From Ulota crispa (taxonomy: Eukaryota; Streptophyta; Bryopsida; Orthotrichales; Orthotrichaceae), in NCBI GenBank assembly GCA_963920765.1, contig OY987249.1, positions 5,934,188-5,998,187 of the forward strand: a stretch of DNA of 64,000 nucleotides. The letters are read 5' to 3'. Below, piece after piece: positions 1-64,000 of the stretch. The notes beneath the pieces are model-generated. The model saw nothing but the letters and a program-made list of their open reading frames with translations, was not told where the DNA came from and ran no database searches. Each line of letters opens with the position of its first letter. The stretch's first letter is position 1. Position numbers and translations under genes: made by a program.

Positions 1-94
1 ATGAAAAAAATCAGCATTCAATTCTCACATTTCATGCGCAAAGCACACCTTGGCTGTGGCGTTAGCAATTTTGGGTATGGCTTTAGCAATTCCC
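1..94. mobile_element. End of a GGGAA..TTCCC foldback MITE (cut by window edge)
   Basis: Bases 1-94 match the right end of the element at 48673-49074: a TTCTCACATTTCATGC block, CACACCTTGG, GTTAGCAATTTTGGG and the terminus CTTTAGCAATTCCC. Only this end is inside the window. It lies downstream of the last visible dynein exon, in the intron that should precede the missing C-terminal exon. Confidence 0.65.
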
Positions 95-337
95 TATTTA
101 TCTATTATGTTCGCTTCTTTTTAGGGTCTACAATTTCGTTGGTAGCTGATTTGAAACTAACGTAAGCTCTAACGTTAAGCGGAGTACACTCTTAACATCA
201 GTACGTGCTGTTTGACGCGGAGTTTTGGAGTGTCACAATCAGGGGAGGTTGCCTGAAGAGGCATAGGAATATGATTCAATGACATCATCTCTAAACCATG
301 ATGAGAGGCACTCAACTTGAGAATTGGAATTACGAAC

Positions 338-3300
338 CTGTTAGGAAGGCATGTGTGAAGTAGAATCCACTGATCCAGAACTTAGGGGGTGGCCCATGGT
401 CGAACCAATCCTGGAGCATTTTAAGTCGGTTCAGCAAGTCCTGGAAATAGCTTGTGATCGGCATCATTGTTGGGTAAGAGACGGGTGCCCACATGGCCGG
501 CATTTTGGCGATGAACATGCTGTTCACAAGCTTGTCTATATCCGCTGACATAACCACAAGTCCACTCAAGGTTTTCTTGGTGGTATTCAAGCTAGAGCGC
601 ACGACCTACACCACGGCTTACATGTGAATTAGCAATCAATAAGCTCTTTTGCAAAAGGAGGCATTCTCTCTCACTATTAAACATAATTTGTTATAGATTC
701 ACCCTTTCAGGATTCTGTAGACGGTGTAGATCAGGATTCTTTCGAGGACCTACCTATGACCACGATCGCGTATATATACTATCATCGACAACAGGAAAGT
801 TGTGAAATCGGCAATAGAGAGCAAGGCTTACATCAGTAAGGCGGTTGAAGCGAATCATTTCTTGGTGAAGAACCGAGTTCATGCTTTCATAGTACTTGAC
901 TGGATACTTGAAGCGGGCTAATTCGATATCAAAAGGTCCTGGTAAGCGGAGAGCGAATTCAATTGCAAGTTCCATCACCACGTCTTCCTTGCTTTTCCCT
1001 CCTGATGAACCTGCATTACTCTTTACACGTGGAACATTTCGAAATTTTACGGGGTTGACGGTGATAAATAATTATCGACATGTAATCGAGGTCTACAAGC
1101 ACACTACGGGACACTTGAAAATAACGAAGTCGAGTATCCTAATACATCTGGATCCCCTGTCTATATATTGGTTCAAAATAACGGCTTTAGACACAGACTT
1201 TTTGACAGTTACTTAATGTAATTCCTTTGTTATGGTTACTTTGGAATTTGATATCTATTCTGGAACAGAGCTGTATTTACCTGAGTTGCTTGGATCGACA
1301 TTAGCAGCTGGTTTGCTTCCTGCTGATCCTTGGTGATGTCCGCATTTTCATGCAGGCCAAATGCTTCGGGCTTGGCAGTGGCAGGGAAATCTTTGATGAA
1401 ATCGACATAGTCCTGGTAGCTGCCGTCTGGTGGGGCATAATAGTGCCCAGATAAGGTAAATCTATAGTCATCGTCTAATATCTGAGGAGTGTAAGTCACC
1501 AAAAGGATGCTGAGCAGAGTTTTTCGGTCGTGGGCGTCCGTTACTCTTCCACCATAGTTGCACTCTCCGGTACAATAGAACAAGGCCTTTTTGCACAACA
1601 TCCAGAACGTATCAGACACAAAAAAATCACTGTGTGGTGGACGAAGCCTTACTAGTTAGACTAGCTCAAAAACAAATACTGATGAGTAACAGTTCTCTCA
1701 CAAGGTCAGCGCACAAAATTAGCAAAATCGTTGCGTCAACAGCGATCGTCACACATTCAAGCACAAACAGCCACAGCCTGCGTTATGTGAGTCGGTATAT
1801 ATTTGCTTTCTATGCACCGGATAGCCCCATGATGGAGGCATAAAAACGTATTACCTTAAAGGGAATGGTTTCTGGAAACTCCAAAAGGAAAGACTGCAGC
1901 TGTCGAAGACTGATCTTCAAATCTGTATCACTGAACTGATACGGAATGTTCCATCCCAGCGGGCCATATTTGATGCGCTCCTGAACTGCTGCGTGGAAAT
2001 AGGCGAGCCCAAAGACCATTTTTCTCCAAACGGACGCCTTATCCGTGGTGATGTAGTCGAAAAACTTTGGGTCTGAAAGTGGGAACGTTTGATAACTCTG
2101 ACAGAAAAAGCAGGCCAAGTCATTCCATCAGTAGAAAACCAACAAGGTATCGAGGTCCTTGCAGCTTTAGTCGAGTAAGAGGATCTAAATCTTCAAGCAA
2201 CTAGTGGCACCGAGCTCTAAAAACTACGACTAGTATGTATCCGAGGTCCAGATGGGGTTACAAAAGTGCCAATTTTTGAACCTTTTGCCAGTTTTATAAA
2301 TGTAACGATGTCTTGTTGAACCCACCATGTCAGGCCTGGGCTTTTTCTACTTTAAAAAAGCCAGTTTTTGTGACAAAAGGATAGAAACGGGATATTCATT
2401 AAATTGAGAAAAACAAAGGTACCATTTTGTACTCTACCTCAATCCAAAATAGTCACCTCAAGCCAGATTCAAAAGTATCAAATTCAATCTAAGCCACTAA
2501 GATTTTTTCCCTCACAAATTCCTCCTCTCAGGTGAGGACATGTGTACCAAAAAACACTAGAGCTCAGTTGGGGAGGTGATCACTCCAAACCTTCAAAAGT
2601 CCCAAAAGGACCGTTTTGTCCCAATTTAACGAATATCCTGTTTAGAGCAAAATAGCCCGAATTCAATGGACTACATTGGTACTATTGATTGTAATTTTCC
2701 TTGAACACCTAATTAGGTAAGTTGGGAAAAAGAAAGGTGCCATTTTGTACTCCACCTTAAACCCAAAAAATTACCTTAAACCATATTCAAAGGTATCAGA
2801 TTCAGTCTGAGCCACTAAGATTTTTTCCCTCTCAAATTTTTCTTCTGAGGGCACTTGTACCAAAAAATTGTTAGAGTTCAGTTTTAGGTGATCACCTAAA
2901 ACCTTCAGAAGTCCCAAAATGTACCCTTTTGCCCAGATTACCTAATATGGTGTTCTTGGTACTACTGGAGGAAGGATTCACCGTAGAGGCTCAAGAATGT
3001 GATGACGTAGAGATGGGAAAATTTCATTTATTGAACTGCATCAGAACTCAGCATAATCTTATCAGGTTGATCGACACGTACCATGAGCATGTTGGCTCGA
3101 AGCCCTTTAGGCGACTCATTCGTCATCTTAACACCACCTTGTAGTATTGCCACTGGGAAAACGTCAGACGGATAACTGGTCAGCCACAGCCTGAACATGT
3201 TGTTCGTCTGCTCTCCAAGTTGCTCAACAATACGATCTAAGGAAGTCATCCAAGATGCTGCCAAGTGGCAATTTTGCAACACCACCCATTCTCCTGAACG

Positions 3301-3365
3301 TGTTGCTTTCTCAATCATGTCAGCAGCCTTAGGCCCCTGGCCTTGACCAAGGGATATTGTGTTGA
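338..3365 (-). CDS. Dynein heavy chain, AAA6/C-terminal exons (incomplete)
   Basis: The exon at about 3080-3365 holds [34 protein letters not shown] and [14 protein letters not shown]. The exon at about 1856-2100 has [20 protein letters not shown] and [13 protein letters not shown]. The exon at about 1282-1600 has [20 protein letters not shown] and [14 protein letters not shown]. The exon 832-1020 starts after the acceptor TAAAG and reads [19 protein letters not shown], and 338-605 reads [20 protein letters not shown] to FTHAFLTG. In this family the last visible segment is followed by a conserved C-terminal tail, which is not in bases 1-337. The gene is therefore cut by the window, not truncated in nature. 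Confidence 0.9.
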
Positions 3366-6300
3366 CCTGGTGCAAAGGTCAGAGTCATTGCGTTAGTATC
3401 TCTTATTTACCAACTTTGAAAATGCACAGGCATATTGCCTATGTTCTGTCTGCTTCATGTCTATTCTTGCAGTTTCGCTAGTTGAGGCGACGTTGGTGAG
3501 AAGTGATCTTCTTCAACATGTCTTGCTGACCACAACGAGCAACTCCTCAGTTCTCCTATTATCCAATTCTCAAGGCATTCTTCAGTTCCTCTTGTTAGAA
3601 ACACGTCACAAAAATTCCTCACACGAAGTATTAACTGTTTTTGTGTTACTTTAACTGATCAACAGAAAAATACTAAAATGATGTTGTTTCAGTGTCAATT
3701 GACTTCGTCTTTTTAATATCTGTTAATACATTTGAATATCGAACTTTGAAAAGTACTAACGAGCACTAATAAGAACACTGGTATAGTATTGAGGGAAAAT
3801 TCCATGGACACCCCTGAAGTTTGCAATGTTTTCATAGATACCCCTGCTTTTTCAGAAATATCACAAATACCCTTGGACCAACAAATTTAGGCGTTTTTTT
3901 TATGCATGTCACTTCCTTCTCCCTTTATGCGCACACTACTTCTTTCTTGTTATGCATGCGCACAAAGGAAGAAGTATGTGGCATGCACAACAAAATAATC
4001 GCCTAAATTTTTTGGTCCAAGGGTATATGCGATATTTCTAAAAAAGCAGGGGTATCTATGAAAACATGGCAAACTTCAAACTTCAGGGGTATCCATGAAA
4101 TTTTCCCTAGTATTAATATAGTAATATTGTTGGTGCTAACTCATCAACTAATTGAAGCAGCTGTAGCCAACTGATAATTAGTGGAGAAGGACTTTTTGAC
4201 GCACATGATCTACAATGGTGGACGGGAGAACCGGGGTGCGAAATTACTTACATCGTGCGAGCTTTCTTCAGCAAATTTAAGAAGAGCAGCCATGGGATCC
4301 GATCCAGCGGAGAGGATAAATACAAGAGGAATGGTGGCACTGGAATCATGATAAGCACTGTCCAAATCAAATGGCGGAGGCTCCATGTAACGCGCGCCCA
4401 TGGCATGGAATACGAAGTCATTAACACTTTCCACCATTTTGTCAGGCCGGAACATCCTCACGAGTACAAGCTTCTGAAAAATAGTCAGCTTGTCTCCCCA
4501 CTCGCTTGGAATTGGCTGACGATACGGCTGCTCACTCTCAAAAACATGTTTCCATTGTTCTGGATCAGAGGCAAATTCTCTACTGAAACCCTGCAGGAAG
4601 TGAGGAACATAGCCTGGGATTGGCAAAAGTAAACCTAGTAGTAATATACCCATAACTTTCATAACAAGCGGGACAAGATTGTACATATGCAATCAATAAG
4701 GTTCTCACCCACGACTAGCAATGCTCCACTGACATGATAGATCTGATAAAATGATCTCAATCCAGAATTTTTTTTGCGGGTATCAGGTAAGAAAGATACA
4801 ACACGTAAGCAGAAGGGCATGATCTTACAGTAAAGTTCTTCAATTTGGAAATGTTGAGCATCTCGATCCAAAGCTTTTCAGGAAGCCAGTCTGTTGGGTT
4901 GGGAGGCAGATCACCCCTAGTCGACATACCCCCTGTAGAAAAGAATGCGAATTCCTCTGGTTCCATTTTTCCAAATCGTTGCCAGAGAGTGGCGCAAATA
5001 AGAAAAGACAGCAGCATCTTGTCTTTCTCAAATAAACTGCGAGAAATGTTGCAGTACAGTAAGAATGTGAAGTAATCGTTAAGTATTGCCAACCGCTTCC
5101 CTAAATTTTGACTTCTTTCTGAGTCCTTTATAGAATTAACAAAAAGCTGCAAGTACCTGTAACAAAAAACAGCCCCCCATGATTGTTTGTTGACTAGTAA
5201 ATGTCAATACTTCATTGCTCATAGCAAATTCGAAAATATCTCAATCAAAAATGAAAAACACGTGGATATATTGATTATCTAAAATTTTAGGAGAAAACAC
5301 GTCAGAAGCAGCAAAGTTGAACTAGAGGCTTCTGGAAACCAGAGCAAATACCAAGTAAGAGAATACTGATACATGGGATCTACATTGCATAGGTCAGATG
5401 TCGTAAAAAAGAGACAAGCAACATGTTCAGCAACTGGCACATATCCCAGGCGTGCCTCGTCAATGCGTGCCTCTGTGACAACAGCAACTTTTTGCTTTTC
5501 TGCGATCTCGAGAGAGAGAACTTTTGATGACGAGATGATGTCAATGGCCGTCTCATCCTCCAGGATGTTCCCCTCAGAACTGGAAAGCACCTGATCATGT
5601 TCGCTCAGAAAAAAGTTAAGAGCATTTCACAAAAAATAAACGATGAGGAATGACAATTTCCATTATCCAGTTGGTTGCAAACTCTCATATTCTAACTTGC
5701 ATTTTTCTCTGAAAGGTTTGTGGCTTTCATACACCACTTCTTACGCTACCTTTAGCCGATTTTTAAAGTCTTAATGATGCTGTCTATCCAAGTGGCACGA
5801 GCTATTAGAACCAGTGTTTCTTCAATCTATGACAAAAAACCTGGCTTGGGAAGGTGGGTTAACTACTATTGAAAGTTGAATACATCCCTTTTTTCACTCC
5901 GCTCCTCTCACAAGTAGAACTATGAATCTTTCGTAAGCCATTTAACTAAATTTCCTGCATTTCACTACTTGGGGGTCATAAACACCCTTTGTGGAAATGG
6001 GCAATCAGTCCGCCGAAATTCGACATTTTACAGATAAATAATTAGATTAATATTCTTGTCTAATTATCTATGCATGAAACCCACTACTATTCAAAATTAT
6101 CTCATGCCTGACGATCTTCTTCTTCTTCACCTGAATGATCCGGTCCTCGATATCCTTCAGTGTACGCTGATTTTCAGCACTTTGTAGTACTAGTTGGGTT
6201 TTCTCTTCCTCAAGATCAGGCCGCTCATTCTTAACCGCCATTCCCAGAAGCTGGTCTTCCAATCCTTCCGGTGTAATCATAAAATTCAGTAGACTAATTT

Positions 6301-9300
6301 TCACTGACACCTGTTAGTGATAACACCCACCATCCTCGTATTGTTTCAGACCTATGTGGTGCAACGTCTACGCTAATGTAATGAGAATATACCATTAATT
6401 ACTGGAATAACAGTGAAGACTTCTGCTGACTCTGAATGCAGGGAGGAAAACCGGTTAATAAACTAAAAGATCCAGCGGTGCTGTGTTAAGATGCACTTAA
6501 AGCATACTTAGCAACTAAGTTAAAATGCTTGCAAATCATCAAAGCAATCCATCTTCTGATAGTCGAAGAAACTTACATGAGAAAAACCACAGAGTTTAGG
6601 AATGAAAAGGAAAAAGTAGTGACAGACGAAACACCTACCTCAGGAGCATAATGTGGATTACGTAGCTTTGTAGTGATGTAGAAACGGAATTTCTCATTAT
6701 ATTCTATTACGCTGTCCCCAAGTCGAATCTGGAGGCTCCCTGCTTGCTTGAATATTGCCTTCACCAGCAACGGCTCAAGTGTAGGATCCAGCTCTTCGAA
6801 AACATTCTCTAACAGCAGCGGAAATCCAAATTGAATGCAAGTTTCCAATTTCCTCACAAAGTCTCCATCAGACAATTTCATGACCTGCAAATTGTTCTGC
6901 CGTTCCCTGGTCTGCACAATTGACATAGAAAGCATGTTTTCTTCTCATTTCGCGATTGTTTTACGATCACGAGGAGCATGTCACTACCTACTGTGCCAAG
7001 ACCTATCTAAATCTGATGATCAGACAAGTAGTTATTAGTGATGACGACATACCATTACTATGAAAGACTTCTTCTTTACGAGTGCTTTAGCGTAAACTTA
7101 TTTTTAAATATAACTCATTTCAAGTTCGTTTTTGGACAACCGCCTTTCCGTTCTAGAGCTGTTCAATACTTCAATCTGATGTCTTGCCCGAGAAATGAAG
7201 GCAAAGGTTGTAGAATCACAGTCAAATCTTCTTATTTATTTCTTTAATTAATAGATTCCTTATTATGAGTTAAAACACCTATATTGGTTTTCATTGTTCT
7301 ACTCCCAAACAAAAACTTAGGTGTTAATGGTTAGACTTTTTGCACCCCTGCTATTGTTAGGTGTGCTGTTGTTACGTATGTCTAGATAAAAGTTAGATCC
7401 TCAATATATAAAGTATTGTAGGATAAAACTGGACATTCCAGATGAAAAAATAGTTGAAAAATGGATGTAGAGGATATAGAAAGTTTAACAACATTTTAAT
7501 TTATATTGGAAAGTTTCTCAACGATTAAAACTGCTGGTCGATTCAAATCTCATGATTAGATATTTGTTACTCTCAATTGCTAACTACAGGCTCAAGCATG
7601 GTTGCCACATTGGGCTGAAGTGCCCGATTGAGGTCATGGTCCAATGAAGTCAACACATGTGACTTTAAAAAAATGGTATAAAATGATTAAAAAAGCTTCA
7701 TACATGCGAGTGACACTCATTGTTGCTAATATGAAGTCAAAATGTAGATTCAAAGCCATATCACATAATAAAAATGAAAAAAGATAATATAATTCTTTCA
7801 TTTTTAGGTAAAAAACCCTAAAAATGCCTCACAAAACACAAGAGGGCAGACATGTCTGTCTGTCATTTTTGTGCGTCCGCATGTGCTGTCCGAGAGCCAA
7901 AATTTGCCCAAAGTAACAACCATGGGCTCAAGTATACAATATGGAGCAGCATATCTAACCTTGATCCACTTATTAGCTTGTTCTTGTGGGTCGATAAGCA
8001 GAGGCCATCTTCGGGATGATGCAATGATGATGGCGTTATCAACAGAGAAACTGTCATTCGGCAGACCGGCGATCACCCAATCACGTATTGTTACAGGGTT
8101 TCCAAGTACTGCAGACAGCTTAAAGACAGGTGAGCAAGGTATGTGCTTCGACTTGCAAAGCGACATCCACTTATTCAAAAGAGATTCTCTGTACGAAAGT
8201 GTCACAGCTCCGAGATAGGCCACATAACCAGAGGCTAGTAGGACATCCCCTGTCAGGTCAACGTATAGTTTCCCCAGATCCATGACCACTTCTGTCCATC
8301 TCACTTTTTCTCCTCCCAAACCTCCAATAAGCTTCTCAGCCCGCACTAGTTTCTGCAAATATCACATACCCATGCCACTTTCCATGTTGAGAAAAATATA
8401 CATGAGCCAAGATTTAAACTGAGAAAAACAGAGTCCTTTTATGGCCATCAAATATAGTCAACATCACGCATTGGATCATCATGCTTTAGTAAAAAGATTC
8501 AAAAAAGTTTACCCCAGGGCCGCTTCAGGTTACACTTGTCAAAGCAGCAAGCTTGAGGTAACAAGCATGACAATTGAAACAACATCATGTGCAACTAGCG
8601 GTGGGATAGCAAGGTTAAAATAATCCAGTGCATTTAGGATAGCTTAAAACCTTGTTCAGTCGGATGTATTAAGCATGCCAGGTAGGAGCATCTCGTCATA
8701 CTCATCCTTGTTACTCTGACCAGTGTAAGAGTTCTAATTGATTAAAACGAGGAGAATCAAATCGAAATCAATTTTAACGTCAAGGATGCTTTTCTTATCT
8801 CAAGCTTACCAAATTCCAGGATTTGTCTCTCTTGCCCATTTTTTGAGTCAGCGTAAGCAATGGCCATTGACGATCACGGGTAGGGTAGGGCAGGCAACGA
8901 GAGAGGTTCAATACTAGTCCATTTTTAAAGGAGAAAGACGGTGACCCAGTCTATTACCTTCTCACAGTTGTCAACCTCCGCTTCAAGAAGCCTCTTTTTC
9001 TCATTCATCTCTTCCAGCTGCTCTTGAAGTTTTGCTAGCTTTGCCTGTACTCCTTGTAATAAAAATTTCTTTGCGGCAAGCTGAACCTGAAGCTCCGTAA
9101 ACTCGGCATTCGCTTGAGCCAGTTTCGCTTTTTTTGGTGCTACCACCTATAGATTTCATAGAACAAAAAACAGTTCATAATCTGTATGGCCCGCAATTTG
9201 GGTGGCACACGAAATAATGAATAAGAGACTAGTAAGTGAAATGAACGGTGAAGTTTCAATTTAGGCTGTACCTTAGCCACCCGGTCATAACTCTCCATGG

Positions 9301-12300
9301 CCCGCACCCAGCAGCACAGGCCAAAGGCTGCCTTTGAGGCTTTCTTTACAACTTCTGGCGCGAAGTCTGGATTTTGAAGGAAAACTCGAATCTTGTCAAT
9401 AATTTTGGCGTCTATGTTGTCCTTGTCAAAGTTCTTGAGGGATGGTAAGAAGTTGCTGTCTGCCAACATAGTTTGAGCTGGTCCCCAATAATCATCTATC
9501 TTTTTCCCTGGAGTATTAGGATCATTGATCCGCTTGGGTTTGACCTGCACTCCGTACATAGCCCCACATGCAATAAATTAGTTACTACGTCTTTTTGTAT
9601 ATGAAAAAATCAGATGTGTTTGTATTATGATTTCTACAGATTAGTTACAGAACACAATGGTCAATTAACAGTAATAGACACATGCTTCTCACAGAAGGCG
9701 GCATTCTTCTAAGTGCCTTATAATAGAAATTACGATGATACAAAGATGTCCTGCCATAAGAGCCAGCAAGCAACTCCAGTGTTATTGCAGGGAAGTGGAT
9801 TGATTTCCTTACGTCCTTCATTATGCAGCAGGTCTCCATGACAATTTTCACAGGCTTTGGAGGGTTTTTCATTGCTTTCACTTCAGTAATGTCTGCTTTT
9901 GTGAGTGTATCCAGAGCGGCCAGGGCGGCTAGTAGCATTGGCATCGCCTAGAAATAACACGTGCACACTTTAGATCAAGTTGTAATACATATTTCGTACG
10001 AAAGGGTCGACGTGATTGAAGAGAGTAAAGACCAAATAAAAAACTTGGACAGGACTAATAAGGACACTATTATTTTCTAGTGGCACTGTAAAGAAGCGAA
10101 TGAAACAGATACATTAAGAAGATTTACTGAAAAAAGTCATGTATAGGACGTCTAAGAGAACGAGCTAAGTAGAACAAGAAAATTTTCCTTTCGGTAGTTC
10201 CACCAGTTCCAGATGACGGGCCTATCTCACACGTATGACTATAATCGTTGAAGGAACCATTAAAATAGGGAAAATTTCATGGATACCCCTGAAGTTTGCC
10301 ATATTTTCATAGATACCCCAGCTTTTTCAGAAATTTCACAAATACCCTTGGACCAAAAAATTTAGGTGTTTGTTCTGTTGTGCATGTCACTTCCCTTCTT
10401 CCTTTGTGCGCACACATAATAAGAAAGTAGTGCACACACAAAGGGAGAAGGAAGTGACACGCACAACAAAACAAAGCAAACGCCTGAAAACTTTGGTCCA
10501 AGGGTATTTGTGAAAAAGCAGAGGTATCTATGAAAATATGGCAAACTTCAGGGGTATCCATGAAATTTTCCCTTAAAAATATAGCTGAAACAAAGACCCA
10601 TGGAAAGGGCTGGCATCACTTACAACTGCAAGCTCAGCCTCACAGTCGTCTTTAATGACTTTGGCCTCTTCGGCTTTGACATTAGCAATTGCTTCTTCAA
10701 ATTCCACCAACGACCGTGTCTGCTCCGCCTTTACCTTATCAGCGTCAATTCGAGTCAACAATTCATTTGTTTCCTTCGCTGTCTGCAGAAGTATTGGCTG
10801 CAGGTCTTCCAGCTGGGCCTTCATAACCGACACTTGTTCTTCAGCACCAAACAGTTTGGTCAGTCCTCCCTGCAAAATACAACCACAATTGCCAACTAAA
10901 TAGGTAGGAAATTCCTATAAATGAACAAAGTTCGATGATTGGATAGCAATAAATAAACACCGTATTAGATAAATAGGGAAAAAAAGAGGGATCATTTTGT
11001 ACTCCACTTCAATTTCACATGAGTAAATGGTGGCATAGCTATTGCTCAAAAGTTGTAATTATTGAAGTTCTTGGAGGCAATCATTGAGACTTCACTATTG
11101 TACAAGAAAATGCACGTTATTTTTTTTGGGATATGCTAATATATACAAAATGGTAAAAATAGTGAAAGTCCCAGAATGTACTGTTTTTCCCAATTTATCT
11201 AGGAATGAAACGGCTAGAATAGTACTTCCACCGGAAGTTAACAATAACCGAACTCAGAAGTCCAACAAGAAGAGGAGTGATTCTTACTGAATATCGATTT
11301 CTCATGGTATCTATCTCGTTCCGCTTCTTTGAGAGAAGATCTCTGTAGGTACCTAGAAGCTCCAAATACGACGTGGGTGTGACATAAAAATGCCGCAGCT
11401 GCTCTCGAAAAAATTGATCAGACAGAGCGGTGGCATTTTGATGAAATATCATGCACATTTCTGTGATTGCTGTAGTAATCTCTTCCGAATCTTGTTTAAT
11501 CTGGTAAGAAAATCGACGCACCTCAAACACCAAAAGTAAAGTAAGGACTAATCCATTACCGTTGACAAAGTCAAACATGTGTCAGAATTGCTGAAGAACC
11601 CTCAGATTGTTCAATCAGATCTGGCTTAATTGTCATATTAGACCAACTGGCAAAGAGATTGGCACTTTCCCAGGCGCCTATCTGGATTCTGAAACCTTAA
11701 GATTCTATACTAATTATAGTCTTAGGAGCTCTGTAAAATTTGAATGTCACAATTTTGGGACTCTCTGATACGGCCATTTGATTAATATGACCATCTCCTC
11801 GCTCATTAAGTCACGGTGCAATGCCACTCCTACGATTATATATTAAAAACCATCTGGATAAAATATTAGGGTGGACATAATCTGAAGTGACATAAAAAGA
11901 CTCACATTGTCATTAGAATCAACATAGAATGCTGAAAAATAATTTCAAAAGTACATCTAGAATACACCCCAGTTGTGGAGAATATTCTTGATATATTCAA
12001 TATCTAGTAATAAATTTTTGGGAATTGCTAAAAGGACATCTCATGTTGTTAATGCAACACGCCAAGGTGGGCATGTAACTTCTTTGAATGTTGTCATCAT
12101 AACATGCACATCAATATTTACCCTTTTAGTCAAATAAGCAAAAAAGTTGGACCAAGGGTAGAAGATTGGATACGTGTCATTTGGACGGATTGCGCCAAAT
12201 CAAAACTAGCAGAAACCAAACAAGGGCCAAGTCAAAATTTGACGGAAACAAAACAAGCAATACAATGCAGCTTGTCTGACCACCTTATGCCATCTGTGGA

Positions 12301-15300
12301 CGGCATATGGTAGCGGGCTCGGGGTGTCGCATTAACAATATGGAGTGTCGTTTTAGCAATTCCCTAAGATTTATTCTATAGTAACACCATATTCGTTAAT
12401 TTGGGAAAAACAGGTGTCCCACTTTGTACTCCACCTTAAATCCAAAAAGTTACCTTAAACCAGATTCGAAGGTATCAGATTCAGTTTGAGCCACTAAGAT
12501 TTTTTCCCTCACAAATTCCTCCTCTCAGGTGAGGACACTTGTACAAAAAAAAACGCTGAGCTCGGTTTTAGGTGATCACCTAAAACCTTTACCTCAAAAT
12601 TTGAAAGTCTCAAAATGTACCGTTTTTCCCAAATTAATGAATATGGTGTTGTAGGGATCCCAGAAATACCTTTCATCTCACATGGTATCGATGTTTACTT
12701 GGGAGCGGCCCTCAAGATGCAGCCAAACAATCTTATAGCTGATTGTGAACATGTGTATTTAATTCAGGACATGCTTTGAACAATCTCAAGTCAAGATCCA
12801 GTTCAGTAATTTTATGAAAGCGAGCAAATAAAGACATATATATGCAGAGGAAGAGATAGTTGGACTCACAGCGGTGAAAAAGCTCGAAGCAACTGATCGC
12901 AAGCCGTCGACTGGCCATTCACTGAACCAGTCTATTGTGCAGCAATTGACGAGAGATGGGAACATACGTAGACGCGTTCTGAATGCGTCACCAAACGGAC
13001 TCATTGCTATCACCATATGAAGGTTTTTCCGACATTGGTCCACGAAAAACATAAACATCTCCAAATTAGACCCGTCCATACCGGCCTTCTTTGCCCTAGG
13101 ACGGATGATTTCAAAAAGAGCCATAATCTCATCCTTTGCGTATAAGTTTGCTACCTGAGAGCATAGACACACAGTTTTATCATGTGACCATGTTAGTTAT
13201 GCAGCCTACAAAGCTATAAGTACCCGATAATGAGTAGAAATTTATTTTAGGCATTGATATTTGATAGAATGTTTTATTGGAACTAACACCATATTCGTTA
13301 ATTTGGGAAAAACGGTACATTTTGGGACTTTCAAATTTTGATATGAATGTTTTAGGTGGCCTCCTAAAACCTACTCGTGTCCTCACCAGCGAGGAGGAAT
13401 TTGCGAGGGAAAAAAACTTATTGGCTCAGACTGAATCTGATACCTTTGAATCTGGCTTAAGATAACTTTTTGAGTTTAAGGTGGAGTACAAAGTGGGACA
13501 CCTGTTTTTCCCAAATTAACGAATATGGTGTTAACTACAAATCTATAACTACCATTAAGTAACCCCTATTAATAAGAATATTTTGTAGTTGCAATTACTT
13601 GAACATGTTTGTGATCTCACCTCGCCAGTGTTGAGGATATTGTTGATGTCCTCCAGAAACTTTTCCTTCTTGATCTGTGTATCACTGAATAGAAAAGTGA
13701 TTTCTCCGTTGTCTGCTCCTGCTCTTTTTAATACCAGCTGCAATTGCAATATCAGGAAAAAACTGAATGACGATGAAAACTAAGAATGAACAGCAACAAA
13801 AGTTTGATTTGTCACGAATACTTATTTTGCAAACTAAGGTGGTACTGGCTATTACAATTCTTTCCTCAAAACATTGCAATTCTGTCATGATTTTGACAAA
13901 CTATATGTATACTTGCCTTCAAATCTTCTTGCCATTCGGATGTGCCGTACTGCTTGGTGATTGTCACTTGAAACAGCTGAAATCCAGCCATAAATGTTGC
14001 AAGCTTTGTCAGTGACTGCCGTCCTGCGCCTCCGAACCCAACCAGAAGAGCGTTTCCGAAAGGTTGTCGAATTGTGCGGCTAATTCGCAGAATATGCTGT
14101 GCAGCATATGAGAAAATAACAAGGTTCATAGGATTTCTGGTCTGTGCATTGAACTCTGCTAAGCCGTCATTCAAAGCCTTCACCAACAACGATGCGTCCC
14201 CAATTTCTTCGTACCTATCACGTCACAAACTCAATGAAGGGCAGCTGAAGGACATATCTCCAAAAACATTAGACATCTGAATAATGATAGCAATATAAGT
14301 TGTAGGAATACTCGAGATAGTCAAAAGAACATTTATAGTAAGGTTTTCAGAGAAAAAACAGATCGTTTCAAAAACTCTGTACATACGTGACACCATTACA
14401 AATGGAATCTCCGCTGTAACTCATGGGGAAGTCTCCCTTGGTCACAACGATCATGTGGAGGCCTCACTACGGTCACAATAATCAGATCAAGGATTCCATG
14501 AGTATCACAGAGAAGTCACCGTAAGATTAGTGTGACCATAGAGAGGCTTTTTAAGAATGACGGAAAGTAAGGTAGGAGGCTCTAATTAGGAACAGGTTCT
14601 AAAATAGAGCACCTCCTCAAATGTACCATGTTGTTTTTCATAGCCCTTCAATGTATAGGTAATGTACATATGAGGAGGTGCTCCATTGTAGAGCCTTATG
14701 GCCTTACCACTTCAAAATTTCATAATAATTCCACAAAGTTTCAAACAATATGAAACAACTTGGATTAGATGCCAATTCTTCTTGTCTGTCAAGAAAGATT
14801 TACTGAAAAACATTTCAAGAAGTTTTGCCTGCCCAAAATTTAGTTTCGGCCCTCAGATGCTCCATTTATGAGCCTCCTACTTTAATCTCTTCATGATGCT
14901 GTCTAATGTTCCTGAAGCAGTTCAATTTCACTGAAAGCACTGTTCTCAAAATTCATATACAAAGACTAGTAGATCGTGCAGCAGTGATAACTTCCTAGGT
15001 ATGGACGTGGTATCCATGATATCTCCAAACGTCAGCTTGTTCAAAGCTGGCCCAACTTCGGCAGGATCGTCGACTCCAAGAACATAGTCTGGTTTCACTT
15101 GTACTTCATCATCAAGGCGTGCCCCCAAATAAGTCAGAAACCATCCTCTATCAATATCATCGACGAGGCGGTCATGGAACACTCGGAGGCACTCATGACA
15201 CCAGAGCCTGATCAAGAATTTCTTGTCTAACTTAGCTGCATCTATCATGCACATGCCTTGAAAAACTTTGGAAATATCTCGCAAGTTATATGTATAATGC

Positions 15301-18300
15301 GATTTTGATGGAGTGGGAAGAAGGGCTCTTTGAATTTCCCTGTAAATATGGACTGTAGTTGTAACAAGAACTTTCCCTGTGACAAGAATCTGCAAACAAC
15401 AGGTTTTGTAACTTCAATCCTGTCAACCACAAGGACGACTAACTTGCTGCAAGTTTTGAAAATAGAGTCCTCATGAATAATGATAATACATGAAAGGAGT
15501 TCAAACATCAGGGGCACATGGAATCAGATACTTTACAGCTCGAAAAATCAAATTTGCAAAGACTCACTGGACTTAAGATTGTCATTGGCAGAGCAGCAGG
15601 ATAAAATCGTACATACGGTCAAAATGCCGTGTATCTAAGACTACCATACAAGCACCAAGACCATCTCATTGTCAAGAAAATTGATTATGAATCATTTCAG
15701 CGATCAGCTTTGGTATTACTTACATCATTAGAGAGACGGCGGCTACGCACCCACCAATCCACAATGGTTTGAAAAACGGTGTCGAGGGTTGAATCATCAA
15801 AGTCAATTATATACAGGAGATTGAAGTGGCGAAGGTATCGAGGCGTCACATGGTTCCGGCCCCCTCCAGGTGGGCCCATGGCCGCAACAAATTGGATGTC
15901 CAAAAGGGTTCTGAAACAATTCTCTTCTCTGTCGTACCTGGCAGGTGTACACCATGCTTTGATGTGTTTATTAGGTCCTTGATTAAACAACTTGAAGTTT
16001 TTGAAAAAAAGAACCCAAAAATATAACAGAGAAGTGAAGTTAACACCTATGCTATCATCTGTACAACTTGTAGACCAAAACAAAAGAAAAACTGATCGGG
16101 GAAACATAGCATTTAAAAAATCTGTTTGGGTGAGAAGTTTGAGGTACATGGGCCGACGAGAGGCAAAAGTTGGGTTCTAAGACACTATAGTGGATGCCGA
16201 CAATCCACGACTGTGACATACATTGAAATTCTATTCCAAGAGAAGGAAATACCAGCCTCCATGGTCCATCCATTGCCGCAAAATTTCTATTGGTGGTTGT
16301 GCGCCGTAGGTTTCAAGGGCAGGCATATTCAAGTCGTCCACAAAAATAACACACTTTGTACCTAGTGGTGGCCCGTATACATTCTTCCGTCTTTTATCCA
16401 ATTTAGTATCAATAATCTCCTGTTCAAAATTTAACCACTTTTGGATGTTAGAGCGCAGGTCACGCGTTTGACAAGTGACTCCTCTATATATAATTTTGTG
16501 CAGGCATCACATTTGCCATGCCATTACATGCATGAGCATTTACAGCTTTGAGAATGATGATTCACAATACCTGTGTTTCATTTGCGTTTGTCTGAGCAGA
16601 GAAGGTTATCATGATTTTGCGATAAATTGATTGATTAATATTATATGAAAGCACATTCTTCACGTACACAGTTTTCCCTGCTCAAGAACAGGAAATGCAT
16701 ATTAGAGTTTCGTAAAGCGTAATCTTTCAGAATGGTACGCACGTAATTTTAATTAGCTCAGTATAAAGTAACATCTAAACGTGCACGGAATGTCAAATTA
16801 AAACAAGTGATAGAATATTGTAACTAGAGTGCTAGGAGGTCTGTGTTTGCTACTTTGCTACTACGTTACTGCTTTGTGCACAAAAAAAGGGTTAAAAAAT
16901 GTGCAGTAGTGCACAAACCTGTGCCAGTCGGGCCACCAAAGAGCACATGAACTTGGTGGGTAATCAAAAGCGCCAATAAGAACGAGTATCGTGCCGTATC
17001 AATGGTTGGAACAATAATATCGTTGAATTGAGCATCAGCAAGAGGACCGCGCTTGTCAATAGTGTCCATCCAAAGCTTCCATGCCCCATCTGGCTTTGAG
17101 AAGGTGAAAGCATATACAGAGTGTTTTTCTGGGAACATTAGTGACATGGTAAATTTGGGCTTTGTGACAATAAATCCGGCACTGAGCTCGTAACCCAGGT
17201 CGTCTTCCTGCTTCAGCAGCGAACGATAAAAGCCATCAAACTTTTCTCTCCCATCGTCGTCCATGGAGGCTCCAACAGTCCAAACAAGAGCCATAGCAAA
17301 GAGGCATTGCAGCCATATCTTCCTGTCGTCTCCAGTAGGTGCTGCCATACCAGTATTTTCTTCCACACCAGCAGCTTCAGTGGCTGAGCCTCGCCGGACC
17401 ACCACATCCGGGATCTTAAACTCGTCTAACAAGCTTTTATACATGTTCATGCAGTTTTTTGGTAAAGCAATGGTGGACGTTGGAATTGGCTCCTTGCAGT
17501 GCTTCTTCACAAAATCAACACACGGATCAACAAGCCAATCCAACATACCCCCAATTATGACAAAGTCGACAAGATGCAGGAGCGTGTACTTAAAACTCAT
17601 ATGCCTAAGCCACGATTCCTTGAGAGGGTGCCACCCTATTGAGCTAGGCTCTGTATATACCATGCCGCACCTGCTGACCGTAGCAGGTGAAGCTACTGCC
17701 AGATCCTGTACTTCAAATATGAGATTCATTTGATTTGACATTTGGACTATTTCCCCACTCATTAGACACAGCTTCTTGTTGTCGTCCAACACCGTATTCA
17801 TGTTTTCGATCCAGACCTGCTTCCAACACAGTTACTGGGTAGTCAAACGCCACACTAAAGGTACTCTAGACTAGCATACAAAACTTAGTAACTCCAATGG
17901 TGAAATCTCAAATCACTTTACATAAGAGTTGAGAAAGGTGTTATCATAAGAGTTTCATACGAAGTATATTGCTATCAGTCATATATTGCGTGGTAAAGAA
18001 CAAGTAAGACGAGAGTTTTTGAGAAGGGCATGGAGTTGTAGTACCGCATCAACTGGTCCATCAAAAATAACCCATTTGCGATCCGGAGTTGGATCCACAG
18101 CAGCATTTCGAAAGGCTTTTGCAAGTATACCATCAGTCCACTCATGAGAAACGGGATCAAATTGACCATACAGCTGACCGATATAGATAGATTTAGGATT
18201 GAGACAGAAACATCTTGTAACTTGCTCCCCATCACCTGCTTCTTTCATGTCGCCCAAAGCTGCCGCCAAAACACGGTAGCACTCGGTTTTTGCCCCATAT

Positions 18301-21300
18301 GAGTAGCCAACGAGCATAAGTCCATGTCTCACCAAAATCATCTCATATAATTGGAAAATCTGCATCCAGGTTCCTTTCCACTATCAGACCAGCATTGCCT
18401 TTGGCGTTTAACACTTCCTGAAAGCTAAAAATCATCATAAAATTGAGCAAAGATCTACCTCAGCCGCTATTCATACGGTTGTCATTAGGACTAAATAACC
18501 CGGACAAAGACAGCCCGGGAAGCCGGTCACCGTCATAAGGGAAGGGAACGTACCTTCTCAAAAAAAACTGGGTGTGGTTCAAGGTTCATCTTTTCACAAT
18601 TCTTATTGACATGCACTAACATGACATCATAGTCAGATGCTGGGAGAACAGTCCCTGGAAAAAGATCCATCAAGATTCCCTCAAATAATGGAACATCATG
18701 AGATAAGAATTTTGGTAAGTTCACGTCTTTCAGAGACTTCAACATAAGTACACTTTCCAACTCTTCGGGATATTTTTGCTTCACTGCTCCTGCAGCTCGA
18801 AGCACTGATATAACCGCTCGCATTCCGTAGTCATAGTGTGTTTGACTCGATAGCTGCTCACTAATAGACCAAGAAAAACGAGTATTTCAATTTCTACAAT
18901 ATTTTAATGATATCAAATACAGAGTGGTATCAGTAGTGTGCGTTTAAATTTAAATCAAACGTGCATGTTTAAGACACTGACTTGGTCTTTAGGTAAACAG
19001 AGCCAAAAGATCCCAAGTGAGAAACTGTATCTAGCGACCAAAAAGGCTCTCGAATTCTGAGCAGAGGATTACTCAAAATTTGAGTAGCTACTTAGTGTCA
19101 CATTTAAACCAAAACAAGGTTATGAAATAACTAGGCGTAATTACACACCTGCAAAGACGATAAGTTGCCACCAGCTTGCGAGCCTGGGCTAGGGCATCAA
19201 GATAACCAAAGGAGTAAAGAGTGATCTCTGAAATTAAGGCGTAATCGGGAACCATCATAGCTACAGTCCGAAACAAAGCTTTCAGATTGTCAGGAAGCTC
19301 TGAACGCCCTGCATACCCAGGATTCATGGTGATAAAGCAATTACAGGTGATCTTGAGTGAGAGGATCGTTCCCTCAAAGTCAAATTTCTTCAGACTTGCC
19401 ATCTTGGCTCTCTGAATGGTCAATATCTGCTGGGCAATGACACTGAGCACCTGCACTTAACAGAAGCATTTTATTTTGACTTCCCTTCCGACCTCTTTGC
19501 CAGCATGACAAGAAACGTGACATTAATCTCACAGAACTTTAGGATTGTCATTGCAGGATGAGCAGATACACACACCTCCAGTTCAATACGGTTGAATTCA
19601 TCGAAGCATGCCCATGCGCCTGAGCTTGCAAGCCCTTTGAAGAACTTCCCCATGGCCAGATAGTCCAAACCATCCGAGCAATTAAAAACGACGCATTGCA
19701 TGGCAACCGCTTTGGCAAGATCTTTCGTAGTCTCGGTCTTACCGGTTCCTGAATTCGACATTGTAAGTGTAATGAGAGGCTAGATATCTCTAAGATTTGC
19801 CAATCAAACAAGTCCATGTTCGGCAAGGAAGTCGTAGAACACAATTCACAGCTATATATAAAACACTTTGAATATCAATAAGCCAATGCAACTGTATGAT
19901 TGGGTAAAGTAATGAACCCGCCGGGCCTTCAGGGGCCCCTCCCAAGCTCAAATGAAGAGCTCCCATCAACGTCCTGTAACATCGATCCGTAAGTGGAGTA
20001 ATAACCAACCGGCTGCTATTTCCCAGATACTCCCAGGCATACCATAATGCAGCATTAATCATGCGGACCATCACAGACTCTTGCTCGTACCCGTACCTTC
20101 ATGAGCATGAAGATAAACATTAGATATGACCTCAAAAACCCATCATTGCAGCAATGTTTTAAAGTTTTGTAGCATTTTCCTAGGACCAGGAAGCCATACG
20201 ACTGTTGTGTGAAATAATGCTAAAACGACAAACTATGTCGGAACAGAGAATTGCTAAAGAGTGTTTGCAGAAGAAATATCATTTTGCGTAAACAATGGAT
20301 TTCTTGCTCGGGACTATACCAAGCCCCAAGCTTCGTGAAATGACGCCAAGCCTGTGAATATACCTGTCACAGTATATCACAGTACAATGGAGCATACGAC
20401 CTATTTTGATGAATCTTTCTGTTATTCAAACGAAGTCAACTAAGAAAGCTAAATAGGGCCTCTACCGTAGCTGAGAAATCCAATCAAAGTCTGTCACGTC
20501 CGTCAAACCAGAATCTGCTAAGCCTTTGACAACGTCCCGAGCGTGTACATCAATGACAATCAGAGCTCCTATAGTTTTCCTTTCCAGGCTTGTCAGCCTT
20601 CCGCGCACCTAAGGTTGGACAACAATCAAAATCTTTGAAAGTAAGTGAAGTAAAGAACTGACTTCATCCGGCATAGACTTGGGAACAATAACTAGCCTTA
20701 TGTATGTGGATCAACAAGAGCATCAAGAAGTTGGGTCCAAAAGGAGCGCCTTGCCTTAAAGTGAGTGGATATCAGCGCAAAATCTTTTTGTGCAGAAAAT
20801 TAAGATTATCAGAACAAAAGTGCCAAGAAAATAACACCTTGTTTACAACGTCTTGAAGCTGCAATGTTTGGGATTTTTCGCAAGCTACAAGAGCACCCTT
20901 GTGAATAGCCTCTTGAACCTCTGACGTCCAATAAATTTGAGACGCACAAAGTACGATTTGACCTGGCCATTCCAATACCCACATCACCCTTACTGACACC
21001 GCGTAGGCATGGTATGCTCGCAAACAGACGTCTTGTAAGCTCTCACGCATTGCATCCTCCACCTATACTTGTACAACAAGAGGAATCAGTGTCAAAGTAG
21101 GGGTGGCAGGGGATGAACTTCGGCTCTTATGAGTTGTTTCATCAAAGCGAGAGATTTGCAAATCTTTGTGGTTATAGTCAAACCGGTGACTTTCTATATA
21201 TATCATATTGTGAATGGAAAAATTAATTCTTTGCAAAAGCCAGAATTCTTAGGAACATGCATCTTGTGACTAAGTTACAAGCCTTAATTATTGTGACAAA

Positions 21301-24300
21301 GTCTACGAACCTCTAAAAGCCACTTCTCGACGGCTCCCTGAGCTGTCTGAGGATTGAAGTGGAAGATAAAGTCCACGCGCTCGCCCTCTTCACTAATCAT
21401 GGCAGTAATGTCCATGTTGGGTTCAAAATTAAGTCGATTGATGCCCTCAAAGATCTTCTTACAGAAAGGCTGCACTCGTAAGGGATCCTTCGTTTCCGCT
21501 AAAATTTCCAGAAGTTCGTCATTGGACAAAAAAAAGAATCTGCAGCGTCTCCAAAATCGCATGTTATATTCTAACAAATGAAACTAGACTTCAAGAACAA
21601 GAGAGAAGCCATCAAGTTCATCAGATCTAAGGTTTCAAGATGGTGAGGATATCAAACTCTTGGGAGAAGATTTGATTTAACATTGCAAAAACTTGACAGT
21701 AAAACGACACTCAATTCATGGTTACATTTTAAAGAATGATTTCAAACTGTAATTATTCTCTAGACAAAGTCTAATGCCAAGAAACGGTAATATATACAAA
21801 TTTAGGTCACTTGAACCTCTCAAGACACTTCATGAACCTACACAAAGACCAAAAAATACAAATATTGGTTGCAAAACATTGAAGGATCCAAGATTCAATA
21901 TAGCCAAATAAAAATCACCTTGGGAAGGCCAGGCGTTTAGTCTCTAGATAATCATTTAAACCTTTCAACACAATTTCTAGTTGCTGGTTATTGTCCAAAA
22001 GCTTTTTGAGCAGTTCTTCATCGGCACCAGCAATAAGAACCTCAGGGTTTCGTCCCAATTTTACCATGATATTACGCCACGATTTATCAACGGCCCGGAA
22101 TCGGCGTCCTTCTGTAGGCATTTGTGTCATTATATCCTCTGATGTGAAGATGGGCTCTAAGTACATCCAGGATTGCTGACACTTGAGCCATTCGTCAAGC
22201 ACCTACAGAAAACGTATGTGAAATTAACATGGAATCCAATCATTGCAAGATCGGTTTCATTTTTGCTAGAAATCAATTAGGAAGAAATACCTCCTGTATG
22301 AGATTCAGCTTTTCGAGCCAAAGCAACACTCGATCCTCAAAAGGCCCAATATAGGGTGATGTAGCAAGTGATTGAGTTTTCACCAGATGCTCCTCCAGAA
22401 CTTGTTGTAGGTCATCCACACTTTTCAAAATATTAGTCCCTGTGGAGTGCCACGGGCCATACTCAAACTTCACACCAGTCCATGCTGCTTGCATTTTGTC
22501 CAGACTTTGCTCAACGCCGAACTCTTTGCTTGCAAATTCGCTTACCTGTCCCCAACCACGCATCATTTTATCAATGGAAATTAGAGCTTCCAGGAGGAAC
22601 AAACGATCCTGGCCCTGAATCTTAAATTTTATGAATTCATATCAACCCAAAAAGCAGTTACTTTGTGCTATTCTTTGCAAACCCTATTTGCTTGATGCCA
22701 ACTCTCTCTCTCTCTCTCTCACACCACTGTCACCAGTCTGAAGGAATGACCATAAAGTCGAGAAAAATAAAAAAGATTGAGTCCATGTCAAGAAAATTTA
22801 TCATGAGGTCTTTTGACAGACACGTCAAATTTAGCCTCAAACATTTGATTGATTGGACGTTGTGTCATTGGTCTCAGAGGAGAGGAAAGCTTCATATTGC
22901 ACTCGACAGCCAGAATTGAAACAAGACAGTCTAGTCAAGAGAAGATAACAGAAGAAAGCTGACCTCATCCAGCATCTTAATATGACGCGGTAATTCAAGC
23001 TTTATGGCAGCACGGACTGTAAAGGTTGGTGTAGGTTGTATTTTGATCCCGAGCTTTAAACTAAGCATCTGGTAGTGGCGATCTCGCATACCAGGGTTGC
23101 GAAGAGCATTGATCATTGGGCAATATTCCTGCAGAAATGTGTGGCTCTTTGAACGTCAATGCAGGAACATGTAAAAAAGTACTGTGCAAGTCCATTTTAC
23201 GCATTAAAATCAGGGCTTTTTTTTTTTGGCTTTTTGGTGCCAGATTGCACCCAAAAAAAAAAACCTGGCTAAAAAACATTAAAAAATATGCCAAAAAACT
23301 TGGATGATTTCGCCACTAGTCTTCAAATTTCTTTTAAAAATTGGATGAAATCGCCAAAATTGTGGATGAAAACCAAATTTTAGACATATAGTATGTACTA
23401 ATGTGATATTTTCTATCCAATATGTGGATGAATGTTGAAATTTGGAGCACCACTATAACATTTTAAATAGCTACCTTCACACTTCTTAAAAAATGAAAAA
23501 AGAAGCCCTGATTAAAATAGGTTCCATTCATTGAGAGGTCTTAATAAACGCTGTTGTAAGGAAGCGGAATATGCTAGGTAGATACAACATCCGCACGAAA
23601 GAAGAAATTTATTGCTAAAGAGGCCTCTACTGTAAAGTAATGCAATATCCAACTGGAGGAGACGTATTACTCGTTCACAAAGCGAAACTAAAGAACCATA
23701 ACGCAGATTTCAAAGGACCACATACAATAGAAAGAACCTCTCTAACAAAAATATGGTGTACCTGAAATGCCTTCACTTGTTGCTTTAAATCTTCTGCAAC
23801 AAGCCTTGCCAAACCTACACACAATTTTGCACATTTTGCTGCTGCACGATACCACTGCTCGACGTTGTTTAGTACTTCCTCTGCAACAAGAAGACTCATG
23901 GGGCCATCCGTCCATTGTGGCAACACACCAAGAAAGGCACCCACAGTTTCCCAAAGCAGAGCATAATTCTCAAAGTCGCTTATTAGCTGTTCCAGCTCTG
24001 GGAACTCAGTTAACATCACATCGAATAGCTGGGTCACAATTTAGCAAAAGTCAGAAAAAAATTAGCTTGAGTAAAAACTTTTCGACAATATGTGGAACAA
24101 TAACACAAATGAACACAACCCAAATTAAACTCACCGCCTCACGGCTGTTATATAGCTCAGCCTTAGCGGCACAATCCCTGAGCTTTTCTTGGAGCTCCCC
24201 AAGAATCACCACGCGATCCTCCACCGCACTTATGTCACCGAGCTTCATAAATTCTTTACACTCAACTCTTATTTTCTTAATGTCCAACTTCAACTCCTTG

Positions 24301-27300
24301 ATGTCTCGAAATAGCTCATTCATAAAAATCGTCTACCAGAGAGAAAAGGAAAAAGCTCGTGAGTCTGGGTTTGAATTGTGCTTTGCTCACTCGCATGCGC
24401 AGGAAAATTTAACATGTGCATGACACTAGTAGCAAAACAAGATGTACCTTATTTGCTACAATTTTCTTCAAAACCTTGTCATAAACAACTTCAATCCTCT
24501 GAGGCCAGCCTACTGTGGTCCAGTAGCCATTGTTGATTTTCTCAGGTACATCGTAACATTTACGTCCTAACATGGCCCATACCTGAATTGTTGAAAGCCA
24601 ATCAACACCGCAATTGGCAGTAAGCATTATACTTCATCGAATATTTTAACTTGAAACTCAAATCAGCATAAATCCAAGACCCAATTATTGTGGTCAAGAA
24701 TCAACTTTCGTACAGTAACAAAAATATCATATATGTATCATAATTATGGTGCAATTTTCTCGTAATTTCCCTCCGCAGTGTAACATTTACTTGGTATTTA
24801 AAAAAGTGCAAAGCGTACAGCTTCAGATTCCTTGACTTGCAATATAAGTGCTTTCATTGGAGCCTTTATATCTCCAGTATACTCTCTCATTGTAGCAAGT
24901 TGCTCCGCATTATCAATCGGACTGGCCCAACCCGGATATCAACACAATACGAGAAATTACGTCAATACAGTTCAACCCAGGACCTTGCCACTTATTTATG
25001 CAGACCCTATGAGGTGCTATAATGCAAGAAAATTGACAGAACCAGTTACGCCATAAATGACTGCTTCTTCAATTTACAACCAATGTACATGAACCCGTGT
25101 TCCGCAGTTGGTAGCTGTGAGGTCAGTAGACTAAGGAAAGGGAGGTTGTTCAATTATGAGGTCACCCAAGAAGAATAGCTTCCATTGTTTCATATTGTTT
25201 GCGGATGGCCAAGTTCTTCTCATGCGTAGCATCCATGACTTGTCGCAAGAGGCCCAATGCAATTCCCCTAGCCTTTGCATACAAGGCTTCGCGGACGGAG
25301 ACACAATCAACGACGTAAAGTTGAAATGTCACCTCTCCGTCTGAGTGAACAACTGCATCTTGCGCATTCTGTTTGTTACGATTTGAGGGATGAATAAGAC
25401 TTGAGCACTTTGTCTGTGCTAAAAGCAAGGCCTAAGATTATGCCATGCGCATATGGCAACAGAAAACTAGAGTAAAATAAGGGAGTAGATATAAACAATC
25501 TTAACCAGAGGAGTATGATACCTGGTTATGTTCAGATATCTTCCATTCGTATTCTTCCAAGGTGTGACGAGCATCTTTCCAGTTCTTCAAAAACTCCTCA
25601 GGCACTATCTCTGCTAAATCATCAAACTTGGACACATAAGATTCCATCAAACTGGTCGTTTGGGCACTGCCTTGATCCAAAATGTCCTGCAACAAAAACA
25701 AATGAGCCCAGAGGTGTGTAATTCAAAAAGTTTGATGACTCATGGCCTCTACCGGTGTTGTAGGTAGGAGCTCATTTGTTCGTTACGACAAAATATTGTC
25801 AACAAAACAAACCTACACGTAACATCGTGAGCTAATAAAATTGTATAATCTCACCTTGATGAAGTTTGGAGCATCTAGAACGTTTGGATGATCAGTTGCA
25901 ACGGACGGAAAATTGGACATCTTGTCCGTGTGAAACACCTCTTCAAGCCGTGACTGGAGATCCAGGATATTACTCATGTTGAATACCATGTCAATTATTG
26001 GATCAACTACAATCTTGTTCACCTCCTGCACCGATGGGTAGAATTCAAAGTGGAGGTCTGTCAACACCAATTTCAGTCTGAACATTGGCTTGAGCACAGT
26101 TCGAGATGACAAAACGTCAGGACTAGGTGCACCCATGATTGAGCCCGCTCGCAAGGCCCAATTCAGTGGTTGTCTAGGTACGAAGTATTCTCTCCAAATC
26201 TTTTTGTACAACTGAATGGAGCTCAGAGTTATATCTTGAAGTTCCTCCGCCATTGTAATAGCAAGTCGATGTATAAATGACTCCACTCTTGCAGCGGATG
26301 GTGCTGCTTGTTGTCCCGCTACTACTCCGGCCCGTTGGGGCGATAACACACACTCGTCTATTATCATCACCACATTGGTTACCCACCTAGTTATCGTAAA
26401 AAGACTGCAATTAGAGCCTCGCTCTCCCTTCAAATTCACGTATCTTTCTATCTGGTATCATGATGCATACATACATTATTACTGATTGAACAATTGGATG
26501 TAGAAGAAAAGAGAGAAAACGACTGAAAATGAATGATAATTACATAGTTCTAAAGTTCTCTACAGTTTCTTTGATGTGATCTCCAATCACAAAGGCGAAG
26601 TCAGTTGGTGACCATGGCCGAGGCTCTGTTTGAATGTGGGGGCTAATCAGCAGCTGCTCGGCAATGCTCACTTCTGTATGGAATCTCTGAAGTGTTCGAA
26701 GAAAGGTTTCCTCTGCCATGCACATCAGGTTTTGCATCATGTGTTTTAAAACTGGAAATTCTATACCTCTGCTCGAGATTGGTAAACATCCTAGGCTGCA
26801 AAAGACCAAGTAAGCCCATGCATTATTAAACACCTCAAATACATTGTTTATATGGGACTCAAAGGTAGTGGGCGTTTGGGAACTCGTCCACGCAAAACAT
26901 TGCACAAATCCGCGCCAAAGAACAAACCATTATAAGATCATCCCAAATTCAGTGATAGATGCCGAACCCAGATCCAAAACTGTTCTAAGGAGCCTAAGGT
27001 CGTCCCCTTTCTTAAATCACAAACTTCTGATAAAAAAATCCCTTTTCTACTACGTTAGGGGTTTGTACCACAACGATGCTGGCATTATAAGCAACTTTAG
27101 GTACACGGTGGGGGCCGATAGAATGCATTTACAGCACACCGGGTCAGTTTTGTTGCATGATGGTAGATGAGCATCCTTGGTAGCTTATGACCAACGGTAA
27201 TAATGAAACCAAAGCAAGTGAGAATGTTTAGCTTACAAATGGGATGGCGTAATGTGTTTGGCCCCCGGAAATATTTGAAGCCCAAGGAAGTGTGACCGCT

Positions 27301-29646
27301 CCTCGTCAGTAGCAACTTTATAATGGTGCTGTAAAGAGGCGTTCTTTCCGGCCATTAAAAATTCAACCCTCCATTCATTCATAAAACTCGAAACCGTGTC
27401 CGGGTATCGAAGAGCGATACCGAGAGCGGCTCTGACCTTTAGGCGTGCCAAGAAGCCCTTGTCAACAAGATTAAGAACGTGAAACTCAAGAGTTTCCACA
27501 TACTTCGATAGACGCTGGAGGAAAAAAGGATTAAAGCAGTTGTCAGAAACATGATTTTCACCTACAATAACCATAATTCAAAAGCAATTTAAATATCAAA
27601 ATTTTGCACTAAATATGTCTGTACTGAGTTTTGCATTGTTTTGGTGGTTCTGTAATGTAATTGGAATCCGGTATCGAACACTCAAATAACAAGATACCAT
27701 TTGCACTTCAATGCGAGTGCGCAACTCCATGGCGGACATTACTCGAACCACAAAGCCTCCTTCCCGCTCTTTGTCGAACAAAAGATTTAATCTGATCAAC
27801 ACCAACAGATATTAGGTGAGGAGAGCTTTTCTATATTTGAAAGTGTATCCGTATAGTACACATTCCCTTCTGTAAAGACATATCCTGTAAAGGCCAAATG
27901 TGTACCTTCTCACTTTCTTCCATTTGCCGGTCTTGAACCATTTGATGATGTACATATCAGCCGAAGCCTCATACTCCAATACTTCGCATGGGGCCCAAAC
28001 AAATGACCCGTCATTTGCATAGAATTTAGACCTTGCAGTGGGTGGACTTGCGCCTGTCTCTCGTGCCTTCCAGGACATGCTTAGAATAGAATGCATGTTA
28101 GCATGCAAAGTAAGAGGGAGAGAGAGAGCACAAAAAGAGAGGAGATTGATAGATGTGAAAATATTGCGAGTAGGCCCATCACAATCTAATTGAAAGTAGC
28201 AATACCAAAGAGATTGGATTTTTCAACAGCCTTCATGCAACAATGAACCATTATTATGAACATGCATGGCCTCACAGATCCCACCTGTTAGTACACTCAT
28301 GCGCTGACTTCTCAGCTTATAGCTTGAATTATTGAAGCATGAATGTCATATCCATATGCAATAGTCAAACAATTAGGATGATTAAGAATTCTTACCTCAA
28401 TTATATCATGAGATGGATGCCGCAGGTCCATATCTGGATAGTCGAAGAGCTCAAGTGGCAAAGCAAGCTTCCGCGGAATTCTGTGAACATCCACCCAGGA
28501 TCGCCTGGGTGATTCACCTCCTTCCACAGGCTGGACATCAGTTTCAGGGTCCGGCTTCAAAATCATCATCATTTCCGCAATGTCTTCAACTTTACACCTG
28601 TGAAGGTAGTGATACTTCAAGTCTGAAAATGTTTCCAGCTCAGGTGATCGAGGTGGATAGCTTCCGGTAGCTTTGGGATCAAAATAATCTTCCCGTGCTC
28701 TTCCAGGCTCTGCAAAGTAGACTGCTTGATCTGCACCGCCCCAATGCTTAGGTCTGGAAGGTAAACCAGGATCTTTCAAGCCCTCCTCTGTCACCACAAA
28801 GTTGAGGTCATCCGCCCAAATTGACTTCCTAAACTTTCGCGGTTGTGACGCATCGGCCGATTCCACTGATTCCACCGATTCCAGCCGACTCCTTCTTGAT
28901 GACAAGGAGCTAGTTCTTGAAGAATCATCAGAACAAACAGCATGTGTCCTAGGATGAGAGTCATGTTTTGAAGACAGCGCAACCTCCGATGCCAAACGCT
29001 TGCGGTGGGATTTTCCAACTGAAAGGTCCAACTTCGCCGGTTTCAAAGTTCTGGGGCTGTAAAGAATGGCTCTAGGGTACCGAACAGCATAAGGAGAGAT
29101 GGCTCCAGGGCTCACTGCTCTTGAGCCTGAGGTAGATGAAGAAGTTTTAGAAGCTCGTGTCTCAGGCTTGCTTGCAGGGGCTGCTGCAGGTGCAGTTTTA
29201 GGGCGTACCGATGTAGGATCCGCAGGTACATTCCGCCAAGCCGATGGCGATAATGGACGAGCTCCAAATACATTTGGGGGCGGATATCTGGATATGTCAA
29301 AGTCGCGTACAACGCCAGTGAAACCTGAAGACTCCGGACGGGTGGTACGAAGAGAATACCGTTGCAAAAATCGGTCTTGAGCAGTTGAAGGCCGGCTGGT
29401 TATGGCAGGGCGGCTTCCAAGGTTGGATGATTGCTGTGAATGTCGGAATGTTGATCCAGCACTGTTCGGTCTACTTCCCACTGGTTGAGGTGGCCAATCA
29501 GTAATTACACCACTCTTGAGCGTGATAGAGATCGGTGCTTTAATACCAGCAGCGCCAAGGTTTTGAAGATTTCCTTTCTTCAAAGCAACTTTTGTCGGCT
29601 TCTTGGCAAAGACATCAATTTTGAAATTATGCTCTTTTAGAGCCAT
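338..29646 (-). CDS. Axonemal inner-arm dynein heavy chain (3' end cut by window edge)
   Basis: This is the motor subunit of a single-headed inner-arm dynein, which uses ATP hydrolysis to slide axonemal microtubules in sperm flagella. About 47 exons follow the standard dynein order: N-terminal tail, linker, six AAA modules, and a coiled-coil stalk between AAA4 and AAA5. Clear family motifs include GPAGTGKT (AAA1), GPTGTGKT (AAA3), [10 protein letters not shown] (AAA4), SLFEKDK and LGQGQGPKA. The last motifs, with the [20 protein letters not shown] stretch, point to the DNAH1/3/7/12 group of monomeric inner-arm dyneins; I cannot choose the exact orthologue. Every junction I checked keeps phase, and no exon has an internal stop, so the gene looks intact. 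The ATG at 29646 opens a long exon. The last visible exon (338-605) ends at FTHAFLTG before a GT donor. The final C-terminal segment must lie to the left of base 1. Introns carry many MITEs. Confidence 0.95.
2386..2642. mobile_element. MITE with AACACC-type ends and 4-bp target duplication
   Basis: A 257-bp element flanked by TAGA on both sides (2382-2385 and 2643-2646). Its ends are AACGGGATATTC and GAATATCCTGTT, variants of the AACACCATATTC termini seen at 2704, 12383 and 13285. The interior shares the blocks AGATTTTTTCCCTC and CTCCTCTCAGGTGAGGAC with other copies. It lies in the dynein intron between 2100 and 3080. Confidence 0.75.
2704..2954. mobile_element. MITE with AACACC-type ends and 4-bp target duplication
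   Basis: A 251-bp element flanked by CTTG on both sides (2700-2703 and 2955-2958), with termini AACACCTAATTAGG and AATATGGTGTT. It is related to the neighbour at 2386-2642 and lies only about 60 bases from it, in the same dynein intron. Confidence 0.78.
3793..4107. mobile_element. Long-arm foldback MITE, Mutator-like 9-bp duplication
   Basis: A 315-bp, nearly palindromic element whose arms begin GGGAAAATTCCATGGACACC and end in the complement. Flanking 9-mers TAGTATTGA (3784-3792) and TAGTATTAA (4108-4116) match at eight of nine positions. The 8-9 bp duplication and long arms suggest a Mutator-type foldback. It lies in the dynein intron between 3365 and 4255. Two other copies are at 10268 and 34658. 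Confidence 0.78.
4255..8355 (-). CDS. Dynein heavy chain, AAA5 and start of AAA6
   Basis: The exon at about 7960-8355 has [20 protein letters not shown] and [20 protein letters not shown], the hallmark of AAA5. The exon at about 6647-6915 has [20 protein letters not shown] and [14 protein letters not shown]. The exon at about 6110-6307 has [20 protein letters not shown]. The exon at about 5350-5590 follows, then about 4835-5155 with [20 protein letters not shown], and 4255 to about 4620 with [23 protein letters not shown]5 and AAA6 do not hydrolyse ATP; they link the stalk to the ring. The phases appear intact. Confidence 0.9.
8958..10872 (-). CDS. Dynein heavy chain, stalk and microtubule-binding domain
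   Basis: Four exons form the stalk. The exon 10624-10872 is coiled coil 1, rich in Glu, Lys, Leu and Ala heptads ([19 protein letters not shown]). The exon at about 9812-9948 has [20 protein letters not shown], and the exon at about 9270-9545 has [20 protein letters not shown] and [19 protein letters not shown]. Together these form the small globular microtubule-binding tip. The exon 8958-9146 returns as coiled coil 2 ([20 protein letters not shown]). The tip sits between the coils as in all dyneins, and lengths match the family. A 305-bp foldback MITE sits in the intron at 10268-10572. Confidence 0.92.
10268..10572. mobile_element. Long-arm foldback MITE, Mutator-like
   Basis: The second copy of the foldback family (305 bp), starting GGGAAAATTTCATGGATACC and ending in its complement. 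The inner arms contain GGACCAAAAAATTTAGG and its inverse. Flanking 9-mers ATTAAAATA and TTAAAAATA agree at seven of nine positions. It lies between the stalk exons of the dynein gene. Confidence 0.78.
10957..11235. mobile_element. Degenerate MITE of the AACACC family
   Basis: The left end ACACCGTATTAGATAAATAG and interior blocks (CATTTTGTACTCCACTT, TGTACTGTTTTTCCCAATTT) match the family at 2386, 2704, 12383 and 13285. The right terminus is eroded, so its end is uncertain. It lies in the dynein intron between the exons at 10872 and 11290. Confidence 0.55.
11290..14215 (-). CDS. Dynein heavy chain, AAA4 to stalk base
   Basis: The exon 13918-14215 carries [20 protein letters not shown], the AAA4 loop in which Arg replaces the usual Walker Lys. 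That replacement is normal for axonemal dyneins. The small exon at about 13622-13738 has [20 protein letters not shown] (AAA4 Walker B region). The exon at about 12872-13155 has [20 protein letters not shown] and [17 protein letters not shown], the classic sequence before the stalk. The exon 11290 to about 11500 carries [19 protein letters not shown], the start of stalk coiled coil 1. Introns in this block carry five MITEs. Confidence 0.92.
12020..12364. mobile_element. MITE with GGGAATTGCTAAA ends
   Basis: Ends GGGAATTGCTAAAAGG and TTTTAGCAATTCCC enclose 345 bases. The sub-terminal blocks GTTGTTAATGCAACACGCC and GGTGTCGCATTAACAA are mutually inverted. It belongs to the family seen at bases 1-94 and 48673-49074. 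No clear target duplication. It lies in a dynein intron next to the MITE at 12383. Confidence 0.7.
12383..12650. mobile_element. MITE with AACACCATATTC ends
   Basis: Termini AACACCATATTCGTTAATTT and the complement at 12622-12650 enclose 268 bases with the same interior blocks as the 2386 and 13285 copies. The flanking 4-bp duplication is not clear here (TAGT on the left, GTAG on the right). It lies in the dynein intron between 11500 and 12872, right after another MITE at 12020-12364. Confidence 0.75.
13285..13532. mobile_element. MITE with AACACCATATTC ends, opposite orientation
   Basis: A 248-bp copy of the same family, inverted relative to the one at 12383. It is flanked by AACT on both sides (13281-13284 and 13533-13536). 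The terminal repeats are almost perfect over 25 bases. Located in the dynein intron between the exons at 13155 and 13622. Confidence 0.82.
14570..14882. mobile_element. MITE with TA target site and inner hairpin
   Basis: Ends AGGTAGGAGGCTC and GAGCCTCCTACTT, flanked by TA on both sides (14568-14569 and 14883-14884). An inner hairpin at about 14609-14692 pairs AGAGCACCTCCTCAAATGTA with its near-complement. TA duplication is typical of the Tc1/mariner (Stowaway) group. It lies in the dynein intron between 14215 and 15000. The inner hairpin resembles the one at 52930-53055. Confidence 0.65.
14960..16679 (-). CDS. Dynein heavy chain, AAA3 remainder
   Basis: The exon 16571-16679 supplies [12 protein letters not shown] and [13 protein letters not shown], completing the AAA3 Walker A split by the intron. 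The exon at about 16273-16420 has [20 protein letters not shown], the AAA3 Walker B and its conserved follow-on [20 protein letters not shown]. The exon at about 15722-15942 has [20 protein letters not shown]. The exon at about 15000-15390 has [20 protein letters not shown] and leads into AAA4. AAA3 is the regulatory ATP site of dynein. Confidence 0.92.
16921..18359 (-). CDS. Dynein heavy chain, AAA2 and start of AAA3
   Basis: The exon at about 18047-18359 begins [18 protein letters not shown] and carries the AAA2 nucleotide-binding loop GYSYGAKT, followed by [10 protein letters not shown] (Walker B). AAA2 in dyneins binds but does not hydrolyse ATP. The consensus second Gly of GxxxxGKT is Ala here, and similar variants occur in other inner-arm chains, so function is probably kept. 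The long exon 16921-17820 continues with [34 protein letters not shown] and ends at [11 protein letters not shown], the first part of the AAA3 Walker A. The next exon begins with KTVYVKNVL. Confidence 0.92.
18550..20098 (-). CDS. Dynein heavy chain, AAA1 (main ATPase site)
   Basis: AAA1 is the main ATP-hydrolysing module. The exon at 19927-20098 has [19 protein letters not shown] and ends in GAPEGPAG. The next exon (to 19760) continues [20 protein letters not shown], so the Walker A motif GPAGTGKT is rebuilt across an intron that splits a Gly codon. Walker B is visible as [10 protein letters not shown]. The exon at about 19149-19451 holds [20 protein letters not shown], the sensor region typical of AAA1. 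The exon at 18553-18853 continues with [19 protein letters not shown]. All catalytic residues expected for an active AAA1 are present. Confidence 0.93.
20095..23131 (-). CDS. Dynein heavy chain, linker exons
   Basis: The linker, the mechanical lever of dynein, begins at [18 protein letters not shown] (22974-23131), the family's well-known ALRNPxMRxRHW-like start. It continues with [18 protein letters not shown] (22290-22545), [15 protein letters not shown] and [19 protein letters not shown] (21918-22202), [19 protein letters not shown] (21312-21560), and an exon at about 20838-21063 with [19 protein letters not shown]. The exon at 20466-20610 reads [24 protein letters not shown]. All of these match conserved linker strings known from inner-arm dyneins. 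The order and phases are consistent with no visible frameshift. Confidence 0.88.
23131..26454 (-). CDS. Dynein heavy chain, tail exons 6-12
   Basis: Seven exons encode the helical tail: about 25855-26454 ([20 protein letters not shown]), 25510-25687, 25178-25405, 24833-24937, 24448-24585, 24130-24336 and 23763-24025. They carry typical family segments such as [53 protein letters not shown] and [11 protein letters not shown]. Donors and acceptors are standard GT and AG. The exon at 24833-24937 is short and begins with a codon split across the intron (GG then T). The intron between 23132 and 23762 contains a complete 300-bp hAT-type MITE. The exact ends of the smaller exons are my reading of splice signals and may be off by a few codons. 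Confidence 0.8.
23211..23510. mobile_element. hAT-type MITE in a dynein intron
   Basis: A 300-bp element flanked by perfect ATTAAAAT repeats (23203-23210 and 23511-23518). Its ends are CAGGGCTTTTT and AGAAGCCCTG. It has no coding capacity. It sits in the intron between two dynein tail exons, in a non-coding position, and leaves the flanking splice sites untouched. It belongs to the same family as 31037-31332. Confidence 0.85.
26545..29646 (-). CDS. Dynein heavy chain, N-terminal exons 1-5
   Basis: Exon 1 (28396-29646) encodes 417 residues. Its first 250 or so are low-complexity and rich in Ser, Pro, Arg and Thr, with no recognised fold; the last 100 are more ordered ([39 protein letters not shown]). 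The next exon (27906 to about 28060) holds [20 protein letters not shown] and [13 protein letters not shown], a small chromo/Tudor-like looking patch (inference from appearance only). Later exons are about 27698-27798, 27240-27515 and 26545-26796. The phase across the last two junctions rebuilds a split Phe codon and then a split Ile codon, which supports the joins. This part is the dynein tail, which docks the motor on the A-tubule and binds light chains. It is the least conserved part of the family. Confidence 0.8.
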
Positions 29647-30960
29647 CGCTGACGCCGATCATCACTCACTGTTCCAAAGATACAAGATCGACCTGCATCG
29701 GATGAATTTGAATTAATATCATGCAATGCCGTCAAATAATATACGTCAAGCTCAAAATCAAATGTTGAACTCACATAGACCTGGCTACAACAAAGATTCT
29801 TTAATGTTAAGCAATGTGAACATTGCAATTCAATTTCAACTCTCAAAAACTGGTTTCAAAATTAAATTCGAACGTCAGACAATGTGAACAATTTGGAGCA
29901 AATTTAACTGAAGAGCTTGCTAATAGATACAACGATACAAAAATCAAATCAACGTCTGGCGTTGCCAATTTCATTCAAATCTTAGGTCAACATGAATATC
30001 TAGCTTTAAATCGTTGAAATTACACGTACGAGATCTTTGGCAACAAGTGCCAAGGACAAATCGATCGACTATGAGAAAGATTCTTTAATGTTAAGCAATG
30101 TAAACATTGCAATTCAAATTCAACTTTCAAAAATTGGTTTCAAAATAAAATTTGAACGTCAGATAATGTGAACAACCTGGAACAAATTTAACTGAAAAGC
30201 TTGCTAATTAATAAGTTAGATACTGTGATACAAAAACCAGATTAACGTCGGACGTAGTCAATTTCATTTCAATTTTAGGTCAACACGAATACCTAGCTCT
30301 AAATCACCGAAATTACACGTACAGAATTTTTGGCAACAAATGCCAAGGACAAATCAATCAGTTCGTGAACAAAGCACATGCTACTTCATCATCCACAATC
30401 ATGGTTTCAAAATAAAATTCGAACGTCAGACAATGTGAACAACTTGGAACAAATTTAATTGAAAAGCTTGCTAATAGATACAGTGAAAGAGAAACCAAAT
30501 TAACGTCTGATGTAGTCAATTTCATTTCAATTTTAGGTCAACATGAACACCTAGCTCTAAATCACCAAAATTACACGTACAGGATCTTTGGCAACAAGTG
30601 CCAAGGACAAATCGATCAGTTCGTGAACAAAGCACATGCTACTTCATCATCCATGATCAATTCACAGCGCCCGAAACCTCACCTGCGATTGTCGATCGGC
30701 AATTGCGCTTTGCCTTCTTAGTCTTTCCTCTGGACAAAGACGATCAGCTTCATAAAATGGACTCACTCCAAGTATCCGTAGAGGCCATATCACTCCAGAT
30801 TGTCACAACTCTCGATTGAACCTTCTTTTCCGAAAAAACCTGCCCAATATCATGCCTTGAGAACGCCTTGCAAACTACCGAGCGAACACAAAAGCTGCGC
30901 ACAACCGTTAAGTGGAAATGGCAGCCATAGCCATGGCCATGGGCGAGTTCAGTTACTAGT
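29647..30960 (-). promoter_or_regulatory. Probable 5' leader and leader intron of the dynein gene
   Basis: Upstream of the ATG at 29646 there is an AG acceptor at 29693-29694 (GATGCAG before GTCGATC). A strong donor, CGCAG before GTGAGG, lies at 30681-30682 on the minus strand. Joining them would give a non-coding first exon of roughly 30683-30950 and a leader intron of about 1 kb. The proposed exon has higher GC than its surroundings, as expected for transcribed sequence. This is inference: no transcript evidence is available and no TATA box was convincing. Confidence 0.35.
29793..30655. repeat. Tandem repeat, about 285-bp unit, two full copies and one partial
   Basis: Three adjacent copies can be aligned by eye. 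Unit 1 starts at about 29793 and unit 2 at about 30079, both with AGATTCTTTAATGTTAAGC. Unit 3 starts at about 30400 and lacks the first 50 bases. All share GAACGTCAGA, TTTCATT, TAGGTCAACA and CAACAAGTGCCAAGGACAAA-like blocks. The array lies just upstream of the dynein start codon, inside the proposed leader intron. Divergence between copies is modest, so the expansion is fairly recent. Confidence 0.85.
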
Positions 30961-31036
30961 TACTAGTCTCTATCAGGAGCTTCCCGCCCTCACTACCAGA
31001 AGTTGTGTACCGAGACATTACGTGAATGGGTACACA

Positions 31037-31332
31037 CTAGGGCTATTTTCTCTTTGGCTTTCTGGTGCCAGATTGCACCAAAAAAAAGTCTGACTATAAA
31101 ATGTCAAAAAAAATGCCAAAAAACATGGATGAAATCGCCAAAAAGGCTTCAAAGTAAATACACCTTGGATGAAAATTGTAAACTTGTGGATGAAAACCAA
31201 TTTATAAACATGTAATATGTACTAATGTGATATTTCCTATCCAATATGTGGATGAATGTTGAAATTTGGAGCACGGATATAACATTTTAAATTGCCACTT
31301 TTGTACTTTTAAAAAATGAAAAAAATAGCCTT
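31037..31332. mobile_element. hAT-type MITE with exact 8-bp target duplication
   Basis: A 296-bp non-coding element flanked by perfect 8-bp repeats GGTACACA (31029-31036 and 31333-31340). The ends are CTAGGGCTATTTT and the near-complement AAAATAGCCTT. Eight-bp duplications with CAGGG-like ends are typical of hAT elements. It shares most of its interior (CCAATATGTGGATGAATGTT) with the copy at 23211-23510. It lies upstream of the dynein leader. Confidence 0.8.
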
Positions 31333-31817
31333 GGTACACAAAATTGGTTCATGTCTTTCAAATACTTTTTGAGTTTTATTTTTTTGTAACTTTTTTAATT
31401 TGGTTTTCTTTTTGGCCATCCTATCTAATAATTATATATAATTTAATACTTTATTTTTTTTAATTAAGTTGTATTCATTACTTTCAAATAGGCGTTTAGG
31501 TTTTTTTCAAATGGAGCTTTTTCTTTTTTTTCATCAAATTTATCTGTCTTTCTTTATGCAAAACTTTTTTGATAACTATTGTTAAGATGAGGTTTTTAAA
31601 AAAAATTATTACACTATTCTTTTAATTTCAACTTAACTATAGAAATTCATTATTAATGTTTTATTTTTTACTCTGAAGTGCATTTTGCTTCATAAATATC
31701 TTTTATGAAAAAGAATTTAAATAAAATTTAATGATTCATTTATTGAGTTAGTTCAATAAAAAACAAAGAATGAATTTCCAATTTATATTAGAATTTATTG
31801 AGTTTTTTTTGCTAATT

Positions 31818-31818
<1 letters not shown>

Positions 31819-31853
<35 letters not shown>
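31819..31853. repeat. (TA)n microsatellite
   Basis: An uninterrupted run of TA dinucleotides about 35 bases long in AT-rich DNA upstream of the dynein gene. No gene overlaps. Confidence 0.95.
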
Positions 31854-31859
<6 letters not shown>

Positions 31860-32015
31860 TTAATGACTCACACACTAAGCATAGCAAAAAACTGAAATTT
31901 ATTAGTAGAGCAAAATCTTACTAAGTCAAAGATAAATTTCAAAGACAATACATTCATTACAAGGTAAACTTACCTATTGTTGTAATTGATCCAATTGTGA
32001 GATTTATAATAACAT

Positions 32016-32433
32016 TAGAGGTAGTCACATCTTTTTGGCTACATTCTTAATAGTAGAATGCTAAAGTGCCGTGCTAGCTACATTTGGCAAGAGCTCAGTT
32101 CTTTGAAGTTACATGAGTTGTTTTCTTCATGCCTGCAAGTGGAAAATGGACTAGAGAACCTTTGCATGCAAACTTCTCACCTGAAGCTATCCTGTTTTCA
32201 CTACTCATAGTTCTAGATATACCTTTGTTTTTTTTGTTTTTAGCTTGTTTCTTTTTGTTTATAGCAACTGCTCTTCTTGCTTTTTACCATTCTCCATACT
32301 TGGCATGCTTCATCACCCACAAAGGGGTGTCACACCTTCTTCATGGAGAAGTGCTCCCACTAGTTCTTATTTTCACTCAACCAACTCTCAACCTTCATGG
32401 AACTTTCAATCTAGGAGAAGTTGTGACTACCCG
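32016..32433. mobile_element. MITE with GGGGTAGTCAC-type ends
   Basis: It starts GAGGTAGTCACATCT and ends AGTTGTGACTACCCG. Inner blocks such as CACACCTTCTTCATGGAGAA are shared with the copy at 61366. About 418 bp. The left end follows TA. Confidence 0.6.
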
Positions 32434-34065
32434 TTTTGCATTCCAATATAGTCAAAAGTGTAGGGTAATACAATTTTGTACATGGTGACATATTTGAAAT
32501 GAAACTCTTACATTGGAATAGAAAGTGCCAAATTTAAAAAACTTGACATTTATTTTATCCCAGGTTTTAATCATTAAATTAGAATGTAGAATAGAACCTT
32601 AGAGGAATTTCAATCACAATTGTAAAAATGTTGTAGTATATAATTCCCATGCTATTCTTTTGGAAATCTCAAAAATGGAATTCAAGAAAAGGCTTTCAAA
32701 GAGCTTTAAATTCTATTGGTGCAAATATATACTAATATTGTCAACAAAACATTTTTTTATAGCTTTCATTTTTACTAATTATATTTGAATAATTCAAACC
32801 TTTTTATTTATGTATGGATTTGTATACGTAATTATGTTTGTTTTCCCAAAAAAATTGTAAGAAAATACAAGGATTTTTGAGTTATACTTGTTTAGATCAA
32901 ATTAAATTGTATAAGATCTTTATGGATTTTTCATTCTTATGAGTATTTCAACTTTGAAAAAGTTTGATCTAAAATAAACAAGAGTATGTTAATTGAGAAC
33001 TATTCTAACGTATCAATAAGTACATCACAAATGTAAAGTCAAGGCTAACCAAAGTATACAAATAGCCTATTTTGGACTTGAAGAAACTTTACGTATACAA
33101 AGTTTGAATCTTTTGTTTTAGCTACCATCTAGCTACAATGGAAAAAGTGAGTGTTCAAAACTTCCAAAATTATATTGACAAGTACTATCTCCTCTCAAAA
33201 CAATTATGCTAATTCTCTAAAGAATATGGATATTATGTATTAAATAGTGAAACTTGGAAGAATCATTTAATATTGAATTTCAAACAAAAACTACAAACTA
33301 TGACCCATAAATTATCTTTGTATAATAAACTTTGTCACTGAATTCATCAACATTATTTATAAATATGTATAATATACTAATTAATTCTACAAGATTTCTT
33401 AGTTTCAAAAATATAAAATTTTAACTCTAATGTTTTGAAATTATTGTTATATGGCTGTTTCTTGAAACTGATTTGTGAAAGCCAACTTTAAGTTACAATA
33501 TTTAATTTTTGGAGTAATGCACCATTTTATTTTTTGAAATATGGTAAAAAACTACCTTAGACAGGTGATATATTGTTTTAGCTTTAATTACTTGTACCCA
33601 AATGTAAATGTAATCTCATTCAAATTTGAACAGGATTACAAGAAGAACAAACATAACAAAAATAACAAACATAACTTAATGAAATGTTTTGTTTTCTTGA
33701 TATGTCCTAAGAATGTCTTGAAAACATACAACAAACATATGTTAGAAGAACTTTAAAAAATTAATGAACAACTAGATGGTGTAAGAAAATTGTATCTAAT
33801 AGCATGAGACGTGTTTGTTTTCATTTTTTCTTTGAAAATTTTACTCTTATTACTTTAATTAGATTAAAGGTGCTAGTGGTGAAGTTTTAGGTTGAGGATG
33901 CTTGCATGAAGTTTCAAATTGGAATGAAGACCCAAAGTTATAAATATATGTATATACACACATGCACACATATTATACTACTAAACCAATAGGAAGATAT
34001 TTATAGTTCATTTGTAGGGTGGATTATGCTGCAAATTTCAATGTCAAGAAGCAATGCACAAATTA
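32434..34065. other. AT-rich DNA without a recognised gene
   Basis: Very AT-rich, with frequent stops in all frames. No repeat ends, splice-bounded frames or motifs were seen. Confidence 0.6.
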
Positions 34066-34648
34066 AGGGTAGTCATACCTTTTTCACCCCATTCTTAACC
34101 TTCAAAAAATGGTGCATAACACTCTCTCCTTAATTTGAGAAGGCCCCATATTTTGAAAATTGAGAAGTTTTTTTCTTCACTCAAAAGGAGAAGAATATGT
34201 GTGAAGAAGTTTTTGCACGCAAAGCTTTTGCTAATGCATGTCTCTATTTCATTGTGCTCTTCTTGCTTTCACCCTCTTTATAGTTGAAGACCTTGGTTAA
34301 ATGTTTGTTTTCTTATTGCATCACCATTTTCTACATAACCTTATTCTCCATTCTCCATTTGACACTTTTAGCCAAGAGTGGTCACCTCTCTTTTGTACTT
34401 AGGGCAACCAAGTATACCATTACTCTGTGCCGCCTCTCTTCACAAAATTTATCTACTAAACCACATATGGCAGGTCCAAGAACATGACCCCTTCTTGCCC
34501 ATAGTGGCCTTCACTTCCATTTTCCATCGTCAAAAAAAGGGGAGTCACACCTACTTCAAAAAGAACTGCTTCCATTAGCTCCTATTTCCACTCCACAACT
34601 TCTCACTCTCCATAGAAGTTTCATTCTCAAAAAAAGTGTGACTACCCC
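34066..34648. mobile_element. MITE with GGGGTAGTCAC-type ends, longest copy
   Basis: It starts GGGTAGTCATACCTTTTTC and ends AAAGTGTGACTACCCC, followed by TA. About 580 bp, with inner regions that align with the copy at 61366 read in reverse. Its right end touches the foldback MITE at 34658. Confidence 0.68.
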
Positions 34649-34657
34649 TATTTTTAA

Positions 34658-34982
34658 GGGAAAAATTCATGGATACCTTTGAAATTTGCAATATTTACAT
34701 AGATACCCCTGCTTTCTCAAAAATTACACAAATACCTTTGGATCATAATTTTTAGAAATTTATTTGTTCTGCTTGTACTTCCTTTATAACCAATGTTGAA
34801 GAAAGGACTGTAACAAAACAAAAAAAGAAGCAAGGTGTGCACAAAGGAAGAAGAGAAGTGACATGCACAAGATAACAAATTCTTGAAAATTTTGGTCCAA
34901 GAGTGTTTGCGTAATTTCTGAAAAAACAGGGGTATCTATGTAAAAATATTGCAAACTTCAAGAATATCCATGAAATTTTCTC
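34658..34982. mobile_element. Long-arm foldback MITE, Mutator-like
   Basis: The third copy of the foldback family (325 bp), more diverged than the other two. Flanking 9-mers TATTTTTAA (34649-34657) and ATTTTTTAA (34983-34991) agree at seven of nine. It abuts the right end of another MITE (34066-34648), so two insertions sit back to back. Confidence 0.7.
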
Positions 34983-35800
34983 ATTTTTTAAATGATCAAA
35001 CATTGTGCATTTTTTATCCATTGACAACTTGCATTCATATTTACTGTCTTTATCATGTCTCCTATGATTTATGCCATGTAGCACCTAACTCATTGTGTGT
35101 TTAAAAAATAAAACACTTCTTTGTCAAACTTTGCCCTTTTTTGATTCTTATTTCCCTTTTTGGGTGCCTAACACCCTCTTTCATTGAGCATTAACCCTTG
35201 AGCACCCAAGAGACATAATGTCTCTCAAAAGGCTGGGTCAACTCAATTTTGACCAATATAATCTCATTGCACATTTGGTGAAACCACTTCCAATTGAGTC
35301 TAGCATGATGGAGACGCTTTCCACTAACAAGTCAAATGGTCGGATCTTGTGGATTGTGTTTTTAATCCACAGGGGCACTTTGATTACACACAAAGTCAAG
35401 CTTTTTTTGTTTCAACTCTGAACACTCAGAGGTTAACCGAGGGCTTTTCTTGCTGACGACAATTCCCTAGATTCTTCCACTGAACAACCTTCCCTTCACA
35501 TATCCTCTACTACTGAAGGACCAGCACAGCATTATGTCGCCAGCAGAAAAACCCCTGGGTTAACCCATCAGTAAATTCCCCCCATTCCTTGTTTGTTCCA
35601 CCAGCCTCCGTTCACAGAGTTTCCACAATTGAAGATGACACAGAATCCGGTTCGCAAGGGTCAAGTTCTTCTGAATCTGCATCTCAGTAGGTAGATTCCC
35701 CAAGGCTCTCACCACAAAATGTAACATCGATGCTCATTTCGTAGAGGATCAATGACCTCGATACCCATTTCGTCTAACAAATCTACGAAAAAAACACGTC
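34983..35800. other. Intergenic DNA upstream of the sigma gene
   Basis: No recognised gene. From about 35440 the GC content rises and TTAACC motifs occur (35433 and 35559). Short Ser/Pro-rich frames here could be a decayed retroelement or leader sequence; I could not support either. Confidence 0.4.
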
Positions 35801-36055
35801 ATGTACTCCATTGACGGGATCCTAAAATCTACGAAGAGAGGCTTATCTAACCGAGCTCCTCGTCCGCACTACCACGGCGCTTCTCTCCTGCAGGTCCACA
35901 ACGCTGCGCGTCGTCGCTCTTTTGCGAGCACCACTAACCTCACTTTGCTCCCCCATTTGCTTCAGTTTTTATCCAAGAGCTGTTCCACACCGCCGTCGCC
36001 TTTGCGAATTCCTCTTTCATCACCGAAATCCGCAGCTTCGGGTGCGGTACAATGA
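35801..36055 (+). other. GC-richer open frame upstream of sigma exon 1 (uncertain)
   Basis: An 84-codon frame (MYSIDGILKSTKRGLSNRAP...) rich in Ser, Arg and Pro resembles a transit peptide and ends 44 bases before the sigma ATG I chose. A possible GT donor lies at 36047, but its phase does not fit the second sigma exon. It may be transcribed 5' leader or an alternative first exon. I recognise no homologue. Confidence 0.25.
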
Positions 36056-36098
36056 GTATGTAGTCTTCGCATACTGTTTGAAACTTCAGAATTCGGCG

Positions 36099-39000
36099 AT
36101 GGCGGCCGTGTCGTCAGCCTGCGCTGTGCTCCCCTCCGACGGACGAGCTAGCATGGTGGCCAGAGGACAAGATGGAAATGCTACTTGCAGTGAAGGTGGA
36201 GTGGAGTGCGTTATGCGGTCGGCGAGGGGAAGCGTGCGGCGGATTGCGTCTGTACGGTGCGCTCGGTCATGTTTATTTCTTGAGTGGAATTCGTGTTTTC
36301 AGAGAGGTTTTGTTTGTATTTTTTGGAGCGGGATATGTGCTAGGGTTTCGGATAGGGTTTTACCTCTTAAGAATTGTAATTTTTCCATTCGCGTATAACT
36401 TAGTATCATTATTAGCATGGACAGAACCTCAAAGAAATCTGTTACCGAATCAAAGAAGATTGCAACGCTCCAAAGAGCTCATCAAAATAGTATGAGTAGA
36501 TGATGTAAAACCTTGTACGAGTACAAATGCCGAGGTGTGAGCAATTTATATACATTGTGTGAGATGCTGTGTTCGTTTTACCGCTTAAGAATTGTTTGTC
36601 GTAATGTTTCCGTTCGCGCTTAGTATCCTTATTAGCATGGACAGAACCTCAAACAAAATCTGTTACCGAATCGAAGAAGATTGCAACGCTCCAAAGAGTT
36701 CATCAAAATAGTAATAGTAGATGATGTAAAACCTTGTACGAGTGCTAATGCCGAGGTGTGAGCAATTTTGTGTGAGATGCTGTGTCCGGTGGTTCCAGGA
36801 TTGGTGGAAAGGGCTTATAGAAATTTTTGGATATGCAGGATCAAGCTGCCTTTGTCAGCGTGCCCTACGAAGAGAGCAGTGCGATACAATCGAGCGCTGA
36901 ATGTAGGCGCTGTGTTGGTGACGAAGAGCTGGATGGGCAGCGAGGAAGGCATTTCGAATGCCGAGGAAGCCATGGCACGGGACGATGTCGTCGTGGCCTC
37001 GTTTGCAGGTGCGATTGCGGAGGAGAACGAGGAGTTCTCTTCGGAGTTCCCTTCGGAGTTCGACTTGTTGCGCCTGGAGAGAGCCAGGTTGAGCGACATG
37101 GAGGACTCCTTCCGAGCCGATTACGATGCAGAGTCTGCGTTGCTGGAAGCAGATCAAAGTTATGTCCAGCATCTAGAATGGCTCCTGGGAGGCGTGTCCT
37201 CGCTCGTGTCGGAGGCTGAGGTGGGCACCGCATCCACTGTTGCCGTGGATGATGCAGGTACTAATCTGAAACAAAAATCAATTATGTCCAAGGCTTTGCT
37301 TGTGAGGAAAATGATCTTTCGGTCGAGGGAGACCTGTCTATCACTTGCTTAACACCAAACAGAATAATCATGCCATTGATCACACACTATGCCTTCTCTG
37401 TGCAGTAACCATATACTCTTAACTGTACACTAACCACGCCCGAAATAAATAAAAAATAGCACGGTTATGTGATCAACTTTTACTCTCTAGTCATGTAAAA
37501 AACAACCATGAGCAGTGAGATGTGCGGTGAAGAGGAAGCATTTGCTTTTAATAAATGTTCGATCACCAAATGCTCCAGAACCTTCAAATCATTTCACGTA
37601 ATATTGAATCATTAGAAACTTGGTGTGTGCAACCAATGGCATATTTTCTGTAATGATGACGAAGATGATCTGTCATGTTCAAGTCCGTAGTTGAGCTTGG
37701 AATGCTTGTAACGTGATGAAAATGGTGAGTCGTTATTTGAAATCAATACATGCCAGAATGTCAAGCGGATTAACATATGTCTAGCTTGTAGATTCCAAGA
37801 CAGCGGGGACAGCGGGGACAGCAACAGACGAGTTGCCTCGTGTCAACATTACGGTCAGGTCGAAGCGCAAAGGAGAGAGGGTGAAGAAGCGGGAACGAGC
37901 GTTGGAAAAGGCTGAAAAGGTCGCCACTGCTCTTGCTACTGCGGCTGTTGTGCCGAAGCCGAAGAAACTCCAGCTATCGGAGGATCCTTCAGATCCAGTT
38001 CGTGCTTATCTGCGAGACATCGGGAAAACCAAGCTGCTAACAGCATCCGAAGAAGTCGCATTATCTCGAAAGATTCAAGTGAGAGAAACTCTCTTTCTGC
38101 TGTTTTGTCTAATACTCCCTCTGTCCCTCTAAAAACGTCCAAAAAGCTTCCTTGCAAAGAGTTAACCGTGTTTTCAGTATTTGTGCTAGTGACACATGCA
38201 TTCTAGAATCAATATACCATTTACCGAATATGCAAAATCTCCAGCTTTGATGTCGCCGTTTAGGCACCCAAATTCCATGCAAAAGTACCATATTTGTGCA
38301 TGCTACCAGCTCCTCATTATTGATGATTTAAAGATTAGTAGCAACAATGGTACCTCATATGGACAAGGCCAAGCTTTCTAGGAGAGGAATGCTCTCTAAT
38401 CGCTTAACTTGCCCCCATAAGATCATTGAACATGGCAAATCAGCAAAAGGGAGCTTTTTAGTGGTACAAGAAATGTGTCTGATTTGGAGCTTTTTAGAGG
38501 GACAGAGGGAGTAATACTTATGACAATAACTCTCTTTGAGGATCGAGATCTCATAGCTTTTGAGGGCCGAGCTCAGACCAACCTCCTTTTGGCATGCAGG
38601 ATCTACTGAAACTGGAGAAAGTGAAAGCTGATCTTCAGCGACAAGTAGGACGGGAACCCACCTTGAGTGAGTGGAGTCGAGCGGTAGGAATGCAGCAGAA
38701 TGCTTTTGAATCGAGAGTGGAGGAGGGGCGGTTTTCGAAAGAGAAGATGGTGAAGTCGAATTTGCGGTTAGTTGTGTCCATAGCCAAACACTACCAGAAT
38801 CGAGGCATGACTTTTCAGGACCTGATTCAGGTCCAGTACCATATGTACTTCTGAACCTGAGCTCTTCTGCTTTTGTGCGACTTTTGCTGCAACACATTGC
38901 TTCTTGTGAACCCTCTTGTTGTTTGAAACTTGTTCATTACAAATGTGAAACCCTACAAAACTGAACCATTTGATGTGAAATGGATGTGTATCCTGAATTG

Positions 39001-40236
39001 GTGTTGGTGTGCTTTGCTTCTTTGGATCAGGAAGGGAGCCTGGGCTTGATGCGGGGAGCTGAGAAATTCGACGCTGACAAGGGGTTTAAGTTTAGTACGT
39101 ACGCACATTGGTGGATTAGGCAGGCTATCACACGATCCATTGCTGATCAATCCAGGACTATTCGTTTACCAGTGCGTTCCACTCTGATTCGTTATATTTA
39201 TATGCTTCTATCATTGCTCTGATCTAAAAGAACAACGTTTAAGTTTAGAATTATTTTCACTTAAAAATACTGTTGTTTTTATTCTCGTTTGATTTCCTGC
39301 TGGCATTATACCATGAAGTTCACCATTTAGTTCTTCTGTTGTTTCGTCAGATTCATGTGTACGAAGTCGTCTCACGGATTAACAAAGTGAAGAGGGCGTT
39401 GGTTTTGGAGCATGGGCGGCAGCCACTGGATGAAGAAGTGGCGGAGCTGGTTGGTTTGAGTGTGGCGAAGTTGCAAAGCATAGTGAAATTAGCTAGGGCC
39501 CCAACGTCGATGGACCGGCCCATTGGCGACGAGAATAGCGCCTCAGTTGGGGTATGGTTTCAAATTCCCATCAAGCATCAAAAGGACCTTCATGCTCTTT
39601 TCTCAATTATGAAGACTCTCCTTTGTCCAGTTTTACCTATCTACTGAATCAATACGCTCTTCACGGATTCCGGTGATAAAAAAATTGGTCTCACTAGATG
39701 CACATTTTTCACAATATGATCATTCGACTAGGTCACTTTCTCAACCATGAATTTAGGGCTTAGCATCAAGTACAAGGATTAGGGTTTGACATCAGATACA
39801 ACGGTTAGGGTTTAACATCATATTTAAGGGTTAAGATTCGTGGGTTTAGAATGTTGGAATTCCTGTATGTGATGTCTTGGTCATGGGAGTTGCAGATTTA
39901 GGGTTTAGGGTTTAAGGTCTGATTCAAATTTCGTCGTCACCGCAGGAATTGGTTGCTGACAAAGGTGTCGAGTCACCGGAGGATGGTATTGCGAAGCGAT
40001 TGCTGAAACAAGATGTGGAGGGTGTGTTACACACGCTGAGCCCACGAGAGAGGGAGGTTCTTCGATTACGGTATGGATTTGACGATGGACAGTCGAGGAC
40101 TTTAGAAGAGATAGGCCGCATCTTCAAAGTGACTCGAGAAAGGATACGACAGATTGAGGCAAAAGCCATGAGCAAGCTGAGGCAGCCCGGTCGGAATAGC
40201 ATTTTAGTGGAATATTTACATGTGAAAGGCATGTGA
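36099..40236 (+). CDS. Plastid-type RNA polymerase sigma-70 factor
   Basis: This is a sigma factor that should direct the plastid-encoded, bacterial-type RNA polymerase to promoters. Seven exons join in phase: 36099-36256, 36839-37257, 37792-38078, 38600-38830, 39031-39171, 39351-39551 and 39946-40236, giving 575 residues. Conserved parts in order are [20 protein letters not shown] (region 1.2), [20 protein letters not shown] and [14 protein letters not shown] (2.1-2.2), [20 protein letters not shown] (2.3-2.4), region 3 in the sixth exon, and [20 protein letters not shown] plus [20 protein letters not shown] (4.1-4.2, the -35 helix-turn-helix). All core residues are present. Exon 1 ([16 protein letters not shown]...) looks like a transit peptide: few acidic residues, many Ala, Ser and Arg. 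Exons 3-7 are firm; exon 1 and its donor are inferred from phase. It is nuclear because it has introns and a plant-type target peptide. Subfamily not assigned. Confidence 0.92.
36357..36787. repeat. Tandem duplication of about 218 bp in sigma intron 1
   Basis: Two adjacent copies, about 36357-36574 and 36576-36787, share ATTAGCATGGACAGAACCTC, GAAGATTGCAACGCTCCAAA and GATGATGTAAAACCTTGTAC blocks. They lie between the proposed first and second exons of the sigma gene. Identity is high, so the duplication is recent. The unit contains no open frame that continues the protein. Confidence 0.85.
38113..38513. mobile_element. Stowaway-like MITE in sigma intron 3
   Basis: The termini ACTCCCTCTGTCCCTCTAAA and the complement GAGGGACAGAGGGAGT carry the well-known CTCCCTCYGT start of plant Stowaway elements. 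TA target-site bases lie at both ends (38113-38114 and 38512-38513). About 400 bp, without coding sequence. It lies inside the intron between the third and fourth sigma exons, so splicing removes it. Confidence 0.9.
39753..39830. repeat. Three 26-bp tandem units starting TTAGGG, in sigma intron 6
   Basis: Three successive 26-mers begin TTAGGGCTTAGCATCAAG, TTAGGGTTTGACATCAGA and TTAGGGTTTAACATCATA. About 70 bases later TTTAGGGTTTAGGGTTTAAG (39897-39916) gives short runs of the plant telomere motif. All lie between the sixth and seventh sigma exons. The motif count is too low for a real telomeric tract. Confidence 0.7.
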
Positions 40237-40334
40237 TTCATTGGTATTGAGTGGAAAGTGACATTGCATCAATGCAAACACGAAATTGTATGTAAGGGCT
40301 TCCGTCAGGCTTAGGTTTTACTCGTTGGCGCTCT

Positions 40335-40622
40335 GTGGCAGCTGCTGTATCTGATAATTTCATTCTTTGTATGATCTGGAGAAGGAAATTTTTGCCTACT
40401 TTCCAAGAAAATGACACAAAACTTGTGTGTGATGTTCATATCTTTGATGCCATTGTGATCCATAGTTTCCCTTACGTAAGTTGCGGATACGGTTTGTTTA
40501 ACTCTTTAAAATCTAATGAACGGGAGGCATTCATTGCTAGGGCTTCTGGTACTTCGGAGGCACTCATGGAAATGGCCAAAATAATAGATCAACCAAACTT
40601 CATTAGAAATGTGGGACAGTGA
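40335..40622 (+). other. Open frame in the probable sigma 3' flank
   Basis: A 95-codon frame begins 99 bases after the sigma stop codon. It matches no family I know, has no repeats or domains and ends in ordinary non-coding DNA. It most likely lies in the 3' untranslated region of the sigma transcript. Confidence 0.2.
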
Positions 40623-40767
40623 GAACCATTCCCTCGGCAAAATAGGATCAATAATTTGATAAAATTCACTCAAAAGCAAAATATTAAGGACGGTTCACAC
40701 TACGTCTCATTTCCCATCACTATAATTCTCACTTCAACATGTGACCTCAATCTAGTTGAGTTACTAA

Positions 40768-41193
40768 AGCCCCTTTCGCACCCAGCACTATGGAAAATGC
40801 AGTACTAGACACTAGTACTAGTGGGTTTAAAAAACCTAGTTTGTATTCACACAACTTTGATTTTGAAACTAAATAGTTTGAGAAATTTTTTGTTTCAAGT
40901 TCACACTATAGTTTTACATAAAACAATAGCAATGTTAACATCTAACTTAACTGTGTGACTCCTCCCTACCTCCATAACACTCCCTCAACAATCCAAAAAT
41001 CTAAGTTTTTTTAAGTTGTTACAATACCATAACATTACTGTTAACACCCAACAATTGTGAGTATTAAAAAATGCCATCGTGGACTCCACGTCATTTTTAG
41101 TGCTCCATAGCACTCCAAGTGTGAATGCTAAGGCTCATAGTACCTCTTTTTGACTATCTAGTTTGCTCCATAACATTGGGTGTGAAAGGGCCA
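40768..41193. mobile_element. MITE with TAA target duplication (PIF/Harbinger-like)
   Basis: A 426-bp element flanked by TAA (40765-40767 and 41194-41196). Its ends AGCCCCTTTCGCACCC and GGGTGTGAAAGGGCCA are near-perfect inverted repeats. A 3-bp TAA duplication is typical of PIF/Harbinger MITEs. It has no coding capacity. Confidence 0.7.
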
Positions 41194-41811
41194 TAAGAGC
41201 ATAAAGTACTAACAAAAATCATAATTTTTTAATGCAAAAATATTGATGGGACATGGACTAAAAGTTGGGTCTAGTAAAATGGTGGACCCAAACCTTGAAT
41301 GAGGTCCCCACCTTCTCTAAGCTAGTCTGCTCTAATTGTGACCTTCACATTTAAAACGATCCATAGCCAGTCCAAGAATGGATATGAGATGGTTCTTGAA
41401 TGGACCCTTCTTAGTCTTAAAAGAAAAGGTGTATTTTATAGCAAGAGCCAATCATACTCCTCTATTCACTTTATCTCTCTACAAGTTGCAAGGGGATGCT
41501 TTATGGGAGACCTAGGGTCACAGATAGGTGCCTACTACAAAAAACTTTGAAAATTCATCAACAATTCAATAATGCTTCAAAAAATATGAAAAAATTGGGT
41601 AACATTTAGCACACATTTCCCTTTGACAGAAAATTAGGCAAAAAACCTTCATGTCTTGAGAAGCCCATGAAAATCCAAAACAACCCTTAAAGTGACGGTT
41701 TTAGAGCGACTACCTTAGTGCAAAAAGTTTCAAGAAAGTTTTGCCATATAAGCAACCAAATGTGAGATTTGGGACACAATGTGAAGCTTTAGTTCAACTT
41801 TTGGCTCTATA

Positions 41812-41951
41812 GGTAGTGTGCTCTAATTCTGTGGAGTGCTCTAAGCCCGCCTAACTCATCAATGACAATAATAAATATTTCAAGGAACAATGTTAGCCAT
41901 TCCTAGAAGTGCAACGTTTTAGAGCACCACACCGAGTTAGAGCACACTACC
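41812..41951. mobile_element. Short foldback MITE
   Basis: About 140 bases with inverted ends GGTAGTGTGCTCTAATTC and GAGTTAGAGCACACTACC, and sub-terminal GGAGTGCTCTAA paired with TTTAGAGCACC. No target duplication could be fixed. Confidence 0.55.
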
Positions 41952-42063
41952 TTGCACCTCTCATATTCTTTGCTATCAATGGGACCCCCTTAGCGGAGGC
42001 TGCCACCACCACCGCCCTAGCCTTAATTTCTTCCACAAACCCCTTCCTTAGCAATAACAATGT

Positions 42064-42300
42064 TGACGTACATTGAATATTGCATTTAGATTGCCTTGAC
42101 AATTAGATTGTCTCATGATTCATCACTTGACCACTTGCCAACGCATGCAACTCTCTAACTACATGAATTTCACATAGTTTACTGCATAAAAGTCACTGTT
42201 TGTTTTGCTACAGCTTTATTGTTGTTGTCAAAGCCCTTGAAGATAATTTTTTGCAGTAATTATTGATGGAAACTACTGTAGCAGCGGTAAGTATTTATAC
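42064..42300. mobile_element. Fragment of the GAATATTGC..GGTTGCC MITE family
   Basis: It begins TTGAATATTGCATTTAGATT and keeps blocks of the 49436 element: the CATGATTCATCACTTGACCA-type stretch and CAACTCTCTAACTACATG. Its right side is a TGCTACAGC..GAAACTACTGTAGC block. It is diverged and its ends are not well fixed. Confidence 0.5.
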
Positions 42301-42579
42301 ACAGAAGTGTAAAATACCAAGAAATTAGTGTGACTTCTTAGGATCAAGAGGGAAAAACACACGTTATGACAGTAACACCGTAGAAACACGGAGTACCAAA
42401 AACTGCGAATGGTTTCAATGCCGAATCTACAGCATGAACACCACCGGGAGTCACTAAAAGAAAATCACACCAGATGTAAATGTACTAATCTGGCATTACA
42501 CAAGAGATTCGTGTATATTTCTTTTCCTATTTCTAATTTTGCCCCTAGCATAACCTCAATCTAAACCGTTGAGAATATC

Positions 42580-42687
42580 ACTAAAATAGGTGAAACCCTA
42601 ATCCTCCAGTGTGACTACTCCTACAACTTGGTCACCAAAACAGGTGAAACCCTAATCCTCCAGTGTGACTACTCCTACAACGTGGTC
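42580..42687. repeat. Two 54-bp tandem copies
   Basis: AGGTGAAACCCTAATCCTCC occurs at 42588 and again at 42642, followed each time by AGTGTGACTACTCCTACAAC. The copies differ at only a few bases. Located in a stretch without genes. Confidence 0.85.
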
Positions 42688-42787
42688 AGTTGCCTCAATG
42701 GAGACTCTGAGAATAAATCGAATCTATACAGAAATTTGAGTGCTTTTCTTAGAATACAAACACGATTAGAAAGAGCGATGTTCTCCA

Positions 42788-43066
42788 TCAGTGAGCGTAC
42801 ACATTAGTGCCGCCATCTTCTCGTGGGAAATCGTGGTGTTCTCGGTAGAAATGAGGGATCGGAACACAACAGCTAGGTGCATCAAACGAGGAGTCGTCGT
42901 TGGCCGTGCCTGCCGTCGTTACGTCGGCATCTTCTTCATGGCGCGCCTCCGAGAGCACCGGCTCGTGTGTCACGCCTCCCATCTTCATCGTCAAGTTAAG
43001 TACTCCTTGTTCACGTCCAGAAGGTCTTTTCACCTGCTCACGCCACACAATCAGTGTCAGCAACAA
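42788..43066 (-). other. GC-richer open frame, possible exon or remnant
   Basis: A 92-codon frame on the minus strand (KMGGVTHEPVLSEARHEEDA...) is GC-richer than its surroundings and hydrophilic. A plus-strand frame overlaps it, so the coding strand is unsure. I recognise no family. It could be an exon remnant or a piece of transcribed non-coding DNA. Confidence 0.2.
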
Positions 43067-43692
43067 TTCAGCACGTTGTTTGTCATTTGTAAACCTGCCT
43101 CGCCATATTAGGTTTTAAAATCTGCGGAGACTACAAGAACGAGATTGGAAAAAGAAGCTGTAGATTTTATTGATGGATTGATTTTTACTTGTTTCAGTCG
43201 TCAATTGAGCTTTGTTCATGACACAATCGTAGTGGTCACATCTGTAGCTAATCTATACTCCTCCGAGTTTCTCTTTCACCGTGTGAAAACCCTAATCTGG
43301 ACCTTGAACCCTATGCCTGACAAAACGCAGGCTCATAACGAGGACGTCACAGTCAGAACTTTTGCATGAGGATAGAATCACAAATTTCAATGAAATTGGA
43401 AAAACACTTTACATTTGGAGTCTAATGGATCGAGGTAATGTTCAAAATATACTCCAAATGTCAAGTACTTTTCCGCTTCCATTGAATTTTTTGTTTAGAA
43501 CTTGGGTGGTGATACATCTGAAAAGAAAACCACAAAAGAACTTTGACAACCTTAATATTTTAGCTACATGCCAAGTGTCTGTATTGTTTAGGTGACCAAG
43601 GGGAGAGGCTCAACAAAAGAGAGATCCCAAAGACCGAAGAAGTTCTCAAAATCCACTATCCCCATATAACCCTAGAAGATTGAAACATTCAA
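43067..43692. other. Intergenic DNA without a recognised gene
   Basis: Short open frames on the plus strand (43145 and 43362) show no family motifs. The stretch ends at the direct repeat at 43693. Confidence 0.45.
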
Positions 43693-43775
43693 AATGATGT
43701 GGTCGGTTATCCTAAATTTGAAGGCCGCTTCTGAAAACCTGATTTTGTCATCTGTTCTAACTATAACATCACCTA
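43693..43775. repeat. Direct repeat flanking the MITE cluster, copy 1
   Basis: AATGATGTGGTCGGTTATCC at 43693 is repeated at 44642 as AATGATGTGGTTGGTTATCC, followed in both by a related 60-base stretch (TCATCTGTTCTAA versus CCATCAGTTAGTTCTAA). The copies lie 949 bases apart in direct orientation and enclose the MITEs at 43778-44640. The second copy overlaps the possible final exon of the C2 gene. Confidence 0.65.
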
Positions 43776-43777
43776 TT

Positions 43778-44130
43778 AGGGGTAGTCACACCTTTGAGAT
43801 TAAAACTTTTGTGAAGATTGATAAATCGGTTGAGTGAAAATAGGAGTCAGTGGGAGCACTTAAGAATGGAGAATGGTGAAAACCAAGAAGATCAGATGCT
43901 ATAGATGGAAAAGCAAAGAGCGATGATAAATTGGAACTAGTGAGATGAAAACAAGACAACTTGCTGTAAAAAATTTGCACACAAAGCTTCTCTAGCCCAT
44001 TCTCTAGTAGTGGTCGAGAATATAAAAAAATCTTTGAAGATGGAGAAAAAAGCTCCCGTCAAACGCTGCTAGCTTGCCACTACGGCATTCTAGGAAGATG
44101 GAGAATGAGTTCAAGAAGGTGTGACTACCC
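43778..44130. mobile_element. MITE with GGGGTAGTCACACC ends
   Basis: Ends GGGGTAGTCACACCTT and AAGGTGTGACTACCC, about 353 bp. Other members are at 32016, 34066, 50501 and 61366. The left end is preceded by TA as in the others; the right flank is TG. The family looks Tc1/mariner-like (TA target). Confidence 0.72.
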
Positions 44131-44164
44131 TGAGTCTACCACATTTACATTCTGGGAAAACTAA

Positions 44165-44304
44165 GGGCATCCTTCCATGCGAGGGGGGCTGGCAAACTAA
44201 AAATACCCCACTAATACTTGGTCAGATGGGAGTTCCAAAAAAACCAGAACCTCGGTGGGATATTTTTAGTTTGTCCAGCCACCCCCTCACATGGAAGGAT
44301 GCCC
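44165..44304. mobile_element. Short MITE with TAA target duplication (Harbinger-like)
   Basis: A 140-bp palindromic element flanked by TAA (44162-44164 and 44305-44307). The arms start GGGCATCCTTCCATGCGAGG and end CATGGAAGGATGCCC. The inner arms GCAAACTAAAAATA and TATTTTTAGTTTG pair as well. It is nearly a perfect hairpin. Confidence 0.82.
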
Positions 44305-44623
44305 TAAGAATGGAATGGAGAAGGTGTGATCAGAGTTTAATTTTTGTTTTTGTTAAGGTAGAGCAACCCGCATCCCATAATGCAGGCAGATAAGGAAAAT
44401 TTGTCTAAAATTGGTACAAATGAATGTTATATGAAAGTTCATCCCAAAACATGATAATATAAGCTAATTTCATCCAAAATTTGATGCATTAGGATTTTGC
44501 CCAGGAAGAATTTGGCAATTTCATCCATATTTTCACACATTTTCACACAGATTTCTAAGTGTAACGGTAGCCAGCAGGTTTTTGAGGTAAGATTTAGGCG
44601 AAATTTTGCGAAGAAATTAAACC

Positions 44624-44640
44624 CTGGGTGTGACTACCCC
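44624..44640. mobile_element. Isolated right end of a GGGGTAGTCACACC MITE
   Basis: GGTGTGACTACCCC matches the right terminus of the 43778 family and is followed by TAATG. The matching left end is not evident nearby, except for the full element at 43778. Confidence 0.5.
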
Positions 44641-44757
44641 TAATGATGTGGTTGGTTATCCTAAATCGAAACCCTGAATTTACCATCAGTTAGTTCTAAA
44701 CTCTGACGCCACCCATTTTGTTGCCAGAAAAAAAAAAAAAAAAAAAAAAAAACGTAC

Positions 44758-45117
44758 CGCAAGATTGAGGAACACGGGCTCGCTGGGTTCCTGGATGGAG
44801 GCAATGTTGCCAGGCAAGTCGGCGAGGGGCAAGGCCAGGGAGCCGATGAGGCGGTTCGACGTGGAAGCCGCGTCGTGGATTTCGAAGTAGACCACGGCTT
44901 GGTCGGGATGCTTGAGCGCCTGCTGGTCGCCGTACACGAGCAGCTTGGCATTCCAGGTGGGGTTGGTGCTGCCCTTCTCGTCCACGGGAGTGTACGCCTT
45001 CATGTCGTGGTGAATCCACGCCACCACGTACGGGCTCATCTTGCCTCCGAAGAACCGCACGTCCCGCAACTCCGCCGCTGAGAACACGTTCAGCTCTATC
45101 TCGCGATACGCAGGCAT
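44758..45117 (-). CDS. Small C2-domain protein, first exon (3' part unclear)
   Basis: The exon encodes 120 residues from MPAYREIELNVFSAAELRDV to EPSEPVFLNLA. It is a plant-type C2 domain of the SRC2-like group: ELNVFSAAELRDVRFFGG opens strand 1, MSPYVVAWI follows, STNPTWNAKLLV is the typical TNPxWN motif, and VVYFEIHDAAS and LIGSLALPLADL close the fold. Such domains bind membranes, often with calcium; several acidic calcium ligands of classic C2 loops are not obvious here. The donor GCG before GTACG lies at 44756-44757, followed at once by a 24-base T-run. A short reading frame at 44661-44702 (SLELTDGKFRVSI, then stop) would fit as the final exon. The intron would then be only 55 bases, shorter than usual in plants, so the 3' end is uncertain. 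Confidence 0.82.
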
Positions 45118-45145
45118 CGTCGCTCTCAGTAATCCCACTCGACTA

Positions 45146-45171
45146 GATCGATCGATCGATCGATCGATCGA
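45146..45171. repeat. (GATC)n simple repeat in the C2 gene leader
   Basis: Six GATC units end about 30 bases upstream of the C2 start codon. Translation through the repeat gives an RSIDRSID-like stretch, which is leader and not part of the protein, since the C2 domain starts at the ATG at 45117. Confidence 0.8.
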
Positions 45172-45551
45172 CAACCCCAAACTCTTACTTACTAGCTAGC
45201 GCTTCAAGCCAAAATGGGGACAAGCAAAACGTAGACAAACTAGAGCACCGAGTTGCACAGAGTTCTATTCAGTTGTATTGCTTGGGTAGTAAGTTAAGTT
45301 GGCAGTGCAGCGGGCACAACACGAGCAGGAAGAATGATTGTGTAAGCTTATGAGCTGGGGATGGAGCAGAAGGAATCTAAGGGAGAGGGGATAGCCGCCT
45401 GGAAAGGGCGCCGCCACGGCTTGGTGGACTCGAAGCAGCAATTGCCCCTTCCGGGCCCCCACGTCGCTTGTATAACACATCAGCAGGTGGGCTCCATGTA
45501 CTGCACATACGTATTTCTGACTCCAGGGTGGAAAACTTACTTCTGATTTGT

Positions 45552-45612
45552 CAGCGCTGAATATCGCGTTTAGGTTGCCCCACACTGATTTCTCGACATT
45601 TTACATCATATA
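45552..45612. mobile_element. End fragment of the GAATATTGC..GGTTGCC MITE family
   Basis: The stretch CTGAATATCGCGTTTAGGTT and GCCCCACACTGATTTC matches the left ends of the elements at 49436 and 52595. Only about 60 bases are left. It lies upstream of the C2 gene. Confidence 0.55.
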
Positions 45613-46336
45613 AGATAGCAGCATAACATTCAGTAGCCTGAAGAGAGGCTGCCTTTCCCTCTCTTAAGGTATCATCCACGAACTTCATCATGACAATAAA
45701 AACAAAAGAAAAAACAAAAAAGTTTTTTTATTTTTTTTAATTTATTATTTATTATTTATTATTTTTAAAATTCAACTATCCAAGGGTTAATCCCTAGATT
45801 AAAAATTGCATACAAAGATAATAACAAGAACTAATATGGTGGCTCTATGTACAAGCTTTCTTAAAAACTTTCCTATGTAGACACACACATAGTGGAGCTA
45901 CAAAAGTTCTTTACAAACATTGATGTTGGATTAGCCTTTATTCTAGAATAAGTCTTTATCTACACTAGTTGCAAGATACTTTTCTGAGATTCTCCTTTTT
46001 TGCTAAAGTTAGCTACTTGATTGAATAACGATAGGGTTATTATACCCTGTCATCATTACAATATAATATAAGATTTGACCTTTAACCACAAAAACACTCT
46101 TATGTGTTAAAATCACATACTACTATATCTAGTCAAAAAAGCAGTATACCACCTAGCAGCTAAGGTATGGTATCACATAACATATTCGAGATAATGGTCA
46201 GCCCTAAACCCTAAACTCACAAACTGATCCACTGTTTTATGCTCATAATGCAAAAAGAGCCTGGGCTTTTGTGAGGATAAAAATCCAAACATGGATTTTA
46301 ATCTTTACTGTATATGGATACATGTATTCATACATG

Positions 46337-46414
46337 CATGCTATCAACATGATAAGCTTACAAGTAGCATGACCACATGCTATCAACATGATAAGCTTAC
46401 AAGTAGCATGACCA
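46337..46414. repeat. Two identical 39-bp tandem copies
   Basis: CATGCTATCAACATGATAAG followed by CTTACAAGTAGCATGACCA occurs at 46337-46375 and again at 46376-46414 without change. No gene overlaps. Confidence 0.95.
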
Positions 46415-47455
46415 CAGGTAACCACAAAGGCCAACATGTAAAATGGCCGGCAATCTTACTGAGCAGCTGATGCGCTGCTAATCCTAATAATTAACTAGTC
46501 AAGTAGTTAAGAGGGAGTTTACCTTCCTACTGTCTCTCCCAAATCAGACTTTCCATTATTCAGCATATAATGAGCTGTGAGCTCGTTCGCTTTTCTCTTG
46601 CATACACAAATTCTGAGTAACGCATGTTGCATGCTCAAGTAGCTGAAGCAGCTTTTTGCCACACAATGCTAACTTAGCAAGGGTGTCGCTCTCTTGACGC
46701 TGACCCACATTGCACGAGAGTATTACGGAGCGCTAAATACAGTAGCACTAGCACAACAAGACTGCTGCGTACAGCATGGCTACGTTTGCTAATTCCACAT
46801 AGGTTTTTGCTCTTAGGGGGCTGTTTTCTTTTGAAGTAGTTAGGTTGCTTTCTTTTGCTTCTTTGCTTCTTGTGAATACTAAAACATGTGGCTTGGTCTG
46901 TTGACACTTGGTACAACCTCTCTCAACTAATATTTGATTGTTGGGTTGTTTGGGATGGGCATAGGTGAGGCCCAAGCCCTCTTGGAGTTTTTTGCAAAAC
47001 CAAGCGCTCTACTTTCTACTTCTTACACCTCCTTTCTTCTAAAAACTCTGCGTTTTAGTTGATATCATACTTTTGAAAGTATGAATAAGAGCATAGCTAG
47101 CAAAGTGACATAATTAGGTATTCTGGATTTGTTTGAAAAATAGTCTGGTTGCCACGAGTTGTAAATTGCAACTCATGGCTTCATAAAGCTGACTGCTGAG
47201 ACATGAGCGTGTTCTTATACAACTTGTAGTAGCATTGCAGTATAGTATTGATGGTAACTAGCATAAAAACCGTGCTTTGAAAAATACTTGTTTTTACTTT
47301 CTTTGGGCCAGCACCGGTCTTGCTTCTGTCCGAGGCTAATTCATAGAGGCAATGGTTACACAGCACTAGTGCACATTTCGGCTAAAAGACATGATAATAA
47401 AATACTACTATGCTGATGAACACATACTTTTTCAAAAAAAGCTAGTTGTTATGAC

Positions 47456-47574
47456 TAGTAAGACACATTGACTTCTTGCATAGATTGGAATTCCTTCAAA
47501 AAAGCTCTACTAATTAGTAAGACACATTGACTTCTTGCATAGATTGGAATTCCTTCAAAAAAGCTCTACTAATA
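47456..47574. repeat. Two 59-bp tandem copies
   Basis: AGACACATTGACTTCTTGCA occurs at 47461 and again at 47520, with the rest of the 59-base unit identical except at the edges. Located in AT-rich DNA without genes. Confidence 0.93.
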
Positions 47575-48159
47575 AGTGAGTGAGATCTTTATCTTGGCTT
47601 TTGACAAGGAAAGCTATTTTGGTGTATATAATAAGAATGGGTAGAAAGTGCTAAAAAAGTAGAAAAATAGAATTTGCAATTGATGTAAAAGGGCATTGGA
47701 AAGAGTAGACTAGACAATGCAAATAACTCTAAAATGATTGTGATGAGTCTTTAAAAGCTTAGATAAGTGCCCGGCTTTGCTTGGGATGTATCAAAAACGG
47801 CTTTTTTTTTTTTCTCACATGGCTGGCCCCCACATTGACTTATGTGCACTAAATTGAGCCTCTCTTTCATAAACTCTCTCACAAATTCAGCCAAGTGTCC
47901 TCTTAGCTACTGATGGGTGCAGAATATTCCACACTCTTCAGTTGGAGGGAGGGCATGCCTGCTGAGTGCTACTGAATGTTATGAACACCCATAAGTGTGA
48001 AACTAAGGATTTTGGAATAGGAAAATCAATTGATGAACTTTGAAAAAAACATCGTCAACTTACCAAGAGGAAACCAAAAATATTGGCATCAATTTCAAAA
48101 TTTTAATTGCTATTCACAAAGACTTTCCAAAGTCCAAAATCACTGAAAACGTATAATTG

Positions 48160-48340
48160 GGTGTTGATGCTAAAGAAGACGCTAACAGAAGTCTTTAGTG
48201 TGATCATATGTTCATAATACTAACTTGGGGAGTTTTTGATAGTTGTGTGTAGGAGATGCTAAAGAAGACACTTATTGAAGTCTTTAGTGTGCTCATACGT
48301 TCATAATACTAACTTGGGAAGACTTTGAATAGTGAGATGG
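48160..48340. repeat. Two 85-90 bp tandem copies
   Basis: GATGCTAAAGAAGACGCTAA and GATGCTAAAGAAGACACTTA start the two units, each followed by GTCTTTAGTGTG and TTCATAATACTAACTTGGG. Spacing is close to 87 bases. The copies differ at several bases. Confidence 0.85.
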
Positions 48341-48672
48341 GGCACTCAAAACACTAAATGGAACTTGTGTTTTTTTGACGGATTCTTTTAAACATCTACT
48401 TGTTTATATGTTAGAGTTGATGTTAAAACTAACATTTTAGTGTTATATCTTATGTCATTGTAAACACAAAAACTAGTGAACGTCCATAAAATCTGTCAAA
48501 AATAACACAAAAAGACATAGGTTTTTTCTAGTGAAATTATCATGCTAGTCATCCAAAATCATCATTTTGTCACCCATAACCATTTTTTTGTGTATGTTCT
48601 TCACTAACACAAATCCAACTAGTAGGCAACCCTAATGGGAACACTCTTGGAGAGGGGTGTTGGTACATTGAA

Positions 48673-49074
48673 GGGAAGTGCTAAAGCCACATCCAAAGTG
48701 CTAATGCCACGCCCATGTGAGCATGTAATTTGAGAATTTAATGCTATTCTTTTATACAAGTGGTTCATTGTTCATTCAATCACAACTTTGTATTACCACC
48801 TCCTTGGAAAAAGAACAAGTACAAATTTTTGTTGAACTTTTATTGCACCATTGCTATTTTTATGTATTTTTGCTTTAAATAACACAAAACAATATATATT
48901 TTTTATTTCAAATTCAAGCAGCTCCAATTTTTTGAATATAGCTTCAGCATTATAGAGGTGAAATAAATCTTTTGATCCAAACCAAAAAATCAATATTAAA
49001 TTCTCACATTTCATGCTCTAGGCACACCTTGGGGTGTGGCGTTAGCAATTTTGGGTGAGACTTTAGCAATTCCC
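48673..49074. mobile_element. MITE with GGGAAGTGCTAAAGCC ends
   Basis: Termini GGGAAGTGCTAAAGCC and CTTTAGCAATTCCC, with inverted inner blocks AGCATGTAATTTGAGAATTT and AAATTCTCACATTTCATGCT. Length 402 bp. It is the best-preserved copy of the family found at 1-94 and 12020-12364. Confidence 0.78.
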
Positions 49075-49435
49075 TATATAAATACTTGCTGATACTACTA
49101 TAATCTTCATCAACAAATGTCAAAGTCACATAGGAGGGCAAGACAACTGATTTGAAACTTTGGAACAAAACTAGGTGCTAAACACTTTACAGCAATTGAT
49201 GCGGTATCTAAAAAGTCACATGCACCTCTAGGTAGCCAAGAATGTGTCACATGGTAACTTTCCAAAGTAAGGCAACCTAAATGCCATTTTTGACATACAA
49301 TACAAATAAGGGTAAAAGTAAGAGTTAACCTCTATGATCAAAATAAATCTTCCTCCACAATTCTATTTAGAAGCCGTGACTTTGAATCCATATGTCAATT
49401 CAAAATACCCAAAACATAACGGACAATGAATATTG

Positions 49436-49727
49436 CGTTTAGGTTGCCCCACACTAATTTCTTGACATTCCCCACTATATAAATATTTATTGTTACTACA
49501 GTGGTTTTCATGAAATATTAATGCAACAAACAATTTTTATAGGGCCTGTTAGCAACAATGAAGCTGCAAAAAATCAAATTAATAGCTCCCAAGTCATAAA
49601 TTGTGTGAAATTGAAGTATTTACAAAGTTACATGTACCTTTGAGTGGTCAAGTGATGAGTCATGAAGTGACTTACCAAGGTAATGCAGCCTAATTATCAA
49701 GGCAACCTAAAATGCAATATTTAGTGT
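49436..49727. mobile_element. MITE with GAATATTGCGTTTAGGTTGCC ends
   Basis: The left end TGAATATTGCGTTTAGGTTG and the right end GGCAACCTAAAATGCAATAT pair as inverted repeats over a 290-bp element. It shares blocks with 52595-53228 and with the fragments at 42064 and 45552. No coding sequence. Confidence 0.72.
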
Positions 49728-50128
49728 AGTCAAAACTGTAACATCTTTAGACAAGCAAAAAATTAGAGCTTTTTCACCTTGATCGTACAAACAAACACGG
49801 ATGTGCAATGTGCAGTAAACTGAGCACATGAAAAGGTGGGCCATGACGGGGGACCATAGTGCGGGAAAAATCGGAGGCTAGTCCATTGTTAGTAGGTGGA
49901 ATTAGGAAAAAAACCGGTTACATTTTGAAATTGTTAGCAAAAAACATATTAAATTTTACTAAAAATTCTAAATATAGTATACTACTATGAAAATTTACAA
50001 AAGTATCCGGTACAGTTTGGCAGAAAACCGGTTGAACGTGCAAAATGGCGGTTTTTAGCCGGTGAAGTCCAAAAGATTTCCCGAACACTGGGGGGACGTG
50101 GCTATCGCCGTATGCCGCCTTTCAGTTC

Positions 50129-50440
50129 CTACACGGCATCATCGGATGCTTTGCTTTCGATGCAAGCCGCCTCTTCAGGTGTGCTGCTTTCCACGTCTGC
50201 CGCTGCCGTGTCCCTGACTTTGTGCGGATCCAGTCGGGAATATTTAGCCCTCGGCCGATACTTCTGTTGGGCAGTCTGCGTCGAAACATCTGGGTTGCAA
50301 CTCTTGCACCCCATGCATGCCCTGCAGTACCGAAAAGCCACCTCTTCTCTGGAATCGAGAATTGCGTTGACACCTCGCATCCATTCCTGGGTTTGACGAG
50401 ATCGGTCAAGGCTCCATCCTTTGCACGCCGACTGTACCAT
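50129..50440 (-). other. GC-rich Cys-containing open frame (possible exon)
   Basis: A 103-codon frame in a GC-rich patch carries AFRYCRACMGCKSCNPDVST, with four closely spaced cysteines, and a hydrophilic, acidic tail. It resembles a zinc-binding patch, but I recognise no family. Overlapping frames on both strands are also open, so the strand is uncertain. It could be an exon of an unrecognised gene or a captured gene fragment. Confidence 0.25.
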
Positions 50441-50456
50441 CGTTTAACTTTATTAA

Positions 50457-51992
50457 CCCCTAAAAATATTTGACCCTAAAGGACCGAGCACATAACATTA
50501 GGGGTAGTCACGGCACTTCCAAGGTGGGATCTGAAGAATGAGAATGAGGGCGTGGTAGGCTCTGCGCAACTGTCGGGGTCCCATTCTGAAGAATTATTAT
50601 TCATCTCTAAGTGTGAAGAATAAAGGCTGCAAAGTTTTGCTTGTTAAGGATTCACCACCGGCTCCCTAGTTTCCCCCCACTGCTAAGTGGTTTTACCCGG
50701 CGCCGTAAGTTGCACCCATTCCAAATTGGTCTCGAAAGAAAATTATTTGTCATTCTCCATTCTCATTCTCCAAACAACACAAATGGGGTGTCATAGCATC
50801 TTCATGAAGAACTAGCTCCTATTGGCTCCTCTTTTCTCTCCACAACTTCTCAATCTCCATTCTCTTTCCATTCTCAAAAGTGCCGTGACTACCCCTATTG
50901 TTAACCTTCACTAGGGGTCCCTCTTGCTCCCCAAATATGAGGATCCCCCAGTGAATACCATTTGTCAAATCTAACCCAAGGCCCAATCAGCTTTCAAAAT
51001 CTTTAACTAAATCCTCCCCCAGGCATATAGGGAGGGATATCCCTCAAGGTCCAGAGGGAGGAATAAACCCTGGTCAACAATGTTATGCATTTTTTCAGTG
51101 AAAAGGGTTGAAAATTGCCACTTTTGGGAGAATGAGAGGAATAGTACTTTTTTTTTTTTTGAAATCCAACCGTAGGATCTTGCTCTAGACAGCATGAGAT
51201 ACTTGGGAAAAATAATTGAGCCTATTCCAAATGACAAAGAGTGAAATTTTTACAAATGAAGTGAAAAAAATGTTTTTTTCATACAGCCCAGAAATTTCAG
51301 ATGCCATTGACCACTCCTATATCAAAAAATTTGCTCTATGCAAAGTTGAGGTTTTTTTTTCCCATGTAGAAGACCAAGTTAGGTGTGTGTGGGAGAATTT
51401 TCAAATCAATTGGAACTATACAACACATGGGAAAAATTAGTAAGGAAAAAGAAGTAGAGAATGGGCCAAAACACTAAATTGTTAAGAATTTAATTATTGA
51501 AATGAAAAATGCAAATCCCAACAGTCATAATGTTGTAATAAAAAATCTACTTTCATTAATTTAGTTTTTTGTCCAAAATATTAAAAATTGAGTAAGATGT
51601 AGGATTTCAAAGTTTATTTTAGAGTAGAGAATCCATAATTGCCTGCAAACAAAAACTCCTTATGACTTTCATGTCATTGACTGAAATTGAATGATTCAAA
51701 GCTTCTCATGTATGAAAAAATCTAAAGAACTAGTTTCAAAATTTTATTTTTAAAATACATAATTTTTAAAGAAGTTTTTGGACTGCCCGGACGGGTAGCC
51801 CTCCCCAAAATTTCAGAAAAACATGCATAACTTCTTCAACAAATTTGGAATGAAGAAAGTTTTTGATGCCCACATAGATCTTTGAATTCCCCATCTCCCA
51901 TAAAAGTTTTAGAATATTACATAAAGTAGTTTACCCACATGTATGTGACCGAACCCCAAACGGTCCTCGAAGGGACAATGGGCCTTTAGGGG
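50457..51992. mobile_element. TTAA-flanked non-autonomous element (piggyBac-like ends), interrupted
   Basis: It begins TTAACCCCTAAAAATATTTG (TTAA at 50453-50456) and ends GGCCTTTAGGGG before TTAA at 51993-51996. A second MITE is inserted at 50501-50895. Its right two-thirds align with the element at 59738-60626 (blocks TTGTAGGATCTTGCT-like and AGAGTAGAGAATCCATAATT). piggyBac elements start CCC next to a TTAA target, which these ends imitate. No transposase frame was seen. Confidence 0.65.
50501..50895. mobile_element. MITE with GGGGTAGTCAC ends, TA target
   Basis: Ends GGGGTAGTCACGGCACTT and AAGTGCCGTGACTACCCC, flanked by TA (50499-50500 and 50896-50897). 395 bp. It lies inside the left part of the TTAA element 50457-51992, so it inserted later. 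Confidence 0.8.
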
Positions 51993-52032
51993 TTAACTTG
52001 AAGATTGAGAGATGAAGGCAACGCTCTACAGT

Positions 52033-52592
52033 GAGGGTGGCTTCACACTATGATTGGCCAAGTCGAGAGGTTGTGGAATTGAGTGGCCAAACTTTGGTGA
52101 GTGGCCAACAAAATGGGATGAAAATAGGTATTAAATTATTGTTTTTGACACCTTTGGGCGCCCTTAGTGTGAAGCCTCCAAAGGCCAAGTCCAAAGGCCA
52201 AACTCTTGGCAATGAGCTTCCATGGACTCTCAACTTGAATGGCCATAGTGTGAAGCCTCCAAAGGCCAAGCCCTAAAGTCCTAAGCCATAGCATTTATGA
52301 GACGTTCCAAATCCAATGGCCAAGATCTTGTAAACTTTTGATTATTTTATGAAAACAATGTGACGGCCTCTCAACCATAGTTTGGGTCTCCATTTTTGCT
52401 TGATCCAATCTATTGCCAAGAGGCCCTCAACCTTGGATGATAAAGTGGTGCCATGTAGACATTTGGAGGATGATGGCCTTTGGAGTTTGGCCCCTAGTGT
52501 GAAGGGTTGAGTGGCTGGACTCTCAATTTCTTGCAATCTGATTGGTGCAGACCAACGACCTCTTAACCTTCGGCCATAGTGTGAAGCCACCT
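52033..52592. mobile_element. Foldback element with GGTGGCTTCACACTATG ends
   Basis: The ends GGTGGCTTCACACTATG and CATAGTGTGAAGCCACC are 17-base inverted repeats. The block AGTGTGAAGCCTCCAAAGGC occurs twice inside (about 52171 and 52247), 76 bases apart, suggesting internal duplication or nested insertion. Length about 560 bp; no coding sequence. Confidence 0.7.
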
Positions 52593-52594
52593 TG

Positions 52595-53228
52595 AGTATT
52601 CATTTGTGTTTAAGTTGCCCCACACTAATTTCCCAACTTGTCGCACTGTACAAATATTAACTACTGTTACAGTAGTTTTCATCAAAAAATTACTGCAACA
52701 AATATTTTTCAAAGGGTTTGTCAACAACAATGAAGCTGCCAAAAAAATAAACTAAGGTAATGTACTCATAAATCGTCCATCTAAGGGCTGAAACTAAATA
52801 ATGGGGAGGTGAAACATTTTGAATTGTTTTTCAGTAAATTTTCCTTGAAAGACAAGAAGAATTGACATCTAACCCAGATTACTTCATATTTTTTGGAGCT
52901 TTGCAAAATTAGGTTTGAAATTTTGGAGTGCAAAGACCATAGGTTTCTAAAATTGCCCACCTCCTCAAATGTACACTTCTTGTACATTTTGAAAACGTAT
53001 GAAAAAAAACATGTACAACATGGGAATATTTAAGAAGGTGGGCAATTTTAATGCCTAGATGGTTTACAAACATACAACCTTAGCAGTTCCCAAGCTATAA
53101 ACCATGTGAAATTTAAGTATTTAGAGAGTTGCATGCACCTCCAAGTGATCAAGTGATGAGTCATGCAATAACTTACCAGGATAAGGCAACTTAATTGTCA
53201 AGGCAACCTAAATGCAATATCTAGTGTA
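52595..53228. mobile_element. GAATATTGC..GGTTGCC-family MITE split by a nested MITE
   Basis: The left part (52595-52754) and the right part (53091-53228) align with the uninterrupted element at 49436-49727. The middle is a separate insertion (52755-53090). The rejoined sequence matches the 49436 copy at the breakpoint with one TA removed. Confidence 0.72.
52755..53090. mobile_element. MITE with TA target nested in another MITE
   Basis: 336 bp, flanked by TA (52753-52754 and 53091-53092). Ends AGGTAATGTACTCATA and CATACAACCT are inverted-repeat variants, followed inward by CCATCTAAGGGC paired with GCCTAGATGG, and a hairpin GCCCACCTCCTCAAATGTAC at 52955-53050. Removing it restores the host element. 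Confidence 0.75.
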
Positions 53229-53263
53229 AGTTTTGCAGAGAATTTATTGAGCTTTGCTACAAA

Positions 53264-54861
53264 TACAACGACCTCAAAAAATGAGTCTATGTGGGTATTT
53301 GGGTCAAAAAAGTGACATTGTAGAGAGTATGAAAAATCCAACCAAAAAATTTTAAACAGAAAAGTTTGAGAGCATGAGGTAACACATCATCTCAAAAAAA
53401 ATTGAAAAAATATTGCTACTAAATTTAAAAAATACATAATGCTAAAGTTGACTATGTACATAGACTCATTTTTTGAGGCCGGTATTCTTACAACTTCAAA
53501 TGGGTGTAGAATTTAGAGAATTTGTGTTTTTTGGTGATTTTTTTTGCGGTTTCTCTTCTTGTCTCTTGTAGAACATATTGTATAGTGTAGAAAGAAAAAT
53601 TGGCATGATGAAACCAATTTCAAGGTAGAAAACAAGAGATATTGGTGCTCATTTAATGAAATATAAGAGTATAAGAGAGATTGTAAAATTTCTTGGTTTC
53701 TCACAAAGCACATTGAATAAAGTGAGGAGGAAAGTTTGTAGTAGCTTAGAACTGCCAAAACAAGATGCTCCAAAGATTTTTATTGCTTCAAAAAGACAGC
53801 ATGTAGTATGTTTGGTCATGGTTGGAGGGCTAGAAATGACATCACAAGTAGTAGAAGTATTGAAAGAGGGTAGAGAGGTAGGGTTTTGTGACAACATACT
53901 ATAGTAGGCTTTGAGAGATGCCAAATTGAGTGCTTGTGAGAATGTGTCAAAGTCTTATTTGTCACGAAAACATGCACTTGCTTTGCAAAAATTCACAAAA
54001 ATTAGACAATAGAGGATTGGAAGAGATTTTTTTAGTAATAAGAGGAAAATAAATTGTTTTAATTGAAATGGGACTATGGGAGGGCCTAGTATTGGGTCAA
54101 TAACAATGAAAGTTTGCTTGATTGTGAAGTGAAGCAAACAATGAAGCAATGAAGCATGGTACAAGGTCTTTGATGCTACAGAGTTGCATGACATCAAGAG
54201 GTCTAGGTGATTTATAGAAGGTGGATGGTCGTATAAATGCATAAGACTATATTTCAATCTTACATGGAGATTTGTACTTGTGTTTGGAAAGATCAAGATT
54301 TTCAACATTGATGGAGTTATTTTTGAGCATGATAATGCTCCTATTTATAAAGCAAAGATTGTTCAAAAATGATTTTAAGAGCATCCAATTACTATTTTAG
54401 AGTGACCAACTTGATCTTTGGACCCAAATCCTATAGAACATGTTTGGGAAATTTTCAAACATTGTTTGAATTCCTACCCAACTCCTCAAGCATATCTTTC
54501 ACAATTATGGGAATATGTGCAAGACACTTTTAGAGCCATTACTACAAAATAATGTGAGAGATTACATATTAGCATGCCAAGTCAAATTTCAGTTGTTTTG
54601 GTTGCTTGTGACAAGTAGACAAAATTTTGATCACTTTGCATATACTGCCTCAAAAAATGAGTCTATGTACATAGTCAACTTTAGCATTGTGTATTTTTTA
54701 AATTTAGTAGCAATATTTTTTTCTTTTTTTTTACATGATGTGTTACTTCATGCTCTCAAACTTTTGTGTTTAAAATTTTTTGGTTGGATTTTTCATACTC
54801 TCTACAATGTCACTATTTTGACCCAAATACCCACATAGACTCATTTTTTGAGGTCGCTGTA
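53264..54861 (+). mobile_element. Tc1-like DNA transposon (DD34E), decayed
   Basis: A 1.6-kb element bounded by TA (53264-53265 and 54860-54861). The two ends are inverted repeats of about 220 bp (53264-53484 and 54643-54861). Their tips read TACAACGACCTCAAAAAATG and, on the other strand, TACAGCGACCTCAAAAAATG. The internal region encodes a broken Tc1-family transposase on the plus strand. Each 220-bp end block is itself closed by an inverted copy of the tip motif next to a TA (inner edges at 53484 and 54643). Size, TA target, ends and transposase all fit Tc1/mariner. Confidence 0.92.
53656..54640 (+). pseudogene. Tc1-like transposase pseudogene
   Basis: One reading frame runs through the element with many stops (TAG, TAA and TGA). 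The N-terminal part (MKYKSIREIVKFLGFSQSTL) looks like the DNA-binding helix-turn-helix. Further on are KRSR, FEHDNAPIYKAK, which holds the second catalytic Asp, and SLDPNPIEHVWEIFKH, which holds the third catalytic residue (Glu) 35 positions later, a DD34E layout. Where the first catalytic Asp is expected (an FSDE-like site) the frame reads FSNK. Each stop can be explained by a C-to-T or G-to-A change, so the copy is inactive and was probably methylated. There are no frameshifts in the part I translated. Confidence 0.88.
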
Positions 54862-57800
54862 CCTCGAGTTTTGTTGAATCCCATCTCCAAGCGGCTTTTC
54901 AATGACCTACTTTGTTATTTGCCTCTGGGGGTGGATTTCCTATGTTAGTGAAGCTGGCAAAGGTCCATTGTGTTTATCAGGAATAGTACAGTACCCTCCA
55001 ACATGTTTTCAAGTTTTTGAAACTCATCTAGATAGCAACCAATGTTGAAGAATAGTAATGGAACATTTCAAAATCAATAGAATCCCATAAGGGCGTATGC
55101 TAACAATTTCAAGCCACATATTTATAAACTATAATAAATAAAGAAAATCTAATAGGGGCTATGAGATTTGTTGTTATTTGACAAAGTTGAAATAATGGCT
55201 AGTTGTGTTTCAAAGAACTCAAAAACTTGTTGGAGGACATTGCACATTCAGTCATGTTTGCACTAAGATTGCAGTGTGTTGACTATAAACTACTTGCAAC
55301 AGGCTTTACATTGAAAAGCTACCCTAACAAAGTACCATATTACAAAAGCAAGTAAGTGCTATTGGGAGTAAGTTTAAGTAAGCAACTTACTAGAAAAGGA
55401 AGCCAATGCTACCAAAACATTGCCTATAGTGTTTAAGGAGAATAGGCATTAGCATATTGTCATTTAGTTAAAGTTGCAAAAAAACAAACCAGTTGAAATT
55501 TGAAACTTTTGAATAAAAATTGGTCAATTTTTCCAAGAAACTAATTAGAATATATTTTGGTATAAATTTACAAAATATTTGATGCATGCATGTGAAAAAA
55601 TGGTTGAAAATGAGAAATGCTAAATTTTAATTGGTGAAGTTGAATATTGTCCCAAATGTTGAGAGCCTCTAACAATTTACTAGCTCTTTGTATTTCATGT
55701 GAGTTGGGAAAAAACAAGTGAAAGCATAGGATTGTCTTGTTGTCAAAAATATCTCTAATGTGTTTATTTTCACAATGTGTTGCCATCAAATCTTTATCCA
55801 AGTCTTTAATGAACATCTTTCTATCCAATTGGGTGCACGAGGTACCATGGAAAAAAACTTGATAATACTTTTCTAGTGGCATGTTACATGCTTCATTTGA
55901 AACAAAGCTACAATTCTAGTACTAGCTATAACAAGCCGTAAAACAATAATGACTTTCAATTGCATTGCAAATTTAAGTTATAAAAGTGAGGGAGTTCTCA
56001 GTCAACACAAATTCCATAAAACACAAGCTCTGTTCTCAAATTATGTCAATTAAGTTTACAAATCTTCTTTTTTCAATTGATCACACTCCAATTCAGTGGT
56101 ATTGGTTCATTGCTTGCCTAGTCGTTTCTTTGTTAAAATCATAAACACATGATAGTAGTTTTGTTCTTTGCTATAATTGACCACATTGGAAAATCCTGAC
56201 TATTTATGCTCTTAGAAAACAAAACAAAAATCAAATTTTGATTTCTTACTATTAATGCGGCTTCAAAATCCAAATTGTGCTTTTCAAAAATTGATTTTTT
56301 TTTCTTGCTTTCTTTAGTTCATAATACACTAACTTCAACTCTTTGTCGACTCTCGCAATATGGGTGAGCCTAGCAATTTATTGTGGTCCTTAAACATGGT
56401 ACCTTTTAGCTAGCTAAAAAATGGACAATCTACATTTTAGATACTAGGTGCTTGTTGGAAATTTCAAATTGAGAAAGCATTTGGAGAAATTTGAGCCCTC
56501 TAGAGGGCCCTTATGATTCTGTGCCCAATGTGCATATAGAGAAAATTTCAGAGGTCAAATCTGACCTCTGTCATGCAGTCATATTAGATGACACAATGTA
56601 CAAACCATATACAAACTAGTAAAAATAAAAAATAAAAATAAAAAAAAATAAAAATAATTGTTTTTTTTACCTGCGTTATGTAGCGGGCACGCATTCATAA
56701 GGACCTTCTGGAGGGCTCAGAATTTTGCTAATGGAGAGGGAAAGGAAAAGGGAGGGTGAAAAAGGAAAATAGAGAGAGGGACATAGTGAGTAAGATAAAT
56801 AGCAAAAGAAGAAGAAAAAAAGGAGATGAGATGGTGTAAAGTGTTGACAAGGCGGCAAGCTCTATACATTCATTAACCCATTAAGGACTGGTTGACTAGT
56901 TCTTGGTCAATTTTGACTCTTTTCAATTTGTAGAGAGAGCATGTCAAGGAGTTTGACAACGTGGCAAAGGGGATGGGTCTAGGGAATTGGAAAATGAAGA
57001 GTTTAGGACAATAACCATGCCAATCTGAGGTGGCATGTGGCTAGAGGGTTGAAAAAACTAAAAAACTACCGGCTGAAAATACACCAATAAATGCAAAAAG
57101 GAGGCCATAACAACTAAAGAGTGAGCATAAGTCATGATGCATAACACTAAACGCTACAAGATATTTCCATCTTTATGCTTAGATCTGTGATAGACATCTG
57201 CATTCAATAACCCTAAAATGTCCCTCAAATGAAAATACAAAGGATTGCCCACCCCAAGAATTGACCACGATTGTTAGGGGTGATTGCAAGAAACACTTGT
57301 ACTATTTCTTGTCCCCTTCACCTCCCGCAAGTGCTTTTTGGCTTGTAACTTTTGCACAACAAGTTCTTTTGAGCTGAGATTTAAGAAGAAGGTACATGTC
57401 ATAGTTACAGACCTTCTATAATTTTTGCAATTTTTTTAAATTTATTTAATATTTTTAAACAACCCCCAAATAGGTGTTTACCTTGACCATTTTGGGGTTT
57501 TTAGTACTATTTTGGGTCCAAAAAAGCTTTTCTAGGGCTATAAATCAGGAATGTTGTTTATGGAGCATGCTTACACGCATCCCTAGAAGGGTTTTGCAAA
57601 ATTATAAATTCCATGGCATCTACATTGTCTCAAAGTGGGCATCCTATCTCCCTTCATTGGCAAAATACAAAGAAATTTCTCAGCAAAGCAATTGTACCAT
57701 GTGAATGCATTTAATGGGTTTTCAAATGGCCAATTTTTATTTTATTTTTTTGAATTATTTTACTATTTTCTAAAAAGCAAGAAAGAAATTGGCTTTTTGT

Positions 57801-58003
57801 TGGTGATTTTGTTTTGCGCATAACTTTTATGATAAATTTTTTCTAGGTCTAAGTTTTCACGAGTATGCTATTTTAAGTGATTTACAAATTTTCAGTATTT
57901 TATTTTATTTAAAAAAAAATGATTCCAGAAGCTCGGTAGTACTATTAGTACTACGAGTACTAAGGATGTTTGAGACTGTGAAGTGTCAACTACCCTGAAA
58001 GGG
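54862..58003. other. AT-rich DNA without a recognised gene
   Basis: No exon-like frame with recognisable motifs. It holds A-rich simple sequence at 56620-56660 and a small palindrome CAGAGGTCAAATCTGACCTC at 56549. The rest is AT-rich single-copy-looking sequence. Confidence 0.6.
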
Positions 58004-58007
58004 TTAA

Positions 58008-58647
58008 CCCCTCAAGGCCAAAGGGGACCAAAAGTGTCCCTCTTTGTTTGTAATTTGGGATGCCTAAATTTTCTTTGTGATTAATTACAATGATTTTTTT
58101 TTGAAATTCTTGTTGAAGTTTTGTTTTAGTATCTTAAGTCTGATTTGAAAATGACTAATTATGATTTTTCTATTTATGATTTTGTGCAAGGGTTTCTATT
58201 GCAAATCTTTACTTTCTAGTGTTGAGAGCTCTTGGAAGTGAGCCTAAAGTACACTAGAACTTGGAGAAACAATCACATTAGAAACTTGATTTAAAAAGTT
58301 GTAGAACAGATTTTAAGAAGCCATAAATTGATTAGGGCTACACATGTTGTACTTCACATACTCATATTTTTTGGAATCCTCAATTTTAAATTTGAGAAGT
58401 GAAAAGAGGATTGAAAGACTTCAAATCACTTTCATAGTTTTAACACCCTCTTGATCAAAATTAAATCATTTAAATACATAAGTGATATTGTTGTGTTTTC
58501 TTTTCTTGTGTGATCTCTAACATATCTAGTTTGAATTTGTATAATTACAATTTTAAAAAAATTGATGCAACTTATCAAAATGTTAACATTTTATTCATCT
58601 AAGAACAAATTCTGAGATACTCGGAAACATGCATGAACCTTGAGGGG
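58008..58647. mobile_element. TTAA-flanked non-autonomous element (piggyBac-like ends)
   Basis: A 640-bp element flanked by TTAA (58004-58007 and 58648-58651). Ends CCCCTCAAGGCCAAAGGGG and ACCTTGAGGGG are inverted. The interior matches the partial copy at 63626-64000 (blocks GATTTTGTGCAAGGG and GAGCCTAAAGTACACTAGA). No transposase frame. Confidence 0.75.
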
Positions 58648-58651
58648 TTAA

Positions 58652-59733
58652 GGTCCATAACAATTTCTTCATTGTATGTTCACTAGCAAATTAATTGTCA
58701 TTGAGATTTTATGGAGATACCACTTCTAGGTCATTGAAACTTGTACATGAGCTCTTTGATTCATTGTTGGAAACCATGTAATTTAACACTCATGGACCAA
58801 TGCTACCCCTCCCAATTGTGTAATTGCTAGTAGCATCATGGCCATAGTCTAGAATCAATTACATTCTGTGAAAATGTCATATATGGATGTGATATTTTTT
58901 TAATGCCCAACTAAAACCAACCCTGAAAACAAATTAGTTTGGTGGTTCAAATTCAAAATTATCATTGGTTATATTAATGAATACTAATTTCAACTAAAAT
59001 AGTCTATAAATCATAATGCACTTTATGTTTGTCACAAAATAGTGACTATCCAATCTTGAGCTTTCCAAAATATTATCTATGTTATTTGTGTATGCCATTC
59101 ATTGTTTTTGTTGATAATCTAATGTATCTTCACCCAATCAATATGTATATGTGTCAATATACAATTACATAGGTATTCTTCTAGAGTTAGAAGCAAATTA
59201 GACTCACGTATACATTTGAAACCATTTCTTGAGGAGTACAAGCAACATAAAAAATACATTAGTAACAAGTAGCTATGCTTCAAGAGGCTCTATCCTTATG
59301 GCATTGATTGGTTTTTCAAGTAAGGTGTCTATTCAAGCAATAAATTCTTGACACAAAGCCTTGTATTGCAATCTAACGCCAACAAATGTATTCTCTTCAT
59401 ATAATTTTTTTCTTACTACTGTAATATAAAACTCTTAGGTGGCAAAGTAGTAAATTAACATTTCTTATTGACCCTATGCTCCAATGAGACATTCACAACA
59501 TCTACATACGCAACATAATTATATCTAAGCTTATTTGCACTATGACTTGATACCTACAAGTGCCAAAGTTATTGATTAAATAATGATCTCAAGACAAATG
59601 TATTACAAATATGTGAGCATCCTTTCCATACCAATAACACAAATGTAAAGTATATGACATTCCCTTTGATATAAGGGTTGGATGAACAAAACAAATATTC
59701 ACCTTTTACAATAATTGCAATGTTAAAAATTGT
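58652..59733. other. AT-rich DNA without a recognised gene
   Basis: It lies between two TTAA-flanked elements. No open frame with motifs and no clear inverted repeat was seen. Confidence 0.55.
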
Positions 59734-59737
59734 TTAA

Positions 59738-60626
59738 CCCCTAAAGGACCAAGTCCTTTCTTACTACCAACAATATTGAAAATTGTCACTTCTTAGGGAT
59801 GAGTAAGAAGGTAGATTTTTTTTTTTTGGAAATCCAATTGTAGGATCTTGCTTTAAACTAGAAAAGGTACTTAACTTGCATCTGTAATGAAGGGAAAAGG
59901 TTTTTCTCCTTGGTGCTAATAAATTTCAAAAGCCTTTGACCACTCTTATATGAAAAAAATTGCTCTACCCAAAGTTGTGCTTTTATTTTTCCATGTAAGA
60001 GATCAAGTTAGGTATATGTGGGAGAATTTTCAAATCAATTGGAACTATACAACACATGAGAAAAAAAATAGTAAGTAAAATGAAGTAGAGAATGAGTCAA
60101 AACAATAATTTGTTAAGCACTTAATTAATGAAGTGAAAAATGAAAATCCCAAATTTCCAATGCTTATAATGTTGTGATAAACAATCTACTTCATTTGGTT
60201 TAATTTTTTTTCCAAAATATCAAAAATTGAGTAAAATAAAGGACTTCAAAGTTTATTTAGAGTAGAGAATCCATGATTGCCCGCAAACAAAAACTCCTCA
60301 TAACTTTCATATCATTGATTGAAATTGAAAGATTCAAAGTTTCCCACCTGTAACAAAATCTAAAGAACTAATTTCAAATTTTTATTTTAAAAAATTGCAA
60401 AGAAGTTTTTTAGGCTGCCCAAATTGCTTCTCCTCCCTTAGTTTTGATAAATCCTTGCATAACTTCTTTGTTGAATGTCAAAATGAAGAAAAATTTAGAT
60501 GCCCTTGTAGATCTCTAAATTCCCCACCTTCAATAAAAGTTTCAAAAAAATCACACAAGATAACTTATCCAAAGGTACATGCCCAAAATCCCATTTGGCC
60601 CTCAAAGGACAATGGTCCTTTACGGG
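59738..60626. mobile_element. TTAA-flanked non-autonomous element (piggyBac-like ends)
   Basis: An 889-bp element flanked by TTAA (59734-59737 and 60627-60630). Ends CCCCTAAAGGACCAAGTCC and GGTCCTTTACGGG are inverted. It aligns over most of its length with the right two-thirds of the element at 50457-51992. No coding sequence. Confidence 0.78.
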
Positions 60627-60630
60627 TTAA

Positions 60631-61365
60631 TCATAGCTAGAGGATGCACACCCTCTTAAGGTTCAAGCACATCAACTACATACAGTACTCTTATCCCATT
60701 TCACAGACTCTAACAGTGTTCACAATGTAGCTTACCTTTCCTAAACTTAGCTAAACCTCTACAAAACTCCTTTTGTGCAACAACAAAAAGATAACAATGT
60801 TTAGTTTGATATTTTTCTTAGCAGAATTAGGAGAGTTTTCAGGCACTTGAGCTAAGCTTACATATGAACATCACATGTGTGATCACTGGACTTCGAAGTT
60901 ACCAACCAAGTTATCTTTGACATCAATACCTAACTATGCTTTGAATGGTCATGATGGCTCCAGGTGCTCAGTAAGCTGAACAAGTGCCAAGGCTACCGTT
61001 ATAGAATGGCAGATTGAACGTGTGAAATCTATTAACGCCCACGTCGAGACTGTAGTAGCTCTGCAACCAGATCCTCATACTGATCGCCTTCCTTAACCCA
61101 ACAATCCCAGACCAGACGCGGCTCATTGTTCTCTATTTCAGCTTTTAATCATCGCACGTGGACGTTAATATCATTCATATGTTCATTCTACCAAGAATCC
61201 TCCACGCAAGTATGCACACTTTCCAAACCACTGCTGCAATCCATCCTGCAGAAACTCTGTACTGGTGAGCAAATCCCAAACCCACAACTACGTTACACAT
61301 CAGTATATTCAAGTAAGTATAAGAGCATCTTCAGTGGTACGGGTTTTTGAAGTGTGTAAATAATA
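60631..61365. other. Intergenic DNA without a recognised gene
   Basis: A modestly GC-richer stretch at 60990-61290 has only short open frames, without known motifs. No repeat ends were found. Confidence 0.45.
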
Positions 61366-61745
61366 GGGGTAGTCACACCTTCTCCAAGAATGAAACTTCT
61401 GAGAATGAGAAGTTGTGCAATGGAAATAGGAGCGAATGGGAGCACTCTCCATGAAGAAGGTGTGACTCCCCTTTTGTGGGAGGTTGAAAGTGAAGAATGA
61501 GTTTTACCCTGAAAATAGTGATGCGAGCAAGTTGCATTCACATACTCAACCAAGGTCTCCAACTACAAGGAAGGTGAAAGTAACAAGAGCAAGATGAAAA
61601 AAAGACATATATCAGCAAAAACTTCAAAGTGTGAGAATTTCTTCAACCCCATTCTTTGCCTCTAAAGGTGAAGAAAAAAACATCTCAATTTTCAAACAAA
61701 AAATGAGACCTTTGCAAATCAAGAAGAGAGTGCCACAACCCCTTT
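61366..61745. mobile_element. MITE with GGGGTAGTCACACC end, right end uncertain
   Basis: GGGGTAGTCACACCTTCTCC follows TA at 61364-61365. An internal AAGGTGTGACTCCCC block lies at 61462-61476. The rest aligns in reverse with the 34066 element. The right terminus is eroded or truncated. Confidence 0.5.
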
Positions 61746-61873
61746 TTCTCTGAAGATTGCGAACTTCCGGAGTGGTTTAGGAAAGGTTGCGCTTGTTGGA
61801 CCCTGTTCATCAAAGTCCACAGACATTGTCAAAATTGCCAAAACAAAAGGCTAGTCAAAATAGCACCCTGACA

Positions 61874-62116
61874 TTACACAAGTTTTGATGATCGTGAAAC
61901 ATGAGAAGCTAATTTCTGGGTTTTGCCAAGGAGTATTGTTACCATATCTGCAATTTTCACAACCTCTCCAAAATTGGCATATACGCAGCTTGAGGTCTTG
62001 TTTACCGTAGCAGTGGAGATGCTCAGAGCCTTATATGAACATTCTATCGCCAATATGATAATGCCTGAGCCGCATCCAGCCGTGATCTCGCCTGAAGCAC
62101 TGTAACAACTCGGCAA
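61874..62116 (-). other. Open frame with exon-like composition
   Basis: An 80-codon minus-strand frame contains GEITAGCGSGIIILAIECSY and SSCVYANFGEVVKIADMV, which looks more protein-like than its neighbours. A plus-strand frame overlaps it. I cannot assign a family. Possible isolated exon or remnant. Confidence 0.2.
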
Positions 62117-62440
62117 AATCTGGGTTCAAGATATTAATATGAGTGACAATCTGTAATGATCTGTAAAGAGAAAGGGGGGGTTTTCAGCACTTCGGTTATG
62201 GAGCATACAGAGATTTGAGTTTGAAGACAGGGCAGGATCAATAAAGTTAACCCTTGAAAGGATGTTGCCTACCAAAAGTGAAAGTGTTGGTTGTATTCAT
62301 ACGAGGACCATTTAGTACCTAAAGAAATCATGGCTTTATGACAGATGTCAAAAATTCCCCCAAAAATCTTAGTTGACTGGTAGCATACCTGTGACTTGGC
62401 TCAAAATTTGCATCTTCAATAGGATTCATGTGCTATCCAA

Positions 62441-63506
62441 TTACCCCATCCGTATACAACAAAAGAGAGCATATAAAATACAGCAACATCCTTTAGGGGT
62501 CAAGCGTTGGACAAGGAATGGCAAGAGATGGAGGGGAGCCAGGGAAGAGGCAGTGCATGAGGATAGCAAGCGTAGTGTTTCTCTAAGCAATGCCATCTTC
62601 ATGCTTTGCCTCCGCTGGCTCCTCTTCCTACTCCGTCTTTCCTCTCGCTCGCTCCCAAAGATAAAGGAGCGAAATGTACCGTGACGATTACATGTCCAAG
62701 TGCCAAGAATGAGATCGAACGCACTAAATCTCACGCAGCCGAATCCGCAGCAATAATATCACCATGGCCAATCGATATCACGCAGATCGAGAGCCCTCTG
62801 CAGATCACAACGAAGAACCACAAGTCGTCACCAGCACAACAGCATTCGATCTTCCGAAACCTGCTCTCCCAGGGAATTAAGTAGAGGGTTCCAAACGACC
62901 AAAAACACAAGGATCCTGTTGCACTATCAACAGTACAGTACAGCGTAGTACTACTGTTGCCAAAGTTCAATACTATAACATATCCACCATTTGGTACTAC
63001 AAAGCTTGTTTCGTAGAGCATCACCGGGAGCATCACATTACATCCACCACCGCAAATAGCGAGCTGGCGATATAGTGCAGTACAACAATCAGTTGCTTTC
63101 TTTTCTTTATCGATTTGTTCGGTTGCAGGAGATCACGAGACTGCGGAGTAGTACTATCAAAAAGTTTGTAGTAGAAGCGTAGTACAAGCTCGTAGTACAA
63201 GCGCGGCATGCAAGCAAGAATCTCGAGGGAAACACACAACGCTCTTGGATGGCATTCGAAATTGTACTACCGACTTGAGAATCGTATTCTCGGTCAGTGT
63301 ACTATCCGATTCGGTCGGAGATCCGATCGAGCGGCCTTCGTTCGATCTCGTCGCAGAGTCTCTCGTCAGATTTACTTAAGTTAGTTACAGCCCTCGTTCC
63401 AACAATGAGCTGCAACGGAAATATTGAAAATGGAGAAATGGAAACACAATCCAGCTCGATCACTGTGCCCCTGGCCGGCTACAGAAACGTCCAGTCGTTT
63501 GGCTGA
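62441..63506. other. GC-richer stretch with short open frames, no assigned gene
   Basis: Bases 62441-62880 and 63240-63510 are GC-richer than the DNA around them. The plus-strand frame from the ATG at 63405 (MSCNGNIENGEMETQSSSIT) could be a first exon; the frames at 62606 (plus) and 62734 (minus) overlap each other. No domain is visible. The stretch may be a promoter or leader region of a gene lying to the right. Confidence 0.25.
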
Positions 63507-63532
63507 TCCTTGCTTGCAGGCGGCAACTGATT

Positions 63533-63621
63533 GTAACGCCATATTCATTAAATTGGGAAACGAGATTCCCAAGTCGCACTTCACCTTAAACCCAATGTTT
63601 CTCTTTCCGACATTTAAACAT
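63533..63621. mobile_element. Left end of an AACACC-family MITE
   Basis: AACGCCATATTCATTAAATT and GCACTTCACCTTAAACCC match the left end of the elements at 12383 and 13285. The sequence then enters the TTAA element at 63626. Only this end is left. Confidence 0.5.
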
Positions 63622-63625
63622 TTAA

Positions 63626-64000
63626 CCCCTAAATGCCCAAGGCACCCAATTTGGGTGTCTACACAACTTTGAAGATGAATAAATCCTTATCAAATCATTA
63701 TTTTTAATATTTTTTTTTGAACACAAGTTTGTTTTGAAGTCTATTTTCAACATGATCTAAAAAATGAATATTGATGATTTTTCTACTCAAGATTTTGTAT
63801 AAGGGTGTCCTTTGCAATCTTGAGTTTTTTAGTGTTGAAAGATCTTGAAAATGAGCCTCAAATACATTAGAGCTTGGAGAAAAATCTGCATTAGAAATCC
63901 ATTTAAAAAAAATAGAGGAGTGGATTTTGAAAACTGTAAATTGACTAAAGTTAAACATGTAATGACCTTAAACCTCATATTTTTTTGATGACCAACTTTT
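63626..64000. mobile_element. TTAA-flanked element, cut by the window end
   Basis: TTAA at 63622-63625 is followed by CCCCTAAATGCCCAAGGC. The sequence then follows the element at 58008 (blocks GATTTTGTATAAGGGTGTCC and GAGCCTCAAATACATTAGAG). The right end lies beyond the window. Confidence 0.7.

Follow-up and report, generated by a model that had tools for sequence, protein, structure and literature searches.

How a transposon of the Tc1 type could multiply in a plant genome while carrying a ruined transposase gene is the question raised by an element at positions 53264–54861 of the window, the 64,000-nucleotide stretch analyzed here. The window comprises bases 5934188–5998187 of contig C8 (21.2 Mb) in a genome of 274.8 Mb and 157 contigs. 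The interval contains a complete Tc1/mariner insertion with TA duplications, terminal repeats of about 216 bp and a decayed transposase. Its coordinates in the preliminary description proved exact: 53264 and 54861 are the outermost bases of the two TA target-site duplications (53264–53265 on the left and 54860–54861 on the right), which can be read directly from the sequence. The element proper (53266–54859, plus strand, 1594 bp) is a non-autonomous Tc1-like DD34E copy, delimited by its inverted repeats and by the other copies of its family, family A, in the genome. With the TA included, the left terminal inverted repeat measures 216 bp (53264–53479, plus strand) and the right one covers 54647–54861 (minus strand). 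When 222 bases per end were compared, 211 of 224 aligned columns were identical. The left end reads CAACGACCTC and the right end, read inward, CAGCGACCTC; the termini of this particular copy are CAAC and CAGC.

The left flank (53080–53228) is part of a very common repeat with 3401 first-look candidates in the genome; the 40 scored copies are 83–92% identical and mostly stop near 53228. An empty site of the insertion was not found among the best 40 of 3401 candidates in a search of the element's own genome. Beside the element lies a 43-bp imperfect hairpin (52948–53050) that is 81% complementary with a 17-nt loop. A segment of about 556 bp at 52036–52591 is flanked by a perfect 17-bp inverted repeat, GGTGGCTTCACACTATG, whose motif recurs within it; this segment may be another small transposon. 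Elsewhere in the window, a 258-bp unit is present in two tandem copies (30135–30653).

The preliminary description had placed the element in a plant genome, and it does sit in a nuclear chromosome that looks plant. When ten open frames from the window were scanned with Pfam, two were assigned to dynein heavy chain, two to sigma-70 (regions 1.2 and 3) and one to a C2 domain. The dynein heavy chain and sigma-70 frames are located at 7807–8361 and 16869–17831 (minus strand) and at 37785–38129 and 39249–39644 (plus strand). The sigma-70 frames presumably belong to a plastid sigma factor and the dynein to the flagellar type, a combination that would indicate a plant with swimming sperm, for example a moss or a liverwort. 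Nothing was found in favor of an origin of the contig or the element from an animal or a fungus in the sample, and the presence of these domains in the same window speaks against it. Moreover, the window lies within a contig of 21.2 Mb, and full-length copies of family A are spread over the large contigs C1 to C8 (C1 to C10 range from 41.4 to 15.8 Mb), which makes a stray contaminant contig unlikely. Taken together, contamination is very improbable.

Relatives of the element were sought in the same genome at the protein level, with 123 of 488 candidates scored. The search led to two further families, B (L059–L062 and L069–L073) and the more distant C (L063–L068 and L074–L078). Family B shares the terminal motif of the window family, as seen in L060 (CAGTGACCTCAAAAAATGAGTC), whereas family C has a different terminal motif, and its proteins share about 26–42% identity with that of the window copy or of L059. 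In family B, L059 has a single stop over 363 codons and L061 an open frame of 270 codons; several copies of family C carry only three to six stops. With the Pfam model of the Tc3-type HTH, L061 and L064, a family C copy, scored over the cut-off, while L059 fell short of it (29.4 vs 31.5). Both L059 and L061 exceeded the DDE_3 cut-off, and L064 gave no DDE_3 match.

The transposase pseudogene of the window copy (53656–54630, plus strand) consists of an HTH region followed by a DDE domain, interrupted by stops and frame disruptions. Over 326 codons the frame contains 14 stops, the final one at the expected end, and in its middle part it is out of register with the sister copies. It encodes the motifs EHDNAP and DPNPIEHVW. 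Between the second catalytic Asp (EHD, codon 54331–54333) and the catalytic Glu (NPIE, codon 54436–54438) there are 34 residues, the same count as made initially, with four in-frame stops counted as residues. The codon of the first catalytic Asp (54037–54039) encodes Asn here. The complete DDE triad is therefore absent from the window copy, whereas L059 and L061 carry Asp, Asp and Glu with spacings of 92 and 34, the latter stretch being free of stops in both.

Comparison with models and solved structures placed the element in the same class. The window copy matched Pfam DDE_3 at 4e-05, under Pfam's cut-off, and L059 at 1.9e-11. Against a library of solved structures, Sleeping Beauty was matched at 1.6e-09 by the window copy, at 7.6e-43 by L059 (5cr4) and at 1.1e-37 by L061; mariner-type transposases were matched by L059 at 0.0046 and 0.038 (SETMAR) and at 0.13 to 0.24 (Mos1). 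Plant DD39D mariner-like elements, which belong to the Tc1/mariner superfamily and target TA, have 39 residues and Asp as the third residue, in contrast to 34 and Glu in the window element. That the element is a typical plant mariner of this kind has next to no probability, since Glu at a spacing of 34 is found in the window copy, L059 and L061 alike and the nearest solved relative is Sleeping Beauty. The original assignment to the Tc1-type DD34E group rather than DD39D was thereby upheld. The window copy belongs to DD34E/Tc1 by descent, not as a working enzyme.

A DNA search of the genome gave at least 30 full-length matches, namely the window copy and 29 others at 86–92% identity (40 of 81 candidates scored), which excludes a chance origin of the element. 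The study set of family A was made up of 28 of these 30. Pairwise differences among the 28 copies averaged 0.087 and ranged from 0.035 to 0.122. Of the 28 copies, 23 have a TA at each end, a count made with an end-finding pattern that itself starts with TA and allows 7 mismatches. Premature stops at codon columns 83, 84, 239, 241, 250 and 321 were found in 27, 28, 27, 28, 20 and 25 of the 28 copies; the stop at column 250 is the least shared. This list, like the codon-position count below, was confined to the parts whose frame matches the sister families, because the middle of the pseudogene is out of frame relative to them. At the catalytic positions, the first residue is Asn in 26 copies, the second is Asp in 18 and Glu in 6, and the last is Glu in 23. 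Stops common to 20–28 of the 28 copies, together with the loss of the first Asp in 26, show that family A multiplied after its own enzyme was dead.

The phylogeny was consistent with such a history. Family B was represented in the tree by 8 of its 9 copies (all but L071), and 4 of the 11 copies of family C served as the root (7 were left out). Among the 8 family B copies, the 28 copies of family A formed one clade with a stem of 0.155 and an ultrafast bootstrap of only 89. Fixed differences between families A and B amounted to 22/200, 26/200 and 29/199 over the three codon positions of the frame-matching parts, a slight rise at the third position, and the stem of family A looks near neutral. 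When the whole frame was counted, 62 of 112 fixed changes from B to A were G to A or C to T, as would fit methylated, silent DNA.

The CAGT-like termini and TA duplications characteristic of DD34E/Tc1 elements were also found. The terminal pattern CAGYGACYTCAAAAAATGAGTC, with up to 2 mismatches, gave 84 matches in the genome and its reversed control gave 0; 25 of the 84 were unpaired. The possibility that the family had given rise to MITEs was considered and rejected. Of 30 forward–reverse pairs within 4.5 kb, 22 were 1500–1620 bp apart, and the sole pair under 500 bp was an inner–outer pair inside the copy L026. No short derivatives were seen genome-wide with the CAGYGACYTCAAAAAATGAGTC pattern at up to 2 mismatches.

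An enzyme acting in trans would most readily have come from family B, given the shared terminal motif. Nevertheless, a search for an intact donor transposase, in which 119 of 827 candidates were scored, gave 130 matches, none of which spans the protein free of stops; in L060, it is covered by two stretches without a stop that lie in different frames. Differences between family B copies over the codon positions were 0.148, 0.124 and 0.112, and the compared copies are themselves decaying. The mover of family A may thus have been another enzyme, now lost. Between families B and C the differences were 0.467, 0.377 and 0.542, a pattern that shows past coding constraint.

The ends of the element have an unusual layout. 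A motif scan at up to 3 mismatches detected the terminal motif four times in the window, each time inside this element, with one outer and one inner site per end and the inner site inverted. The left outer site, CCTCAAAAAATGAGTCTATGT (53272–53292, plus strand), is a putative transposase site beside the cleaved end, and the left inner site (53458–53478, minus strand) faces it without a CAGT. On the right, the inner site (54648–54668, plus strand) is again opposite in orientation to the outer site (54833–54853, minus strand). The same inverted arrangement of outer and inner sites was found in families B and C, and the inner sites are without the CAGT terminus.

To describe this layout quantitatively, 86 ends were compared (53 of family A, 13 of B and 20 of C); 3 of 56 ends in A, 5 of 18 in B and the family C locus L074 were left out as having an outer site that was unlocated or an end that was misplaced. 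Sleeping Beauty is of the IR/DR kind, in which a second site lies in direct orientation within each terminal repeat. Here, the best inverted match resembled the outer site of the same end more closely than any direct match did in 82 of 86 ends, the exceptions being the left ends of L011, L066 and L067 and the right end of L076. The best inverted match is typically about 189 bp away and lies at 185–194 bp in 74 of 86 ends; in family C the distance is 188–189 bp in 16 of 20 ends. In 14 of the 86 ends (3 of A, 2 of B and 9 of C), more than 5% of 200 shuffled sites equaled the inverted match. Single family C ends are thus often weak, and the case for this family is carried by the repeated distance of 188–189 bp. 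Since copies within a family share descent, the independent support consists of two unlike ends per family and of two types of site, one in families A and B and the other in C.

Rather than a transposase site, the inner motif might be a promoter element or what remains of an ancient palindrome. Its missing CAGT terminus would suit such an origin, as would the ends at which shuffled sites match equally well, and its role in binding is putative, deduced from the motif itself. On the other hand, neither a leftover nor a promoter element would readily account for a near-constant distance in three families although the spacers of A/B and C are unlike, nor for the consistent advantage of the inverted over the direct match. 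This explanation is therefore considered unlikely. The alternative, that plant DD34E elements of this lineage have a distinct layout in which outer and inner sites face each other at a nearly fixed distance, unlike the direct repeats of the Sleeping Beauty type, is put forward tentatively, as less likely than not. If it is true, the paired-end complex would have a different geometry, and each end would be a self-contained inverted unit that could be copied onto the other end, giving symmetric and highly mobile non-autonomous derivatives. Provided that they are bound by transposase, inverted double-site ends would be a naturally occurring variant with which the pairing of ends by Tc1-type transposases could be studied. 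No description of an inverted inner site was found among the titles and abstract starts listed by searches of the open-licence literature; older work on Tc3 lies outside that scope. Wording on inverted sites in an excerpt of PMC3630058 concerns Helitrons.

One such copying event is seen in family A. Where both ends were compared, at 4 loci of family B and 6 of family C, the 5′ spacer does not resemble the 3′ spacer (z from −1.3 to 3.9), whereas the two spacers of family A are alike (z of 35 to 37 for the window copy). The left spacer of the window copy is 80% identical over 163 positions to the 3′ spacer of family B, with a score of 210 against a shuffle maximum of 83, while against the 5′ spacer of family B it scored 27.5, close to the shuffle mean of 27. 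Just beyond the inner site, the left side of the window copy is 84% identical to the 5′ side of family B. Accordingly, the right unit has been copied in inverted orientation over the left one, and the inner site marks the border of the exchange. This explains why the left terminal repeat resembles the 3′ and not the 5′ end of the sister family: in family A, the left end unit (the outer site and the spacer of about 165 bp that separates it from the inner one) duplicates the right end unit in inverted orientation. Gap repair, or else template switching from one inverted end to the other, may have caused the exchange, which would predate the burst of copies.

Taken together, the locus is very probably a dead non-autonomous copy of a Tc1-type (DD34E) cut-and-paste element in a plant, itself probably a spore-bearing one, and belongs to a family that was moved in trans by a related transposase and whose left end had been swapped before it spread. 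The enzyme was probably that of a relative with the same terminal motif, of the family B type. At each end it would probably have bound the outer site and the inner site together, as the arrangement of the motifs suggests, and have cut at the outer site only, a restriction that may be due to the inner site being without a CAGT terminus. The excised element would then have been pasted into TA sites. The family thus represents a dead element that spread after its own enzyme was lost and in which one end had been replaced by a copy of the other.

The preliminary description had remarked that the DD34E type is seen mainly in animals, fungi and protists. Its occurrence in a plant is not new, as excerpts of Liu and Yang (PMC4054914) report such elements in 2014 for Physcomitrella and nine angiosperms, and DD34E/Tc1 elements in plants are also cited in part of PMC7731502. 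Fungus-to-moss transfer was proposed in 2020 for PpTc1 and PpTc2, and the same source, as excerpted, gives no significant hits for similar elements in Marchantia, Arabidopsis and rice (PMC7466625). The lineage studied here may likewise have been acquired at some time through horizontal transfer, with a fungus or an animal as the source, an origin that is possible but doubtful. It would be in line with the published phylogeny, which in the excerpt sets PpTc1 and PpTc2 near fungal elements (PMC7466625). In addition, no relatives were found in the scans of plasmids (by DNA, or by protein with 181 aa of L059), and none was confirmed in viral contigs or in prokaryote genomes, as expected of a eukaryotic element. 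A recent arrival of family A is nevertheless unlikely in view of the mean pairwise difference among the 28 copies, the long stem of family A and the presence of diverged related families in the same genome. Horizontal transfer concerns the origin of the lineage and is compatible with the spread in trans proposed above. Whatever that origin, the genome analyzed here is one more plant genome with DD34E elements, which give the impression of having diversified there over a long residence and not of being an isolated curiosity.

The element thus belongs to a known group of plant DD34E elements, and the unusual part is the layout of its ends. As described in excerpts of PMC4054914, PpTc1 and PpTc2 of Physcomitrella patens, a non-seed plant, are alike in having a DD34E transposase, TA duplications and CAGT-type termini, and their sizes of 1.58 and 1.71 kb are to be compared with 1594 bp here. 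They differ in having terminal repeats of 33 bp, as opposed to about 216 bp, and in retaining some intact reading frames and, for PpTc1, transcripts, whereas the copies studied here are dead. Inverted inner sites are noted here, the comparison with PpTc1 and PpTc2 being one of published description rather than of DNA (PMC4054914). Tc1-type ends have been described with two or three direct repeats in a paper on Bari3 (PMC4120734, in part), and a paper on Bari1 likewise gives direct repeats for such ends (PMC3828361, in part). Sleeping Beauty and Bari resemble the present element in their related transposase, the spacing of 34 and the presence of more than one site per end, but their repeats are direct, whereas here the second copy is inverted, typically about 189 bp away from the first.
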